From Spirochaetota bacterium (GTDB taxonomy: Bacteria; Spirochaetota; GWB1-36-13; JAKPDD01): DNA of 64,000 bases. The DNA lies in contig JAKPDD010000023.1 of the NCBI GenBank assembly GCA_029552945.1, positions 248,001 through 312,000 on the forward strand, given 5' to 3'. Under the pieces are notes generated by a model. That model made no database searches and was not told where the DNA came from. It was given only the letters and a program-made list of their open reading frames with translations. Shown here in pieces: positions 1-64,000 of this stretch; within the stretch, counting starts at the first letter, position 1; each line of letters starts with the position of its first letter. Both the position numbers and the translations under genes were made by a program.

Positions 1-422
1 GTAATATCTCTATTTTCAATTTTTCCTATCATTTGAGATATAATAGCAGGAGAAAACTCTTTTTCAAATTGAATATTTATTTTTGACACCTTCTCTTTTT
101 GATATTCCTGATTTGATATTATATTATCTATTTCTTTGAAAAATAATAACCAACTGTCTTTTATCTCAAGTGTAGATAATATTTTTTGCCCTGTTTGTAT
201 AGCAGAAAACTTATCAACAAGATAGTGTTTATATTTATGAAAAAAAAGTATAAAAAGGCCAGATTCATTTTGATTTTCAATATTTATTTTTCCTTTTATT
301 ACAAGAAAGTCTTTTAATATCCCTTGAACAATTTGTTTTGCTCTATTTATATCATTGTCAGTATACTTCATTACTTTATCTAATTTTTCTGTATATGCTT
401 TAAGTTCTTTTTTTTCTTCCAT
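1..422 (-). CDS. hypothetical protein, 3' end outside window
   Basis: An open frame of about 140 codons runs leftward from an ATG at 422 and leaves the window without a stop. A clear ribosome site (AGGGAGA on the minus strand, about 5-10 bases upstream) supports the start. The product begins MEEKKELKAYTEKLDK and is charged and mainly helical in composition, with no signal peptide or membrane segment. I recognise no family motif. It is transcribed divergently from cysS across about 105 bases of AT-rich spacer that must hold both promoters. A helical PHA-granule partner of the nearby PhaC-like gene was considered, but nothing in the sequence supports it. Confidence 0.7.
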   Translation of the reverse strand, partial: MEEKKELKAYTEKLDKVMKYTDNDINRAKQIVQGILKDFLVIKGKINIENQNESGLFILFFHKYKHYLVDKFSAIQTGQKILSTLEIKDSWLLFFKEIDNIISNQEYQKEKVSKINIQFEKEFSPAIISQMIGKIENRDI

Positions 423-529
423 TTTTATCTCCCTATTATCAAGCTATAACTATTAATGTTATTAAATTTACTTTAAAAATTTTAAATATTTTTAGTTTTT
501 CTAACTATTTTAAGCAAGAGGGTATAAGG

Positions 530-1936
530 TTGAGAGAACTTGTTATATATAATACTTTAACTAAAAAAAAAGAGATTTTTAAAACTATAAATCCAGGAAA
601 GGTTGGAATTTATACATGTGGACCTACCGTTTATAATTTTGTTCACATAGGCAATTTAAGAACATTTATTTTTGAAGACCTTTTTGTAAGATTTTTAAGG
701 TATATAGGATATGATGTTACACATGTTATGAATATAACAGATGTTGATGATAAAACTATAAGAGGCTCGAAAAATGAAAATATTAAACTTAGTGACTATA
801 CTTATAAGTACAAGAAAGCTTTTTTTGAAGATATTGAGACATTGAATATAGTTAAAGCTAATTATTACCCTGAGGCAACAAAACATATAAAGGAGATGGT
901 TAATATTATAAAAACACTTCTGGAAAAAGGGATTGCATACAAAACAGAAGATGGTTCAATATATTTTTCTATATCAAAGTTTAAAGAATATGGGAAACTT
1001 TCAGGTTTTAACCCTGATGAACTTAAAGATGGAGCAAGTGGCAGAGTAAAACTTGATGAATATTCAAAAGATCAACCAGTAGACTTTGTTTTGTGGAAAT
1101 CATATAATGAAGATGATGGAGATGTTTTCTGGGAAACAGAAGTAGGGAAGGGAAGACCTGGATGGCACATAGAGTGTTCTGCTATGAGCATGAAATATCT
1201 GGGAGATACTTTTGATATACACTGTGGAGGAATAGATAATATATTTCCTCACCATGAAAATGAGATAGCACAGAGTAAAGCATATAGTGGAAAAGATCTT
1301 GCAAATTATTGGGTACATTCTGCTTTTCTTAATGTAAATAATGAAAAAATGGCAAAGTCAAAAGGTAATTTTTATACGTTAAGAGATCTATTGGATAAAG
1401 GTTATCATCCAATGGCTATAAGATATTCTTTAATATCAACACATTATAGACAGCCACTTAATTTTTCAGAAGAACTTATAAAACAGAGTCAGTCAACACT
1501 TAATAGAATAAAAGAGTTTATTGTAAGAATTAAGTCTATAAAAAAAGATAAAACAGAGATTAATGTTGATGATATTATAATAAAATCGAAAAATGCTTTT
1601 GTGGAAAATTTATTGGATGATCTTAATATATCCCCGGCTTTAGCAGCTTTTTTTGAGTTTATAAGAAAAATTAACTCTAAATACGATGACCTGGGAAAAG
1701 ATAGTATAGAAAAAATATTGGGCTTTATAAAGGAAGTTGATAAAGTTATTGGCTGTTTTGATCATCTTTTTAAAGATGAAAACCTTGATAAAGAAATAGA
1801 GCAACTTATAAAAGAAAGAGAGGAAGCAAGAAGAAATAAAGACTTTAAAAAAGCCGATGAAATAAGAAATAAACTACTTTCAAAAGGTATTATTTTAAAA
1901 GATACAAAAGAAGGTACTATATGGGAAAAGATATAA
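530..1936 (+). CDS. cysS: cysteinyl-tRNA synthetase
   Basis: Charges tRNA-Cys with cysteine in the cytoplasm. This is a class I synthetase of 468 residues, the usual length. The HIGH-type motif is HIGN at residues 39-42, just after the zinc-site Cys30 (CGPTVY); further zinc ligands sit in GWHIECS and in the FPHHENE stretch; the KMSKS loop reads KMAKSKG near residue 272. Translation is taken from a TTG codon, because AGAGGG lies 7 bases upstream and the product then begins exactly where family members do. Its last codons overlap the start of the PhaC-like gene by 16 bases, so the two are probably translationally coupled. Confidence 0.97.
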   Translation: MRELVIYNTLTKKKEIFKTINPGKVGIYTCGPTVYNFVHIGNLRTFIFEDLFVRFLRYIGYDVTHVMNITDVDDKTIRGSKNENIKLSDYTYKYKKAFFEDIETLNIVKANYYPEATKHIKEMVNIIKTLLEKGIAYKTEDGSIYFSISKFKEYGKLSGFNPDELKDGASGRVKLDEYSKDQPVDFVLWKSYNEDDGDVFWETEVGKGRPGWHIECSAMSMKYLGDTFDIHCGGIDNIFPHHENEIAQSKAYSGKDLANYWVHSAFLNVNNEKMAKSKGNFYTLRDLLDKGYHPMAIRYSLISTHYRQPLNFSEELIKQSQSTLNRIKEFIVRIKSIKKDKTEINVDDIIIKSKNAFVENLLDDLNISPALAAFFEFIRKINSKYDDLGKDSIEKILGFIKEVDKVIGCFDHLFKDENLDKEIEQLIKEREEARRNKDFKKADEIRNKLLSKGIILKDTKEGTIWEKI

Positions 1937-2979
1937 ATGAAGAATTAAAAGAAAAGATAAAAAAAGATTATGATGATTTTGTAAAATACTTAGATGAAAT
2001 TGCCAATAATTTTTTAGGTACAGATATTGATAAAGAAATAGGATCAAGTAAAAAGAGTTTAGTTTTTGAAAATGATATAATGGAACTATATTCATATGAA
2101 GGAGAAAAAAGAATACCACTATTAATTGTAACTCCTCTAATCAATGGATATTATATACTTGACCTTTTACCAGAGATAAGTTTTACAAAATTCTTGATAG
2201 AAAATGGGATAAGCCCTTACATAATTAAATGGAAAAATATAAAAGAGTATGATGAAAAGTATACATTAGATTACTATGTATTAAATGGAGTTAAGAATGC
2301 TGTAGATTTTGTTTTTGAAAATGAAAAAAAAGATATAATCTTATTAGGTCATTGTCTTGGTGGTGTTTTGACATCATTGTATCTTTCCTGTTTTAATAAC
2401 GAGAAAGTTCTAAAATATATTAGCATGAACTCACCATATGATTTTTCAAAAATGGGTATTGTATCATCTTTAACATCAAGTGAAATAATAGATATTGATA
2501 AACTGGTCGATTCTCTAGGAAATATTCCTGCTGATTATCAAACTCTATCTTTTCAGTTTATAAATCCTGCAGTAAGATTTAAGAGCTTAATGGGAATTTT
2601 TTATAATTATAGGAATAAGTTTTTTTTAAGGGTGTATAAAGCTTTATTATATTGGAGAGATGATAATATAGATATGCCGGGTGAGTTTGCAAGGAGCCTT
2701 ATAAAATATTTTTTTCAGCAGAATAGATTTTTTAATGAGGAATTGGAGTTTATTAATAAAAAAGTAAGTCTGTCGAATATAAAAATACCAGTACTTAATG
2801 TAATAAGCCAATTTGATGATATTGCTCCTTATCCTGCATGTGATGCTCTCTCTAACAAAGTAATTAATGTTGAAAGAATTATATTACCTAATGGGCATTT
2901 GGCAATAGTTCTAATGAGTATGATAGGAGTTGATCATAAACCTTATTGGGAAAAGATTATCGAATGGATAAAAAAATAA
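1921..2979 (+). CDS. class III poly(3-hydroxyalkanoate) synthase-like alpha/beta hydrolase
   Basis: A 352-residue alpha/beta-hydrolase whose length and order of motifs match the PhaC subunit of class III PHA synthases, which polymerise hydroxyacyl-CoA on cytoplasmic granules. The nucleophile elbow is GHCLGG with cysteine (Cys145) in place of the lipase serine, as in PHA synthases (GxCxGG). The other triad members are visible as Asp299 (QFDDIAPYPA) and His326 (PNGHLAIV). The middle stretch DSLGNIPADYQTLSFQ resembles the family's DTMGNIPGELLNWTF region. Class III enzymes need a PhaE partner; none is recognisable here, nor are phaA or phaB. AGAAGG precedes the ATG inside cysS. An acyltransferase or esterase of the same superfamily is the alternative. 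Confidence 0.8.
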   Translation: MGKDINEELKEKIKKDYDDFVKYLDEIANNFLGTDIDKEIGSSKKSLVFENDIMELYSYEGEKRIPLLIVTPLINGYYILDLLPEISFTKFLIENGISPYIIKWKNIKEYDEKYTLDYYVLNGVKNAVDFVFENEKKDIILLGHCLGGVLTSLYLSCFNNEKVLKYISMNSPYDFSKMGIVSSLTSSEIIDIDKLVDSLGNIPADYQTLSFQFINPAVRFKSLMGIFYNYRNKFFLRVYKALLYWRDDNIDMPGEFARSLIKYFFQQNRFFNEELEFINKKVSLSNIKIPVLNVISQFDDIAPYPACDALSNKVINVERIILPNGHLAIVLMSMIGVDHKPYWEKIIEWIKK

Positions 2980-3314
2980 TATTTTTACTATTTTTACATT
3001 TATCTATTTTTCCTCATCCTTACGATGAGAGATTAGCTGATATTATGATAAAAGCAAAAGAAGCATATTTAAAGAAAAATCTAACTGTACTTATTTCTGC
3101 CTCTTATGACTTGCTTTATTTGGAGGAGATAAAAGACCTTAAAAAAGTTCTTAAGTTAGCAGAAGAGGTTACTATTATTAAAAAATCTGAAGCAGGTGCA
3201 TTACACATTTCACAAATTTATAAGAAATTAGGAATGGAATCTGATTATTTTAAATGGAAAATTATTTATGATAAAATACTTAATTCAAAAGGTAAAAGAT
3301 GGAAAAAAGATTGA
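2964..3314 (+). CDS. small secreted hypothetical protein
   Basis: The chosen ATG gives MDKKIIFLLFLHLSIF, a short basic start followed by a hydrophobic stretch typical of a signal peptide; an upstream in-frame ATG at 2946 would spoil this. The mature part (about 95 residues) is helical and Lys/Glu-rich with no recognised domain; the pattern YLKKN...LLYLEE...YKKLG is loosely repeat-like. It overlaps the PhaC-like gene by 16 bases upstream and the HD gene by 16 bases downstream, so it belongs to the same unit. A periplasmic role is inferred from the signal peptide only. Confidence 0.65.
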   Translation: MDKKIIFLLFLHLSIFPHPYDERLADIMIKAKEAYLKKNLTVLISASYDLLYLEEIKDLKKVLKLAEEVTIIKKSEAGALHISQIYKKLGMESDYFKWKIIYDKILNSKGKRWKKD

Positions 3315-4069
3315 TTGAAGAATTTTTATATGTTTTACAGAATTATGATAAACCATCAATATGGATAGAGGAAAAAAGAAAAACCGGGGAATTAGCGATT
3401 TTTTTCCCTGAAATAATTGATTGCGTAGATATTAAACAAAACTCTTATCACAAGTATGATGTCTATTATCACCTACTTTATTCATGTGATGCTGCTATAA
3501 AGAAATTGAATGTTAGACTTGCTGCAATTATGCATGACATAGGAAAAGTTGAGACAAAGCTTTTTTCAGAAAATGAAAATGATTTTGTTTTTTATAAACA
3601 TGAGATAATAGGATCAAATAAGGCTTATAATATAATGAAAAGATGGAATTTGCCTATTTCTCTTATAAAAAATGTTGTTAAACTTATAAGATTTCATATG
3701 TTTCATTATAAAGAATATTGGACAGATTCAGCAGTAAGAAGATTTATAAAGAGGATTGGGAAGGATAATATAGAGGATCTTTTTAGTCTTAGGATAGCTG
3801 ACAGAGAGGGAAACGGATTTAGGAGTGGGGAACCAGAAAAAATAAAACTTTTTAGAAAAAGGATTTTAAATATTATTGAAGAGGAAAAAAAGTTTAAAAT
3901 AAAAGACCTTGAAATTTCAGGTTATGATATAATTCAACTTGGTGTAAAAGAGGGGCCATTAGTTGGTGAAATTTTAAGATATTTATATAACAGTGTTGTT
4001 AGCAATAAAATTGAAAACAATAAAGATGTACTTATTGATAGTGCAAAATTTTTTATAGAAAAGAAATAA
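3299..4069 (+). CDS. HD-domain protein resembling the C-terminal part of CCA tRNA nucleotidyltransferase
   Basis: A 256-residue soluble protein with a metal-binding HD signature (MHDIGK, His79-Asp80), an upstream YHLLYSCDAA helix, and downstream HEIIGS and RFHMFHY segments supplying further histidines. The later segment LFSLRIADREGNG and the closing ISGYDIIQLGVKEGPLVGEIL motif are characteristic of the C-terminal half of bacterial CCA-adding and poly(A) polymerase family enzymes. The N-terminal nucleotidyltransferase head (GGxxRD and DxD) is absent, so it cannot add CCA itself. It is probably a stand-alone phosphohydrolase or an RNA-binding remnant. It starts within the last codons of the preceding gene after AAAAGG. 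Confidence 0.8.
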   Translation: MEKRLIEEFLYVLQNYDKPSIWIEEKRKTGELAIFFPEIIDCVDIKQNSYHKYDVYYHLLYSCDAAIKKLNVRLAAIMHDIGKVETKLFSENENDFVFYKHEIIGSNKAYNIMKRWNLPISLIKNVVKLIRFHMFHYKEYWTDSAVRRFIKRIGKDNIEDLFSLRIADREGNGFRSGEPEKIKLFRKRILNIIEEEKKFKIKDLEISGYDIIQLGVKEGPLVGEILRYLYNSVVSNKIENNKDVLIDSAKFFIEKK

Positions 4070-4093
4070 TAAGTCTTATTTTAAGGTGTTTAT

Positions 4094-5929
4094 ATGAAAT
4101 TTATCAATTTTATTTTGTTTTTACTTTTGTTAAATACATTTTCTTTTTCTTTTAAGGGTTTTGTAATTGGGGGTGAAGTTAGAAAAAAAGATTTTACTAT
4201 CGATAAGTTTATCTTAATAGAAGAAAAAGACTTTAAAATATTAGATAAAGATGAAATAAAAACATTAAATAATGGAAATTTTGTAGTGTACGATGAACAA
4301 ACCTATTTTGTTATTAAACCTTTCTCTAAGATTAATATTAGTTTTAATGACATTTTTTTAGAATATGGTTTTTTATTAATAGAAAATAGTTCGGATAATG
4401 TAAAAAGGATAAAAACAAATTTTTTTGAGTTTTATTTTTCAAAAGGAATTTTCCTTATTAATGTAAAAGAAGATGGGTTTTATGAAATAGTTTCTATAAA
4501 AGGTACATCAAGAATTGTTTCAAGTGGTGGTTCTTATATATTAAACAATTATCAGAGGCTTATTTATAATAAAGAGAGTATATCTTATTCCTATTTACCT
4601 ATAGAAGAAGTAGATTATTATAAAAAAGAGTATGGATACTTTCTCTATTCTAAGTCTCTCTTAGAGAGCTCTATTGAAGAAAGAAAAAAGTTTTGGAATA
4701 TATTCTTTGGTTTTGGAGTTTCATTACTTTCTGGTGAATATAAGGATTATTTAATACTTTCTCCAAAAGTAGGATTTAGATATAAAGGCTTTAATTTAAG
4801 GCTTATATTGCCAGTTTATGTGGATTATAAAGATAAGAGTTTTTATAAACCTGATACTTTTGGCAATAAAGATGAATGGGACTTTGAATCATTTTCAGAT
4901 TCGCTATCAGATCTTATACTAAAAATAGATTCTATCAGTTATAAATATAATGGAATTTATATTGAATCTGGAAATATAGACAAAATAGATATTGGTAATA
5001 ACACTGTATTAGATTATTTTAGACCAAATATCAATTATCCACAAAATAGGGTTTTATCTTTAAAATCTACTATTTCATTTTATAACTGGGGATTGATGAG
5101 TTTTGTAAGTGACTTATCTTCCTGCGAAATTTTTGGAATAAGGGGTTATTATAATCCCTTTAGAGGTAATATTTTTTTAGATAAGACTGAAATAGGTTTA
5201 ACTTTTGTCTCTGATCTTGACCCTAATGACTTAAAAAAATCGAAGGCTAAAGATAAGTTGTTTGCTTTTGGTATGGATTTTAATTTCCCTATCTATAATT
5301 TGTGGGAAAAAGTTACTTTTAATTTTTATATTGAGACTTCTAAAATTTTTGTTTATAATAATAGTTTTTCTGATGTTAATGGTTTTGCTATGTCTTATGG
5401 GGTTAAAGGTAACATTTTTTATTACTTTCATTATAGACTTGGGGGGATTATACTTAAAGATGATTATCCAGATAGTTATTTTGATTCTATGTATATACTT
5501 AGTAGGAAAAGCAAGTTTTATAATCTTTTAACTAAAAGTGAGAACAATAAATATGGTATATTTTTTGGATTAAGTTTTGATAAAATTTCAGTTATAAAAT
5601 TTGATATCTCATATAGAGAGACTTTAAGTGAAAAAATTATTGAAAATGTTTATGATAATAAGTTTTCTTTTGACCTGTTTTTATATCCTGAAGTACTTGA
5701 TTTTATGTATTTTAATATAGGATATTATAGAGTAGGAATAGATGGTTTTTCTGAATTTTTTAAAAATATTTTTAGTGATGACAGGACAAGCATTAATATT
5801 GGTTTAATATTGCCTTTTAAACTTGAGTATTTATATTGGAAGATTAATTACAGAAGGTCTCTTTATATATATGAAAATTATTACAAAATTGAGAATAGTT
5901 ATGAAAGTCAGGTAAGTTATAGATTTTAA
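4094..5929 (+). CDS. outer-membrane protein with FecR-like N-terminal part and predicted beta-barrel
   Basis: A 611-residue exported protein. Residues 1-20 are a signal peptide (MKFINFILFLLLLN, cleavage after about FSFS). Residues 20-180 are beta-rich; the run around SIKGTSRIVSSGGSYIL looks like a FecR-type fold. From about residue 200 the protein alternates aromatic and polar residues in long strands with short turns, and it ends YRF. A terminal Phe is the usual recognition signal of outer-membrane barrels. AAGGTG precedes the ATG. It follows the HD gene after 24 bases and converges on flaB, sharing the terminator between them. Function unknown; a porin or receptor-like role is possible. Confidence 0.65.
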   Translation: MKFINFILFLLLLNTFSFSFKGFVIGGEVRKKDFTIDKFILIEEKDFKILDKDEIKTLNNGNFVVYDEQTYFVIKPFSKINISFNDIFLEYGFLLIENSSDNVKRIKTNFFEFYFSKGIFLINVKEDGFYEIVSIKGTSRIVSSGGSYILNNYQRLIYNKESISYSYLPIEEVDYYKKEYGYFLYSKSLLESSIEERKKFWNIFFGFGVSLLSGEYKDYLILSPKVGFRYKGFNLRLILPVYVDYKDKSFYKPDTFGNKDEWDFESFSDSLSDLILKIDSISYKYNGIYIESGNIDKIDIGNNTVLDYFRPNINYPQNRVLSLKSTISFYNWGLMSFVSDLSSCEIFGIRGYYNPFRGNIFLDKTEIGLTFVSDLDPNDLKKSKAKDKLFAFGMDFNFPIYNLWEKVTFNFYIETSKIFVYNNSFSDVNGFAMSYGVKGNIFYYFHYRLGGIILKDDYPDSYFDSMYILSRKSKFYNLLTKSENNKYGIFFGLSFDKISVIKFDISYRETLSEKIIENVYDNKFSFDLFLYPEVLDFMYFNIGYYRVGIDGFSEFFKNIFSDDRTSINIGLILPFKLEYLYWKINYRRSLYIYENYYKIENSYESQVSYRF

Positions 5930-5931
5930 AA

Positions 5932-5964
5932 AAAAGGAGCCCCGTAGAAAAGGGGCAACCTTTT
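5932..5964 (-). terminator. rho-independent terminator of flaB
   Basis: GCCCC (5939-5943) pairs with GGGGC (5952-5956) around an 8-base loop; outer AAAAGG and CCTTTT flanks extend the stem. Read on the minus strand the hairpin is followed by a long run of T, directly after the flaB stop. The flanks could also serve the plus-strand barrel gene. Confidence 0.85.
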
Positions 5965-6823
5965 ATCTTAACAACTGGAGAACTGACTGGTTCTTTTGGT
6001 TAGCCTGAGCAAGCATAGCAGTCGCAGATTGAATAAGTATGTTATTCTTAGAATAATCAACCATTTCTGCTGCCATGTCTGTGTCTCTTATTCTTGATTC
6101 AGCAGCTTGTAAATTTTCAGCAGCAATTAATATACCCTTAGTTGCAAACTCAAGCCTGTTCTGGTATGCACCAAGGTCTGCTCTTTGCTTACTTACTCTT
6201 TTTAATGCTTCATCAAGTACACCTATTGCAGTATTTGCTTTTGTGATAGTTGATAGACTTAAAACTTCTCCTGTTGTAAGTTCTTTCAATCCTAGTGCTT
6301 TAGCAGTCATTGTTCCTATATTTACTTTCTCTCTCTGGTCCATGTTTGCACCTATATGGAACCACATACTTCCTGTAGCAACTTGTCCTTCAGTAGCAGC
6401 AGCATATCTTCCAGTAAGCATATTAAGACCATTAAACTGAGCATGAGATGCAATTCTGTCTACTTCATCTACAAGTTGAGATACTTCAACCTGGATCTGC
6501 ATCCTGTCCTCAACTGTATAAATACCGTTTGCTGCCTGAACTGCAAGTTCTCTTATTCTTTGGATAATGTCTTGAGTGTTTTGTAGGTATCCTTCTGTAG
6601 TTTGGATAAAAGATATTCCATCCTGTGCATTTTGAGCAGCCCTATTAAGACCTCTTATCTGGCTTCTCATCTTTTCAGATACAGCAAGACCAGATGCATC
6701 ATCACCTGCTCTGTTTATCCTTGTACCAGATGAGAGTTTTTCAATGTTTTTTTGGAGATTAATATCATTAATCCCCAATTGCCTGTTGGCATAAATTGCA
6801 CTAAGATTGTGATTAATTATCAT
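5963..6823 (-). CDS. flaB: flagellin, core filament protein FlaB
   Basis: Periplasmic flagellar filament core protein of spirochaetes, 286 residues. The N-terminal D0/D1 helix region ([36 protein letters not shown]) and the C-terminal helix region ([18 protein letters not shown], ending QSVLQLLR) are both intact. The short centre with [14 protein letters not shown] is diagnostic of spirochaetal FlaB, which lacks the variable outer domains of other flagellins. The start is placed at the second ATG, six bases after AAGGAGG; the ATG at 6829 directly abuts this site and cannot use it. A sigma-28-like promoter lies upstream. No other flagellar gene is near. Confidence 0.97.
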
Positions 6824-6867
6824 GTACATCCTCCTTGAAAAATTTTTCCTTCCTGGACAATCATAAA

Positions 6868-6895
6868 TAATCGGATTTTTGATGCTTAGAATTTA
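6868..6895 (-). promoter_or_regulatory. sigma-28 (FliA)-type promoter of flaB
   Basis: On the minus strand TAAA (6895-6892) is followed after 16 bases by TCCGATTA (6875-6868). This is close to the flagellar class consensus TAAA-N15-GCCGATAA, with the CCGAT core conserved. It sits about 45 bases upstream of the flaB start, which is typical for late flagellar genes. Spacing is one base longer than ideal. Confidence 0.6.
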
Positions 6896-6923
6896 TTTTT
6901 TTATAAATTTTTAATTAAATTTT

Positions 6924-6955
6924 ACTAACCCCTATACCGTGGAGTTTGTATTAGT
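6924..6955 (+). promoter_or_regulatory. candidate S6:S18 autoregulatory leader of the rpsF operon
   Basis: Upstream of rpsF, ACTAA (6924-6928) can pair with TTAGT (6951-6955), enclosing a C-rich strand and a CCG (6937-6939) followed by TGG. Bacterial rpsF leaders carry a hairpin with a conserved CCG element bound by the S6:S18 complex to repress the operon. Position and CCG fit, but I could not fold the inner helix convincingly, so this is tentative. Confidence 0.3.
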
Positions 6956-6991
6956 TTAATAGAAAAATATCCTGAATTTTGGGAGGTAATT

Positions 6992-7270
6992 TTGAAAAAA
7001 TATGAAGTTATGGTAATCTTTGATACAAGAGTAGAAACAACAGTAATTAAAGAATGGTTTATAAATACAATTAAAGAAAAAGGTGGAACTATTGATTCTG
7101 AAAAAGATATGGGGATAAAAAAATTAGCATATCCTATTGATAAAAAAGATAAAGGTATTTACTATCTGTTTTATGTTAATCTTGAACCTACTCAATTATC
7201 TAAAGTTTATAAAGACTTGAATTTAAAAGAAGAAATAGTAAGATATATATTTATTAAGAAAGAGAAGTAA
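6992..7270 (+). CDS. rpsF: 30S ribosomal protein S6
   Basis: Small-subunit protein that binds the central domain of 16S rRNA with S18. The 92-residue product has the standard S6 fold pattern: MKKYEVMVIFDT first strand, GIKKLAYPIDKKDKGIYYLFYV in the centre (in two adjoining pieces), and a final VRYIFIKKE strand. It starts at TTG with GGGAGG 5 bases upstream; no ATG fits the family start. First gene of the conserved S6-SSB-S18-L9 operon and divergent from flaB. Shorter acidic or basic tails seen in other species are absent. Confidence 0.95.
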   Translation: MKKYEVMVIFDTRVETTVIKEWFINTIKEKGGTIDSEKDMGIKKLAYPIDKKDKGIYYLFYVNLEPTQLSKVYKDLNLKEEIVRYIFIKKEK

Positions 7271-7279
7271 GGATAGATC

Positions 7280-7663
7280 ATGAATAGAGTTATTCTTTCT
7301 GGCAGACTTGTTTCTGATCCTGAAATAAGAGCAACGGGTAGTGGAGTTAATGTAGCAAAGTTTAGTCTGGCGGTTAATGAATATATAAAAGGAGAGGAAA
7401 AAACAAGTTTTTTTGATTGTACAGCTTTTGGTAAAACAGCTGATTTTTTAAGACAGTACAGCCAGAAAGGGTCTAGAGTTCTTGTAGATGGTTCTTTGAG
7501 ACAGGAAAAATGGCAGGACAGTGAAGGAAATAATAGATATAAAATATCTATTATTGTAAATAGGGTTGAACTTATGGGATCAACTAAACAAAAAGAAGAA
7601 TCAGAAAATTATAACCATGAATATGAATATGGTGAAGATGATAGTGATGATATACCTTTTTAA
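7280..7663 (+). CDS. ssb: single-stranded DNA-binding protein
   Basis: Coats single-stranded DNA in replication, repair and recombination. The 127-residue product has an N-terminal OB fold (MNRVILSGRLVSDPEIRAT, FFDCTAFGKTADFL, VDGSLRQEKWQD) ending near residue 105, a very short linker, and the acidic tail ending DDIPF that recruits partner proteins. It is on the short side for SSB because the linker is compact. It lies 9 bases after rpsF and 25 before rpsR, so SSB is made with the ribosomal proteins, as in many bacteria. Confidence 0.96.
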   Translation: MNRVILSGRLVSDPEIRATGSGVNVAKFSLAVNEYIKGEEKTSFFDCTAFGKTADFLRQYSQKGSRVLVDGSLRQEKWQDSEGNNRYKISIIVNRVELMGSTKQKEESENYNHEYEYGEDDSDDIPF

Positions 7664-7688
7664 AAATAACTTATTAGGAGTGTTTTAA

Positions 7689-7973
7689 ATGGAAGATAAA
7701 GAAATAAAAAAAGAAGAGATGCAAGAAACAGAAGTTGCACTACCAAAGTTTCTTTTTAAAAAGAAAAAATGTTTTTTCTGTAAAGAAAAGAGAGATATAG
7801 ATTATAAAGATTCTAAGCTCCTTGCAAGATTTGTTTCTGATAGAGGCAAAATATTGCCAAGAAGAATTACAGGAACCTGTGCTATGCATCAGAGAAAACT
7901 TAAGGTTGCTATAAAGAGGGCAAGATATATGGCTCTTCTACCTTATGTTAGTATAGAAAAAATAAAGATATAA
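7689..7973 (+). CDS. rpsR: 30S ribosomal protein S18
   Basis: Partner of S6 on the 16S rRNA platform. The 94-residue product has an acidic, disordered N-terminal extension (about 20 residues, [12 protein letters not shown]) followed by the conserved core: [31 protein letters not shown] and [12 protein letters not shown]. The paired cysteines at the start of the core (CFFC) are of the zinc-binding type. AGGAG precedes the ATG. Third gene of the operon. Confidence 0.95.
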
Positions 7974-7986
7974 GGGAGTTTTAAAT

Positions 7987-8436
7987 ATGATAGAAGTTAT
8001 CTTGCTAAAAGATGTGATTGGTTTGGGAGAAGAGGGAGATATAGTTAGGGTAAGAGATGGTTACGCAAGGAATTATTTGTTACCTAAACAAATAGCAGTT
8101 AAAAAGAATGAAAATACTTTAAGAATGATACAAAAAAGAAGAGAAGAGATAGAAAAAAGGAAAGAAGAAAAAAGAAAATTAAATATGAGCATTAAGGAAA
8201 AAATAGAGTCTCAAAAAATAGAAATAACAAAAAGAGTTACAGAAGGCAATAAACTTTATGGTTCTGTTTCAGCAAAAGATATTGAAGACATGTTAAAAGA
8301 AAGAGGAATAGAAATAACTAGACATAATGTTGAATTACCTGGGCCAATAAAAACTACTGGAGATTATGTAATACATATAAAACTTATTGGTGGTGAAAAA
8401 GCAGATCTTCATCTTTCTATAAAACCACAGGAATAA
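7987..8436 (+). CDS. rplI: 50S ribosomal protein L9
   Basis: Large-subunit protein with two globular domains joined by a long helix. The 149-residue product shows the N-terminal domain (MIEVILLKDVIGLGEEGD, VRDGYARNYLLPK), the lysine/glutamate-rich connecting helix (residues about 45-75), and the C-terminal domain (GNKLYGSVSAKDI, HNVELPGPIKTTGDY). Length is normal. Last gene of the operon; a hairpin follows 7 bases after its stop. Confidence 0.96.
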   Translation: MIEVILLKDVIGLGEEGDIVRVRDGYARNYLLPKQIAVKKNENTLRMIQKRREEIEKRKEEKRKLNMSIKEKIESQKIEITKRVTEGNKLYGSVSAKDIEDMLKERGIEITRHNVELPGPIKTTGDYVIHIKLIGGEKADLHLSIKPQE

Positions 8437-8442
8437 TTTTTA

Positions 8443-8461
8443 GAGAGGATCTTTTCCTCTC
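8443..8461 (+). terminator. hairpin ending the rpsF-rplI operon
   Basis: GAGAGGA (8443-8449) and TCCTCTC (8455-8461) form a perfect 7-bp stem with a 5-base loop just after rplI. No T run follows, so it may act as a weak terminator or an RNA 3' end. The remaining stretch to 8685 is AT-rich and holds no gene; it must contain the promoter of the sigma-factor gene, which I could not define. Confidence 0.5.
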
Positions 8462-8685
8462 ACATTCCATATAATTTATTTGTAATTTTGTCTTTAAAAT
8501 TTAGTTCCAAAAATTTTATATATTCTAGAATCTCTTTAGAGCTCTTTTATTTAGATAATATTTTATTATAGTTTTATAAAGAATATTAGAAATTTTTTTT
8601 AAAATAATAAAAATTTTTGAAACTTTTCTTTTATAAAGTAAGTATAATTAATTGAATTTTAAATTGTGCAGATCTTGAGGTTTAG

Positions 8686-9237
8686 TTGACAAATAATAAT
8701 ACTCTTAAAATAATAGAAGAAATATTAAAAGGTGATGTTAAAAGTTTTGAATTAATAATTGGCCAATACGAGAAGTTGGTTTTTAATATTATAAATTCAA
8801 AAATACCAATTTCGTTAAAATATCTAAATGAAGATATTGCTCAGGAGGTTTTTATTAAAGTTTTCTATAACCTTCCTTCTTATAAGAGCGAATATTCTTT
8901 TATTAATTGGATTTATACAATTACTCATAATGTAATAAAAGACTTTTTAAAAAAAGAAAAATTAAATAAAAAAGAAAATATCACTAACCTTGAAAGTGTT
9001 GTTTTTACCAATGAAGCTTTTTTTGAGAATGATGTGTTTGAAGTAGAAATTATAAGGAATGCTATTAATACACTTTCTGTAAAATATCAGAAAGTTTTGT
9101 TTTTTTACTATAATGAGGGGAAGGGAACTAGTGAGATAGCAGAAATTCTTAACGTAAATGAAAATACAATAAAGACGTGGCTTTTAAGGGCCAGGAAAGT
9201 ATTAAAAAAGAAATTGAAAAAATTGAAACCAAAGTAA
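8686..9237 (+). CDS. ECF-family RNA polymerase sigma factor
   Basis: Directs RNA polymerase to a stress or envelope regulon. The 183-residue product has only regions 2 and 4, as ECF factors do. Region 2 includes DIAQEVFIKVFYNL and the DNA-melting segment FINWIYTITHNVIKDFLKK; region 4 includes LSVKYQKVLFFYYNEGKG and the helix-turn-helix SEIAEILNVNENTIKTWLLR with RARKVLKKKLKK. It starts at TTG with GAGG upstream. A one-pass membrane protein with the features of an anti-sigma factor follows after a 42-base gap. Target genes may include the envelope proteins downstream, which is an inference from position. Confidence 0.93.
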   Translation: MTNNNTLKIIEEILKGDVKSFELIIGQYEKLVFNIINSKIPISLKYLNEDIAQEVFIKVFYNLPSYKSEYSFINWIYTITHNVIKDFLKKEKLNKKENITNLESVVFTNEAFFENDVFEVEIIRNAINTLSVKYQKVLFFYYNEGKGTSEIAEILNVNENTIKTWLLRARKVLKKKLKKLKPK

Positions 9238-9279
9238 AATTAAAAATGTATATTGTTTATAGAAATAGGAGTAAATGAT

Positions 9280-9759
9280 ATGGAAGAAAAAATAAAAAGG
9301 TTTTATGAAAAAGAGAGAATAGATCAAATATCTCCTATCTTCAAAGAAAAAGTGATGAACTCTATATACAATTTAGTAGAAAAGGAAAGTAAGAAAAAAG
9401 AAAATAGTTTTGTTTTTAAACTTGTCTTATCACTTTCATTTATTGTGTTGCTCGTAATTATCTATATGAGTGGTATTTTTATGAAAGATGAGAGTACTGT
9501 TAGAGATATAATATATTTTGGTAAGAAAGATAAAAAAGTTAAAGTAGTTGGTGACTTTAATAAGTGGCAACCACAGGATATGTATTATGATGGTGAAAAA
9601 TGGGTGTTAAAAATTGAAGTTAAAAATGCATATATGCAAAATTATTTAATTTTGTCAGATAATGAGGAAGAAGGGAATGAAAAAATAGAAAAAAATATAA
9701 ATGAAATTAAAATGATAGATTACTTTGGAAAGGAAAACATTGTTTTTATTTCAAATTAA
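9280..9759 (+). CDS. probable anti-sigma factor: membrane protein with CBM48-like domain
   Basis: A 159-residue single-pass membrane protein. The cytoplasmic N-terminal part (about 45 residues, ERIDQISPIFKEKVMNSIYN) has the size and helical pattern of a sigma-binding segment. A membrane helix follows (LVLSLSFIVLLVIIYMSG), then a periplasmic domain with KVKVVGDFNKWQPQDM and GEKWVLKIEV, the hallmark of glycogen-binding/isoamylase early-set (CBM48) domains. The ATG at 9280 follows GGAG by 8 bases; the upstream in-frame start at 9253 lacks a ribosome site. Its place after the ECF gene suggests that it sequesters that factor. No zinc-binding ZAS motif is seen. Confidence 0.7.
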   Translation: MEEKIKRFYEKERIDQISPIFKEKVMNSIYNLVEKESKKKENSFVFKLVLSLSFIVLLVIIYMSGIFMKDESTVRDIIYFGKKDKKVKVVGDFNKWQPQDMYYDGEKWVLKIEVKNAYMQNYLILSDNEEEGNEKIEKNINEIKMIDYFGKENIVFISN

Positions 9760-9780
9760 AAAATAATTAGGAGGAAAGCT

Positions 9781-10320
9781 ATGAAAAAATTACTAGTGGT
9801 AACTTTAATGCTCTTCTTAGTAGGAACAGTATTTTCTCAAGAAGATAAAAATCTTGAGGAGATGAAGACCTTCTTAAAAGAAAAGTTGAAAGTTAAAAAT
9901 GATGGTGAGATTGAAAAATGTATGATCAGGGTAAGAGAGAGAGTTAAAGCCTCTAATGGAGAAAAAATTAATTATGAATTACTGAAGGAAAGTATTAAGA
10001 TTTCTTACTCTAATGGATTGGATTTAGAAACAGCAGCTGATTTTGCTTTTGAAGTTCAAAATCAGACTAGAGAAATGGAAAAGTATGGTTTTTCTGAATT
10101 GGAAGCAAAGAACTATTGTGTAAAAGTTCAAAATAATATAGTGACACAGGAAAAAAATAATATTAAAAAATCGATCTCAAATCCAGAATTAAAAGAGAAG
10201 TTGATGCTTACAATAAGAACAAGATTACAAGAAAAGATAAAAGAAAAAATTAAAGAAAAAGAATCAAGTACAACAGGTAAAAAAACTCAACAGAAAGCAA
10301 AAGTACAAAAAGTAAAATAA
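9781..10320 (+). CDS. secreted helical hypothetical protein
   Basis: A 179-residue exported protein with a clean signal peptide (MKKLLVVTLMLFLVGTVFSQ). The mature part is almost wholly helical and charged, has two isolated cysteines (CMIRVRERV, NYCVKVQN), and ends in a Lys/Glu-repeat tail (KIKEKIKEKIKEKE pattern) followed by a basic Gln/Lys end. AGGAGG precedes the ATG at good spacing and a strong terminator follows, so this is the last gene of the sigma-factor unit. Spy-like or other periplasmic chaperone roles are conceivable but there is no diagnostic motif. Confidence 0.75.
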   Translation: MKKLLVVTLMLFLVGTVFSQEDKNLEEMKTFLKEKLKVKNDGEIEKCMIRVRERVKASNGEKINYELLKESIKISYSNGLDLETAADFAFEVQNQTREMEKYGFSELEAKNYCVKVQNNIVTQEKNNIKKSISNPELKEKLMLTIRTRLQEKIKEKIKEKESSTTGKKTQQKAKVQKVK

Positions 10321-10331
10321 AAAAAGAAAAT

Positions 10332-10361
10332 AAAAAAGAGGGAAAACTTCCCTCTTTTTTA
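10332..10361 (+). terminator. rho-independent terminator after the sigma-factor operon
   Basis: GAGGGAA (10338-10344) pairs with TTCCCTC (10348-10354) around a 3-base loop, flanked by a run of A before and six T after. It is a textbook intrinsic terminator 12 bases after the stop codon, and the A/T flanks allow it to work in both directions. Confidence 0.92.
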
Positions 10362-10397
10362 AATTTGAATTAATAAAATAGGTTTAGAAAAAAAGTA

Positions 10398-11063
10398 ATG
10401 AAAAAAATCATAATTATATTTTTTTTAGTAATAATCGTTTCTAATATTTACTGTGGGCAATTAATAGAATGTGATGATTATATGTCAGATTATAAGTCTG
10501 ATTTTTATTTATGGCTTAATTCTAATAATTTTTATAATATTAAGGATCTTCTAAGTATTCTTTTGTGCGAAGCATCTGTTAAAAAAGTTGAGCCTAAAAA
10601 ACTAATAGAAATTTTTAAAAATGATACTCAATATTTTAAACAAATTTTGGACATTTATGAAAAATTTGATCTAAAAGAACCTATTATTTTAAAGTTTATT
10701 CTTATTTCACTTAAAAATAATTTTTCTTCTGACTTTTTTAATAAAATACTTGAGTCTGGAAAAGATTTTGGTAATAGAAAAGAATATTACTTGAATCTTA
10801 ATAAAGCTCTCTATTTTTTTATTGTATGTAAGTCTAATAATGTTGAGTTAGAAAATAGGCAAATAAGTGAGATATCCTATCTAATTTTCAAAAATAAACT
10901 GGATGTAAATTATGTTAATAGAATAATAAACATCCTTCTTAAAATAAGAGGAAAATATAAAAATAATACGCAGGTTTATCAGGTATTAAAAGAAGGAATT
11001 GAAAAAAGGTCTAATATAAATATGTTAGAGGAAAATATTAAGTTATTTGTAAAAGATTATTAA
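10398..11063 (+). CDS. exported hypothetical protein
   Basis: A 221-residue product starting MKKIIIIFFLVIIVSNIYC, a signal peptide that may end in a spirochaete-style relaxed lipobox (NIYC, Cys19), so a lipoprotein is possible. The rest is helical with several Leu/Ile/Phe-rich segments (LLSILLCEASVKK, LNKALYFFIVC) reminiscent of helical repeats. No family recognised. The ribosome site is weak. It stands 25 bases before the barrel gene and probably shares its transcript. Confidence 0.65.
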   Translation: MKKIIIIFFLVIIVSNIYCGQLIECDDYMSDYKSDFYLWLNSNNFYNIKDLLSILLCEASVKKVEPKKLIEIFKNDTQYFKQILDIYEKFDLKEPIILKFILISLKNNFSSDFFNKILESGKDFGNRKEYYLNLNKALYFFIVCKSNNVELENRQISEISYLIFKNKLDVNYVNRIINILLKIRGKYKNNTQVYQVLKEGIEKRSNINMLEENIKLFVKDY

Positions 11064-11088
11064 TAAAATATTTAAATAGGAGTTAATA

Positions 11089-12180
11089 ATGAAGAAGTTT
11101 TTGATTATTTTTTATTTATTTTTTTTCTATTTTCCACTGTATAGTTTTATGGGCAGTGAAATTAAGTTAGGGTATACTTCAAATATTGATGAACTTAATA
11201 ACAGTTTAGCCAGTACTTATATTAAACCATCGTTTTATTTTATTAATCCATGGGAGATAGGGGATAATAAGGTTTTACTTTTTAATGGTAATGTTTTCTT
11301 AGAAAAGTTTTTTAGTGATTCTACAAAGGATTTTCTAGATTGGGATCTCTTTTTAAAATTGAAGATTAATATGGATAATAATGGGTTAATATTTAATATT
11401 GGTTCAGAGGGGAAAATAAATAAAAAAGAGAATAATGTTTATGATAATTATTCTTTTTATTTTAATCCCCAGTATTTCTTTGAAACAGACAGTTTTGTTT
11501 TTTATTTTAATCCTAAAATAGGTGTTATAAATTATCCTAATGATATTTATGATAATGAATATTTTTCTATTGGTTTTAAATCAATATGGGATCTAAATTG
11601 GGAATTTATTATTACTTTTGAGGGTTATTACACTAAAGAGTATTTTAGTGAATATTATATTTTTAAAACTCCAACCACATATACTTCTGATAAAATGTAT
11701 TCTAAGATATTAGGAGTAAAGTTAGCAATTAATTATTTTATTTTTTCTTCGCTTGAATTGATAGGAAAGATTGAGTTTTCAAAGACTGATTCTAATGGTA
11801 ATTATCTATATTATGGTCCTAATGAGTATTACCTTATTCTGGATGGGGATGAATCTATAATTTATAACTATTTTTCTAATTTAATTTATGGTTTTAATAT
11901 TCAAGCAGAGTATAATTTTTCATCAGGGAGAATAAAACCATCTTTTTCTTATAGATACGAAAAATATCCTGATAGATATCCCCTCGATGAGAATGATATT
12001 ATTAAAACTGGTGAAAGTTTTTATAGAAAGATATTGACTTTTTCACTTAATTCAAAAATATTTTTATCAAACTCTATTAACTTAGAAAATAATATTACAT
12101 GGACAAAGAAGAGCTCCAATGAATATTTAGAGGATGTTAGTTACTATGATATAAGTATTGGGTTTGATATAGTTTTTTAG
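11089..12180 (+). CDS. predicted outer-membrane beta-barrel protein
   Basis: A 363-residue exported protein with a hydrophobic signal peptide (MKKFLIIFYLFFFYF, ending near LYSF). The rest shows alternating aromatic/polar strands (FYFNPQYFFETDSFVFYFNPKIG pattern, in two pieces) and short Asn/Asp-rich turns, and it ends DIVF. A terminal Phe is the classical barrel-insertion signal. AGGAG precedes the ATG. Its stop codon directly abuts the stop of the convergent GyrI-like gene. Substrate or function cannot be read from the sequence. Confidence 0.7.
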   Translation: MKKFLIIFYLFFFYFPLYSFMGSEIKLGYTSNIDELNNSLASTYIKPSFYFINPWEIGDNKVLLFNGNVFLEKFFSDSTKDFLDWDLFLKLKINMDNNGLIFNIGSEGKINKKENNVYDNYSFYFNPQYFFETDSFVFYFNPKIGVINYPNDIYDNEYFSIGFKSIWDLNWEFIITFEGYYTKEYFSEYYIFKTPTTYTSDKMYSKILGVKLAINYFIFSSLELIGKIEFSKTDSNGNYLYYGPNEYYLILDGDESIIYNYFSNLIYGFNIQAEYNFSSGRIKPSFSYRYEKYPDRYPLDENDIIKTGESFYRKILTFSLNSKIFLSNSINLENNITWTKKSSNEYLEDVSYYDISIGFDIVF

Positions 12181-12663
12181 TTATCTTTCTTTCAAAGGGA
12201 ACATTATTATTGTTTTTCCCTCTTTCCCTTCCCTTAAAGAATAGTCTTTATATATTTCTATTACCGGCTTTTCCCAATTATATTTGTATTTATCAGAGTT
12301 TTTTATCCATTCTTTTAGTAAGTTATAAACTTTAACCTTATCAGCAGAGTCCATTTTACCTATATATTCGGTGGTAAGTACAGTTAAATTTGTGAATTTT
12401 TTTGGTTTATAACCAGGTATAATCTCTTCTTTTTCTTCGGTTTTTGTTATTATTCCAAAGTCAGCTATACATTCGTATGGGTCTTTTCTTAAAGGGTCAT
12501 CGTAATATATACCTATTAAACCTTCACCTTTGTTACTGTTATCTTTTAACCAGTCAAATAATTGTGGGAATGGATCAATAATTAATTCCCAGTAAGGTCC
12601 TTTTATTTCTTTTACCACTGTAAAAATATTATCTATATTTTTTACATCTAATTTTAATTCCAT
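12181..12663 (-). CDS. GyrI-like small-molecule-binding domain protein
   Basis: A 160-residue soluble protein consisting of one AraC-effector-binding/GyrI-like domain. Visible features are an opening IKGPYWELI-type segment, the central GLIGIYYDDPLRKDPYECIADFGI in two adjoining parts (family pattern: G-x-Y-D-P, then C/D-x-G), and the end RKYNWEKP-like stretch KYNWEKPVIEIYKDY. No DNA-binding domain is attached. Family members bind and sometimes hydrolyse drug-like or cyclic compounds; the ligand here is unknown. TAA and the TAG of the convergent barrel gene touch with no base between them. A ribosome site (AAGGAG) precedes the ATG. Confidence 0.75.
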   Translation of the reverse strand: MELKLDVKNIDNIFTVVKEIKGPYWELIIDPFPQLFDWLKDNSNKGEGLIGIYYDDPLRKDPYECIADFGIITKTEEKEEIIPGYKPKKFTNLTVLTTEYIGKMDSADKVKVYNLLKEWIKNSDKYKYNWEKPVIEIYKDYSLREGKEGKTIIMFPLKER

Positions 12664-12715
12664 TTTTTACTCCTTAAAATATTTTAAGTTACTTAAAAAA
12701 ATACAAAAAAAATTT

Positions 12716-13711
12716 TTATTTTAAAATTTTTTCAATTAGTATTTTAACATCGTTGGGTTTTATATTTTTCATACATTTATAATTGTTTTTACATTTTATA
12801 TCAACTTTGTTTATTATACAGGGCGAGCATTCTGTCTTTTTGTATATGGTATATACTATTGAATTATTATTAAGCGGTATTCTTTCGTCAGGGTTGGTTG
12901 GACCGAAAAGACCTATTACAGGTGTATTAAGAGAGTATGATAAATGAAAATTGAATGTATCAAGCGAGATTACAAGTTTTGCTGAGTTTATTATTACTAA
13001 CAGTTCTTCAAATCCTGTCTTGTTTATAAGGTCTATAATATCTGTTCTCTCTTTATGTTTTTTGTTTAATCCAATAATTACTATATTTTCTTTATTTTTT
13101 TTTAGTTCTTCTATAAGTTCATCAAAATAGTACCATCTTCTTGGGTCTTTTTCCAGGTGTTGAGGATATATATCAAGTACTATGTAATTTTTTTCTTTAA
13201 GTTTATATTTTTTTAACACTTCTTTTTTGTTATCCTGCATTTTTATACTGTGATCATAATATGTTTTAAGACCAAGAAAATCCATAATATCTTTTACTTG
13301 CAGACCTTTATGTTTGTTTGCATAATTTATTATTCCATATTTGTATGGTAAGGTTTTTAACATGATTTTTCTTAGTATATTGTAATGTGTGCATATAAAA
13401 AGATCAATTTTTTTTTCTTTAAAGATTTTTCTTAGTTTTAGAAGACCAAAAATCAAAAACTTAATAACATTTTTGTATTTAAATTTTGGGAGTTTATATT
13501 CAATAATCTCATCAATATATGGATTAAGTGAAAGCAGTTTTGTACTTGTAGTATTAGGAGATAATACGTATATTTTTGCTTTAGTCTGTTTTTTAAGGGA
13601 AAATAACAATGGAAAACTCATTATTTTATCACCCAGGCCAAAAGGGAACTCTATTACAATATTTTTAATCTCTTCTAATCCTATTTTTTCTCCATATTCT
13701 ATTATTTTCAA
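12716..13711 (-). CDS. glycosyltransferase family 9 (heptosyltransferase-like)
   Basis: A 331-residue GT-B glycosyltransferase of the ADP-heptose:LPS heptosyltransferase family. The N-terminal domain opens with FPFGLGDKIMSFPLL; the C-terminal nucleotide-binding domain contains IVIIGLNKKH, LVISLDTFNFHLSYSL and the signature GLFGPTNPDERIPL; a cysteine cluster (CSPCIINK, CKNNYKCMK) follows, as in many GT9 proteins. It faces gmhA across about 70 bases, so an ADP-heptose donor made by the neighbouring enzymes is a natural substrate. Acceptor unknown; it probably acts on a lipopolysaccharide core or another surface glycan at the inner membrane. Confidence 0.88.
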   Translation of the reverse strand: MKIIEYGEKIGLEEIKNIVIEFPFGLGDKIMSFPLLFSLKKQTKAKIYVLSPNTTSTKLLSLNPYIDEIIEYKLPKFKYKNVIKFLIFGLLKLRKIFKEKKIDLFICTHYNILRKIMLKTLPYKYGIINYANKHKGLQVKDIMDFLGLKTYYDHSIKMQDNKKEVLKKYKLKEKNYIVLDIYPQHLEKDPRRWYYFDELIEELKKNKENIVIIGLNKKHKERTDIIDLINKTGFEELLVIINSAKLVISLDTFNFHLSYSLNTPVIGLFGPTNPDERIPLNNNSIVYTIYKKTECSPCIINKVDIKCKNNYKCMKNIKPNDVKILIEKILK

Positions 13712-13783
13712 TAATATAGCCCTATTTTATTTTTTAAAATTTTTAAGATTAAATTTAAACAATAAAATAATTAAGGAATTATT

Positions 13784-14332
13784 ATGTTTGAGACTTTTTT
13801 AGAAGAACATATCTCTGTTATTAAAGACCTTTTATCACTAGAAGATAAAATAGCAATAGCAATTAATACTATTATAGAAAGTCTTAAAAACGGGAATAAA
13901 ATTATTATTATGGGAAATGGGGGGAGTGCGTCTGATAGCTTACACTTTGCAGGTGAAATTGTCGGAAGGTATAAAAGAGAAAGGAAAGGGTATCCTGCCA
14001 TTTCTTTGCTTGAACCATCTATTATTACTGCTATTGCGAATGACTATTCTTATGAAGAGGTTTTTTCAAGACAGGTTGAAGCACTAGCAGAACCTGGTGA
14101 TATTGTTTTTGGCATATCGACCTCTGGTAATAGCAAAAATGTTATAAATGGTATAAAAAAAGCTAAAGAAATTGGGGCTACTACAATAGGTTTGCTTGGT
14201 AAAGATGGTGGGCAACTTTCAAATATTGTTGATATTCCTATAATAGTTCCATCTGATAATACACCGAGGATTCAAGAAGCTCATATATTTATAATTCATT
14301 ATATATGTGAAAAAATAGAGGAGAGTTTTTAA
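13784..14332 (+). CDS. gmhA: sedoheptulose 7-phosphate isomerase
   Basis: First step of ADP-heptose synthesis: sedoheptulose 7-phosphate to D-glycero-D-manno-heptose 7-phosphate. The 182-residue SIS-fold protein has the phosphate loop [15 protein letters not shown], the segment [14 protein letters not shown] and the closing [19 protein letters not shown] with the catalytic Glu/His pattern. Length is normal for GmhA. It opens the gmhA-hldE-gmhB unit; its TAA overlaps the hldE ATG by one base (TAATG). Confidence 0.95.
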
Positions 14333-15741
14333 TGTTAGACTTTTCTAAGGGAAGGATTTTAGTAATAGGAGATATTATACTTGATAAATATTTTATTGGG
14401 GCTGTAAAAAGAATTTCACCTGAAGCACCGGTACCTGTTGTTAATGTTAAAATAGAGAAAGAAACTTTAGGTGGAGCAGGTAATTTATGTAATAATATAT
14501 ATTATCTAGGGGGGAAGTGTTATCTTTTTTCACTCATAGGAAAAGATAAGAACGGAGAGATTATAAGAGATAAGTTAGAAAACCTTAAAATAGATAATTT
14601 TCTTATAGAAGATGAGAGACCTACTATAACTAAAATAAGAGTAATAGGTGAGCACCAGCATATAGTAAGGGTAGATATAGAAAAAGTAGAACCTTTAAAA
14701 GAAGACATAGAAAAAAAGATAATTAATAAGATTGAATCTGTTTTAAAGTCTTCTGATGTTATAGCAATCTCGGATTATGGGAAAGGTTTTTGCACTCCAA
14801 ATATTGTAAAAAATATTATAGAAATTGCTAATAGAAATGGGGTTCCTGTTGTTATAGATCCTAAAGGTTATGATTGGGAGAAATATAGAAACTCTTATCT
14901 TATTACTCCTAATGTTAAAGAGATCTCTGATGTTTTAGGAAGAGAAGTTGAAAATAATGATGAGGATATACAGAAGGCTGGAATAGAAATTATGAAAAGA
15001 TTTAATATTAAAAAACTTATTATTACAAGATCTGAAAAAGGAATGACTTTTTTTGATGGTTTAAAAGAGATTTATCACATACCTACTGAGGCAAAAGAGG
15101 TTTTTGATGTTTCTGGTGCGGGGGACACTGTTGTTGCTGTTGTGAGTTTAGGGATAGCTAATAAAATTCCTCTTGTAGATACTGTAATGATAGCAAATAA
15201 AGCAGCAGGTGTTGTGGTAGGAAAGATAGGAACTGTACCTATAACTCTTTCAGAACTTGAAAATGCTTTTTATACTGAAAAAAATAAGATTTTTTACAAG
15301 GTAAAAGAATTGTTATCTAAAGTTGAGATATTAAAGAGAGAAGAAAAAAGAATTGTATTTACAAATGGTTGTTTTGATATACTTCATAGAGGACATCTTA
15401 CATATTTAAAAAAAGCCAAATCTTTAGGTGATATACTTATTGTTGGACTTAATAGTGATGGTTCTGTTAGGAAACTAAAAGGTGAGGGGCGACCTATTAA
15501 TAATCAGGAAGATAGAGCTCTTATGCTTTCAAGTCTTGAGTTTGTTGACTATGTTATTGTCTTTGATGATGATACACCTTATAGAATTATAAAAGAGATA
15601 AAGCCAGATATACTTGTTAAAGGAGGGGACTATAAAATAGAAGAGGTTGTAGGTAGAGAATTTGCAAAAGAGACAATTGTTTTGCCTTTTGTTGAGGGAT
15701 ATTCAACTACTAATTTGATATCCAGGATAAAAGACAAATGA
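14332..15741 (+). CDS. hldE: bifunctional heptose 7-phosphate kinase / heptose 1-phosphate adenylyltransferase
   Basis: Carries two steps of ADP-heptose synthesis. Residues 1-315 are a PfkB/ribokinase-type kinase (VIGDIILDKYFIG, PVPVVNVKIEKETLGGAGN in part, catalytic FDVSGAGDTVVAVVSLG). Residues about 340-469 are a cytidylyltransferase-type domain (FTNGCFDILHRGHLTYL, GLNSDGSVRKLKGEGRP, ending GYSTTNLISRI). At 469 residues it is full length, and both active sites look intact. Its stop overlaps the gmhB start by 4 bases (ATGA). Confidence 0.96.
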   Translation: MLDFSKGRILVIGDIILDKYFIGAVKRISPEAPVPVVNVKIEKETLGGAGNLCNNIYYLGGKCYLFSLIGKDKNGEIIRDKLENLKIDNFLIEDERPTITKIRVIGEHQHIVRVDIEKVEPLKEDIEKKIINKIESVLKSSDVIAISDYGKGFCTPNIVKNIIEIANRNGVPVVIDPKGYDWEKYRNSYLITPNVKEISDVLGREVENNDEDIQKAGIEIMKRFNIKKLIITRSEKGMTFFDGLKEIYHIPTEAKEVFDVSGAGDTVVAVVSLGIANKIPLVDTVMIANKAAGVVVGKIGTVPITLSELENAFYTEKNKIFYKVKELLSKVEILKREEKRIVFTNGCFDILHRGHLTYLKKAKSLGDILIVGLNSDGSVRKLKGEGRPINNQEDRALMLSSLEFVDYVIVFDDDTPYRIIKEIKPDILVKGGDYKIEEVVGREFAKETIVLPFVEGYSTTNLISRIKDK

Positions 15742-16250
15742 ACACAATATTCATAGATAGAGATGGTGTCATAAACAAAAGATTAATAGGGGATTATGTA
15801 AAAAATATTAATGAGTTTGAGTTTTTAGATGGTGTTATAGAGGCAATACGAATTTTAAAGAAAAATGGATACAGAGTTATAATAATTACAAATCAACAGG
15901 GGATAGGAAAAGGATTGATGACACTTGAAGACCTTGAGAAAATTCATAGTTTTATGATGAAAAAAATAAAAGAGGGTGGTGGAGATATTGATAGAATATA
16001 TTTTTGCCCTCATCTTGAAACTGATAATTGTAATTGTAGAAAACCTAAAACAGGAATGATAGATCAGGCATTAAAAGATTATCCTGATATTAAAAAAGAA
16101 GATTGTTTTATGATAGGTGACACGAAGAGTGATATTGAACTTGCAAAAAACGCAGGATTAAAAAGTATCTTGATAGGTGATGAGGAGTTAGATTCTGATT
16201 TAAAATTTAGTTCTCTCTTGGATGCAGTAAAATTTGTTTGTGGAGTTTAG
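15738..16250 (+). CDS. gmhB: D-glycero-D-manno-heptose 1,7-bisphosphate 7-phosphatase
   Basis: Removes the 7-phosphate between the two HldE reactions. The 170-residue HAD-family enzyme shows the nucleophile motif FIDRDGVIN, the zinc-binding loop with CPH, CNCRKPKTGM, and motif III/IV GDTKSDIELAKNAG. Length matches GmhB. It is coupled to hldE by an ATGA overlap. No hldD epimerase is seen in the window, so the pathway here ends at ADP-D-glycero-beta-D-manno-heptose unless hldD lies elsewhere. Confidence 0.93.
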   Translation: MNTIFIDRDGVINKRLIGDYVKNINEFEFLDGVIEAIRILKKNGYRVIIITNQQGIGKGLMTLEDLEKIHSFMMKKIKEGGGDIDRIYFCPHLETDNCNCRKPKTGMIDQALKDYPDIKKEDCFMIGDTKSDIELAKNAGLKSILIGDEELDSDLKFSSLLDAVKFVCGV

Positions 16251-16255
16251 AGAAA

Positions 16256-17065
16256 ATGATAATAGATGCTCATGTTCATACTTTTCCTGAGGAAATAGCA
16301 GAGACTGCAATAAAAAAGCTTATTGAAAACTCAGGGAATAATGTAAAACCTTATACTGATGGGACACTATCTGGGCTTTTAAAGTCTATGGAAATAGCTG
16401 GTATTGATGTTTCTGTTAATTTACCAATTGCAACAAAACCAGCTCAGACAGAATCAATAATAGATTATTCTGTAAAGTCCTCTAAAAAATATAAAAACAT
16501 AATATTTTTTGCTTCAGTTCATCCTTTGAATCAACCTTCTTACATAGATGAAGTATTTAAAAAAATAAAAGGGGAAGGGATTAAAGGGATAAAACTTCAT
16601 CCCCAGTATCAAAACTTTCCTGTTGATTCAGAAGAGGTTTTTCATATATATGAAAAATCTATTGATTATGATATTGTAATTCATTTTCATTCAGGATTTG
16701 ATATTGGATTCCCTTTATCAGATTATGCTTCAGCTACCCGTTTTAAAAATGTTCTGGAGAAGTTTAAAGGATTAAAGATTATTCTTGCTCATGGTGGTGG
16801 CTATAAAGAATGGGAGAAAGTAGAACCTTTGTTATTATATGATAATGTTTACTTAGACACATCATTTACACTCGATTCACTTTTAGAAGGCGATAAAACG
16901 CTTTTTAAACTTTATGAAAAATATACTGATAGGTTAATTTTTGGAACAGACTCGCCATGGCAGGATCAGAAAGAAGATGTTGAAAAGCTAAATAAGACTT
17001 TTTTATCAGATAGTAAGAAAGAATTAATTTTTTATAAAAATTATAAGAAATTGCTAATAATTTAA
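16256..17065 (+). CDS. amidohydrolase-family TIM-barrel metal-dependent hydrolase
   Basis: A 269-residue member of the amidohydrolase-2 group. It begins MIIDAHVHTFPEEIAE with the metal-binding HxH, then IKGIKLHPQYQNF, the strand IVIHFHSGFDIG with a metal histidine, IILAHGGGYKEWE and the final metal aspartate in RLIFGTDSPWQ. The order of motifs is that of the family. The ATG at 16256 is used because GGAG lies 10 bases upstream and the product then begins right before the first metal motif. It follows gmhB closely and could share its transcript; the substrate is not evident. Confidence 0.85.
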   Translation: MIIDAHVHTFPEEIAETAIKKLIENSGNNVKPYTDGTLSGLLKSMEIAGIDVSVNLPIATKPAQTESIIDYSVKSSKKYKNIIFFASVHPLNQPSYIDEVFKKIKGEGIKGIKLHPQYQNFPVDSEEVFHIYEKSIDYDIVIHFHSGFDIGFPLSDYASATRFKNVLEKFKGLKIILAHGGGYKEWEKVEPLLLYDNVYLDTSFTLDSLLEGDKTLFKLYEKYTDRLIFGTDSPWQDQKEDVEKLNKTFLSDSKKELIFYKNYKKLLII

Positions 17066-17082
17066 TTTTAAGATTAGAATTT

Positions 17083-17763
17083 TTATTTTATAAAAAATAT
17101 TCCACCCCCATCATAAAGAGGGCCATTATAGAGTTCTATGATTTTATATCCTTTGGATTCAACAAACTCTTTTATGTGCTTTTCATTATCTAAAAAAGAG
17201 AGAGAACCAATAAAAAATATTTTATTTTCAAAAACACCACATGTACCTCCAAAAAAGCCATGTTTTAATTCAGGAATTTTTATTTTGTCAGGGTTTACAA
17301 AAATAGTTTCTGATATATTTTTTAATTTTTTATATATTCCCATATCAGATGTTATAAAAAAATTATTAAACTCAAGGAGTGAGCACCTTGTGTAAGACTG
17401 ATTTACATTTATGAATTTTTTATCATTTGTCTTTTTTAATACCAGAGGGTCGGTAAATCCCTTTTTGTGGATTAAGAAATTATTATTGATAACGCAATTG
17501 TAATAAGTAGTTTCAGGATATTTTGGTCCAACTTTTTTTTCTCCAATTTCTATGTCTGCCAGGTCAGATAATAACTTAATATATTTTTCTGGAATATTCG
17601 GAGCAAGTATAAATTTTTGCCCTATTTGAGTTATAAATATATCAGGATGCCCTGAAATCGCATTATAAACTATATTTTCTGTTTTAAACTCTATAATGTC
17701 CCCATATTTTGAAAGATTTTTCTTAGCTTCAGTAGGGATTCTCCAATCTATTATAATATACAA
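17083..17763 (-). CDS. GME-fold (DUF6873-like) protein
   Basis: A 226-residue soluble protein resembling the DUF6873 group of guanidine-modifying-enzyme-fold proteins. Supporting pieces are the SGHPDIFITQIG segment, the VNQSYTRCSLLEFNN segment with Cys, FITSDMGIYKKL, LKHGFFGGTCGVFENK, and the closing LYNGPLYDGGGIFFI. The pseudo-symmetric strand pattern with conserved Gly/Asp/Cys is that of the GME superfamily. I am unsure whether it is catalytic. It lies 16 bases downstream of trmL as the last gene of a long minus-strand unit. The family assignment is from memory of motif patterns and needs a profile search. Confidence 0.5.
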   Translation of the reverse strand: MYIIIDWRIPTEAKKNLSKYGDIIEFKTENIVYNAISGHPDIFITQIGQKFILAPNIPEKYIKLLSDLADIEIGEKKVGPKYPETTYYNCVINNNFLIHKKGFTDPLVLKKTNDKKFINVNQSYTRCSLLEFNNFFITSDMGIYKKLKNISETIFVNPDKIKIPELKHGFFGGTCGVFENKIFFIGSLSFLDNEKHIKEFVESKGYKIIELYNGPLYDGGGIFFIK

Positions 17764-17779
17764 TTTTTGAAAATCCTGG

Positions 17780-18259
17780 TTATTTAAAATTTTGTTTTAA
17801 AAATTTTATCTGTCTATATGCTTCAAAAGATGCAACAGCAACTGTGTTAGCAAGGTTATAACTTCTTACATTACCTATTATTGGAAGATATATACTATTT
17901 TCCTTATATTTTTCCATTATATCTTTTGGCAAGCCCTCTGTTTCTCTGCCAAATATTAAGTAGGAACCTTCTGTTATATTTGCTTCGAAGATTGATTTTT
18001 TGCCACTTTTTGTAAAGATTAAAATATTATCAGCTTTTTCTATTTCTAGAAAAGTTTCCCACGACTCATATTTTCTTAAATTAAGATATTGCCAGTAATC
18101 AAGCCCAGCTCTTTTTAGTTCTTTATCTTCTAATGAAAAAGATGGTCTACCAACAATTATTAATGGAATATTAAGTCCTACACATGTCCTTCCTATATTG
18201 CCAGTGTTTTGAGGTATCTCTGGCCTATATAATACTATTTTTAACCACTCGTTATTCAT
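17780..18259 (-). CDS. trmL: tRNA (cytidine/uridine-34-2'-O)-methyltransferase
   Basis: SPOUT-class methyltransferase that modifies the wobble base of leucine tRNAs. The 159-residue product contains LYRPEIPQNTGNIGRTC (motif 1), LIFGRETEGLP (motif 2) and the trefoil-knot SAM site YLPIIGNVRSYNLANTVAVA in two parts (motif 3). Length matches TrmL. Its start overlaps the end of corC by 8 bases, so the two are coupled. Confidence 0.93.
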   Translation of the reverse strand: MNNEWLKIVLYRPEIPQNTGNIGRTCVGLNIPLIIVGRPSFSLEDKELKRAGLDYWQYLNLRKYESWETFLEIEKADNILIFTKSGKKSIFEANITEGSYLIFGRETEGLPKDIMEKYKENSIYLPIIGNVRSYNLANTVAVASFEAYRQIKFLKQNFK

Positions 18260-19025
18260 TTTCTTTTTTAGTTATTGTAAGTTTAAGTCTTATTATTTTG
18301 TTGCCCTCTTTTTTTGTTATCTGGTATTTTACATTATTTATCTCTATTCCTTCTCCTATTTTTGGGACCTTTTCTATTACATTGTATATTAAACCACTTA
18401 TTGTGTCAACATTTTCTTTGTAGTCATCAAAATTTAAACCTAATTTTTCCTCAATTTCTTCAAGTGTAAGTCTTGCATCTATATCATAAACATTTTTCTC
18501 TATTTCTCTTATTGGTTCTATCTCCTCATCATACTCATCCTGTATTTCGCCTGTTATTATTTCTATTATATCTTCTAGTGTTACTATCCCAGAAAAACCG
18601 CCAAACTCATCTAGTACAATCGCCATATGAACTTTTTTAGACTTAAAGTCTTGTAATAATGATTCTATCTTTTTTGTTTCAGGTATAAATAAGGCCTCCC
18701 TTATCATATCTTCTTCTATTACTTTTTTCTTTATTGTAAGATTGTCCTCACTTTTGCTTAAATGAAAAAATATATCTTTTACATATAGAACACCAATAAT
18801 ATTATCTATTTTCTCTTTCCACACAGGATATCTACTATATCCTTCGCTGTTTATTGTTTTTATAACACTTTCTATTTTTTGTCCAATTGAAAAAGATATT
18901 ACATCAACCCTTGGTATCATTATATCACTTGCTATTTTATTTTTTAGTTTTTTTATATTTTCTATCATTATTTCTAAGGATTCTGAAAATTTCTCTCTTT
19001 TTTTAAATAGGTCACTGAGCTTCAT
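18252..19025 (-). CDS. corC: CorC/HlyC-family CBS-domain protein
   Basis: A 257-residue soluble protein with an N-terminal helix, the family opening IASDIMIPRVDVISFS, two CBS domains (residues about 45-165, ending IVLDEFGGFSGIVTLEDIIEIITGEIQDE in parts) and a C-terminal CorC/HlyC transporter-associated domain (YDIDARLTLEEIEEKLGLNF, VDTISGLIYN, GNKIIRLKLTI). It lacks the membrane-spanning CNNM part. Members are linked to magnesium/cobalt homeostasis, and ybeY-corC neighbourhoods are widespread. It overlaps ybeY by 14 bases. Confidence 0.92.
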   Translation of the reverse strand: MKLSDLFKKREKFSESLEIMIENIKKLKNKIASDIMIPRVDVISFSIGQKIESVIKTINSEGYSRYPVWKEKIDNIIGVLYVKDIFFHLSKSEDNLTIKKKVIEEDMIREALFIPETKKIESLLQDFKSKKVHMAIVLDEFGGFSGIVTLEDIIEIITGEIQDEYDEEIEPIREIEKNVYDIDARLTLEEIEEKLGLNFDDYKENVDTISGLIYNVIEKVPKIGEGIEINNVKYQITKKEGNKIIRLKLTITKKENE

Positions 19026-19440
19026 TAATTATAATCCCCTCTTTTATATTTTCTAAAATATTTTTTTGTATATTAAAGAATTTAATATATTCTTCTTCAT
19101 TTTTTTCATGATCATATCCTAAGAGGTGTAAAATTCCATGTATTAATAAATCTTCAATTTCTTTTTTCAATGATTCATTTTTTTGTTCATTTGCTTTTTC
19201 AATTGAAATTACAATGTCTCCTAAAAAATTATCAATTCCTTCAAAAGATAACACATCTGTCGGATAATCTTTTCCTCTGTACTTTTTATTTAATTCAGTA
19301 ATAAACTCATTATTACAGAAAACTATACTTATTTCAAAAACTCCTTTGACATTTAATAATTCAAAAACCTGCTTTACGAATTTTTTTAAATTTTTTATTT
19401 TTATTTTTGTCTTATTATTAACTAATACACTAATATTCAT
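19012..19440 (-). CDS. ybeY: endoribonuclease YbeY, rRNA maturation factor
   Basis: Zinc-dependent single-strand ribonuclease that takes part in 16S rRNA 3'-end maturation and 70S quality control. The 142-residue product carries NKKYRGKDYPTDVLSFEG and the metal site HGILHLLGYDHEKNEEE (three histidines). The ATG at 19440 is chosen because AAGGAAG sits just upstream; the ATG at 19458 has none. It overlaps the pgpH end by 11 bases. Confidence 0.95.
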   Translation of the reverse strand: MNISVLVNNKTKIKIKNLKKFVKQVFELLNVKGVFEISIVFCNNEFITELNKKYRGKDYPTDVLSFEGIDNFLGDIVISIEKANEQKNESLKKEIEDLLIHGILHLLGYDHEKNEEEYIKFFNIQKNILENIKEGIIINEAQ

Positions 19441-21640
19441 TGTTTTCTTCCTTTTCATTTTGGTATGATGGTCTTATATGATAGTAAGATAATATCATTT
19501 TTTCAAATACGTTTGTAATTTTTAAAGTATCTTTAAGTGTAAGAGGGGCATCATCTAGTAATCCCTCATTTATTTTTTTCCGAACTATTTCATGTATTTT
19601 ATCTTTTATTACCTCATATCTTCTTGTATTTAAAGACCTTACAGCTGCTTCAACAGAGTCAGCTAACATTAATATTGCAGTTTCTTTTGTTCTTGGGTTT
19701 ATACCAATATGTCTAAAGTCATTTTCGTTTATACTTTCATTATTTTTTTCAGCTATTTCTAATGCTTTATAATAAAAAAACTCGATTAAACTTTTTCCAT
19801 GGTGTTCTATTATAAATCTTATTATTTCATCTGGTAATTTTACATTTTTCCCAAATTGTATACCTTTTATTACATGGTTTCTTATAATTATTGTATAGAC
19901 TCCAGGTGATGCTTCCTTGTTTATTTTTGTGTAATCTTTATTTTCTGCAAAATACTCTGCCATATATATTTTACCAATATCATGATATAATGCACCTACT
20001 CTTCCTAGTAAAGAATTGGCTCCTATCTCTTTACAAGCTGCTTCAACAAGTGTTGATACAAATAAAGAATGATGGTAAGTACCAGGGGCAAGTATTTGCA
20101 TATCTTTTAGTATTGGATTGTTGAGACTACTTAATTCCATTAGTTTAAAAGGAGTAACTATATTAAATATTTTTTCAAAAAATGGCAAAAGTCCAATAGC
20201 GAATATTGATGATAATAAAGGATTTAGTACTGATGAAATTAAAGCAACAATTTTTTCCTCTTTTTCTATATAATTTGTGAAATATAGATCATATATTAGT
20301 ATTAGTATAAGATATAATATAGCCAGAAAAAATGATTGTTTTATTATCTGTTCTCTACTTGAAATATTTTTTGAGATTTTAATCAGTAAAAAACTTGGGA
20401 AAATAATTAATAAAATTGAATATGGGGTATCAGACTTATATATGATTATAAATGTAAGATATATTAATGAAGTTATTATTGTATTTATTATAGCAGCCTT
20501 TTCATCTACCAACAAGAGCAACATAAAGCATGTTATTGATATTGGAAATAGTATTCCAAGAGGAAAAGAGAGGTTTGAAAAAATATTTTGAATTATATAA
20601 ACTATAAAAATATTTATAAATGGGAAAAAATAGATCGCTGATATCTTGCTTTTTTTGTTAATATAATCTTTTAAGAAGATAAGTATAAGAATAACAAATA
20701 TAATTGTTATAATAATTGACATGATTAATGTAAATAGTCCTTTAGTAATAGTTCCTTTGCTTTTATAAAACTTTATTGCTTTTAACTGGTCTTTGTGTTC
20801 TTGATTTACTTTATCCCCTTTTCTTATAACAACTTCATTTTCTTTTATAACTTTTTTTACTGGTTTTATTCTATTTAGTCTATTTTTGGTCTCTTGCTGA
20901 GTTATGTATGTATTTATTGTTAAGTTCTCCTCTATGAGAAGGTATATTATATCAGTTATTGTTTTTGTATATTCTTTTTTCCCTATTCTCTCTATTACTA
21001 TTTTTAATATATCAAAATAGGATGTGTTACCATATATAAAATTATTTATTCTTATATAATCATTCTTTATCTCGTTTCCTTCTATTATTCTGGCTGGTAC
21101 TGGATTATTATAATAATTTTCTATATTGAAACCTTCAGATGGCTTATATATTCCTCCCTTGTAGAGCTCAAATAGTAAAGACTTTGTTTTTTCAAGGATA
21201 GATTTTTTCTTAAAAAATTTTATTATATCAGCAAAAGATATATTTTCTATATTTCTCTCTTTTATTAGTTTAGAAAGAAGTTCTTTTATTCTCTCTTCTT
21301 TTTCCTCAATTTTATCATTTGATATTTCAAATATTTTTTCTAATATTGAAATTTTATCTTCATATATATTCATATCTATATCAAATACTGGTATTATCTT
21401 TTTTTTCTCTTCTTCTATTTTTTCTTCTGTTTCTTTTGTATCTATATATTCTATATCTTTTGGAGAAATTATTGTGATAGGAGATATTTCTCCCAACTTT
21501 AATTCATATCTTATATCAAGAATATTAAAGTTCAAAGATATGAAAAGGATTATGAATAGTATTAAATTAAATAATAGGAAAATTTTATAATTTTGTGTTA
21601 TAAACTTTAATTCTAAAAAAAATCTATTGGTTTTTTTCAT
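19430..21640 (-). CDS. pgpH: 7TM-HD cyclic-di-AMP phosphodiesterase, PgpH-like
   Basis: Integral membrane protein that in other bacteria hydrolyses c-di-AMP. The 736-residue product has one N-terminal membrane helix (IFLLFNLILFIILFISLN), an extracytoplasmic 7TMR-HDED-type domain (residues about 40-290), about seven membrane helices (300-475), and a cytoplasmic HD domain: LMELSSLNNPILKD, GTYHHSLFVSTLVEAA, GALYHDIGKIYMAEYFAEN in part, RNHVIKGIQFGK, IIEHHGKS and LMLADSVEAAVRS. The ATG at 21640 lies 12 bases after GAGG; a TTG at 21649 is less suitable. PhoH-PgpH-YbeY is a conserved gene order. Confidence 0.93.
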   Translation of the reverse strand: MKKTNRFFLELKFITQNYKIFLLFNLILFIILFISLNFNILDIRYELKLGEISPITIISPKDIEYIDTKETEEKIEEEKKKIIPVFDIDMNIYEDKISILEKIFEISNDKIEEKEERIKELLSKLIKERNIENISFADIIKFFKKKSILEKTKSLLFELYKGGIYKPSEGFNIENYYNNPVPARIIEGNEIKNDYIRINNFIYGNTSYFDILKIVIERIGKKEYTKTITDIIYLLIEENLTINTYITQQETKNRLNRIKPVKKVIKENEVVIRKGDKVNQEHKDQLKAIKFYKSKGTITKGLFTLIMSIIITIIFVILILIFLKDYINKKSKISAIYFFPFINIFIVYIIQNIFSNLSFPLGILFPISITCFMLLLLVDEKAAIINTIITSLIYLTFIIIYKSDTPYSILLIIFPSFLLIKISKNISSREQIIKQSFFLAILYLILILIYDLYFTNYIEKEEKIVALISSVLNPLLSSIFAIGLLPFFEKIFNIVTPFKLMELSSLNNPILKDMQILAPGTYHHSLFVSTLVEAACKEIGANSLLGRVGALYHDIGKIYMAEYFAENKDYTKINKEASPGVYTIIIRNHVIKGIQFGKNVKLPDEIIRFIIEHHGKSLIEFFYYKALEIAEKNNESINENDFRHIGINPRTKETAILMLADSVEAAVRSLNTRRYEVIKDKIHEIVRKKINEGLLDDAPLTLKDTLKITNVFEKMILSYYHIRPSYQNEKEENNEY

Positions 21641-22562
21641 ATTTTTCAAAAGCCTCTATTATTTTTGCTACTAAAGGATGCCTTACTATGTCTTTTTTAT
21701 CAAAAAAGATAAAACCTACGTCTTTCATGTTTTTTAAAAGTTCAAGAGTAATTTCAAGACCAGATTTTTTATTATATGGCAAGTCTTTTTGAGTTATGTC
21801 ACCTGTAACAACAATTTTTGAGTTATGGCCCATTCTTGTTAAAAACATTTTTATCTGAGATTCACTTGTATTCTGTGCTTCATCAAGTATTATAAAAGCA
21901 TTGTTTAGTGTCCTTCCCCTCATATATGCTAGGGGTGCAATTTCTATTTGTTCTCTCTCCTTATATTTCATTATTTCATCTATAGTGAGCATGTCATAAA
22001 TTGAGTCTAATAATGGTCTAAGATATGGGTTTATTTTTTCTTCAAGGTTTCCTGGGAGAAACCCTAAACTTTCACCTGCTTCAACAACAGGTCTTGTTAG
22101 TATTAACTTATTTACTTTCTTTTTAAATAGATATGATAATCCTGTTGCAACAGCAATATAAGTTTTTCCTGTACCTGAAGGACCTATAGAAAACACAAGG
22201 TCTTTTTCAAGTATGTTATTATGAAATAGTTTTTGATGGTATGTTTTAAGATTTATTACTCTATTGTTTGATACTTTTATAAAATTTGAGAACTCATCTG
22301 AATTATTTACTGTATTTTCAATTATATATATAATTTCACTTTCAGTTATACTCTTTTTTTTCTTTACAAGGGCCGATGTTTTTTCTATAACTTTTACAGC
22401 ATTATCAATATTTGTCTTATTTTCACCTATTATTTTAATAGTCTCTCCCCTTGAAAAGAGAGAGACATTTAAGGATTCTTCTATAATTTTTAAATTTGTG
22501 TTATTAAATCCATGAAAGATTGAAAGATCAATAGATGGGTCTAAATTTACTGTAATCTCCAT
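21624..22562 (-). CDS. phoH: PhoH-family ATPase (PhoH-like)
   Basis: Cytoplasmic ATPase associated with RNA metabolism. The 312-residue product has a short KH-like N-terminal region (about 20-80, FSRGETIKIIGENKTN), Walker A GPSGTGKTYIAVATG, the segment LILTRPVVEAGESLGFLPG, Walker B AFIILDEAQNTSESQIKMFL and the closing arginine region. One base separates its ATG from the aspS stop. It overlaps pgpH by about 17 bases; this grouping with ybeY is typical. Confidence 0.94.
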   Translation of the reverse strand: MEITVNLDPSIDLSIFHGFNNTNLKIIEESLNVSLFSRGETIKIIGENKTNIDNAVKVIEKTSALVKKKKSITESEIIYIIENTVNNSDEFSNFIKVSNNRVINLKTYHQKLFHNNILEKDLVFSIGPSGTGKTYIAVATGLSYLFKKKVNKLILTRPVVEAGESLGFLPGNLEEKINPYLRPLLDSIYDMLTIDEIMKYKEREQIEIAPLAYMRGRTLNNAFIILDEAQNTSESQIKMFLTRMGHNSKIVVTGDITQKDLPYNKKSGLEITLELLKNMKDVGFIFFDKKDIVRHPLVAKIIEAFEKYEKNQ

Positions 22563-22563
22563 A

Positions 22564-24345
22564 CTATTTTTTTTCTTTTTCTATCTTTATACCTAATTCT
22601 TTTAATTGAGACTGCTCAACTAATGAAGGGCTGCCAGTCATTAAACAGTGTCCTCTTTGAGTTTTTGGGAAAGCAATAACGTCTCTTATAGATTGTGCTT
22701 TTTCTAATAACATTATTATTCTATCTAACCCAAAAGCAATACCACCATGAGGTGGAGCTCCAAAACTAAGAGCTTTTAGTAAAAAGCCAAACTTTTCTTC
22801 TGCCTCTTTTTCTGTTATACTTAATGCTTTAAAAACCTTTTTTTGTATTTCAGGATTGTGAATTCTTATACTACCTCCCCCTAGTTCTATACCATTTAAT
22901 ACCATATCATAAGCTTCAGCCTCAACATCTTCAAGTTTTCCCTCGTCAATCAGTTTTATGTGTTCTGATTTAGGAGATGTGAATGGGTGATGTACTGCTA
23001 CATGCCTTTTTTCGTCTTCATTCCATTCGAATGAAGGGAAATCAACAACCCATAAAAACTCTAATTTATTTTCATCTATCAGATTAAGGTCTTTCCCAAG
23101 TTTTAATCTTAGGTTGCCCAATGACTGAAATACTATTGATGGATGGTCAGCACCGAAAAATATTATATCACCTGGTTCTACTGTTAATCTTTCTGTAAGT
23201 TTGTCCAATTGTTCTTTTGTAAAGAATTTTGTTATTGAACTTTCAAGTCCATTTTCAGTTGCTTTAATCCATGCAAGCCCCTTTGCTCCAAATGTTGAGA
23301 CATACTGAGTATATTCATCTATTTCTTTTCTTGAAATTTTTGCTCCACCTTTTGCATTTATAGCGTAAACTATTCCTTTATTTTTAAGTGCATTTGTGAA
23401 TACATTAAAACTCGAATCTTTTACTATATCACCTACATCAACAAGTTCTAAACCAAATCTTAAGTCAGGCCTATCACTTCCATATTTATGCATTGCATCT
23501 TTAAATGACATTCTTCTAAAAGGTATTTTTATTTCTATTCCATAAGTTTCTTTTATTGCAAATGATATCATTTTTTCCATTAATTCAATTATTATATCTT
23601 TATTTATGAAAGACATTTCAATATCTATCTGAGTAAACTCAGGTTGTCTGTCAGCTCTAAGGTCCTCATCTCTAAAACACTTTACTATTTGATAATATCT
23701 ATCAAATCCACTTATCATTAATATTTGTTTGAATAATTGAGGTGACTGAGGTAGTGCATAAAATGAACCTATATTTAATCTGCTTGGTACTAAAAAGTCT
23801 CTTGCTCCTTCAGGAGTTGACTTTGTTAAAACTGGTGTTTCTATTTCAATAAAATTGTTTTCTGTTAAAAATTTTCTTATATTATTTACAAATTTTGCTC
23901 TATTTATAAGATTTTTTTGCATAGTAGGTCTTCTAAGATCCAGAAATCTGTACTCAAGTCTTACATCTTCGTTTACTTTATGATATTCATCAAGAGAAAA
24001 TGGGAGTGTTTCAGATGTATTAAGTATTGTTATTTTATCAATAAAAACTTCTATTGTACCTGTTTTCATATTTGGATTTATTGTTTCATCGGATCTTTTT
24101 TTTACAATACCTGAAACTGATATTACAAACTCATTTCTAAGTTTTTCTGCTGTTTTGTGTGCTTCTTCTGAAAAAGATGGATCAAAAACAATCTGAATTA
24201 TACCTGATATATCTCTTAAGTCTATAAAAATTATTCCCCCATGGTCTCTTCTTCTATGAACCCAACCATTTAATGTTACTCTTGAGTTTATGTCTTTTTC
24301 AGTTATTTCTGTATTTTTTTTTGTTCTTATCAATTCTTTATCCAA
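22564..24345 (-). CDS. aspS: aspartyl-tRNA synthetase
   Basis: Class II synthetase charging tRNA-Asp. The 593-residue product has an N-terminal OB anticodon-binding domain (VTLNGWVHRRRDHGGIIFIDLRD in parts), motif 1 region NFIEIETPVLTKSTPEGARDF in parts, motif 2 YQIVKCFRDEDLRADRQPEF, a bacterial GAD insertion (about 280-410) and motif 3 GIAFGLDRIIMLL. The large GAD insertion marks the bacterial type. Whether it is discriminating or also acts on tRNA-Asn depends on gatCAB, which is not in the window. AGAGGG precedes the ATG. Confidence 0.96.
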   Translation of the reverse strand: MDKELIRTKKNTEITEKDINSRVTLNGWVHRRRDHGGIIFIDLRDISGIIQIVFDPSFSEEAHKTAEKLRNEFVISVSGIVKKRSDETINPNMKTGTIEVFIDKITILNTSETLPFSLDEYHKVNEDVRLEYRFLDLRRPTMQKNLINRAKFVNNIRKFLTENNFIEIETPVLTKSTPEGARDFLVPSRLNIGSFYALPQSPQLFKQILMISGFDRYYQIVKCFRDEDLRADRQPEFTQIDIEMSFINKDIIIELMEKMISFAIKETYGIEIKIPFRRMSFKDAMHKYGSDRPDLRFGLELVDVGDIVKDSSFNVFTNALKNKGIVYAINAKGGAKISRKEIDEYTQYVSTFGAKGLAWIKATENGLESSITKFFTKEQLDKLTERLTVEPGDIIFFGADHPSIVFQSLGNLRLKLGKDLNLIDENKLEFLWVVDFPSFEWNEDEKRHVAVHHPFTSPKSEHIKLIDEGKLEDVEAEAYDMVLNGIELGGGSIRIHNPEIQKKVFKALSITEKEAEEKFGFLLKALSFGAPPHGGIAFGLDRIIMLLEKAQSIRDVIAFPKTQRGHCLMTGSPSLVEQSQLKELGIKIEKEKK

Positions 24346-24434
24346 TTTTAACCCTCTTTAATTTATTAAACTAAGTTTAAAAAATAATTTAGATCAAATA
24401 AAATTTAGTTAAAATAATAATTATTTTTACTATT

Positions 24435-25646
24435 TTAATTTAAAAATCTTGTATAGAATGGGATTTTTATTATGACTTTTGTGCCTTTATTGTTAAAGAC
24501 AGGACTCTCTATTTTTATTTCCCACTTTAAATAATCTATTGCTTTTTTTACTAATGCAAGACCAACACCACTGCCTTTTATGTTATTTTTTATATTTGAA
24601 GACCTATAAAATATATCAAAAACCTTTTCTCTATCCTTTTCAGGAATACCTATGCCTGTATCTGTTATTATTATTTCAAGATCTTTATCTAATATCCTTG
24701 TTTCAATTATAATTTCTCCATCCTCTGTATATTTTATCGAGTTTGATATAATATTGTCCATTATTATTTCAAGTATGTCTACAGGAATATTAAGGTTGAT
24801 AGACTTATCTATTTTATTTTCTATTTTTATTATTTGATCCACTTTAATATATAGGAGTTTATCTATTATTGTTGAAATAAAATTGTATAAGTTTATTCTT
24901 TCTGTTTTTTCTCTCATTATATTAAAATCAACTTTAGTTATGTTTATGATATATGATACTTTCTCATTGAGTTCTTCAGTAAGTTTTTTTATTTTTTCTA
25001 CCAGTTCTTTATCTTTATTATTTTCTTTATCTTTAAGAAGATAGGCTATATTATTTATTGCTGTAATAGGGTTTTTAAGTTCATGGATAATATATGAAAT
25101 ATTTTTATTTATCTCACTTTTCTTTTCTTTTATTATATCTTCTAAGTTAAATGTTTTTATTATATGATATCCCAAACTTATGAATGAAATGCATATCAAT
25201 ATAAGGAATATTATACTTATATACAGGGAATCTTTTATTATTTTATCTTCAAGTATTAAATGTATATTTCCTAAAAACTTATTATTTAAATATAGGGGAT
25301 AAATTTTTTCCAATGTTAAGTTTTCTTTTATTGTTATTTCTAAGTAACTTTCTTTAAATTTCCTTTTTATATATTCTTTGGTCTCAGATATAAAAAAATT
25401 TATCTCTTTGATGTAAAAAAATGTTTTTTCTATATGTTCTTTTTCAGAATGTAATAAGTCTTTTTTGTTTGATGTAATATTATTTAAGAAATCATTTTTT
25501 TTTAAAACAAAAAACTCTTTTGAGATATTTTCAAGAATTTTATAGTAATCGGTCCTGGCGTTTATTATCCAGGATAAACTCCAGGACAATACAATTATGA
25601 AAATTGAAAAGACAAATATTAATTGTAAAGAAACTTTGTTATTCAT
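24435..25646 (-). CDS. membrane sensor histidine kinase
   Basis: A 403-residue sensor kinase. Helices at residues about 8-28 and 137-158 bound an extracytoplasmic sensor region of roughly 105 residues, rich in Lys, Glu and Ile, without a recognised fold. The phospho-acceptor box reads SYIIHELKNPITAI (His188). The ATPase domain has MDNIISNSIKYTEDG (N box), TDTGIGIPEKDREKVFDIFYR (G1/F box, in parts) and GSGVGLALVKKAI (G2). No response regulator or HAMP domain is adjacent, so it is an orphan kinase placed between fabZ and aspS. The ribosome site is weak. Confidence 0.93.
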   Translation of the reverse strand: MNNKVSLQLIFVFSIFIIVLSWSLSWIINARTDYYKILENISKEFFVLKKNDFLNNITSNKKDLLHSEKEHIEKTFFYIKEINFFISETKEYIKRKFKESYLEITIKENLTLEKIYPLYLNNKFLGNIHLILEDKIIKDSLYISIIFLILICISFISLGYHIIKTFNLEDIIKEKKSEINKNISYIIHELKNPITAINNIAYLLKDKENNKDKELVEKIKKLTEELNEKVSYIINITKVDFNIMREKTERINLYNFISTIIDKLLYIKVDQIIKIENKIDKSINLNIPVDILEIIMDNIISNSIKYTEDGEIIIETRILDKDLEIIITDTGIGIPEKDREKVFDIFYRSSNIKNNIKGSGVGLALVKKAIDYLKWEIKIESPVFNNKGTKVIIKIPFYTRFLN

Positions 25647-25655
25647 TAAGCTTTA

Positions 25656-26102
25656 TTATTGTCTCTTTACTATTACTGCTGTCATCTCTGCTTCACATGC
25701 AAGTTCTTCACCAACAAATGCTTTCCCTTTCATTTTTGCTATTGTTCTTTTCATGTTTATTATTTCTATTTCATATCTTATCTGATCTCCCGGTCTTATT
25801 GGCCTTTTAAACTTGACACCATCAATTGCAGCAAAATAAGGTGATGAGTTTTTTCTTTCCTCTTCACTTAAAACTTCTTTTAATACTAGAATTCCACCAC
25901 ACTGAGCCATACCTTCGACTATAAGAACACCTGGCATAATAGGGTCTCCAGGAAAATGCCCCTGAAAAAATGGCTCATTAATTGTTACATTTTTAATACC
26001 TACTATTTTTTTGTTTTCACTATTTTCTATTTTTATTACTTTGTCTACTAGTAGAAAAGGATACCTGTGTGGCAGATATTTCATTATTTCTATTACATCC
26101 AT
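25656..26102 (-). CDS. fabZ: 3-hydroxyacyl-ACP dehydratase FabZ
   Basis: Dehydrates 3-hydroxyacyl-ACP in fatty-acid and lipid A precursor synthesis. The 148-residue hot-dog-fold protein shows [17 protein letters not shown] and the catalytic [20 protein letters not shown], with His and Glu in place, and [17 protein letters not shown] downstream. Length is normal. GGAG precedes the ATG. It is first in the long minus-strand unit and divergent from asd. Confidence 0.95.
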
Positions 26103-26256
26103 GTTAAACTCCTGTTTAATATTTATTATAAATATATTAATTAAAACTTATAAAAAAATATTTTTTTGTCAAGGATTTAATATACAAGCTAAGTATGTTT
26201 TTGAAAAAATACTAGATTTTATGAAATTTTATTCTAAAATTTTTTAAGGAGATAAA

Positions 26257-27249
26257 ATGGCTAAAAATGTGGCTATTGTAGGTGCAACTGGTGCAGTAGG
26301 GCAGGAGATGATTAAAGTACTTGAAAAAAGAAATTTTCCTGTAAAAAATATTAAACTACTTGCTTCAAAAAGGTCAGCAGGTAAGGATCTTTTATTCAAA
26401 GGAGAGAAAGTTAAAGTAGAAGAGCTTACCACAACATCTTTTAAAGGTGTTGATATAGCTCTATTTAGTGCAGGAGGGGCTGTATCAAAAGATTTTGCCA
26501 AACATGTTATAGATGCTGGGGCAGTGATGATTGATAATTCAAGTGCTTTTAGGCTTGAAGAAGGTGTCCCTTTAGTTGTTCCTGAAGTAAACCCAGAAGA
26601 TGTAAAATGGCATAAAGGTATAATTTCTAATCCTAATTGTTCTACAATTATAATGGTTGTTGCAATAAATCCTATTTATAAATTGTCGCGAATAAAAAGA
26701 ATAGTTGCTTCTACATATCAGGCAGTATCGGGAGCTGGTGCTTCTGCTATGCAAGAATGTATTGACCAGACAAGAGACTTTTTAAATGGCAAAGAGATAA
26801 AACCAGTTAATTTTGCTCACCAGATAGCTTTTAATCTTATCCCTCATATTGATACATTTCAGGAAAACCTTTATACAAGAGAAGAGATGAAAATGGTATG
26901 GGAGACAAGAAAAATAATGCATGATGATCAAATAAAAGTTGCAGCAACAACAGTAAGAGTCCCTGTACTAAGGTCTCATTCTGAATCTCTTATGATTGAA
27001 ACTGAAAAGAAATTGAGTTTAGAACAGATAAAAGAAGCTATATTAAAAGCCCCAGGTGTTATTTTAGAAGATGAACCACAAAATAAAGTTTATCCTATGC
27101 CTTTTTTTAGGGCAGGCAAAGATGAAGTCTCTGTTGGTAGGATAAGATATGACCTTTCAAGTGAAACAGGTATAATGCTTTGGGTTGTTGGTGATCAATT
27201 GTTGAAAGGGGCAGCTCTAAATGCTGTTCAAATAGCAGAACTTTTATAA
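26257..27249 (+). CDS. asd: aspartate-semialdehyde dehydrogenase
   Basis: Reduces aspartyl phosphate to the semialdehyde, the branch point to lysine/diaminopimelate and threonine/methionine; dapB lies at 48897. The 330-residue product has the nucleotide loop VGATGAVGQEM, the catalytic cysteine in ISNPNCSTIIM (Cys128), the segment QAVSGAGASAMQE, and the catalytic His in VPVLRSHSESLMIE. AAGGAG precedes the ATG. A parS site begins 4 bases after the stop codon, followed by a strong terminator. Confidence 0.96.
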   Translation: MAKNVAIVGATGAVGQEMIKVLEKRNFPVKNIKLLASKRSAGKDLLFKGEKVKVEELTTTSFKGVDIALFSAGGAVSKDFAKHVIDAGAVMIDNSSAFRLEEGVPLVVPEVNPEDVKWHKGIISNPNCSTIIMVVAINPIYKLSRIKRIVASTYQAVSGAGASAMQECIDQTRDFLNGKEIKPVNFAHQIAFNLIPHIDTFQENLYTREEMKMVWETRKIMHDDQIKVAATTVRVPVLRSHSESLMIETEKKLSLEQIKEAILKAPGVILEDEPQNKVYPMPFFRAGKDEVSVGRIRYDLSSETGIMLWVVGDQLLKGAALNAVQIAELL

Positions 27250-27252
27250 TAC

Positions 27253-27268
27253 TGTTTCACGTGAAACA
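27253..27268. other. parS: parS centromere site (ParB binding)
   Basis: TGTTTCACGTGAAACA is a perfect 16-bp palindrome and fits the chromosomal ParB site consensus TGTTNCACGTGAAACA exactly. It lies between the asd stop and its terminator. A second identical copy is at 29833-29848. ParB nucleates on such sites and spreads to form the segregation complex, which also loads SMC. parA and parB are not in the window. Confidence 0.92.
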
Positions 27269-27273
27269 TTTTA

Positions 27274-27310
27274 TTTTGTCATAGGGGCCTCTCTATGACA
27301 AAATTTTTTA
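27274..27310 (+). terminator. rho-independent terminator after asd
   Basis: TTTTGTCATAG (27274-27284) pairs perfectly with CTATGACAAAA (27293-27303) around an 8-base loop, followed by six T. The stem is 11 bp. The A-rich left flank is short, so it works mainly for asd. Confidence 0.93.
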
Positions 27311-27375
27311 TTTTTAAAATTTTTAAGAAAAATTTCTTATATCTAAACAGATCTAAGCCTTACATAAGATTTTTT

Positions 27376-29790
27376 TCAGCACAATTGTATTTTTTGTGTA
27401 TGAAAGATAGCGAGTTCTTTTAAAACTTTTGAAGATGAAGCTATGGTTGTATTTTTAATGGTTGATGGGATAGAGTTTAAAAACTTTATTCCATAACTTT
27501 TTTTTATTACTCTTGGATCAAGTATTATAACAGTTCCTCTATCTTTAATACTCCTTATAAGCCTTCCAAAGCCCTGCTTAAACTTTATTATTGCTTCTGG
27601 CAGGGATATTGTTAAAAATGAGTTTTTACCTTCTTTCTCTGCTATTTCGTAGACTGCTTGTTGAATTGGGCTGTTCGGTGGTGAAAATGGGAGTTTTAAA
27701 ATTATAAGATTTCTTAATGATTCTCCTTTTATATCTATTCCCTCCCAAAAACTATCCACGCCTATTAACACACTGTTGTATTTTCTAAACTTTTCTATTA
27801 TTAAAGTTTTTGATTCTTCCTGTTGTACTAATATAGGATATTTTATATTTTCTCTTAGAAACTCTTTTAGTTTGTTAACTTGAAGAAAAGAGGTACAAAG
27901 TATCAAAGTACCGCCTTCTGTAATTTCAATAGCCTCTTTTATTAGGTATAATTGTTGTTCAGTAATATCTTCAGAATAATAAATGTCTTCAGGAATTAGT
28001 ATTTTTACCTGGCTATCATAGTTGAATACATGGGGTAATATTAATGTTTCAAAATCTATTTTTAGATCCTCTTTAAACTTAGAAAAATCATTTTCTATTG
28101 TTAATGTAGCTGAACAAAAAATAATAGTTTTTTCTTCATTGTTTAAACCAGATATGAGACTGAAAGGATCAATTGGGACTTTATAGATTGCAAAAAATGA
28201 TTTTATTTTGTCTATTTCAACCCATCCAACATAATCATCAGGTGTGCCTAAAAATAAAATCCTAAATAATTCTAGTCCTGCTAATAGATTTATCGCTGTA
28301 TTTTCTATCTGTTTTAGTAACAGGGGCCTTTTTTCTTCTATTGTTGCATCTTTATTTTTTATCTCTTTTATTGTTTTTATTATTTGATTTGAGATAAAAA
28401 GAACAGGTGATTCAATTTCTTCAAATAATGATTTTTCTATTATAGGGTCTTTTATTCTTATTTTGGTTTTTTCATTCTGAGCTTTTTCTGCTATTATATT
28501 ATATATACTGTTTAGTGCACTGGTTATTTTAGGTCTTGTTATTTTTATATTTTCTATAAGTTCATTTATAATCTCTTTTTCTTCTGTTATTTCTAAGAGC
28601 GTTTTTAATTTGCCTGATTTTTTTTCTCCTTCATAATAGAGATAATTTAATTTATTTTTTATTGTGTTTGATGTGATCGATTCTTCTAAAGCTAAATAAC
28701 TTACTTTTTTTAAGTTGTGAGCTTCATCAAATATTATATTGTTTGTTTTAGGAAGCAGGAAAGGCATCTCTTTTTCATCAAAAATAAGACTTAGTATTGT
28801 TAGTGAATGGTTTGATATTATTATATCTGAAGAGAATGCTTTTTGTTTTGCTATATTATAGAAACAGGATTGGAAATGTTTACATTTTTTGTAAAGACAT
28901 GTCTCTGGGCTTGAGTTTATGTCCTGATATACGCTTGAAACTATCTGAAATGGTAATTCTTCCAGATCACCATTCGATGTTTTTGCCCATTCTTCTATTT
29001 CACTGTATATATTTTTGTTATCAAACAGGCCCTCTTTTTCTTTTTTTGCTTCTTCAAGTTTATTTTTACATAGATAGTTATTCCTTCCTTTTATTATTGA
29101 ATAAGTAAATCTAAATGGTATACACTTTTCTAAAAATGCTAGGTCTTTTTCTAATAACTGATGTTGCAGGTTTTTTGTGTAAGTTGATATTATAACTTTT
29201 TCTCTATTTTTTACAGACCAGAAAATTGATGGAATAAGATATGCAAGAGACTTACCTGTACCTGTTGGAGCCTCTATTGCTATTTTTTTTGTATTATTAA
29301 AACATTCTATAACAGCCTCAGCCATTTTGATTTGAGAAGGTCTTTCTTTAAAGCTACTATCTATTTTAGATAAAATTCCATCTTTTTTAAAATAATTAAT
29401 TATTTCATCTTTATTTAATTTTTCTTTTTCTTTTCTGATTAAAGGATAGAAAAATATTATTCTTGCTTTTGTGACATTGTTGTCTATTATGACAGAACTT
29501 ATGCCCGCATAATTCATAAGACTTTCTGCAACTAGGAGATCAGAGTTACTCGGCGTAAGATTAGAGTCAGGATGATTATGGATAACCACATCACAGGCAT
29601 ATGCTTTTGTTAGAAATACTGGTGTTAACTCGAAGTTTCCAAAAGTTATAGCCTCTATTTTATCTATTTTTTGTTTGTTTTCGTCAAAATAGCCTGCAAA
29701 AAATACTTCAACACCTTTAGTTTCTTTTATAATATTTTTGAGGTACGAAATAGCATCTTCTGTAAATATTTCTTCTATCTCTTTTTCCAC
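27376..29790 (-). CDS. DinG-type DNA helicase with N-terminal JAMM/RadC-like domain
   Basis: An 804-residue fusion. Residues 1-125 form a JAB1/MPN domain with a complete JAMM metal site: Glu46 (upstream), HNHP (His71, His73), Ser81 and Asp84, spaced HxHx7SxxD as in active enzymes and RadC. From residue 150 it is a superfamily 2 XPD/DinG helicase: Walker A APTGTGKS (174-181), four cysteines for an iron-sulfur cluster (CKNKL, then CLYKKCKHFQSC), DEAH box (FDEAHNL), and late motifs IFCSATLTIEN, GVDSFWEGIDIKGE and GFGRLIRS. Start is GTG after AGGA. It is third in a unit with the tautomerase and membrane protein, and both parS sites flank it. Confidence 0.88.
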   Translation of the reverse strand: MEKEIEEIFTEDAISYLKNIIKETKGVEVFFAGYFDENKQKIDKIEAITFGNFELTPVFLTKAYACDVVIHNHPDSNLTPSNSDLLVAESLMNYAGISSVIIDNNVTKARIIFFYPLIRKEKEKLNKDEIINYFKKDGILSKIDSSFKERPSQIKMAEAVIECFNNTKKIAIEAPTGTGKSLAYLIPSIFWSVKNREKVIISTYTKNLQHQLLEKDLAFLEKCIPFRFTYSIIKGRNNYLCKNKLEEAKKEKEGLFDNKNIYSEIEEWAKTSNGDLEELPFQIVSSVYQDINSSPETCLYKKCKHFQSCFYNIAKQKAFSSDIIISNHSLTILSLIFDEKEMPFLLPKTNNIIFDEAHNLKKVSYLALEESITSNTIKNKLNYLYYEGEKKSGKLKTLLEITEEKEIINELIENIKITRPKITSALNSIYNIIAEKAQNEKTKIRIKDPIIEKSLFEEIESPVLFISNQIIKTIKEIKNKDATIEEKRPLLLKQIENTAINLLAGLELFRILFLGTPDDYVGWVEIDKIKSFFAIYKVPIDPFSLISGLNNEEKTIIFCSATLTIENDFSKFKEDLKIDFETLILPHVFNYDSQVKILIPEDIYYSEDITEQQLYLIKEAIEITEGGTLILCTSFLQVNKLKEFLRENIKYPILVQQEESKTLIIEKFRKYNSVLIGVDSFWEGIDIKGESLRNLIILKLPFSPPNSPIQQAVYEIAEKEGKNSFLTISLPEAIIKFKQGFGRLIRSIKDRGTVIILDPRVIKKSYGIKFLNSIPSTIKNTTIASSSKVLKELAIFHTQKIQLC

Positions 29791-29826
29791 TATAAAAGTC
29801 CTGGATTAAATTTGAATTAAAAAATT

Positions 29827-30309
29827 TTAATTTGTTTCACGTGAAACAAAAGACTTAATTGTTTTTAATAAAGCTTCAACTTCTTTTATCTCTGATCCCC
29901 TGAATATTGTATATTTTTTTTCGGGTTTTACCATTACCTCCATATCTATGCCCCTCACCAGGATTAACAGAAAACCAGATTCTCCATCTTTTATCCTATA
30001 ATCTATAATTTCTCTTGTTGGGAAAACTGTTTTTTTTGATAAAATAAATTTTTTTTCAATTAAAACAGTATCATCTTTTAAGTTTATCACTATCTTATAT
30101 TTGTGAAATATAAATATCGAACTTGATAAAATTATACATGAGGCAGCTATTACTATTACCCATCGTGTATCAGGGTTAGAAAAATAGATTATTGCAGCAA
30201 GACTTAAAATTATAAACAGAAAATAAAAATAACCCTTTTTATTTGTTTTTTCCTTTTCTATTTTTAAGATATAGTTATCTTTTTCAACTTTAGTTATATC
30301 AAAAGCCAT
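29827..30309 (-). CDS. two-helix membrane protein with PH-like C-terminal domain
   Basis: A 160-residue protein with two adjacent membrane helices (YFYFLFIILSLAAIIYF and WVIVIAASCIILSSSIFIF) followed by a beta-rich cytoplasmic domain (INLKDDTVLIEKKFILSKK, IIDYRIKDGESGFLLILV), the layout of bacterial PH-like/YcxB-type membrane proteins. No specific function. The last residues, FVSRETN, are encoded by the second parS site, so the end of this gene is shaped by a DNA-binding site. It lies 11 bases after the tautomerase gene and 36 before dinG. Confidence 0.65.
   Translation of the reverse strand: MAFDITKVEKDNYILKIEKEKTNKKGYFYFLFIILSLAAIIYFSNPDTRWVIVIAASCIILSSSIFIFHKYKIVINLKDDTVLIEKKFILSKKTVFPTREIIDYRIKDGESGFLLILVRGIDMEVMVKPEKKYTIFRGSEIKEVEALLKTIKSFVSRETN
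29833..29848. other. parS: parS centromere site, second copy, inside a gene end
   Basis: TGTTTCACGTGAAACA again, identical to the site at 27253-27268 and 2580 bases away. It lies within the last codons of the 29827-30309 membrane-protein gene. Surrounding bases differ between the two sites, so conservation is limited to the 16-bp ParB target. Confidence 0.92.
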
Positions 30310-30320
30310 CTTTTAATCCT

Positions 30321-30557
30321 TTAACATGGGTTGTTTTCTAAAGGATTATAACCAGGTTTTATATAGAGTTTTGAGTTTATTATCTCATTTTTAAAGACTT
30401 CTATCCATTTTTCTTGGGGTATTTCTTCGATTGATAGGGAAAATGCTGACCTATCAACATTTAAAACCTCTATTGCTGTGTTTATTATTTTTTCTGCTAA
30501 TTCCCTCTTTTTTTCTTCAGTTCTACCAGGGTACATTTTTATTACTATATGTGGCAT
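30321..30557 (-). CDS. 4-oxalocrotonate tautomerase-family protein
   Basis: A 78-residue tautomerase-superfamily subunit. Pro2, which becomes the N-terminal catalytic proline after removal of Met, opens the sequence MPHIVIKMYPGRTEEKKREL; the beta-alpha-beta pattern continues with AFSLSIEEIPQEKWIE. Such small subunits form hexamers with keto-enol tautomerase activity; the real substrate is usually unknown. GGATA-type ribosome site upstream. First gene of the tautomerase-membrane protein-dinG unit and divergent from proA. Confidence 0.88.
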   Translation of the reverse strand: MPHIVIKMYPGRTEEKKRELAEKIINTAIEVLNVDRSAFSLSIEEIPQEKWIEVFKNEIINSKLYIKPGYNPLENNPC

Positions 30558-30627
30558 TCTAGTATCCTTTTTTATTTTATTTATTAATTAAATTTATCTA
30601 TAAAAATTTTTTAAGGAGCATATAATA

Positions 30628-31881
30628 ATGGATATAAAGTCTTATATAGAAGATATTGCTAAAAGAGCTAAATCTGCTTATTCAAAATCTGTTTCACTAA
30701 GTGGCAGTATTAAAAATAGAGCTCTTTATAAAATAGCAGAATTGCTAGATAAGAATAGAGATGTAATAAAAAAAGAGAATTTAATTGACATGGATAACGG
30801 TAAGAAAAGGGGGCTTTCTAATGCAATGCTTGATAGGCTTTTACTTAATGATAAAAGAATTGATGGCATGATAGAAAGTCTTAAGTCTGTTATATCTCTT
30901 CCGGACCCTGTTGGTGAAGTTTATGATGAAAAGAGGCTTAATAATGGGCTTTTAATTGGTAAACAGAGAGTTCCTCTTGGAGTTATAGGCATGATTTATG
31001 AATCTAGACCAAATGTTACTATTGAGGCATCATCTTTAACCATAAAGTCTTCTAATGCTATAATATTGAGGGGCGGGAGTGAGGCAATTAATTCAAACAA
31101 GATTTTAGGAAATATTATTAGAGAAGCTCTTGATAAGAGCAATATTGATCCTGATATGGTAAATATTATTGAGACAACTGATAGGGAAGCTGTTTTACAT
31201 CTTATAAGAATGGTGGGGAGTGTGGATGTTATTATCCCGAGGGGGGGTGAAGAACTTATAAACTTTGTTTCTCAAAACTCTTTAATCCCAATAATAAAAC
31301 ATGATAAAGGTGTTTGTAGCCTTTTTATAAATTATGATGCTGATAAAAATATGGCAGAGCAAATAGCAGTTAATGCAAAGGTTCAGAGACCAGGTGTATG
31401 TAACGCAATAGAAAATCTTTATATACATAAAGATTATCCTTATAAAAAGGATCTTATTGAAGTGTTGATGAAACATAACGTAAAGATAAAAGGGTATAAA
31501 GAAGCTGCCGATATTGTGGGTGAGATTGAGAGATTTGAAGATTTAAATGAGTTTACTGTAGAATATTTAGATCTTATACTCTCTGTAAAAATTGTAGATT
31601 CTGTTGATGAGGCTATATATATGATAAATACTTATGGTTCAGGTCACTCAGATGCTATTGTTTCCAATAATTATAAAGATATGATGAAGTTTAAAGATGG
31701 AGTCCTTTCTGCTGCTGTATATCTTAATGCTTCAACGAGATTTACTGATGGGTTTGAGTTTGGAATGGGTGGAGAAATAGGTATAAGTACCAATAAATTA
31801 CATGCAAGAGGGCCAGTTGCTTTAAGAGAACTTACAACTTATAAGTATGTGATTATTGGTAATGGTCAGATAAGAGAATGA
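30628..31881 (+). CDS. proA: glutamate-5-semialdehyde dehydrogenase (gamma-glutamyl phosphate reductase)
   Basis: Second step of proline synthesis. The 417-residue aldehyde-dehydrogenase-fold protein has VPLGVIGMIYESRPNVT, AIILRGGSEAINSN, DVIIPRGGEELINFV, the catalytic-cysteine region AKVQRPGVCNAIENLYIH and the end HARGPVALRELTTYKYV. Length is normal. AAGGAG precedes the ATG. No proB is adjacent; ribF follows after 4 bases. Confidence 0.96.
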   Translation: MDIKSYIEDIAKRAKSAYSKSVSLSGSIKNRALYKIAELLDKNRDVIKKENLIDMDNGKKRGLSNAMLDRLLLNDKRIDGMIESLKSVISLPDPVGEVYDEKRLNNGLLIGKQRVPLGVIGMIYESRPNVTIEASSLTIKSSNAIILRGGSEAINSNKILGNIIREALDKSNIDPDMVNIIETTDREAVLHLIRMVGSVDVIIPRGGEELINFVSQNSLIPIIKHDKGVCSLFINYDADKNMAEQIAVNAKVQRPGVCNAIENLYIHKDYPYKKDLIEVLMKHNVKIKGYKEAADIVGEIERFEDLNEFTVEYLDLILSVKIVDSVDEAIYMINTYGSGHSDAIVSNNYKDMMKFKDGVLSAAVYLNASTRFTDGFEFGMGGEIGISTNKLHARGPVALRELTTYKYVIIGNGQIRE

Positions 31882-31885
31882 TTAA

Positions 31886-32794
31886 ATGATAATTATTAAA
31901 GATATAAATAATATTCCTGAATTAAGCTCTGCTGTCTTAACAATTGGTTTCTTCGACGGTTTTCACTTAGGGCATAGAAAAATAATAGATACATTGTTAT
32001 CATTATCTATTCCTAATAAAAAAACTATTGTTGTAACTTTTACTAATCATCCTATTTCTATTATATGCCCTTCTAAAGCCCCAAAAATGATATCTCCTAC
32101 AGACTATAAAATAGAGTTTTTAAAACAAAAAGGTATTGATTATTTAATTCTCCTTGATTTTACTGATGATATAATGAGGCTTAAGCCAATAAAGTTTATA
32201 AACTATTTTACTTCTAAAATAAGACTTTTAGACTTTGTTGTTGGGAGTGATTTTAGATTTGGATATAAAAATGAGGGTGATATTAATTTTTTAAAAAATT
32301 ATTCAATTATGCATTTTTCAAATATAATGGTTGTCCCACCTGTTATAAAAGATGGGTTTAGGGTCTCGAGTAGTTTGATAAGAAAACTTATAAGTGAAGG
32401 AAAGATAAAAGAGGCAAATCGATTTCTAGGAAGAGATTTTTTTATTGAAGGTATTGTTGAGCATGGGGATGGCAAGGGGAAGAACATAGGTTTCCCAACC
32501 GTTAACATTAAGTTAGATAATAACATTATTGCTCCGAAGTTTGGTGTTTATAAAGGCAATGTTTTTATTGATAATAAGATTTATGATTGTTTTATCTTTA
32601 TAAGTGATGAAAAACTTGGCAGGAAGATTGGGGGTATTATTGTTGAAGCGTTTATAAAAGATTTTAATGGTGATCTTTATGGTAAGAAAATAAGAATATC
32701 TTTCAAAAATTTTATAAGAGGTGTTATAAAGTTTGATAATGAAAATGACCTTAAAAACCAAATATTAAAGGATTTAGAGTTTACTGAGAAGTAA
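31886..32794 (+). CDS. ribF: bifunctional riboflavin kinase / FAD synthetase
   Basis: Makes FMN and FAD from riboflavin. The 302-residue product has an N-terminal nucleotidyltransferase (TIGFFDGFHLGHRKIID, FTNHPISII, VGSDFRFGYKNEG, SSSLIRKLISEGKI) and a C-terminal flavokinase (IVEHGDGKGKNIGFPTVNI, FGVYKGNVFI, VEAFIKDFNGDLYGK). Full length, both sites intact. It follows proA by 4 bases. No terminator is evident downstream. Confidence 0.95.
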   Translation: MIIIKDINNIPELSSAVLTIGFFDGFHLGHRKIIDTLLSLSIPNKKTIVVTFTNHPISIICPSKAPKMISPTDYKIEFLKQKGIDYLILLDFTDDIMRLKPIKFINYFTSKIRLLDFVVGSDFRFGYKNEGDINFLKNYSIMHFSNIMVVPPVIKDGFRVSSSLIRKLISEGKIKEANRFLGRDFFIEGIVEHGDGKGKNIGFPTVNIKLDNNIIAPKFGVYKGNVFIDNKIYDCFIFISDEKLGRKIGGIIVEAFIKDFNGDLYGKKIRISFKNFIRGVIKFDNENDLKNQILKDLEFTEK

Positions 32795-32890
32795 CCGTTT
32801 ATTTTGATTTGCTAAAATTTTAATTACGAAGTTTTAATTTTTATTTTCAAGTATTTTTAAAATTATAATAAAAACTTTTAATAATTTAAT

Positions 32891-33566
32891 CTAAAAACTT
32901 AAACCTAACCCAAAGTATGCTTCAGCATTTGGTATTACAGAGTATGATTCAAATACTACAGCGTTGTATCCACCCACACTAAATCCTAGTTTAGCACCTA
33001 TTATAAAGTTAAATGTACTCCCAAGAGATCCCAAAGTCAAAATGTAGTCCCCACATGTTTTCTGGTTTTATGATAATACCTGATATATTTTTTTCTTTTT
33101 CGGAAGGGGTTGCAAACTTTACACTAAATATCATATATAAAAGTCTTGAAGAATAACTATCGTAAAATCCTATTCCAGCCCCGGCATTAATTGAATTGTA
33201 TGAAAAACCAAAGTCATAACTGTTGTAATATGAGTCGTAGTCAGTAAAATAGGCTTCTTCAGTTTGGTATGAAAACTTAAATATAGGGCCCATTATACTA
33301 TAATTAGGGTTGTCAAAAGATTCAGAAGGTAAGAAGAGCATAACAGATATTCCAAGATATACACTGGACATTTTTGGTGTTCCTTCTTCACTAGTGGAGG
33401 AATCTTTATTTTCTTCGTCTGGTATATGAGATGTTAATAGCCCTCCATATCCGGTGATGTAGACTTTTATAGGTGAAACAGAACTATATTCTTCATAAGC
33501 CATCAGTAATTGATTTAAAAACAGTGTTAGTATTAATAAAAATAATATTTTAAATAAAGCCTTCAT
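32891..33566 (-). pseudogene. outer-membrane barrel protein gene with a frameshift near 33020-33034
   Basis: The intact frame from ATG 33566 (signal peptide MKALFKILFLLILTLFLNQ, strong GGAGG upstream) stops early at 33009 after ...FDFGISWEYI. In the next frame the reading continues without stop to TAG at 32891, giving LGSTFNFIIGAKLGFSVGG and then a strand ending YFGLGLSF, a normal barrel end with terminal Phe. Restoring one CT dinucleotide at the CTCT repeat (about 33024-33029) would give a seamless FGISLGSTFNF. So the gene is about 225 codons and broken by a small indel. Whether this is a true mutation, phase switch or sequencing error cannot be told. Confidence 0.75.
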
Positions 33567-33655
33567 AATTTGCCTCCATTTTTTATTTTTTTATGTTTTA
33601 TAAAAATAACTTAAAAAATTTAAATTGTAATGATTTTTAAAAAATTTATAAGAGA

Positions 33656-34348
33656 TTATTTTATCATTATTTTTTTTAACACATCAATATCTTCTTTATA
33701 AGTTATTTTTATGTTGTACCTGGTATCTTCTATTAAAATTGATTTATTATTTTTCATAAATAAAGATGTTTCATCATATATATTTGGGATAATTTTTGTA
33801 TCTTTATTTTTTAGTAAGTCTATAAATAATTTTATTTTAAATCCCTGAGGTGTTGTAACAGCCCATATGTTTTCTCTATCTACATCTTCCTGAAGAAATA
33901 TTATCTCTTTTTCTTTTGATATTTTTTTCAGTGCATCTGTGATTTTATAACCTAATGTTACAACTTCAAAAGTATTTAATTTATCTATTATTTTATCTAT
34001 TGTTGGGATTGAAAAATTTGGTCTTGCCGCATCATGGATGATTAAATTATCATTAGGATTTAATGGAATAATGTTTTGAAGATATTTTAATCCGTTAATA
34101 AGTGATAAGAATCTTGTTTCACCCCCTTCAACTATTTTTATATTATTTATGTTTTCTTTTTTAAGTATATTTTTTGTGTATTCAATTTTTTCTTTGTTTA
34201 TAACAAGTGTTGTATAATCTATTTTACCTGATTTTAAAAACTTGTCTATTGAGTAAAGAAATATTTCTCTGTTATTTATCTTTTCGAATTGTTTAAGGGA
34301 GCCGAAACGTGTTCCAGCTCCAGCAGCCAGAATAATACAAAAGTTCAT
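33656..34348 (-). CDS. ispD: 2-C-methyl-D-erythritol 4-phosphate cytidylyltransferase
   Basis: Third step of the MEP isoprenoid pathway. The 230-residue product shows IILAAGAGTRFGSLKQFEKI (CTP-binding loop with Arg and Lys), EGGETRFLSLINGL, the metal/substrate segment LIIHDAARPNFS, ITDALKKI, and the late TTPQGFKIKLF and YDETSLFMKNN motifs. Normal length. Last gene of the valS unit, 3 bases after the PGK-like gene. Confidence 0.93.
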   Translation of the reverse strand: MNFCIILAAGAGTRFGSLKQFEKINNREIFLYSIDKFLKSGKIDYTTLVINKEKIEYTKNILKKENINNIKIVEGGETRFLSLINGLKYLQNIIPLNPNDNLIIHDAARPNFSIPTIDKIIDKLNTFEVVTLGYKITDALKKISKEKEIIFLQEDVDRENIWAVTTPQGFKIKLFIDLLKNKDTKIIPNIYDETSLFMKNNKSILIEDTRYNIKITYKEDIDVLKKIMIK

Positions 34349-34351
34349 TTT

Positions 34352-35515
34352 CTAAAAATTGTAGTCAAAATAGTTTTTATTTAGTATAAAATCAATTATT
34401 GTATGCCCATCACCGTAGACAATATCGAATTTATAAATCCCATCATAGTTTGTCAGATATAAAGCTTCCATAAGGTCATCACCTGAAATAATTTTATTTG
34501 ATATTTTTTTTGATACTGCATTTGCAATTTTTAATGTAGAATTTGGTTCTATCCAGTATTTACTCGTTGCCCCAAGCCATACTATTGTGCCTGCATTTTC
34601 AATTATCTGTTCATATTGTTCTAATGTTTTTTCGCCCAGATCACTTATATACAATCCTTCTTTTATAAATTCCATTGGCATTTCAGCTGTTTTTAATGAA
34701 ATAGGGTGATATACTTTTACATATTCGGGGAATATAACATTAGGCCTTTTAAAAAAGTCTTTGTTTATGCTATCAAATATTTTTATTCCTTTCTTATCAA
34801 TTAATTCATCTTCTTTAACTCCATAAAACTTGTTTGCATAGTAGGATACCCAAGCTCCAGTGAATAGTAGGTAATCAGCTTTATATGTAAGTGGCAATAG
34901 GTTTTCTACTATAAACTGTTCAATTTGAATCCCACCGATAATAAACACAATAGGATGTTTTGGGGATGATATTATATTGTTAATAAGTGTTATCTCTTTT
35001 TCAAAGTTTGGGCCTAAAATTGTTTGAATATCTTTTTTTATTTTATTTGAATTGTACTCCTGTTTTGGGATAATATTGATTGAGTCATCGATAAAAAAAT
35101 CAGCCCATTCTTTTATTTTATTAAATAGTTTAGAATTTTTATTTTCCTCTTCTTCTGTAAGTGCTAAATTTTCCCAGAATAAAAACTCCCCTGGTAATAT
35201 TTCTTCTAGAAAATATTGTAAATTTGATACGTCAGGTTTATTAGGATAATTTATTTTAATATCAAATATTTTTGCTAATATCTCTGAAATTTCTTTTATA
35301 CTGACTTTTCTGTTATTTCTTGATCTTGTTGTACCTACTTCAAATAACACGAAGACTTTTGCTTTTCTATATTTTAATTCTTCTATTAATTTTTTATATC
35401 TTAATACCTTTTCTTTTATTAAAAAATCGTTTTCTATTATAGGGCTGTCAATGTCAATTCTTAATACTACTTTCTTTTTTTCTATTTCTCTTGAAGCTTG
35501 TGAATACCATAACAC
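34352..35515 (-). CDS. degenerate phosphoglycerate-kinase-like protein
   Basis: A 387-residue protein that follows phosphoglycerate kinase from end to end but has lost the catalytic set. Aligned segments: VLRIDIDSPI (family RVDFNVP), FEVGTTRSR (family SHLGRP, His lost), FWENLALTEEEENKN (family ENxRF, Arg lost), FIIGGIQIEQFI (family GGAKVSDKI, Lys lost), FTGAWVSYYANKFYGV, YISDLGEKTLEQYEQII, TIVWLGAT and SGDDLMEAL (family GGGDS). It is therefore unlikely to be the glycolytic enzyme and may bind a nucleotide or act as a scaffold. It sits between a membrane spermidine-synthase-like gene and ispD. Confidence 0.8.
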   Translation of the reverse strand: MLWYSQASREIEKKKVVLRIDIDSPIIENDFLIKEKVLRYKKLIEELKYRKAKVFVLFEVGTTRSRNNRKVSIKEISEILAKIFDIKINYPNKPDVSNLQYFLEEILPGEFLFWENLALTEEEENKNSKLFNKIKEWADFFIDDSINIIPKQEYNSNKIKKDIQTILGPNFEKEITLINNIISSPKHPIVFIIGGIQIEQFIVENLLPLTYKADYLLFTGAWVSYYANKFYGVKEDELIDKKGIKIFDSINKDFFKRPNVIFPEYVKVYHPISLKTAEMPMEFIKEGLYISDLGEKTLEQYEQIIENAGTIVWLGATSKYWIEPNSTLKIANAVSKKISNKIISGDDLMEALYLTNYDGIYKFDIVYGDGHTIIDFILNKNYFDYNF

Positions 35516-35526
35516 ATTAATACCCT

Positions 35527-37638
35527 TTATATACCATATCTTCTATAAATATAATTATTTTTTTTATAAAAATAATCTAATTTTAGAAAAGTTATTAAAG
35601 ATAATAATTCTAATAAAATACTGAATACCCATAATACTACTAAATTACCAAAAAAAGTTAAAACAAACCCTATTAATATACTTGTGCTTAATACTAATAA
35701 CATTATCGCCCAATTTAGATAGATTGTTTTTTCATTTATTTTCGACCACCATCTAATTGAAAATATTCTTGCTGAAAATACTGTTCCAAATATAGGGGAT
35801 AAGAATATAATTATTAGAATTATTCTTTTTATAAAGCCAAAATTTGCTATAAATAGTATTATATTATATAGAAACATAAAAGATAATATTAAAAATACTA
35901 ATGAAAAAGAGTGCAATATTATTACAACTCTCTTATTGAGTTTTATTTTGTAACTGATTAAAGGAATAAGAATTATTGTAAAGAAAAGAAAGCCAGAAAA
36001 TATTATTGAGTTAGATAAAAATATATCCTCATTAAGAGGGAATATATAATAAAAAATTGATGGTATTAATAGACCTATTCCAGACATAGACAATATAGAA
36101 TATAATAAAAGATTTGATGTGTATACATTTTTTAAGCTTTTTTTCTTTTTTATAATTATATAACATAAAACTGAAGTCAATATAATGCCTATTATTATCA
36201 GGATTGCTGCAAACTTTGAAATTATTTTATCTTCTTTAAAATTGTATGAAAAAATACTATAAGGGAAAACTCTGTGTTTTTCTATATACGGTAAATATTT
36301 TAGTTCTTTTTTGTCTAAAAACTTATCGATTGTTAGTATATCATAATAGTTTTGATTACAAAAATCGTTTATTTTTACTAATTCATCCTGGTTAAATCCC
36401 TCTGGTTTGAATATTAAAATATTGTTGTCATTTAATTTTATTATCCTTACTGTTTCATGAAGTGTTTTTCTAAATCTGTTCAAATAAGTTGATATAGTAT
36501 TTAAAATAACAGATACATTATATTTATCCCATTTTTTAAGAACAAAATATATTATTCCTTTCTTCTCAAGAAGTTTTGTATATATTTCTATATATTCTAA
36601 TGAAAAATTTGCCAAAGGTTTGTTAAGTAGGTCCTGAAAGTCATTTATTTGTATTATATTATACTTCTTGTTTTGGCCGATTAAAAATGGCAATACCTCT
36701 GACCTATAATACATAACATTTTTGTTATGATATATTCCCCCCGTATATGAACTAAAATTATCTTTAAGTAGTTCTATAACTTCCAGATTGTTTTCTGTAA
36801 CATCTATTTTTTTAATATTGAAATATATTGCTGCTGAAACATCCACTCCTCCGCCACCATTTAATATTAGAATGTAAGGATTTTCTATTATTTTATTGTA
36901 GAATAATTCATAAAGACTATTTTTGAATTTACTAACATTAGCATTGTTAAAATAGAAAGTGTAATAATGGTTATTGAAAAATACTCCTTTTACTTCTATT
37001 TCTTCTTTTGATAAAACATTTTCTTTAATATCTTTGATGGATATTTCATTATAAAACTTGTTGTCTAATTTTTGGATATTAAATAGAACAATTAATATTA
37101 CTACAATAGAACCTAAGAGGATATATAAATTATTTTTCCATGAGATGTACCATCCTGAAATAGTAATAAAAATTATAGAGAGAAAAAGTGAAATAGAATT
37201 TGGTAGAAATAAAATAATTAAAAAATAGAATAAAATACCTATTACTATACCAGAAAAACTTAAATAATACAATGAAACATTATTTTTAATTTCAGTTTTA
37301 TGAAATGAAAATATTAACATTGAGATTGGAATAAATATTAAAACTGTTGGTAACAATGATTTTGCTTCATTATATGAATTAAGAATAAAACTTAATATTG
37401 TTAGTAGTACAGTTGTGGCTATAAATGAAACGCGATTCAAACTATTAAAATTTAGTTTTTCTTCGAAGAAGAAAAACAGAAGAGATGATATACCAAAAGA
37501 TATAAATATAAAAAAAAGAGAGATAAACGGATATAAACCATTAAAGCTAAAAAAAATTTTTAAAAAATATATCAGGAGTAAACCAAAACCTATATTAAAA
37601 GTAAATAAACTTATCCATTTTATATTGTCTCTTCTCAT
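35527..37638 (-). CDS. polytopic membrane protein with central spermidine-synthase-like domain
   Basis: A 703-residue protein with three parts: six or more membrane helices (residues about 10-200), a cytoplasmic Rossmann methyltransferase/spermidine-synthase-like domain (about 240-420: ILILNGGGGVDVSAAIYF, IDVTENNLEVIELL, YNIIQINDFQDLL), and another set of helices (about 490-690). This layout matches the group of putative membrane spermidine synthases (MFS-like fused). The polyamine-synthase catalytic Asp pattern (DxxD) is not clear, so the reaction is unknown. Start is 11 bases after valS. Confidence 0.7.
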   Translation of the reverse strand: MRRDNIKWISLFTFNIGFGLLLIYFLKIFFSFNGLYPFISLFFIFISFGISSLLFFFFEEKLNFNSLNRVSFIATTVLLTILSFILNSYNEAKSLLPTVLIFIPISMLIFSFHKTEIKNNVSLYYLSFSGIVIGILFYFLIILFLPNSISLFLSIIFITISGWYISWKNNLYILLGSIVVILIVLFNIQKLDNKFYNEISIKDIKENVLSKEEIEVKGVFFNNHYYTFYFNNANVSKFKNSLYELFYNKIIENPYILILNGGGGVDVSAAIYFNIKKIDVTENNLEVIELLKDNFSSYTGGIYHNKNVMYYRSEVLPFLIGQNKKYNIIQINDFQDLLNKPLANFSLEYIEIYTKLLEKKGIIYFVLKKWDKYNVSVILNTISTYLNRFRKTLHETVRIIKLNDNNILIFKPEGFNQDELVKINDFCNQNYYDILTIDKFLDKKELKYLPYIEKHRVFPYSIFSYNFKEDKIISKFAAILIIIGIILTSVLCYIIIKKKKSLKNVYTSNLLLYSILSMSGIGLLIPSIFYYIFPLNEDIFLSNSIIFSGFLFFTIILIPLISYKIKLNKRVVIILHSFSLVFLILSFMFLYNIILFIANFGFIKRIILIIIFLSPIFGTVFSARIFSIRWWSKINEKTIYLNWAIMLLVLSTSILIGFVLTFFGNLVVLWVFSILLELLSLITFLKLDYFYKKNNYIYRRYGI

Positions 37639-37649
37639 TTTATCCCCTT

Positions 37650-40262
37650 TTATATTTGAGATTTCATTTCTTTAATTTTTCTAATTCTTTCATTTAATTT
37701 TTCCATCTCCTCTCTATCTTTTTCTATTACTTCCTGAGGTGCCTTTGATAAGAAAGAAGAATTGGATAATTTCCCTTTTATTATATTTATTTTATTTTCT
37801 ATTTCTTTTTCCTCTTTTTCCAATCTTTTTATTTGTTCAGTTATATCTCCGTCTATTAATACATATACTTTAAAACCGTTACCTATTCCACATATACTTT
37901 GTTTTGGTTTTTCAATTGTTTCTTTTATTTCTATTTCTTTTACCTTGGCAAGAGTTTTTATTACTGCTTCATTTTTTGTTATATATTCTCTTATTTCTTT
38001 GTCAGATTCAACAGCTACCTTTACAAATTCTGTTGGTTTTATTTTAAAGTCACCTCTTATGTTTCTTATTATGTATATTAATTCTTTTATTGTTTCAATT
38101 TCTTTAGTTACACCTTCTATTTTATAAGACTCTTTTGGATATTGGGAAAGAACAATTGTCTTACCGGTTTTATTGGGTAATTTTTGCCATATTTCTTCAG
38201 TTATAAATGGCATTATTGGATGTAGTACCCTTAGTAAAATCTCTAAAATATAAAGGAGTAGAGAAACAGCTTCATTTTTATTTTCTTTTGTTTTAGAGAC
38301 TTCTATATACCAGTCACAGAAATTATCCCATATAAAATGGTAGATATCATTTGTAAGTTCATTGAATCTATATTTTTCTAAATTAGAGTTGCATCTATTT
38401 ATTAACTCAGAAAGCTCTTTTAGTATCCATTTATCCCATTCATCAAGTTTTATGTCAGCTATATTTTTATATTGGAACTTTTCTATACTATTCATAGTTA
38501 AAAAAATGAATCTTGCTGCATTCCAGATTTTGTTTGCAAACTTGTATCCCATTTCAAAACTATCTTTTGATAATCTTATCCTTTGCCCAATTGGAGCAAG
38601 GTATAGTATGGAAAATCTTAAAGAATCTGCACCAAATTCTTCTACTATTTCGAGTGGGTCAATACCATTTCCTAATGACTTACTCATTTTCCTTCCATGA
38701 GCATCACACACTGTTGAGTGAAGATAGACGTCTTTAAAAGGAATTTTATTTCTAAAAAAGAGACCAGCCATTATCATGCGGGCAACCCAGAAAAATAATA
38801 TTTCTGGGGCTGTAGATAAAAAGTCTGTAGGATAAAAGTAAGAAAGATCTTCAGTCTCATCAGGCCATCCTAGAGTTGATAATGGCCAGAGCCAGGATGA
38901 AAACCATGTATCCAAAACATCTTCTTCTTGTTTTATATTTTTAGAACCGCAATAACTGCATACGTTTGGGTCTTCTAATTTTACTGTATATTTTCCACAA
39001 TCATGACATTGCCATGCAGGTATTCTGTGCCCCCACCATATTTGTCTTGAGATACACCAATCTTTTATATTTTCCATCCAGTTGAGATAGACTTTTTTCC
39101 ATTGTTCTGGTATTAATCTTATTATATCTTTTTCAACAACTTCTTTTGCTTTTTCAGCTAATGGAGCCATTTTAACAAACCACTGTGGTGATACATAGGG
39201 TTCAATAACAGTATCACATCTGTAGCATCTACCAACTGAGTTTTTATAATCTTCTATTTTTATTAAAAGGCTCTCTTTTTCCAGGTCTTCTACTATTTTT
39301 TTTCTTGCTTCAAATCTATCTAAGTTTTTGTATTTTCCTGCGTTATTGTTCATTTTACCTTTAATATCTATAACGCATAATAATGGTAATTTATGTCTTT
39401 TTGCTATTTCAAAATCATCTTTATCATGAGAAGGGGTTATTTTAAGTACTCCTGTACCAAAGTGCGGGTCAACATGATCATCAGCTATAACTGGTATATG
39501 CCTTCCTACTAATGGTAATATAACTTTTTTGCCAACAAAGTCTTTATATCTCTTATCTTGTGGATTTACAGCTACACCAGTGTCTCCCAGCATTGTTTCA
39601 GGTCTTACTGTTGCTACAATAAGATAGTCATCACTGCCAACTATATAATATTTTATGTAATATAGTTTACTATTTTCTTCTTTATACTCTACCTCTTCAT
39701 CAGAAAGGGCTGTCTCACATCTTGGGCACCAGTTAATTATATATTCATCTTTGTATATAAGCCCTTCTTCATATAATTTTACAAAAGCTTTTCTAACAGC
39801 GTTGCTTAATCCTTCATCCATTGTAAATCTTGTTCTGTCCCAATCACAGGAACATCCTATTTTTTTTAGTTGATTTATAATAGCGTTTCCATATTTTTCT
39901 TTCCATTCCCATACTTTTTTTAAAAACTTTTCTCTGCCCAAATCATGTCTTGTAAGGCCTTCTTTTGCTATTTCTCTTTCTACTACGTTTTGTGTAGCTA
40001 TTCCAGCATGGTCAGTTCCTGGCACCCACAGTGTGTTGTATCCGCTCATCCTTTTATATCTTACAATTACATCCTGGATAGTATTGTTAAGCCCGTGCCC
40101 CATGTGTAAAACACTTGTGACATTAGGAGGTGGTATTACAACGCAGAAAGGCTTTTTATTTTTATCAACTTGAGGGTGAAAAAATTTATTTTCTTCCCAG
40201 AAATTGTATAACTTGTTTTCTATTTCTTTTGGATTATACTTATTATCAAGATTATTATCCAT
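37650..40262 (-). CDS. valS: valyl-tRNA synthetase
   Basis: Class I synthetase charging tRNA-Val, 870 residues. Features: PPPNVTSVLHMGHGLNN (HIGH motif as HMGH), the editing domain (about 190-330), WFVKMAPLAEKA, the zinc-like CHDCGKYTVKL and CSYCGSKN, WFSSWLWPLSTLGWPDET in parts, KMSKSLGNGIDPLEI (KMSKS), anticodon-binding helices, and a C-terminal coiled-coil arm (last about 60 residues) typical of ValRS. First gene of the valS to ispD unit. Confidence 0.97.
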   Translation of the reverse strand: MDNNLDNKYNPKEIENKLYNFWEENKFFHPQVDKNKKPFCVVIPPPNVTSVLHMGHGLNNTIQDVIVRYKRMSGYNTLWVPGTDHAGIATQNVVEREIAKEGLTRHDLGREKFLKKVWEWKEKYGNAIINQLKKIGCSCDWDRTRFTMDEGLSNAVRKAFVKLYEEGLIYKDEYIINWCPRCETALSDEEVEYKEENSKLYYIKYYIVGSDDYLIVATVRPETMLGDTGVAVNPQDKRYKDFVGKKVILPLVGRHIPVIADDHVDPHFGTGVLKITPSHDKDDFEIAKRHKLPLLCVIDIKGKMNNNAGKYKNLDRFEARKKIVEDLEKESLLIKIEDYKNSVGRCYRCDTVIEPYVSPQWFVKMAPLAEKAKEVVEKDIIRLIPEQWKKVYLNWMENIKDWCISRQIWWGHRIPAWQCHDCGKYTVKLEDPNVCSYCGSKNIKQEEDVLDTWFSSWLWPLSTLGWPDETEDLSYFYPTDFLSTAPEILFFWVARMIMAGLFFRNKIPFKDVYLHSTVCDAHGRKMSKSLGNGIDPLEIVEEFGADSLRFSILYLAPIGQRIRLSKDSFEMGYKFANKIWNAARFIFLTMNSIEKFQYKNIADIKLDEWDKWILKELSELINRCNSNLEKYRFNELTNDIYHFIWDNFCDWYIEVSKTKENKNEAVSLLLYILEILLRVLHPIMPFITEEIWQKLPNKTGKTIVLSQYPKESYKIEGVTKEIETIKELIYIIRNIRGDFKIKPTEFVKVAVESDKEIREYITKNEAVIKTLAKVKEIEIKETIEKPKQSICGIGNGFKVYVLIDGDITEQIKRLEKEEKEIENKINIIKGKLSNSSFLSKAPQEVIEKDREEMEKLNERIRKIKEMKSQI

Positions 40263-40515
40263 TTGAATCCCTTTATTTAATTTTTGGTAGTTAATATCAA
40301 AAAAAATAAACTAAAAGTTTTAAAATTTTATGATAAAATTTAATAAAAATGTTGGTTTTATGTGTTTAAAAAGAGTTAAAATTACAAAATAAAATCCTTA
40401 TGATAATAATAAATATAAATTGTATATAATATTATAAATTATTTTAAATATTATGTCTTTAATTTACTCACTATATTGATTAATTCAATTAAAAATAATA
40501 AAAGTTATAATTGAT

Positions 40516-40542
40516 AAAAAAAGGGAGCTACTGCTCCCTTTA
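40516..40542 (-). terminator. rho-independent terminator of the binding-protein gene
   Basis: AAAGGGAGC and GCTCCCTTT form a 9-bp stem with a 4-base loop (40520-40541); on the minus strand a run of T follows, so it ends the gene at 40559. The rest of the 40263-40558 gap is very AT-rich, contains no gene, and must hold the valS promoter, which I cannot define. Confidence 0.9.
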
Positions 40543-40558
40543 TATTAGAATTTAGATT

Positions 40559-41812
40559 TTATTCAGCAGCGTATATGAAAAGATCTTCTAAACTTTTAGC
40601 TTTTTTATAGATTTGGTATTTCTTTTCTTTTCCTACTATGAAATATAGATATGCTTGAGGATATCTTGTTGATGGATCTGATGGGTTAAATGGTTTGTAT
40701 GCAAGTTTATATGCCATACCATCTTTCCATCCACCATTTTCATTAAATGTTTCCATAGCTTTTATATAGTTATCCCATGTTAGTTTGCCACCGAATCTTT
40801 TATAAACCCTTTTTAGCCCTTCAGTAAATGTTTCCATAGCTATCCATCCTGCTATATTATAAGGGCTTGGGTCTCTCTTGGAACCAGAGTATTGTTTCCA
40901 TACTCTCATAAAGTTTTTGAAGTAATCACCTTCAGATGGGCTTGCCCATGCACCTACATAAACATCGTTCCATGAAGAACCACCTAAACTAAAGAAAACA
41001 GGGTCTGAGTTAACATATGTTGTAACAAAAGGAGTATTTATAAGGTCAATACCAGCATCTCTTGCTGCTTTAACTACTGCTATTGCTGCACCACCGAAAG
41101 CAAATAATACAACTGCATCTGGATTAAGTTCTTTTATTCTTGTTGCAACTGGTTTGAAGTCTGAATCAGTACTTGAATATGTAATTTCGCCAATAAGTTT
41201 TACACCTTTTCTTTTGTATTTGTCCATTGCCTTTTTCATTCCTTCAAGACACTCTTTCGCAGCGTCAACTACACCAGCATCAGATTGATATACGTATACA
41301 ATATTTTTCTTGTTTAAAAAGTCTGCTATGAATTTAACAAATGAAACACCTTCGAATACGTATCCAGGTTGAACTGGGAATACATTTCTTTTTGGTGGAT
41401 CAAAAAGAACTTTTACCCCACTTCCCTGATAAACAAAAGGTATTCCAGTTTTTGCAATCAGGTCCATTGTAGCTAATATACCAGGTGTTCCAACAGCACC
41501 TACTATTGCGAATACCTTATGGTTGTTTATCAATTCTTTTGCAGCATCAACACTTTTTTCAGCTTTAAACTGATCATCAAGGAAGATTATTGACATTGTC
41601 TTTCCATCACCTACTTTGGTAGCAAGCTCAGCATTATAATATTTAGCATAAGTATCCATACCAATTTGAACACCCTGACCTATAAACCCTACAATCCCTG
41701 ATAGTGGTAAAAAACCACCGATTTTAATCTCTTTGTCTGTTACACCCTGATTAGCCCATCCTGTAATTACAAACAGGAAAGCAAGGGATAACCCAATAAT
41801 TTTTTTTCTCAC
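40559..41812 (-). CDS. periplasmic substrate-binding protein, LivJ type (branched-chain amino acid/amide ABC family)
   Basis: A 417-residue exported binding protein. The signal peptide is MRKKIIGLSLAFLFVITGWA; mature part begins NQGVTDKEIKIGGFLPLSG, the classic start of type I periplasmic binding proteins of the HAAT family. Further pieces are GVQIGMDTYAKYYN, FAIVGAVGTPGILATMDL, EITYSSTDSDFKPVATRIK in part, and NPDAVVLFAFGGAAIAVVKA. The start is GTG with AGGAGG upstream. No permease or ATPase gene is adjacent, so it must pair with a transporter encoded elsewhere or act as a sensor protein. Confidence 0.9.
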   Translation of the reverse strand: MRKKIIGLSLAFLFVITGWANQGVTDKEIKIGGFLPLSGIVGFIGQGVQIGMDTYAKYYNAELATKVGDGKTMSIIFLDDQFKAEKSVDAAKELINNHKVFAIVGAVGTPGILATMDLIAKTGIPFVYQGSGVKVLFDPPKRNVFPVQPGYVFEGVSFVKFIADFLNKKNIVYVYQSDAGVVDAAKECLEGMKKAMDKYKRKGVKLIGEITYSSTDSDFKPVATRIKELNPDAVVLFAFGGAAIAVVKAARDAGIDLINTPFVTTYVNSDPVFFSLGGSSWNDVYVGAWASPSEGDYFKNFMRVWKQYSGSKRDPSPYNIAGWIAMETFTEGLKRVYKRFGGKLTWDNYIKAMETFNENGGWKDGMAYKLAYKPFNPSDPSTRYPQAYLYFIVGKEKKYQIYKKAKSLEDLFIYAAE

Positions 41813-41908
41813 TATAACACCTCCTAATTTAGTTTTAATAATATTTTTTTATAGTAACTGTTTATAATATAAATATTTTAAAAAAGGATGTCAAGAGTTT
41901 TAAAAAAA

Positions 41909-42865
41909 TTATAATTTTATCTCCATTGATATATTAAAACTTATATCTGTTCCAGCAAATGTAAATGAATCTTCATCAATGTTAAATTGAAGAATTGTAT
42001 TTTTGGAAATGTTGAACCTAAAACCATAGGAGTTTATAATACTTATTCTATCAATCCTTTTAATTCCTGTTTTGTAGGGGCTTGTTTGAATATACAGACC
42101 GAAAATAAAAGCAGTATTTTCATATATTTTTAAACCACCGCCTATACTATAATTAAATATAAAGTTTTTTTTTCTGTAAAAATTATTTTTAAAAAAGTCA
42201 TTACCTATCATAAAAACAATACCAGTTCCTGAATATAAGAATAAATCATTAAAAAAATAGTTAAAACTTAAGAAGTTACCTATATCCCATGTTTTTGTAG
42301 ATACTATTAGATTATCTATAATACCAGGTTTTATTCCTATGGTGAATGAAATGTACGGGTTGATAGATATTATTTCATTACTTATAAATATTGATGGATT
42401 TGAAAAACCATAACAACTTTTATCTATTAATAAATTTTTTTCCTCAAACCATACATAGATTTTATTGTTATACCATGTATCTCTTCCTCCATTTGGTAAT
42501 GAAACTGCGTGGTGAAAACCCTCTATTATTGGATCTAAATATCCACCACTGTCATATATGAATGGGAATGAAATTTTGATCTTAAGATTTGGCAATATAT
42601 AATAAATATATTCTATTTCTGTATATGTTGTTTCAAGGTCTATAATCCCTCTGGAATTCATTGCCCCATAACTTAAGAATGTGTTTGATTTGAATAAATT
42701 GAATTGGAATAAATTTTTGTTGTCGAATTTTGTTTCATTTTGCATAAATAAATATGGAAGATAAAAAATGTATTGATTTTTTATTTTTAAGGGGTCTAAA
42801 AAAGACTCACTATAACTGGTATCAAGTAATAAAATTAAAAAAAGTGTAAAAAATAATTTTTTCAC
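41909..42865 (-). CDS. DUF3187-like outer-membrane protein
   Basis: A 318-residue exported protein. The GTG at 42865 is preferred: GAGGAAG lies upstream and the product then starts with a compact signal peptide (KKLFFTLFLILLLDTSYS); the earlier TTG at 42883 overlaps this ribosome site. Segments FPFIYDSGGYLDPIIEGFHH in part and SLPNGGRDTWYNN recall the DUF3187 family of putative outer-membrane proteins. The remainder alternates aromatic strands, though it ends MEIKL, not Phe. It lies between the M50-like gene and the binding-protein gene. Confidence 0.55.
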   Translation of the reverse strand: MKKLFFTLFLILLLDTSYSESFLDPLKIKNQYIFYLPYLFMQNETKFDNKNLFQFNLFKSNTFLSYGAMNSRGIIDLETTYTEIEYIYYILPNLKIKISFPFIYDSGGYLDPIIEGFHHAVSLPNGGRDTWYNNKIYVWFEEKNLLIDKSCYGFSNPSIFISNEIISINPYISFTIGIKPGIIDNLIVSTKTWDIGNFLSFNYFFNDLFLYSGTGIVFMIGNDFFKNNFYRKKNFIFNYSIGGGLKIYENTAFIFGLYIQTSPYKTGIKRIDRISIINSYGFRFNISKNTILQFNIDEDSFTFAGTDISFNISMEIKL

Positions 42866-42945
42866 AATTATAAACTTCCTCAACTAATGTATGAATATTA
42901 TATACTTGTAATTTTACAAAAATTTATTTAAAATTCTAAATTTTA

Positions 42946-43647
42946 TCATGTTTTATTTTTTAAGTTTTCTCTATTTATTAGTTTTATTATATATCTTAAA
43001 ACAAGAAACATGAATATTAACGAAATTAATATCCAAAAAATCCCTATTGCTACTGATGGTATCCCTGTCAGACTTGATATTTTATCTGCATCACTCCCTA
43101 TGTTGCTTCTATCTACCAGGTCTTCTTTCATATCTACAATTGCATACATACAACTTAATAGACCTAAAAATTTGTGTAAATAGTCATGAAAAGAGCCTTT
43201 TATAAAGAAGAATGAAGATATCATTAGTAATGAAAAAGCTAAACTAAAAACTATACCAAATAATTCTCCTGTTTTTATAACAAAATAAGTTATTATAAGA
43301 CTTGTAATTCCTATGATTAAGGAGATAATATTATCTTTTTCTGTTTTAGCGGATGCTATTAATATTACTCCTCCCCAAAATAGACTGCCTAGATAACCAG
43401 CACTTGCTACAAATAATTCAGATATAAAACCACCACTTGTTGTATATGCACAATATCCACCTATTGCTTTGTCTATCTGAATATTTACTATACTGCCACC
43501 AAAAATTACAGCCATAATCCCATGACTTATCTCATGCAACATTACTACAAATAACTTAAATGGATAGAATATGAAAGTGTCCCAAAGTAGTATTGAAATT
43601 ATAAAATAACCGACTAATAAATAGATGTTTTTTTGATTATTATTCAT
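42946..43647 (-). CDS. M50B-like membrane metallopeptidase-fold protein
   Basis: A 233-residue polytopic membrane protein with the zinc-protease motif HEISHGIMAVIFGG in its second membrane helix, the arrangement of the M50B group related to site-2 proteases. About six membrane helices can be drawn, including ELFVASAGYLGSLFWGGVIL and the last at FWILISLIFMFLVLRYII. The second metal-ligand motif of S2P (LDG or NPDG) is not obvious; an Asp is seen in FHDYLHKF. Function unknown; family members may be proteases or inactive relatives. Confidence 0.75.
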   Translation of the reverse strand: MNNNQKNIYLLVGYFIISILLWDTFIFYPFKLFVVMLHEISHGIMAVIFGGSIVNIQIDKAIGGYCAYTTSGGFISELFVASAGYLGSLFWGGVILIASAKTEKDNIISLIIGITSLIITYFVIKTGELFGIVFSLAFSLLMISSFFFIKGSFHDYLHKFLGLLSCMYAIVDMKEDLVDRSNIGSDADKISSLTGIPSVAIGIFWILISLIFMFLVLRYIIKLINRENLKNKT

Positions 43648-43810
43648 TATAAACTCCTTTTTTGTCTTCTTTGTGTATTAACTAGGTATGATATTATCAA
43701 TATATAACAAGCTTTTAAAATAATTTAATGTAATTAAATAAATTGTAAAATTATATGTTAATATTTAATTTATATATATAATCTTTTCTATTTAAAAAAT
43801 GGGGGTTAAA

Positions 43811-45616
43811 ATGAAAAACTGTTTAAAGTTTAGTTTTTGCATAGTTTTATTTTTTTTAGTATTATCATATTGTTCAACATCAAGTAAAACAGCAACTTAT
43901 AAAGATTCAGAGTCTGATGAAAAGATTTATAGCAAAGTTGATAAGGGAGATTATAAAACAGAAGAGTATTCAAAAAAGTCAGAAGAAGATAGTGTTAAAG
44001 GTAAGTTATTTGTGGAAAAAAGTTTAAAACCAGCTGATGGTTTACCTGAGCGTGTGGCAGGAAAAAGTGAAAAAGTTTATACTCCACCCGCTGAATCAGG
44101 TTTAAAAGCAGGGTATTCTGATGACAATAAGCAATTTAATTATTTTGTTAATTTTCTTGAGAAATACAAAGATAAAGTTACATTTTTTCCTATCAATATA
44201 AAAGAAAGAATAATATTTAAAGTTATAGACAGAGAGAATAAGAGTATCCCAAATGCTCTTATAACGGTAAGCAACTCTTCTAATAAGAGGCTGGAGAAAG
44301 GCTTAACATTATCTGATGGGTCTTATCTGTTTTTCCCTTCTGAGTATAAAGAAGATAAGTTTAAAGTCAAGATTGAATTTAACAATATAACTAAAGAGCT
44401 TGAGTTCACAAGAGAAGGGAAAAGGGTTTATGAGATCCAATTATTAGATAAAAGGCCAGTCTTCAACGAAATCCCACTTGATATAGTATTTGTTTTTGAT
44501 ACAACTGGTAGTATGGGTGAGGAGATAGAAAGACTAAAGAGCACTATAGAAATAATATATCTTAATATCTCATCATTTAAACCAAAACCTAAAGTAAGGT
44601 TTGGGATGGTTCTTTACAAAGATAGGGGTGATGAATATGTTACTAAAGTAGTTCCACTTACAGATAATCTTGATGATTTTAAAAAAGAGCTTGATCAAGT
44701 TTTTGCTTCTGGGGGAGGGGATGGCCCTGAAGACTTACAGGAGGCTTTAAAGGATACTATAAAGTATATTAAATGGAATAATAATGGGATTAGACTTGCT
44801 TTTATAATCACAGATGCACCACCTCATCTTGATTATGAAGACCAGAAATATACTTATGTTAATGCTGTAAAAGATGCTAAAGCTATGGGTATAAAGATAT
44901 CATCAGTAGGTACAGGGGGACTCCCATTAATGGGTGAGTATGTTTTGCGTCAAATCTCTCAATATACTTCTGGCAAATATATTTTTCTTACTTATGGTGA
45001 AAGGGGAGAGAGTGAGGGTGGTTCTCAGGGGGCAGTAAGCCACCATACTGGCGAAAACTTTACTACTGATAAACTTGAAAGTATAATAATTGGACTTGTA
45101 AAAGAGGAATTATCATATCTTGTCGAGGGTAAAATAGAGATAAGAGATGAGTACTTTAAGGCCACAAAAAAGGAAGGAATTAAGAAAGAGGAAATATTAA
45201 AGGAACTTTTCGACAAAGCAATTACTCAACTTGTTGATTATTCTTCTGTAAAAATAGAAGCAGGAACACCTACTGCAATAATAAATCTAACTACAAGTGA
45301 AAATCAAATTAAAAAGCAGGCTGAATATTTTACAGAACAGATAGCATTATCACTTGCTAATAATAAAATTTTCAAAATGGTTGAAAGAAAGGACCTTCAG
45401 TCTATTTTAAAAGAACTTGAATTACAATCATCAGACCTTTTTGATGAGGATAAGTCCGCAAAATTGGGCAAGTTTTTAGGTGCGAAAATACTTATAACAG
45501 GTAAAGTATATACAAAAAAGGATAATTATGAAATATTCCTAAAAACAGTAAGAGTTGAAACTGCTGAGGTACTTTCGATTACTAAGATTGTTATTGATAA
45601 GGGATTGGGGCTTTAA
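43811..45616 (+). CDS. lipoprotein with VWA domain and C-terminal CsgG-like domain
   Basis: A 601-residue protein starting at ATG 43811 behind GGGGG; an ATG at 43799 would include that site. The signal peptide FSFCIVLFFLVLSYC ends in a likely lipobox (Cys20). A Lys/Ser-rich linker and a small beta domain (residues 110-220) lead to a von Willebrand A domain with an intact MIDAS: DTTGSMGEE (Asp230), the later TDAPPHLDYED. The last 150 residues (NLTTSENQIKKQAEYFTEQI, MVERKDLQSILKE, AKLGKFLGAKILITGKVY) look like the CsgG/FlgO-type outer-membrane assembly domain. Role in envelope structure is inferred. Confidence 0.75.
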   Translation: MKNCLKFSFCIVLFFLVLSYCSTSSKTATYKDSESDEKIYSKVDKGDYKTEEYSKKSEEDSVKGKLFVEKSLKPADGLPERVAGKSEKVYTPPAESGLKAGYSDDNKQFNYFVNFLEKYKDKVTFFPINIKERIIFKVIDRENKSIPNALITVSNSSNKRLEKGLTLSDGSYLFFPSEYKEDKFKVKIEFNNITKELEFTREGKRVYEIQLLDKRPVFNEIPLDIVFVFDTTGSMGEEIERLKSTIEIIYLNISSFKPKPKVRFGMVLYKDRGDEYVTKVVPLTDNLDDFKKELDQVFASGGGDGPEDLQEALKDTIKYIKWNNNGIRLAFIITDAPPHLDYEDQKYTYVNAVKDAKAMGIKISSVGTGGLPLMGEYVLRQISQYTSGKYIFLTYGERGESEGGSQGAVSHHTGENFTTDKLESIIIGLVKEELSYLVEGKIEIRDEYFKATKKEGIKKEEILKELFDKAITQLVDYSSVKIEAGTPTAIINLTTSENQIKKQAEYFTEQIALSLANNKIFKMVERKDLQSILKELELQSSDLFDEDKSAKLGKFLGAKILITGKVYTKKDNYEIFLKTVRVETAEVLSITKIVIDKGLGL

Positions 45617-45645
45617 AGACTTTAATAAATAATTATATGATTTTA

Positions 45646-45683
45646 GGGAGTAATCTCATAACCTAATAAGGGATTACTCTCTT
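45646..45683 (+). terminator. hairpin after the VWA lipoprotein gene
   Basis: GAGTAATC (45648-45655) pairs with GATTACTC (45672-45679) around a 16-base loop; TCTTT follows. Possible terminator, weak because the loop is long and the T run short. The gap 45617-45875 otherwise holds only the presumed hppA promoter. Confidence 0.45.
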
Positions 45684-45811
45684 TGATATCTTAATAAATG
45701 TAAACCTAAAGTATCATATATGTAATTTCTTACAATTATTACTTTATTTTTTAGCTTATAGACAAAAAGGACTTTAGTGAAATAGAAACTATTAAAATAA
45801 TAATTTAGAAA

Positions 45812-45841
45812 TAGACTTTTTATTAAATTTTAATCTAAAAT
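45812..45841 (+). promoter_or_regulatory. candidate promoter of the membrane pyrophosphatase gene
   Basis: TAGACT (45812-45817) and TAAAAT (45836-45841) are separated by 18 bases and lie about 35 bases before the hppA start. They resemble the sigma-70 boxes only loosely (4/6 and 5/6), and in such AT-rich DNA chance matches are common. Confidence 0.3.
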
Positions 45842-45875
45842 TTATGTTATTAAATAACTTTATTGAGGAGGATGT

Positions 45876-47984
45876 ATGGATATTAAACTGTGGGTGCCAG
45901 TTATATCTATTATTGGGCTTATATTAGCTCTATTAATATATATAGCCCTTAAGAAGAAAGAAGCAGGCACAGAGAAAATGAAGGAGATAGAGAAGGCAAT
46001 AGCAGAAGGAGCTATGGCTTTCTTAAAGAGGGAATATTTATATCTTGCTGTTTTTGTAGTAGTAGTATTTTTACTATTAACTATAGGGTTTCAATTAGAA
46101 ATAGCAATATCTTTCTTAGGTGGAGCATTGTTTACTATATTAGCAGGCTTTTTTGGTATGAAGTCAGCAACGGCAGCTAACTCAAGAACAGCAAATGCAG
46201 CTAAGAAGGGACAGGATGCAGCACTAGAGGTTGCTTATAATGGTGGGGCTGTAATGGGATTATCTGTTGCTTCGTTAGGTCTTTTAGGGTTAGGTTTTCT
46301 TTATATGATTTGGGGTGATCCAAATACAGTTAATCTTATATCTGGTTTTGGTATGGGTACTTCGTCTATTGCTCTTTTTGCTAGGGTTGGAGGTGGTATA
46401 TATACTAAAGCTGCTGATGTTGGAGCTGATCTTGTTGGTAAAGTTGAGGCTGGTATTCCAGAGGATGACCCAAGAAACCCTGCTGTAATAGCAGATAATG
46501 TTGGTGATAATGTTGGTGATATAGCAGGTATGGGGGCTGATATTTTTGAGTCTTATGTTAACTCTGTAATAGCTACAATAACAATAGCAGCTAGTATGTT
46601 TATTGGCAAGGAAGTTGCAAAAGAGACAGTATTTGGGACAATGTTTTATCCTCTTTTTGTAGCGTTTGTGGGATTGTTGTCTTCTATAATTGGTATACTT
46701 TCTATGAAAATTTTTAAAAGAGTAAATCCTGCTGCTGCTTTAAGAAATACAACCTATATTGCAACAGTTTTAACCTTTATTGGTTCATACATAGGTGTTT
46801 TAGTATTTGACTTGAGTCAGGTTCAAGGTATATGGGTGCTATCTTCTGGTAATATAAATTATTCTCCTTTTGTTGTTGTTGCAATAGGTAATGTTGTAGG
46901 TATATTAATAGGTCTTATAACAGAATGGTATACATCTGGTTCACCTATAAAAAAGATAGCAGAAGCTTCAAAGACTGGACACGCAACAAACATAATATCA
47001 GGGCTTGCTGTTGGTATGGAGAGTACTGTTTTACCTATAATCCTTATTGTAGTTGGAATCTTTTTCTCATACATGTTAGCAGGTCTTTATGGTATAGGAC
47101 TTGCTGGTGTTGGGATGCTTGCAACTGTTGGGGTTACAATGACTGTTGATGCTTATGGGCCTATTGCAGATAATGCAGGTGGTATAGCTGAAATGTCTGG
47201 ATTAGGTCCTGAGATAAGAAGTATTACTGATAAACTTGATGCACTTGGAAATACAACTGCAGCTATAGGAAAAGGGTTTGCGATAGGTTCAGCAGCATTG
47301 ACCGCTCTTGCTCTTTTCTCTGCTTTTGGATCTTCACTGATTTCTAATTTTCAAAAAGAAGGAATAGATTTAACTAATATAGTTGATAAAGCAGGTAATA
47401 TAATAATAAATATCGTAGACCCAATAGTTGTTATAGGGTTGTTTATTGGTGCATTTTTACCTTTCTTATTCTCGGCTTTAACAATGGAATCAGTTGGTAA
47501 GGCTGCGATGAGCATGGTAGATGAGGTAAGAAGACAATTCAAACAGATCCCTGGTCTTATGGAAGGTAAGGCAAAACCAGATTATAGAAAGTGCGTTGAT
47601 ATCTCTACAAAAGCAGCAATAGCAAAAATGATTGTGCCAGGGCTTATTGCTGTTTTAACTCCTCTTGTTGTAATTCTTATTTTTGGCAAAGAAAGTTTTA
47701 AAGCTGTTCAGGGACTCCTTGCAGGTGCAACTGTAACTGGTGTTCTTCTTGCATTATTTATGGCGAATGCAGGGGGGGCATGGGATAATGCTAAAAAGTA
47801 TATAGAGGCTGGAAAATTGGAAGGATATAAGAAGGGATCCGATCCTCATAAAGCAGCTGTTACTGGTGATACTGTTGGGGACCCTTTCAAGGATACATCA
47901 GGGCCTTCTTTAAATATTCTGATAAAACTTCTTTCTATTGTTTCTCTTATTCTTGTTCCTTTAATATCAAAATTAGGTAAATAA
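45876..47984 (+). CDS. hppA: membrane-bound ion-pumping pyrophosphatase
   Basis: Couples pyrophosphate hydrolysis to H+ or Na+ export across the inner membrane. The 702-residue, about 16-helix protein carries the substrate loop [18 protein letters not shown], the [19 protein letters not shown] metal-binding segment, and the late [17 protein letters not shown] loop. In [15 protein letters not shown] the position that is Lys in K+-independent enzymes is Ala, which marks the K+-dependent class. Whether it pumps Na+ or H+ cannot be decided by eye. AGGAGG precedes the ATG. Confidence 0.96.
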
Positions 47985-47992
47985 ATTTCTAT

Positions 47993-48023
47993 AAAAAGAA
48001 GAGGGTTAGACCTCTTCTTTTTT
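47993..48023 (+). terminator. rho-independent terminator after hppA
   Basis: AAAAAGAAGAGG (47993-48004) pairs with CCTCTTCTTTTT (48011-48022) around a 6-base loop, with T run following. The right arm lies inside the last codons of the convergent macro-domain gene, so both transcripts may end here. Confidence 0.92.
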
Positions 48024-48557
48024 CCAATTACTTTTTTCTAAAAATATTTTAAGATCATCTAGAGAGTAAAAGATGAGTTTTATTATTTCAGGGGTATTAT
48101 AGTTTTTAATATAGTTTTCAAGAAATTTTGCGACTAATCTGGCTGCTCTATCTTTTGGGAAACCATATGCTCCAGTTGAGATTGATGGAAATGATATGCT
48201 TTTAATATTATTTTCTCTTGCTATTTTTAATGAGTGGTAGTAACATTGAATAAGAGATTCATCAGGGGTAGGGTCTAATTTGAATATTGGACCAACTGTA
48301 TGGATTACATATTTTGCTTTTAAATTACCGGCAGATGTTATTACTGCATTACCTGTTGGCAATCCCTCTGGATATTGGTTCTTTCTTAGTTTTTTACATT
48401 CTTCTAATATTTGTGGCCCACCTTTTTTATGTATTGCACCATCAACACCACCCCCACCCATTAGAGTAGAGTTTGCAGCATTCACAATTGCTTCTGTTTT
48501 TTCTTCTGTTATATCGCCTTTAGTTATAATAATTCTCCCATTAAAAAATGAATACAT
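48006..48557 (-). CDS. macro-domain protein, O-acetyl-ADP-ribose deacetylase-like
   Basis: A 183-residue single macro domain of the MacroD type. It shows [34 protein letters not shown] (in parts), the ribose-binding NAAN and GGGVDGAIH motifs, [10 protein letters not shown], and the [18 protein letters not shown] loop with catalytic Asp and Gly pattern. Such proteins remove ADP-ribose from proteins or hydrolyse O-acetyl-ADP-ribose. GGAGG precedes the ATG. It converges on hppA. Confidence 0.92.
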
Positions 48558-48636
48558 TTTAGTCCTCCAATTTTTAAATCTAAAATTTGTAATTATAAAA
48601 AAATAAATAAAAAGGTTAAATTTTACTTATTAGAAA

Positions 48637-48650
48637 AAACAATATTGTTT
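48637..48650 (+). promoter_or_regulatory. palindrome upstream of the zinc-motif protein gene
   Basis: AAACAATATTGTTT is a perfect 14-bp inverted repeat, 17 bases before the start codon at 48668 and just upstream of AAGGAGG. It could be a repressor site or a small RNA hairpin. In AT-rich DNA a 14-bp palindrome is uncommon but not decisive. Confidence 0.35.
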
Positions 48651-48667
48651 CTCTTTAAGGAGGAGAA

Positions 48668-48904
48668 ATGTTTTCTAAAATATTTGGCGACAAAAAAAAT
48701 ATAAAACCTATTTTAAAACGCACACCTTACGTTGGCTCAGCAGATAGTAAGATAGTACATTCAACTGAAAACCCTTGTCCTGATGCTTATATGATAGATC
48801 CGGAATTGAGATGGTATATAAGGTCTATACCAGAAAAAAGTGGTTATGTTAAATGTAAAAAGTGTTTTCCTCAGATTACAAAGGAGGAAAGTGATAATGA
48901 CTAA
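48668..48904 (+). CDS. small protein with Ada-like zinc-binding motif
   Basis: A 78-residue cytosolic protein resembling the metal-binding fragment of Ada and related small zinc domains: YVGSADSKIVHSTENPCPDA supplies a His and a Cys, RWYIRSIPEKSGYVKCKKCFP supplies the paired cysteines, matching the pattern YxGS..H....C.......F.S..EA...GYxPCxxCxP. Only this one domain is present. AAGGAGG precedes the ATG. It overlaps dapB by 8 bases. Confidence 0.6.
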   Translation: MFSKIFGDKKNIKPILKRTPYVGSADSKIVHSTENPCPDAYMIDPELRWYIRSIPEKSGYVKCKKCFPQITKEESDND

Positions 48905-49676
48905 AATAGGTATAAATGGTGCAAGAGGAAGAATGGGGATTGAATTATGCCAATCTGTTATCGAAAGAGGAGAGGCTTGTTTATCTTATATATGTGAGAA
49001 AAAAGATCACCCAGAGATAGGCAAGACATTTTTTAATCTTGTTTTAGGATTTAATAAAGATGAACTTTTAAAATCCAGCGATGTTGTTATAGACTTTACA
49101 ACTCCTTTGTCAACAATGGATCTTTTAGAAAAAAATATTAATTATAAAAAACCAATTGTAATTGGTACAACAGGTTTAAATGATGAACAAAATAGTAAGG
49201 TAAAAGAATATTCTAATAGTTTTCCTATAGTTTATAGTCCTAATTATAGTATTGGCATAAATCTGTTATTTAATATTTTAGAAAAGGCAGGAGAAGTTCT
49301 GTCAAAAGATAAAGATTATGACCTTGAAGTAGTTGAATATCACCACAGGTTTAAAAAAGATGCACCTAGTGGGACTGCATTAAAACTTGCTGAAGTTGCA
49401 GCAAAGGCTACTGGAAGGAAATACCCTGAAAATATGGTTTTTGGAAGAGAAGGTATTAAAGAAAAAACTCCTGATGAGTTTGCAGTCCTTGCTGTTAGAG
49501 CGGGGGACATAATAGGTGAACACTATGTAATATTTTCAACCTTAGGAGAAAGAATTGAGTTTGTACATAAAGCACACTCAAGAAAAACTTTTGCTAAAGG
49601 GGCCGTTGAAGCTTCTTTATGGGTAAAGGATAAAAAGAGTGGGATATATTCGATGAAAGATGTTTTAGGGTTATAA
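48897..49676 (+). CDS. dapB: 4-hydroxy-tetrahydrodipicolinate reductase
   Basis: Second step of the lysine/diaminopimelate branch. The 259-residue product has the nucleotide loop GINGARGRMGIE, PIVIGTTGLNDEQ, the active-site YHHRFKKDAPSGTALKLAE and the end HKAHSRKTFAKGAVEA. The ATG at 48897 is chosen: AAGGAGG lies 9 bases upstream and the glycine loop then starts at the normal place. It overlaps the preceding gene by 8 bases. Confidence 0.96.
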   Translation: MTKIGINGARGRMGIELCQSVIERGEACLSYICEKKDHPEIGKTFFNLVLGFNKDELLKSSDVVIDFTTPLSTMDLLEKNINYKKPIVIGTTGLNDEQNSKVKEYSNSFPIVYSPNYSIGINLLFNILEKAGEVLSKDKDYDLEVVEYHHRFKKDAPSGTALKLAEVAAKATGRKYPENMVFGREGIKEKTPDEFAVLAVRAGDIIGEHYVIFSTLGERIEFVHKAHSRKTFAKGAVEASLWVKDKKSGIYSMKDVLGL

Positions 49677-49701
49677 TATTTCTTATTTTAAGGAGAATAA
49701 A

Positions 49702-50748
49702 ATGGTAAAAAAGATATTTTTATTATTGATTTCTATTTTTATTTTTTCTTGCGGTAAAAGTTATATAATGAGTGTAAAATCCATTGAAGGTGATACTTTA
49801 CCCGAAGGTTATGGGGTGGTTATATTTAGTACTACTTTCGCTAAAAATGATTTACAGGAGTTGCCTTTATATTTTAATTTGGAGGGTGAAGAGGGTGGAT
49901 CAAAAGAGATAAGAATAGATCCTGATGAAGATAATATCCATATATTTGTAGTTAAATCAGGTTTCTATTTTATTACGAGGTTTATAGGTGAAAATAATTC
50001 ACCTGCTATTACCAGATCATCGAGTACTAAGGAAATAAAAGAGATTGAAACAGAGAGAAGATTTGGTTTTAATGTTGAAGAGGGTAAAGTAAATTATGTT
50101 GGTAATATATATATAAGGGATTTTTCAGAGGATCCAAGGAAGTATAATACAAAGTTTTCAATAAAACAGGAACCAAACGCTATGTCAGCTGATATAACAA
50201 TAAGGAAGAGACCAATCGACCTTTCTAAAATAGGGGAGACCAAATTGAAAAATTTAAATTTACCTATTGTTATAAATCTAATGTATGATGTTGATCCTGA
50301 TAAGACTGTTGTTTCTGAAAATATTGAGAAAAGTAAGAAGAAAAAAACAGAAGAGGGGTATGATAAATATAAATGGGGTATGAGTCTTGAAGAAATTAAA
50401 AATCTTCTTGAACTTGAAAAAAAAGTAGTATTTGTTATATCAAAAGAGGAAATTGTTGACAATACAAATCCTGAAGCTCCTATAAAGTTTCTATTTAGGC
50501 AAGACAGCTTTGGTGTAGAGAGACTTTATAAAGTTGAGATTAGTTTAAATAAAAAAGAAAATTTAGAAGATAAAATCTTCTCAAAAATTAATGAAAAATA
50601 TGGTCAATTTGCTAAAAAAGAGGATAATAATACAATATGGTATACACCTGGGTCTAAGATAGTAGTGTCAGTTTTTGATGATAAAATACTTGTGATTTAT
50701 GAATCTATAGAAAAAGAAAAGAATAAAGAAGAAGATTTTATAAAATAA
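49702..50748 (+). CDS. lipoprotein of unknown function
   Basis: A 348-residue protein with a type II signal peptide (MVKKIFLLLISIFIFSC, lipobox IFSC, Cys17). The rest has a beta-rich N-terminal half (VVIFSTTFAKNDLQ, IHIFVVKSGFYFI), a charged linker (KSKKKKTEEG) and a C-terminal part with GMSLEEIKNLLELEKKVVFV and NTIWYTPGSKIVVSVFDD that resembles small substrate-binding repeats. No family recognised. AAGGAG precedes the ATG. Its stop overlaps the next start (TAATG). Confidence 0.75.
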   Translation: MVKKIFLLLISIFIFSCGKSYIMSVKSIEGDTLPEGYGVVIFSTTFAKNDLQELPLYFNLEGEEGGSKEIRIDPDEDNIHIFVVKSGFYFITRFIGENNSPAITRSSSTKEIKEIETERRFGFNVEEGKVNYVGNIYIRDFSEDPRKYNTKFSIKQEPNAMSADITIRKRPIDLSKIGETKLKNLNLPIVINLMYDVDPDKTVVSENIEKSKKKKTEEGYDKYKWGMSLEEIKNLLELEKKVVFVISKEEIVDNTNPEAPIKFLFRQDSFGVERLYKVEISLNKKENLEDKIFSKINEKYGQFAKKEDNNTIWYTPGSKIVVSVFDDKILVIYESIEKEKNKEEDFIK

Positions 50749-51611
50749 TGATATTACTTTTTTATGGTGATGATGTTAAACTTATTAAAATAAAAGTTGA
50801 TGAATGGGAAAAAGATATCTTTAAAAATCATCAACATCTTGATAAAATATTATTGGAATCTTTTAATCCCTCGGTTTTTATTAATGCAACAGAGGAAACG
50901 CTTTTTTCTGATCTTAGGTACATAAAGGTTTATGTGCAAAAAAAAGATGATATAAACTCTATTTTAAAGCTTAGTAAAAAATCTGATATAATAGCTATTA
51001 TTTTTTATACTGAAAAACCAATTGATGGAATAGATAAAAGCATTAAAACTTTTCCTTTTTTTCTTCCAAAACCTTATCAGATTGCTAATATTTTAATAGA
51101 GAAGTTCAGTAAAAAAATAGACCCAATAGTTATAGATTTTCTTTCTAAAAATATTACGAGTTTGTATGAAATAGAAAAAATAGATTACTATCTTAAAAAT
51201 AATCCTGATAAAGTAATAAAAATTAAAGATCTGCCTTATATAATTGAAGAAATAGATGTATCTGTTTTTTCAATAATAGATGATATAATAAATAGAAAAA
51301 TAGAATCTGCTTTGAACAGTATTATAAATTTTATCAACGTCTCTGAATATGGCGTACTTATTAAAAATCTTTTTTCAACAATTAAGATGTTGTATACTAT
51401 TAAAAAAATGATTGTTAATAAAGTCAATGATCAGGCAATAATTAAAAAGTTTAATCTTCATCAAATAATACTAAAGAAATATATTGAAATAGCCAAAAAA
51501 TTAGATATTAGTGAATTAGAAAATCTTTTAATTTTTTTTCCTATTTTAGACCTTAATTCAAAGAAGTTTTTAACAGATTATTTTGTTTGTAAATTGACAA
51601 TTGATTTTTAA
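50748..51611 (+). CDS. holA: DNA polymerase III delta subunit-like protein
   Basis: A 287-residue protein with the clamp-loader delta layout: FYGDDVKLIKIKVDEW at the start (family YGEExxLI), the segment LFSDLRYIKVYVQKK (family FFxxRLVVV), and a C-terminal helical domain with IDDIINRKIESALNSI and LFSTIKMLYTIKKMI (family LLRQFRLLLQIK). It is shorter and more diverged than usual, lacking a full ATPase core as expected for delta. In the replisome it opens the sliding clamp. Coupled to the preceding lipoprotein gene by TAATG. Confidence 0.72.
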   Translation: MILLFYGDDVKLIKIKVDEWEKDIFKNHQHLDKILLESFNPSVFINATEETLFSDLRYIKVYVQKKDDINSILKLSKKSDIIAIIFYTEKPIDGIDKSIKTFPFFLPKPYQIANILIEKFSKKIDPIVIDFLSKNITSLYEIEKIDYYLKNNPDKVIKIKDLPYIIEEIDVSVFSIIDDIINRKIESALNSIINFINVSEYGVLIKNLFSTIKMLYTIKKMIVNKVNDQAIIKKFNLHQIILKKYIEIAKKLDISELENLLIFFPILDLNSKKFLTDYFVCKLTIDF

Positions 51612-51678
51612 AATATTTATTTTATAATATTTACTATTTGTTATTTTCTATTGTCAAATTAAAAAATAGGAGTTTTTT

Positions 51679-52131
51679 ATGTTAAATATTAATGACCTTG
51701 CCCCTGATTTTTCACTTTTTGCTGATAATGGAGAAAAAGTAAGTTTATCTGATTTTAGAGGTAAAAAAGTTGTGTTATATTTTTATCCTAAAGATAATAC
51801 TCCTGGTTGTACTAAAGAGGCTTGTAGTTTTAGAGATGTATATGATGATATAATATCTAAAGGGGCTATTGTAATAGGTATAAGTACTGATAGTATTGAT
51901 TCACACCTAAAGTTTAAGAAAAAATTGAATCTGCCTTTTTATTTATTAAGTGATCCTGATCATAAGGTTATAGAGATGTATGGGCAGTGGGTAAAAAAAA
52001 GTATGTATGGCAAAGAGTTTTTTGGCACTCAAAGATCAACATTTATAATAGATGAAAACGGTAAGATATTAAAGATTTTTCAAAAAGTTAAACCAGATGA
52101 ACATGGTAAGGAAATATTAGCTTTATTATAA
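51679..52131 (+). CDS. bcp: peroxiredoxin, Bcp/PrxQ type
   Basis: Thiol peroxidase protecting against hydroperoxides. The 150-residue thioredoxin-fold protein has the motif FYPKDNTPGCTKEACSFRD with the peroxidatic Cys and the resolving Cys five residues later, typical of atypical two-Cys PrxQ, then FFGTQRSTFIIDENG. AGGAG precedes the ATG. It stands alone, 67 bases after holA. Confidence 0.94.
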   Translation: MLNINDLAPDFSLFADNGEKVSLSDFRGKKVVLYFYPKDNTPGCTKEACSFRDVYDDIISKGAIVIGISTDSIDSHLKFKKKLNLPFYLLSDPDHKVIEMYGQWVKKSMYGKEFFGTQRSTFIIDENGKILKIFQKVKPDEHGKEILALL

Positions 52132-52252
52132 TTTCTTAAGCATAGATGAATTAATAATTTTAGTTATTTTGCAAAATAATTGATTAAATTTTATGTTTAA
52201 ATTTTAAAAATAAGAAATTATTTTAGGTTTAAAATAAATAAAGGAGAAAGTA

Positions 52253-52522
52253 ATGGCTTTAACAAAAGAAAAAAAACAAGAAGTTATGGCAGAGTTTGCC
52301 AGGAAACCAAGTGATACAGGTTCTCCAGAAGTGCAGATAGCACTTTTGACAAACAGAATAAAATATCTTGTTGAACATTTAGATGTTCACAAGAAAGATT
52401 TTCATACTAAAAAAGGGTTACTTGATCTTATTTCTAAGAGGAAAAAATTATTAAAGTATCTTAAGGAAAAAAACTTTCAGTCTTATAAAAATGTTATAGA
52501 AAAATTAGGGCTAAGAAAGTAA
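52253..52522 (+). CDS. rpsO: 30S ribosomal protein S15
   Basis: Primary 16S rRNA-binding protein. The 89-residue product follows the family throughout: KKQEVMAEFARKPSDTGSPEVQIALL in parts, HLDVHKKDFHTKKGLLDLIS in parts, KRKKLLKYLKEKN and IEKLGLRK. AAGGAG precedes the ATG. rpsO-pnp is a conserved pair; only 10 bases separate them. Confidence 0.97.
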   Translation: MALTKEKKQEVMAEFARKPSDTGSPEVQIALLTNRIKYLVEHLDVHKKDFHTKKGLLDLISKRKKLLKYLKEKNFQSYKNVIEKLGLRK

Positions 52523-52532
52523 AAGAGGTTTT

Positions 52533-54611
52533 ATGCAAGAAAAAAGTGTCTCGTTAACTATAAATAATAAAAAATTATTAATTTCTACTGGGAAAGTTGC
52601 AAGACAGGCAAATGGCTCTGTTATTGTTCAATATGGGGATACTGTAATATTTTCATCGGCTGTTATGGCAAAAGAGGTAAAGGAGGATCCAGGTTTTTTC
52701 CCGCTTTCTGTTAATTACATAGAGAAATTTTATGCAGCTGGTAAAATACCTGGTGGATTTATCAAAAGAGAAGGTAAACCTAGCGATAAAGAGGTTCTTA
52801 TATCAAGGATAATTGACAGGTCTATAAGGCCACTATTCCCCTCTGGGTTTAGGAATGAAGTGCAGGTTGTACCAATGACTATTGCTGTTGACCAGGAAAA
52901 TCCAACAGATGTTTTGGGAGTTATAGCTGCTAGTGCGGCTCTTTCTATATCTGATATACCTTTTAATGGTCCTGTTGCAAGTGTGAGGGTTGGCTTAATA
53001 GATGGCAAGTATATAATAAATCCTACTTTTAAGGAAATGGAACAGAGTAGACTTAATGTTGTTGTTTCTGGTACAAAAAATGGGATAACTATGATAGAGG
53101 GTGGTGGCAACTTTGTTTCAGAAGAAGAGATGGAGAATGGCATTAAAGCTGGTTACGAGACAATTCTTAAAATAGTAGATATTATAGAAGAATTAGTAAA
53201 AATTAAAGGAAAGCCTAAAAAAGAGGTACAGGTATTTCTTAGACCTACTAGTATTGATGAAGAAGTTAAAAAAGAATTTTTAGATAAACTTAAAAGTGTC
53301 TTAGAAATAAAAAACAAACAGGAGAGGGTAGAGAAAACAGAAGCTTTGTATAAAAGCGTAGGAGAGTTTTTTAAGACAAAATATGATGAAAAAGCAGAAT
53401 ATTATGCAAAGGAAGCTTTACTTGATCTTGAGTATGATCTGGTAAGAGAAAAATTATTTAAAGAAGGAATAAGAGTTGATGGAAGAAAACCCGATGAAAT
53501 AAGAGATATTCATATAGAGGTTGGCCTTTTTAAAAGACTTCATGGGTCAGCTTTATTTACAAGAGGGGAAACACAGTCTCTTGGTATACTTACTCTTGGT
53601 TCTGTTTCAGATGAACAGAAGGTTGATGATATAGAAGGTGAAACAAGTAAAAAATATATGTTGCACTATAATTTTCCCCCTTTCTCTGTTGGGGAAGTAG
53701 GGAAGATAGGGGCACCGGGAAGAAGAGAGATAGGGCATGGATATCTTGCTGAAAGATCTATAGAACCTACTTTACCAAGTAAAGATGAATTTCCTTACAC
53801 AATAAGGCTTGTTTCAGAAATAATGGAATCAAACGGGTCAAGTTCAATGGCAAGTGTATGTTCATGTTGTCTGGCTTTAATGGATGGGGGGGTTCCTATA
53901 AAAGAGCCTGTTGCTGGGATTGCAATGGGATTAATGTATAATAAAGACAAGACTGATTATAAGATATTAACAGATATTCAAGGTATTGAAGACCATTATG
54001 GTGATATGGACTTTAAAGTTGCTGGTTCAAGAAATGGTATTACAGGTTTTCAGTTAGATATAAAGGTTGATGCTTTGCCCGTAACTTTATTAAGAGAGGC
54101 ATTGGAAAAAGCGAAAGTTGCAAGAAACTATATACTCGATAAAATGGCAGAGGTAATAGCTAAACCAAGAGATGAAATTTCAGAATATGCTCCTAAAATA
54201 CTTATAATAAAAGCTAATCCTGATAATATAAGATTACTTATAGGTCCTGGCGGTAAGACAATAAAGAAGATAATTGAAGAGTACGGTATAAAGATAGATG
54301 TCGAAAATGATATAATAAAAATTGTTGCACCAAATCTTGAAACTGCACAGAAGGCATATGATAAGGTTTATGATATAGTAAGGGATATAAAAATTGGAGA
54401 TGTTATACAGGGTGAAGTTAAGAAGATAACTGACTTTGGATTTTTTATAGAAACATCTTCTGGGAGAGAAGGTTTGTGTCATATTTCAAATATATCTAAT
54501 GTAAGAGTAAAAAATGTAAGAGATTATGTTACTGAAGGTCAGGTTGTTAAAGCGAAAGTTATAAATATAGATGATATGGGAAGAATAAATATAAGTTTGA
54601 AGGATATTTAA
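52533..54611 (+). CDS. pnp: polyribonucleotide nucleotidyltransferase (PNPase)
   Basis: Phosphorolytic 3'-5' exoribonuclease, part of mRNA decay. The 692-residue product has two RNase PH domains (about 10-230 and 310-540, with GGFIKREGKPSDKEVLISR in the first and FPPFSVGEVGKIGAPGRRE in the second), KH domain LLIGPGGKTIKKIIEEYG (about 560-600) and S1 domain (about 620-690, GFFIETSSGREGLCHISN). Domains and length are normal. Follows rpsO; the M16 peptidase and RNase J follow. Confidence 0.97.
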   Translation: MQEKSVSLTINNKKLLISTGKVARQANGSVIVQYGDTVIFSSAVMAKEVKEDPGFFPLSVNYIEKFYAAGKIPGGFIKREGKPSDKEVLISRIIDRSIRPLFPSGFRNEVQVVPMTIAVDQENPTDVLGVIAASAALSISDIPFNGPVASVRVGLIDGKYIINPTFKEMEQSRLNVVVSGTKNGITMIEGGGNFVSEEEMENGIKAGYETILKIVDIIEELVKIKGKPKKEVQVFLRPTSIDEEVKKEFLDKLKSVLEIKNKQERVEKTEALYKSVGEFFKTKYDEKAEYYAKEALLDLEYDLVREKLFKEGIRVDGRKPDEIRDIHIEVGLFKRLHGSALFTRGETQSLGILTLGSVSDEQKVDDIEGETSKKYMLHYNFPPFSVGEVGKIGAPGRREIGHGYLAERSIEPTLPSKDEFPYTIRLVSEIMESNGSSSMASVCSCCLALMDGGVPIKEPVAGIAMGLMYNKDKTDYKILTDIQGIEDHYGDMDFKVAGSRNGITGFQLDIKVDALPVTLLREALEKAKVARNYILDKMAEVIAKPRDEISEYAPKILIIKANPDNIRLLIGPGGKTIKKIIEEYGIKIDVENDIIKIVAPNLETAQKAYDKVYDIVRDIKIGDVIQGEVKKITDFGFFIETSSGREGLCHISNISNVRVKNVRDYVTEGQVVKAKVINIDDMGRINISLKDI

Positions 54612-54647
54612 TTTTTATTTTCTAAACTCTTCTATTTTCTATCCTCT

Positions 54648-54667
54648 CCCTAATTTTAATATTAGGG
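54648..54667 (+). promoter_or_regulatory. hairpin covering the ribosome site of the M16 gene
   Basis: CCCTAAT (54648-54654) can pair with ATTAGGG (54661-54667) around a 6-base loop. The right arm contains the likely ribosome site AGGGG (54664-54668) of the M16 gene starting at 54674, so the hairpin may reduce its translation. It could also mark the end of pnp, but no T run follows. Confidence 0.35.
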
Positions 54668-54673
54668 GAAAAA

Positions 54674-55913
54674 ATGAAAAAACCACTAATTTTTAGGGCT
54701 AAAAATAACCTTATTTGTATATTAAATCCAATATCAAGAGCCAAGTCTTTTTCCTGTGGTATATTGGTTGGGTCAGGTTCATTTACTGAAAAACCAGATA
54801 CGATAGGATTTTCTCACTTTGTAGAACATATGGTTTTTAAAGGTACAAAAACAAGAACATATAAAGAGATAAATAAGGAAATTGAGAAATATGGTGGGTA
54901 CCTAAATGCTTTTACTGATAGAAATTATACGCTATTTTATACCAAGATAATCCCTCAGTTTTATAAAAAGTCTCTTGAAATTTTGCTTGATATAATCTTT
55001 AATCCTGTTTTTCCTGAAGATGAGATAAAAAAAGAGATTAAAGTTGTATTGGAAGAGATAGCAATGTATGAAGATTCTCCTGATGATAATATAGTCGATC
55101 TTCTTTTTGAATCTTCATATCCAGATTCATATTTAGGCTGGCCAATACTTGGGAAACCTGAAAGGATAAGTTCTATAAAGAGAGATGAGATAGTAAATTA
55201 TTGGCAAAGTTTTTATTATAACAGTAATATGATAATTTCTGCTGCTGGAAATTTTGATGTAAATGAGTTTTTGAGTATTGTAGAAAATATTGAAGGTAGA
55301 GAAAATAAAAAAGAAGAAAAAGGTAATCCTAATACTATTTTTAAGGCTAATAATAGCTATAAATTAAAAGATGTTGAGCAATTACATATTGGGCTTGGCA
55401 AAGAAACTATCAATATATATTCTGAAGAAAAAGAAAAATATTCATTGTCTTTGCTTAATAGTATATTGGGGGGGCAGCTCATCTTCAAGATTGTATTCTA
55501 GGATAAGAGAAGATATGGGTTTGTGTTATTCAATAAGTTCTTCTATTCATCTTGATAGGAACACTGGTCTTTTCTCTGTTTTTACAGCGACAGATCCTAA
55601 AAATAACAAAAATATAGTTGAAATAATAATAGATGAAATAGAAAACGTAAAAAAAGATAGAATAAAAGATGAAGAATTGGAGATAGCAAAAGCCCAGTTT
55701 AAAGCTTCAATTATGTTTAATCAAGAGAATATGTCTTCTATAATGAAAAGAAATGCATCACAGTACTTTTGGTATAATAAGATAATCTCTTCACAGGATG
55801 TTTTAAAAAAAATTGAAAAAATAAATATGAAAGATATATATGATATATATTATAAAACATTTTCAGACAAGAATTATTCTATTTATAAAATAATACCTGA
55901 AGATTCGAAATAA
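54674..55913 (+). pseudogene. M16 family zinc peptidase gene, frameshifted at a G7 tract
   Basis: An insulinase/pitrilysin-type processing peptidase of about 412 residues split into two frames. The first frame (54674-55501) holds the zinc motif HFVEH (His48-His52) and the distal Glu in VVLEEIAMYED, then stops. The second frame continues GSSSSRLYSRIREDMGLCYS, the family R-Y domain, to 55913. The switch is at seven consecutive G (55478-55484); with six G the reading would be LNSILGGSSSSRL, exactly aligned with the family LGGGMSSRL. The gene follows pnp, as in many bacteria. Indel may be real or a homopolymer error. Confidence 0.88.
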
Positions 55914-55924
55914 AAGGGGAAAAT

Positions 55925-57601
55925 ATGAAAAATCTAACAAAGTTAAGAATAATACCTTTAGGTGGATTGGGAGAAATAGGTAAAAATATAATGGTTGTTG
56001 AATATGATGATGAGATAGTCGTAATAGATTGCGGGATAATGTTCCCAGATTATGAGTTTTTGGGAGTTGATCTTATATTGCCAGACTTTAATTATTTAAA
56101 ATATAAAAAAGATAAAATAAAAGGGTTGTTGATAACACATGGGCATGAAGACCATATAGGGGGAATACCTTTTATGTATAAAGAGATAGGGCCTTTTCCT
56201 GTTTTTTCTCCTGGTTTTGCTTATGAACTAATAAAAAATAAGTTTAAAGAACATGGCATTTTTTGGGAAGATAATATTGACCTTATAAAAGTTAGGGCAA
56301 GATCAAAAATAAAGATTGGCAAGTTTTTTACAGCTGAATATATACAGGTTAATCATAGTATTGCAGATAGTTTTGCAATAGCTATACATACTCCTTTGGG
56401 GACTATATTACATACTGGTGATTTTAAGATTGATAATAATCCTGTTGATAACTGTTTTTTTGATTTTTATAAGTTTGCTGAGCTGGGAGAAAAAGGAGTA
56501 CTTTTACTTATGTCAGATTCTACAAATGTTGAAAGGCGGTATTCTACAAAGACAGAAAGAGAAGTCGGTGAATCTCTTTCAGAGATAGTAAGGTCATCTA
56601 AAGGTAGAGTAATTGTTGCAACATTTGCTTCAAATATTTCAAGGGTTTCACAACTTGCAAAAATAGGCATTGAAAATAACAGAAAAGTTGCAATTGTTGG
56701 AAGAAACATGGAGCTTAATTTCCAAATAGCAAGAAACTTAAATTATATAAGAATAGATGAGGATAATCTTATAAATATAGAGGATATAAATAATTATCCT
56801 GATGATAAATTACTTATTATAACAACTGGATCACAGGGTGAACCTATGAGTGCTCTACATAGGATAATAGAGAATACTCATAAATATATAAAAGTAAAAC
56901 ACAACGATGTTTATATAATATCAGCTTCTGTTATCCCAGGTAATGAAAAAACAGTATCAAAAATAATAAATACCCTATTTTTACAGGGTGCTCATGTTTA
57001 TTATGAGGGAACGAATAATGTGCATGTTTCGGGGCATGCTCCTGCTGATCAACAACAGATAATGTTAAGATTAACGAATCCCAAATTTTTTATGCCTATT
57101 CATGGAGAACCTCGTCATCTCATAAAACATGCTGATCTTGCTGTTGAAATGGGATGGGAAGAGGATAACATAATATTGGCAAGAAATGGAGATGTTGTTG
57201 AAATAGAAAAAGATAGGGCTGATATAGTTGAACATATAGACCTAGATACTGTTTTTGTTGATGCTAATATAGTAAGCAATAAAAAGAATATTATAAAAGA
57301 GAGAAAAGCAATGTCAGAAGACGGGGTAATAGTGGCTATTATAGGGCTAAAACAGCTAGATAATGAGATAGAATGTATCCCGGATATAATATCAAAGGGT
57401 TTTCTTTTTGGAGATGAATTAAAAGGGGTTGAAAATACTATGAAAGATATGGTTGTAAATACTGTAATGAGTGTTATATATAATAATGGTATTGATTACA
57501 ATGCTATAAAAAACAAAGTTACTAAGACTATACAACTGTATGCACAAAATAATTTTTATAAAAAACCTATGGTTATACCAAGAATAATAGAGATAGAATA
57601 A
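55925..57601 (+). CDS. rnj: ribonuclease J
   Basis: Beta-CASP metallo-beta-lactamase ribonuclease with endo- and 5'-3' exonuclease activity. The 558-residue product has LGGLGEIGKNIMVVEYDD, the metal motif THGHEDHIGG (residues 71-80), the later HTGDFKIDNNP and MSDSTNVERR, ISASVIPGNEKTV, HVSGHAPADQQQIMLRLTN in parts, HGEPRHLIKHA and a C-terminal domain. Length is typical of RNase J. It sits with pnp, so two mRNA-decay enzymes are co-located. Confidence 0.95.
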   Translation: MKNLTKLRIIPLGGLGEIGKNIMVVEYDDEIVVIDCGIMFPDYEFLGVDLILPDFNYLKYKKDKIKGLLITHGHEDHIGGIPFMYKEIGPFPVFSPGFAYELIKNKFKEHGIFWEDNIDLIKVRARSKIKIGKFFTAEYIQVNHSIADSFAIAIHTPLGTILHTGDFKIDNNPVDNCFFDFYKFAELGEKGVLLLMSDSTNVERRYSTKTEREVGESLSEIVRSSKGRVIVATFASNISRVSQLAKIGIENNRKVAIVGRNMELNFQIARNLNYIRIDEDNLINIEDINNYPDDKLLIITTGSQGEPMSALHRIIENTHKYIKVKHNDVYIISASVIPGNEKTVSKIINTLFLQGAHVYYEGTNNVHVSGHAPADQQQIMLRLTNPKFFMPIHGEPRHLIKHADLAVEMGWEEDNIILARNGDVVEIEKDRADIVEHIDLDTVFVDANIVSNKKNIIKERKAMSEDGVIVAIIGLKQLDNEIECIPDIISKGFLFGDELKGVENTMKDMVVNTVMSVIYNNGIDYNAIKNKVTKTIQLYAQNNFYKKPMVIPRIIEIE

Positions 57602-57653
57602 TTAAATTTGAAATTAAAATTTTTAAATTAAAATTTTGTTCAAAGAGGATAAT

Positions 57654-57986
57654 ATGATAAATAGTATTGTAGGAGAAAATACAGAACTTACTGGTAACTT
57701 CAAAATAGAAGGTGTACTCAGGATTGATGGTAAATTTGAGGGGAAGGTTGATAGTAAAAACCAGATATTAATAGGAAAAAAGGGTTTTGCTATAATAGAA
57801 GCTACAGCTGAAGAAATGATAATAGGTGGATATGTTGAAGGGAAAGTTAAAGTCAGAGGCAAGTTTAAGGTGCTTGAGACAGGTTTTTTTAAAGGTGAAG
57901 TCGATGCTGAGAGAATAGAGATAGAGGCAGGTGGGTTTTTTAGTGGTAAGTTTAGAACAAAAATGTTAGAGAAAAAAAATGATTGA
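57654..57986 (+). CDS. bactofilin-family protein 1
   Basis: A 110-residue polymerising beta-helix protein of the bactofilin (DUF583) family, which forms filaments in bacterial cells. It shows NSIVGENTELTGNFKIEGVL, DGKFEGKVDSKNQILIGKKG in parts, and the repeating GGYVEGKVKVRGKFKVLETG pattern of six-residue turns. ATG at 57654 follows AGAGG by 6 bases; the upstream TTG at 57636 has no ribosome site. It overlaps the next gene by 8 bases. A second bactofilin is at 63206. Confidence 0.92.
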   Translation: MINSIVGENTELTGNFKIEGVLRIDGKFEGKVDSKNQILIGKKGFAIIEATAEEMIIGGYVEGKVKVRGKFKVLETGFFKGEVDAERIEIEAGGFFSGKFRTKMLEKKND

Positions 57987-58425
57987 TCCTTTATACGACT
58001 TTATTAATAAAAAAATATTAAATAAAGAAAATAAAGAGATTAAGAAAGTTGATATTAAAAAGACTGATTCTAAAAAAGGGACTATAGAAGATAAAATAAT
58101 AGAGAGTTTTAATAAAGAAATAGATGAACTTGTAGAGGAGATAAATATACTTGAAAAGGAACTTTTAAATAAACCTAATGAAGAGGTTATAAAAAGGTAC
58201 AAAGGAAGGATTAAAGCTTTTTTAGAAAAAGTGAATAATAATTATAAGTCTTTTATATATAAAAGATGGAGGGGTGGTCAGGTTAAAATATGGCAGGCTT
58301 TAGATAAAAAAGTTGAAGCTTTATATAAAGAGCTTATAACTTCGCAAGTAAAAGCTTTTGATATTTTAGAGAAATTAAAGGATTTAAAAGGACTTATAAT
58401 AGACCTTAAAATAGATGGGGTATAA
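57979..58425 (+). CDS. YaaR/DUF327-family protein
   Basis: A 148-residue charged helical protein. Its C-terminal half, VIKRYKGRIKAFLEKVNN, WQALDKKVEALYKELI and LKDLKGLIIDLKI, matches the DUF327 (YaaR) pattern. In Bacillus subtilis yaaR lies close to yaaT, the PSP1 gene; here the PSP1 gene follows after 3 bases, which supports the call. The N-terminal 50 residues are a Lys-rich, probably flexible segment. Function in the family is not established. Confidence 0.7.
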   Translation: MIDPLYDFINKKILNKENKEIKKVDIKKTDSKKGTIEDKIIESFNKEIDELVEEINILEKELLNKPNEEVIKRYKGRIKAFLEKVNNNYKSFIYKRWRGGQVKIWQALDKKVEALYKELITSQVKAFDILEKLKDLKGLIIDLKIDGV

Positions 58426-58428
58426 AAA

Positions 58429-59268
58429 ATGAAACTTGCATATATAAGAGTAGGATATAGTAAAGAAGTTGAAGTTTATGTGTATAATGAGGAAATGGTT
58501 TTAAAAAAGGGAAGATTTTATATAATTGAAACAATACATGAAAATGACTTTGGTTACTATTTAGGCGATGTGAATAACCAGGCTATTATTAATGATTATA
58601 ATAATAATCCTGATAAATATTTTAAAGTTTTAAGAGTCCCAACTAATCAAGATATACAAAAAAGGAAAGAAAAAAAATTAAAGTCAAAAGAATGTTTTGA
58701 AATAGCACTTCAGAAAATAGAGGAGTTTGGCTTACCGATTAAACTTGTTAATACATACTATTTTTTTGAGGGGAATAAAATACTTTTTAATTTTTATTCT
58801 GAGACTAGGGTTGATTTCAGAGAACTTGTAAAAAATCTTGCTTCTCTTTTTAAAACAAGGATAGAGTTACATCAGATTGGGATAAGAGACTTTGCTCAAC
58901 ATTTTGACCTTTATGGTATATGTGGGAGAGAAACATGCTGCTCAACTATTAAAACTCATAAATACTCTGTTTCTCTTAAAGCAGCGAAAGAGCAAAATCT
59001 TAATATTAAAGCATCTAAATTATCAGGTATATGTGGTAGGCTTATGTGTTGTCTTAACTATGAGTGTGAGAATTATAGAGAGACAGGTATACCAAATATT
59101 GGTGATGAGATAATAATAGATAATATATCTTTTTTTGTGAAAGAAGTTGACAGAAATAAAAAAACTATACATTTATTTAATGAAAATGACGAATTTAAAG
59201 AGATAAGTTTTGATGAATTCCAAAAAGTGGGGTGTCAAAATTGTTCGAAGAATATGGGAAATACATAA
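58429..59268 (+). CDS. PSP1-domain protein, RicT/YaaT-like
   Basis: A 279-residue protein with the PSP1 C-terminal domain: KILFNFYSETRVDFRELVKN in part, RIELHQIGIRDFAQHFDLYG in part, then the cysteine-rich GICGRETCCS and SGICGRLMCCLNYECENY. In Bacillus the YaaT (RicT) protein with RicA and RicF binds iron-sulfur clusters through such cysteines and promotes RNase Y-dependent mRNA processing. No ricA or ricF is seen here. The C-terminal tail CQNCS adds two more cysteines. The PilZ gene overlaps its end by 37 bases. Confidence 0.9.
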   Translation: MKLAYIRVGYSKEVEVYVYNEEMVLKKGRFYIIETIHENDFGYYLGDVNNQAIINDYNNNPDKYFKVLRVPTNQDIQKRKEKKLKSKECFEIALQKIEEFGLPIKLVNTYYFFEGNKILFNFYSETRVDFRELVKNLASLFKTRIELHQIGIRDFAQHFDLYGICGRETCCSTIKTHKYSVSLKAAKEQNLNIKASKLSGICGRLMCCLNYECENYRETGIPNIGDEIIIDNISFFVKEVDRNKKTIHLFNENDEFKEISFDEFQKVGCQNCSKNMGNT

Positions 59269-60299
59269 CTAATGGTATTTTTATTTTAATAGGACTTATA
59301 GTCCTAAAAAAAATCCTGAACTTTCTTGGTTTTTCAAATAAGTTCAGATGGGGATGGATAAACTACTGGGTTGTTAAAAAAAGTCATAAACTTACTATGA
59401 AGGAGATGAAAATAATTAAAGATATAGCAGAAAGTTTTAGAATAACAACTCCCTCTTATATAGTTGGGACATTACCAAGTCTGGACCACTATTTAGGACT
59501 TTATGTAGCAACAGTTTTTAATAAAAAAAACATAGATATATGGGGTAAAATAAGACTCTTATCGAGAATACTTGAGATAAGAAGAAAATTTGCTGTTGTA
59601 CCATTATCTTCTTTCAAAATAAAAAATACAAGACAATTTGCACCTGGAACAAAAATAAAAATTGCCATATCTGATAAAGGATATTTTGAAAGTATAATTG
59701 GTGATTCAAGATACTCTTTTTTTTCTGTTATAATAAAAGACCCTAAAATAGCTTCGTTTTTAAAATCAGCGGGTAAAGTTTCGGCAAGAGTAAGCAGGTT
59801 GGGGGATGCTCAGTATTATTTTAAGTCAAAAGTTTTGTTTGTATCAACAATAACAAATCCAATGTTTGTTCAGTTAAAACATACAAGAAAACTTAAAAGA
59901 AAACAGTTCAGGTCTGATATAAGGGTAAAAACAAATATATTTACTGATATAGTCCCTACTAATCCCCAAAAAACCAAAAAAGGATATGTTTTTGTTGATG
60001 GTAAAGAAAAGTATTCAGGTCTTATAGTTAATATATCATCAGGTGGTGCCGCAGTACAATCCAGAGCTCCTATTCAGGTAGGTTCTTATTATAGAATAAG
60101 ATTTAAAATATTAGGTGAGGAATTGGAAATACCTTCTAAAGTAGTTCTTGAAAGGAGGGCGGGCCCTAATACTCCTGATGCGACTTTTCACTTAAGGTTT
60201 GTTGGTATTTCAGTAAGAGCAAGAGTTTTTATTCAATTGTATGCTTATAAGTTACACCCATCTTTTTTTGCTAAGTCTCAAAAGATTAAGATGGAATAA
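59232..60299 (+). CDS. PilZ-domain c-di-GMP receptor, membrane-anchored
   Basis: A 355-residue protein with one N-terminal membrane helix (NGIFILIGLIVLKKILNFLG), a middle domain (about 60-220) of unknown fold, and a C-terminal PilZ domain (about 225-345) with the c-di-GMP motifs RKQFR and NISSGGA (RxxxR and D/NxSxxG). The layout recalls spirochaetal membrane PilZ proteins linked to motility. The GTG at 59232 has a poor ribosome site; a TTG at 59241, with GGGGTG upstream, is an alternative. It overlaps the PSP1 gene by 37 bases. Confidence 0.88.
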   Translation: MSKLFEEYGKYITNGIFILIGLIVLKKILNFLGFSNKFRWGWINYWVVKKSHKLTMKEMKIIKDIAESFRITTPSYIVGTLPSLDHYLGLYVATVFNKKNIDIWGKIRLLSRILEIRRKFAVVPLSSFKIKNTRQFAPGTKIKIAISDKGYFESIIGDSRYSFFSVIIKDPKIASFLKSAGKVSARVSRLGDAQYYFKSKVLFVSTITNPMFVQLKHTRKLKRKQFRSDIRVKTNIFTDIVPTNPQKTKKGYVFVDGKEKYSGLIVNISSGGAAVQSRAPIQVGSYYRIRFKILGEELEIPSKVVLERRAGPNTPDATFHLRFVGISVRARVFIQLYAYKLHPSFFAKSQKIKME

Positions 60300-60301
60300 C
60301 C

Positions 60302-60326
60302 AAATCGTTAAATAATGATTTTATTT
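60302..60326 (+). terminator. weak hairpin terminator after the PilZ gene
   Basis: AAATCGTTA (60302-60310) and TAATGATTT (60313-60321) pair with one G-T wobble, followed by TATTT. AT-rich, so weak. The remaining gap up to 60603 holds a repeat fragment and the terminator of the convergent gene. Confidence 0.4.
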
Positions 60327-60432
60327 AGCATTAGATAATTTGATTAATATCTTCTTGAAAATTTCTAAAAGACTTTTGATTATTTAGTATTCTCATGTAA
60401 ATCAAAACCCTTTATAAGTTAATCTATTGATT

Positions 60433-60555
60433 TTTTATCTCACTGTCGAAAGAAAAAGATTTTGATTTAAAATCCATGTTAAGAGAGTAAATTGTTCCTT
60501 CAATATAACCTGTTAATGAGGATTGATTATACTCAAATTTTTCAGTTTTACCTAT
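60433..60555 (-). repeat. partial duplicate of the neighbouring barrel gene
   Basis: This 123-base stretch matches 60925-61047 inside the barrel gene with a constant offset of 492 and no gaps; I count about 8 to 10 differences. It still reads IGKTEKFEYNQSSLTGY and SLNMDFKSKSFSFDSEIK on the minus strand, then stops. It has no start codon or ribosome site, so it is a gene remnant, probably left by a tandem duplication followed by deletion. Most differences change residues. Confidence 0.85.
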
Positions 60556-60565
60556 TATTGAAAAG

Positions 60566-60592
60566 GGAAAAGGAGAAGTACTCCTCTTTATG
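60566..60592 (-). terminator. terminator of the barrel gene
   Basis: AGGAG (60571-60575) pairs with CTCCT (60581-60585) around a 5-base loop; flanking A and T runs extend the stem, and on the minus strand TTTTCCCTTTT follows. It lies 15 bases after the barrel-gene stop. Short stem, so moderate confidence. Confidence 0.6.
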
Positions 60593-60603
60593 ATTTGTTA
60601 ATC

Positions 60604-61653
60604 TTAGAAGGATATTGTTACTCCAAATGTTACAGCATAAGTCTTATTTTCACCGCCTAATATTAAGGCACCCTGTACTGGTATTTTAACAGGACCTAGA
60701 TTTAACTGGATACCACTTACTAACCTTGGTATAAAGCTTCTACCAGAATCTTCTCCATTTATAATTATTGTACCTGAATCAGTGGTAGAAGATCCTATTG
60801 GTGCTGTTACTACTACATTTGCATTTGCAGGCAGTGTTGCAGTAACTTCTACATTGTTTGAAAGGTTGTATGTAATACCAAAACCAGCGAATATATCGAG
60901 AATATATAGTAAGTTGACGTAACCTTTTATTTCACTGTCGAAAGAAAAAGATTTTGATTTAAATTCCATATTAAGAGACTGAATTGTTCCTTCAACATAA
61001 CCTGTTAATGGGGGTTGATTATACTCAAATTTTTCAGTTTTACCTATGTCAACGTTACCATTTATCTTGTTATTAGAGTAGAAAACACCAAGAGAAACAG
61101 ATACACCTTCAAATGATAATACTACAGGCACTAGTGTAGAGGGTGATATTATTCTTTTTCTTAGTATAATACCCATATTGAAGAAGTTTAATTTCCATTC
61201 ATCAATTTTTATGTTTAATGGTAATAATTTAAATGTTATGTCAGAATCTTCAAATATTCCAATCCCAAGAATACTGTATAATGGATCAAGAGATATAGTT
61301 ATAAAAGGTGCTGCTGTTACACCTAACCCTGCATTGCCTAAACCCTCACTACCTGCACCTGTTGATGGTGGCACAGTTACACCAATACCCCCAGTTACAC
61401 CTATAGCCAAGTTTCTATACCCTTCTCCAAATACAGGTTGAGTTGTATTTGTTATAGCAAAGCAGTCTGCCATAGATCCAAACAAATTAAGTGAGTTTAC
61501 TCCATATTCCTCAATGTAAGAATCGAATATTGTTTTTGCATTCCCACCTAAAGTGGTAAATCCTGTATATGTTGCACTTATTTTAGCGTAACTTACACTT
61601 ACAATTGAGAATAAAATAGTAAGTGTAATTAGTATTCTGATCTTTTTTTTCAT
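60604..61653 (-). CDS. predicted outer-membrane beta-barrel protein
   Basis: A 349-residue exported protein with signal peptide KIRILITLTILFSIVSVSYA. The mature part begins KISATYTGFTTLGGNAKTIF and shows Gly/Ser/Pro-rich loops (VTVPPSTGAGSEGLGNAG) between strands; it ends AVTFGVTISF, with the Phe barrel signal. No family recognised; similar spirochaetal proteins of this style are often surface antigens, but that is an inference. AGGAGG precedes the ATG. Part of its sequence is duplicated downstream at 60433-60555. Confidence 0.7.
   Translation of the reverse strand: MKKKIRILITLTILFSIVSVSYAKISATYTGFTTLGGNAKTIFDSYIEEYGVNSLNLFGSMADCFAITNTTQPVFGEGYRNLAIGVTGGIGVTVPPSTGAGSEGLGNAGLGVTAAPFITISLDPLYSILGIGIFEDSDITFKLLPLNIKIDEWKLNFFNMGIILRKRIISPSTLVPVVLSFEGVSVSLGVFYSNNKINGNVDIGKTEKFEYNQPPLTGYVEGTIQSLNMEFKSKSFSFDSEIKGYVNLLYILDIFAGFGITYNLSNNVEVTATLPANANVVVTAPIGSSTTDSGTIIINGEDSGRSFIPRLVSGIQLNLGPVKIPVQGALILGGENKTYAVTFGVTISF
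60925..61047 (-). repeat. source copy of the duplicated barrel-gene fragment
   Basis: Internal segment of the 60604-61653 gene that is repeated, in the same orientation, at 60433-60555. It encodes IGKTEKFEYNQPPLTGYVEG and SLNMEFKSKSFSFDSEIKG, two neighbouring strands of the barrel with a loop. Confidence 0.85.
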
Positions 61654-61818
61654 ATAATCTCCTCCTTCTTAGTAAATCTAAAATAGATAAGTTAACTTAA
61701 AATTTATAAAAAACAAATTTTTTTAACTCAATTTTATTCTTATAAACTGATTTATAGATTAAATTTATTTCTTAAGTTTTTTTATTTTAAAGAAATTTTT
61801 AAAGCAAAGGGGCTTAAA

Positions 61819-63204
61819 ATGAAGTCATATAAGACATTAAGAGAAGAGGGGCATGGTTTTTTTAAGATAATATCTTATGTAGTAATAATAGCATTTCTTA
61901 TATCTATATTTGTTATAGGCAGCTTATCAACAATGCTGGGGAAAGATAGAGTCTCTTTTATAGATGTTAATGGCAAAGAGATAATGAACAAAAGGCTTGT
62001 TGAAGCAATTTCAGAAAAGATAAAGGATCAGAAAAACAAGATTCAGGTGCAATATACCATATTTACAGAATCTCAACCTTTTGTAAACAAAGAGCTTATC
62101 ATATCAGAGCTTCAAAAGAGTGGCTTATATCCAAGGAGTTTGTCTCTTATAAATGTAGTTAATGATATTTATAACCAGGAAAAGACTCAGTTTGAAAAGA
62201 AAGAGAACACAAGATACCCATATAGCCTTGAGGACTTTATAAATATTTTCAAAGAAAGATATTCTATAGAATTATTTGATTATTTTAGTGCAATATCATA
62301 CATTGATGATGTTACTCTAAAAAGAGAGTATAGGCTTGAAAATATTAAGGCAAGTGTAAAATACTATGCTTTAAGTTTTAATGATTATTCTAAAAATATA
62401 AAAATTAGTTCTGAAGAGATAATGAAGGAATATAATGAAGTAAAGTCAAGGTTTTTAGAGTCTATTTCTGCACGATATGTACATTTTAAAAAAATAGAGG
62501 AAGCTTCTAATTTCTTACAGGATATAAGAAGTGGTAAAATCAATAAGACTGATGCTTTTAAAAATAGTAAGATTAGTCTTTTTAAACCAAACGATACTAA
62601 AGAGTTTTTTAAATTAAAAGCAGCGAATGTAAACGATATTACAGATCCTTTTGAGTATAATAATGGTTTTGCTGTTGCTTTGATAGATAATATAAACTAC
62701 ACACCTTATGATAAATTGAGTGATAAAGATAAAAATGAGATAAAAGATAAAATAATAAACTCAAATAGACAGAAATATTTTGATGAGTTTAGGAAATATG
62801 CAGGGGAGGTTCTTAATAAAGATAAAATAGATCCTAAAAATGTTATAACAGGAATTACCAAGCCTTTCTCAATACTGGCAGATGAAACTGTAAAAGCAGA
62901 TAACGGGAAACCTATAGAGTGGGCTGAGGTTGAAAATAAAGAGTTTTTTAAAGAAGCATTTACCAAAGAGGGATATGTTAGTCCTATAAAAGAATGGGGT
63001 GATTATATTTATAAAATAGAGGTTTTGAAGATTGAGATGCCAGGCCCTATTAGTGAAAAAGATAGAGAAACAATGATTTCAAGACTTAAAGAAAGAGAAA
63101 AGAGAAGATTTGAATGGGGATATTTGCAGGACCTTAGAAAAAAGTTTGATGTCAAATATAACTGGGAGGCACTTTCAAAACTTTTTGGTATTGAGGGTAA
63201 GTAA
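61819..63204 (+). CDS. PpiD/SurA-like periplasmic folding protein
   Basis: A 461-residue protein anchored by one N-terminal membrane helix (IISYVVIIAFLISIFVIGSL), with the SurA_N-type helical segment beginning RVSFIDVNGKEIMNKRLVEA and a later domain (residues about 200-310, SARYVHFKKIEEASNFLQDI) in the position of a parvulin domain but without its clear GxxxF and HFG-like motifs. It resembles PpiD-type chaperones that help outer-membrane proteins fold. GGGG-type ribosome site (AAAGGGG) upstream. Two bases precede the next gene. Confidence 0.7.
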   Translation: MKSYKTLREEGHGFFKIISYVVIIAFLISIFVIGSLSTMLGKDRVSFIDVNGKEIMNKRLVEAISEKIKDQKNKIQVQYTIFTESQPFVNKELIISELQKSGLYPRSLSLINVVNDIYNQEKTQFEKKENTRYPYSLEDFINIFKERYSIELFDYFSAISYIDDVTLKREYRLENIKASVKYYALSFNDYSKNIKISSEEIMKEYNEVKSRFLESISARYVHFKKIEEASNFLQDIRSGKINKTDAFKNSKISLFKPNDTKEFFKLKAANVNDITDPFEYNNGFAVALIDNINYTPYDKLSDKDKNEIKDKIINSNRQKYFDEFRKYAGEVLNKDKIDPKNVITGITKPFSILADETVKADNGKPIEWAEVENKEFFKEAFTKEGYVSPIKEWGDYIYKIEVLKIEMPGPISEKDRETMISRLKEREKRRFEWGYLQDLRKKFDVKYNWEALSKLFGIEGK

Positions 63205-63205
63205 A

Positions 63206-63535
63206 ATGAGTAATGATGTCAAACTGACTTTTTTTGAAGATGATATAACATTTAAAGGTGACATAAAATTAAGTGGAGAACTTGTCCTTAATGGTAAAAT
63301 TGATGGGAATATAATTGCCCCTCAATCAAAAATAACAGTTAATAAGTCAGGACAAATAAATGGTAAAATAGAGGCAAAGTCGGTTGAAAACTTTGGAAAA
63401 ATTTATGGAGAATTAAAGTCTGATGAATATATAGTGCATAATGAGGCTGAAAATGATGCATCAGTTACAGTGAATAAGATACTTGTTGAATACGGAGCAT
63501 TTTTTAATGGTAACTGCAAAATGGAAAGAAAATGA
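63206..63535 (+). CDS. bactofilin-family protein 2
   Basis: A 109-residue bactofilin: FFEDDITFKGDIKLSGELVLNGK (in parts), DGNIIAPQSKITVNKSGQIN, and GKIEAKSVENFGKIYGELKS with the repeating hydrophobic-Gly turn pattern. The ATG at 63206 is placed after GAGGG; an upstream in-frame ATG at 63110 lies inside the PpiD-like gene and is rejected. It is clearly a paralogue, not a copy, of the bactofilin at 57654. Its stop overlaps the next start (ATGA). Confidence 0.9.
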   Translation: MSNDVKLTFFEDDITFKGDIKLSGELVLNGKIDGNIIAPQSKITVNKSGQINGKIEAKSVENFGKIYGELKSDEYIVHNEAENDASVTVNKILVEYGAFFNGNCKMERK

Positions 63536-64000
63536 AAAATGTGAATGTTTCTGTTATAGTAAAGAAAAAATATTCTGATAAACAGATTATTGATAACAGA
63601 ACAAGCTTTGATATAGTATTGGAAAAGGTCAGGTCTCTTAATTACCCTTTTTATATCTTCAGTGAGTCACAAGATAATGATTATCTTTATTTTGATGGAA
63701 GTGTTAATTCGCTATTAAAACAGATTGATTTTCATATAAAAAAGTTTAATAATATAATTTTTTTTAATTCTGATATGCCTTTATATGATATTGAACTTAC
63801 AAAAAAAATGATTTCAGCACATGAAAGTAATCTTGCTGATTTTACTTTTGCTGAAAATTACCCTTCTGGTTTTTCTCCATATGTATTAAATAGGGCAACA
63901 TTTAAAAAATTATTTTTAATATCAACTGGGAATAATTCTATTTATGAATATAATACTTTAAAGGCACTAATAGACCTTGATATAAATTCATATGATGTTG
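63532..64000 (+). CDS. spiro-SPASM family protein, 5' part
   Basis: A partial gene of at least 156 codons running off the right edge. The product shows a nucleotidyltransferase-like start (KIIFFNSDMPLYDIEL-type: NNIIFFNSDMPLYD), then the family signature SNLADFTFAENYPSGFSPYV and ALIDLDINSYDV, which match the N-terminal part of spiro-SPASM proteins, a family of spirochaetes named for a C-terminal radical SAM-SPASM region. That C-terminal region lies outside the window. Translation is coupled to bactofilin 2 by ATGA. The biochemical role of the family is unknown. Confidence 0.8.
   Translation, partial: MKNVNVSVIVKKKYSDKQIIDNRTSFDIVLEKVRSLNYPFYIFSESQDNDYLYFDGSVNSLLKQIDFHIKKFNNIIFFNSDMPLYDIELTKKMISAHESNLADFTFAENYPSGFSPYVLNRATFKKLFLISTGNNSIYEYNTLKALIDLDINSYDV

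Follow-up and report, generated by a model that had tools for sequence, protein, structure and literature searches.

The window, that is, the whole stretch of 64,000 nucleotides that was analysed (C41:248001-312000), carries two short palindromes set among ordinary-looking genes, and the features relevant to them are the following.

423..529, no strand: AT-rich intergenic stretch on the candidate origin side, where genes turn from minus to plus; at the GC-skew minimum.
26257..27249, plus strand: asd, aspartate-semialdehyde dehydrogenase (TIGR01296, 460.8 bits, over cut-off); neighbours site 1.
27253..27268, no strand: parS site 1, exact TGTTTCACGTGAAACA; intergenic, between the convergent asd and dinG-like genes; 29.0 kb from dnaA.
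27273..27304, plus strand: hairpin resembling an intrinsic terminator; follows site 1 immediately, in the space between the convergent genes.
27376..29790, minus strand: DinG/YoaA-like helicase with an N-terminal RadC-like JAB domain (PF13307 and PF04002 over cut-off; NF053712/DinG below cut-off).
29827..30309, minus strand: open reading frame of a 160-aa gene, function without assignment; its 3' end holds site 2.
29833..29848, no strand: parS site 2, exact TGTTTCACGTGAAACA; 31.6 kb from dnaA; lies in the final codons (VSRET) of the 160-aa gene.

The initial annotation had placed exact parS sites at 27253-27268 and 29833-29848, and both were recovered there. Each is identical to the 16-bp palindrome of chromosomal parS (TGTTNCACGTGAAACA), and they lie 2.58 kb apart, on either side of the helicase gene. 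Site 1 starts 3 bp past the stop codon of asd, and the hairpin that follows it had a z-score of -5.5, a value computed on an 86-nt stretch that includes the parS palindrome. Site 2 is spanned by the coding end of the 160-aa gene (FVSRETN and stop codon), the product of which gave no match in Pfam or NCBIfam. The helicase gene encodes a fusion of a RadC-like JAB domain, at the N-terminus, with a DinG/YoaA-like helicase. No plasmid or prophage signs were seen near the sites, and the neighbouring genes look like housekeeping genes.

A genome-wide search, which had been proposed along with the original claim, showed that copies of the sequence are not scattered: sites 1 and 2, within the same 2.6 kb, were the only perfect copies of TGTTTCACGTGAAACA in the genome (1,869,830 bases, 50 contigs, 99.2% complete, a draft that could conceal another parS). 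Near-copies numbered none at one mismatch, one at two and 19 at three, while the reversed pattern, used as a control, gave six matches genome-wide at up to three mismatches. The sole two-mismatch copy (C50:44139) was without the CACGTG core, a hexamer that occurred only four times in the 320-kb contig, two of the four being the parS cores. Under Markov models trained on this contig (C41; orders 0 to 5), 1e-5 to 5e-4 perfect copies per genome would be expected, against the two that were found 2.6 kb apart. Chance is therefore statistically refuted as the source of the palindromes and is practically inconceivable, as the initial annotation had also judged. A third parS was considered at 27153-27168 (CCTTTCAAGTGAAACA), 100 bp from site 1, and was rejected, as it has three mismatches and a broken CACGTG core and lies inside the asd coding sequence; this stretch is probably a product of chance or a relic. 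When the flanks of sites 1 and 2 were compared beyond the 16 bp, no likeness was seen, and the possibility that one site is a recent duplicate of the other was rejected on account of these dissimilar flanks.

The gene for DnaA (TIGR00362, 473 bits) lies on the minus strand at C41:244876-246213 and ends 1.8 kb ahead of the window. Along the 320-kb contig, cumulative GC skew is lowest at C41 ~248.5 kb (window ~500), about 27-29 kb from the parS sites, with a second minimum, almost as deep, at C41 ~231 kb. A search for a cluster of DnaA boxes (four within 500 bp) returned none, with 123 near-matches, so that the origin is placed by dnaA and skew only, to some kilobases and not to a base. The origin side is fixed for this genome, and the earlier proposal that the window is origin-proximal holds. 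The same proposal had spoken of a parS cluster near oriC; the nearness to the origin stands, and the cluster amounts to just two sites. In other bacteria, one origin-near parS can be enough (PMC4368675, PMC7022226).

The initial annotation had also called for a search for parA and parB, and both were present. The ParB gene (C2:13472-14362, L054; TIGR00180, 203 bits, over cut-off) has gyrA on one side and an LptF/G-like permease gene on the other, both names being read from the sequence. Its product has the ParB_N CTPase, helix-turn-helix and C-terminal dimerisation domains over their Pfam cut-offs (PF02195, PF17762, PF23552), its best solved relatives are Spo0J/ParB proteins, and it keeps both the GERRFR CTP motif and LGKGL, a ParA-stimulating motif (PMC9712426). 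ParA (253 aa; C50:30585-31346, L023; AAA_31, 232 bits) is of the chromosomal type, with a deviant Walker A motif (KGGVGKTT) and without an N-terminal extension. An SMC gene was found over cut-off at C2:28290-30968.

The nucleoid occlusion protein Noc is a paralogue of ParB that acts at NBS, and the ParB found here scored 253 bits with the Noc model TIGR04285, below the cut-off of 315. Residues R173 and G201 (Caulobacter numbering) are kept in all parS-binding ParB proteins and altered in Noc (PMC7383237). Here, R157 and G185 align with these two, in an alignment for which the Caulobacter row was typed in (from the fifth residue it agrees with the chain of the solved structure) and its numbering offset of 10 residues was inferred from the RTAG quartet. 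The protein differs from Noc at both specificity-deciding positions, where it has Arg and Gly, and the palindromes are of the parS type and not NBS. Position 184 is Lys, as in Noc, at a position that varies among ParB proteins. Of the six parS contacts common to ParB and Noc (Q162, G170, K171, S172, N178, R204), five are kept; although conserved, the full set does not define the ParB family. The sixth differs: residue 145, which corresponds to the parS-contacting Gln162, is His, and the other ParB proteins compared have Gln.

All 41 genomes searched had FlaA (PF04620), as against none of 14 controls, and its presence supports the placement of this genome in the Spirochaetota. The pattern TGTTNCACGTGNAACA was found in 31 of the 41 phylum genomes, this one counted, and its reversed control had zero matches. 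Where parS and dnaA share a contig (20 genomes), they are 32 kb or less apart in 16, a count for which the one contig of G007 was taken to be circular. The exceptions are G025, G004, G019 and G030, and skew was sampled for the first three. In G025, parS lies at C1 ~800 kb, at or near the sampled skew minimum, and dnaA is 0.87 Mb off; in G004, where the skew is weak, parS at C1 ~3.42 Mb is likewise at or near the sampled minimum and dnaA is 1.36 Mb off; in G019, dnaA and parS are 276 kb apart and both fall in a broad skew minimum. Since parS in G025 and G004 follows the skew minimum and dnaA does not, dnaA marks the origin poorly in these two genomes, and parS may serve as a better marker in this phylum. 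The class has one other member, G001, and there 16 kb separate parS from dnaA. A conserved gene context of parS between the two was considered and rejected, the genes being different and closeness to dnaA alone being held in common. Three genomes of family f11 (G010, G022 and G033; L197, L198 and L199; estimated 99% complete) have parA near parB, and their ParB carries the Arg and Gly that specify parS, but TGTTNCACGTGNAACA was absent genome-wide, and no near-copy was present in the 15-19 kb around parB.

The comparison across genomes also bears on whether the palindromes could instead serve a local regulator as operators, controlling for instance the dinG-like gene or asd, with a coincidental match to parS. 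Both sites flank one gene (27376-29790), site 1 is intergenic, and operators are typically perfect palindromes, all of which would suit such a role. However, the sites are identical to the 16-bp parS consensus and near the origin, the ParB of this genome keeps the parS-specifying residues, and relatives carry the same sequence near dnaA in unrelated gene contexts, as in G001. The 3' coding end of a gene (site 2) and a position downstream of two convergent genes (site 1) are also poor places for operators, and a regulatory role of this kind is very unlikely.

In bacteria, parA and parB are nearly always side by side. In this genome (G000), parA (C50), parB (C2) and parS (C41) are on three different contigs. 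The usual, though not obligatory, single operon of parA and parB is absent, and because both genes lie inside their contigs, away from the ends, assembly does not account for the split. The genes are also not adjacent in G001 (parA at C99:1-723, L193; parB at C51:4783-5682, L175), where parA runs into a contig end and the separation is demonstrated from the parB side only. A search for the class returned these two genomes and no others. Outside it, parA adjoins parB in 34 of 34 decidable phylum genomes, comprising 28 from an adjacency survey and six judged from coordinates (G006, G011, G012, G017, G021 and G034); contig ends or missing matches made five further genomes undecidable. G000 and G001 share the permease gene that comes after parB, which suggests that a single relocation preceded their divergence, and the split looks ancestral to the class. 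Within the 50 contigs of the draft, which hide the true distances, arithmetic puts parB at least ~55 kb and parA at least ~69 kb from the nearest parS of G000, assuming that the following contig is joined at the right-hand end. Location of parS away from parAB is common in the phylum (for example, in G002, G015, G020 and G031).

A break-up of the operon could be read as decay of ParABS in the class, leaving the sites as relics that no longer work. That parA and parB are unlinked in both class members, that there are two sites only, and that one parS-contact residue of ParB has changed are all compatible with such decay. Both palindromes are nevertheless letter-perfect in an AT-rich genome that holds no half-decayed copies, and between the two families of the class ParA is 78% and ParB 57% identical, with motifs intact, so that loss of function appears highly improbable.

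Takacs et al. stated that spirochaetes outside the Borreliaceae have parA and parB in an operon (PMC9712426), and this class is an exception. The parAB operon of non-Borrelia spirochaetes is thus not universal, and ParABS can persist without linkage of its genes while the sites stay letter-perfect. The novelty is modest: it is the class-wide break-up of the operon with perfect parS retained, the sites themselves being ordinary. The initial annotation's remark that ParB loading in spirochaetes is little described needs qualification, as ChIP-seq has already located ParB loading in Borrelia (PMC9712426). The ParA/ParZ and ParB/SMC systems of Borrelia burgdorferi (Takacs et al. 2022, PMC9712426) offer a close parallel, a spirochaete that departs from the parAB operon and has parS near the origin. 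The two Borrelia genes, though opposed, lie together, whereas here they are far apart, and Borrelia ParB is without the ParA-stimulating motif, whereas here LGKGL is kept. Functional uncoupling of the Borrelia kind, with ParB-parS serving SMC loading only and ParA working with another adaptor, is considered unlikely here.

Compared with the chromosomal ParABS systems of Bacillus subtilis (Soj-Spo0J) and Caulobacter crescentus (ParA-ParB), the 16-bp parS is identical, its position is origin-proximal, the domain layout and specificity residues of ParB agree, and ParA and SMC are present. Unlike in those systems, parA and parB are without an operon and neither is near parS, there are two parS sites only, and ParB has His for Gln162. 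Counted against the parS interpretation are this substitution, the Lys at position 184 and the lack of linkage between parA, parB and parS. On the evidence computed, namely the sites, their uniqueness, their nearness to dnaA and the skew minimum, and ParB, ParA and SMC with the expected motifs, sites 1 and 2 are nonetheless judged, with high confidence, to be the chromosomal parS centromere of this spirochaete, at which ParB would load. They provide a parS set for a deep spirochaete class represented by two genomes.

How such a centromere would work is inferred from characterised ParABS systems (PMC7022226, PMC7333895), as regards ParB binding and spreading, segregation and SMC loading. By this analogy, ParB, encoded on another contig, would bind the two 16-bp palindromes, close with CTP into a sliding clamp and spread over the neighbouring DNA, marking the origin region. 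Two sites 2.6 kb apart would be expected to give one ParB domain over the helicase gene. ParA would then move the ParB-marked origins apart, and SMC would probably be loaded at the parS region.

A minor observation concerns the surroundings of the lone parA. Directly upstream of it in G000 (C50; L023 61-1362) is a gene for a 433-aa coiled-coil protein with no family assigned, and upstream of parA in G001 is a different open frame of 199 aa.
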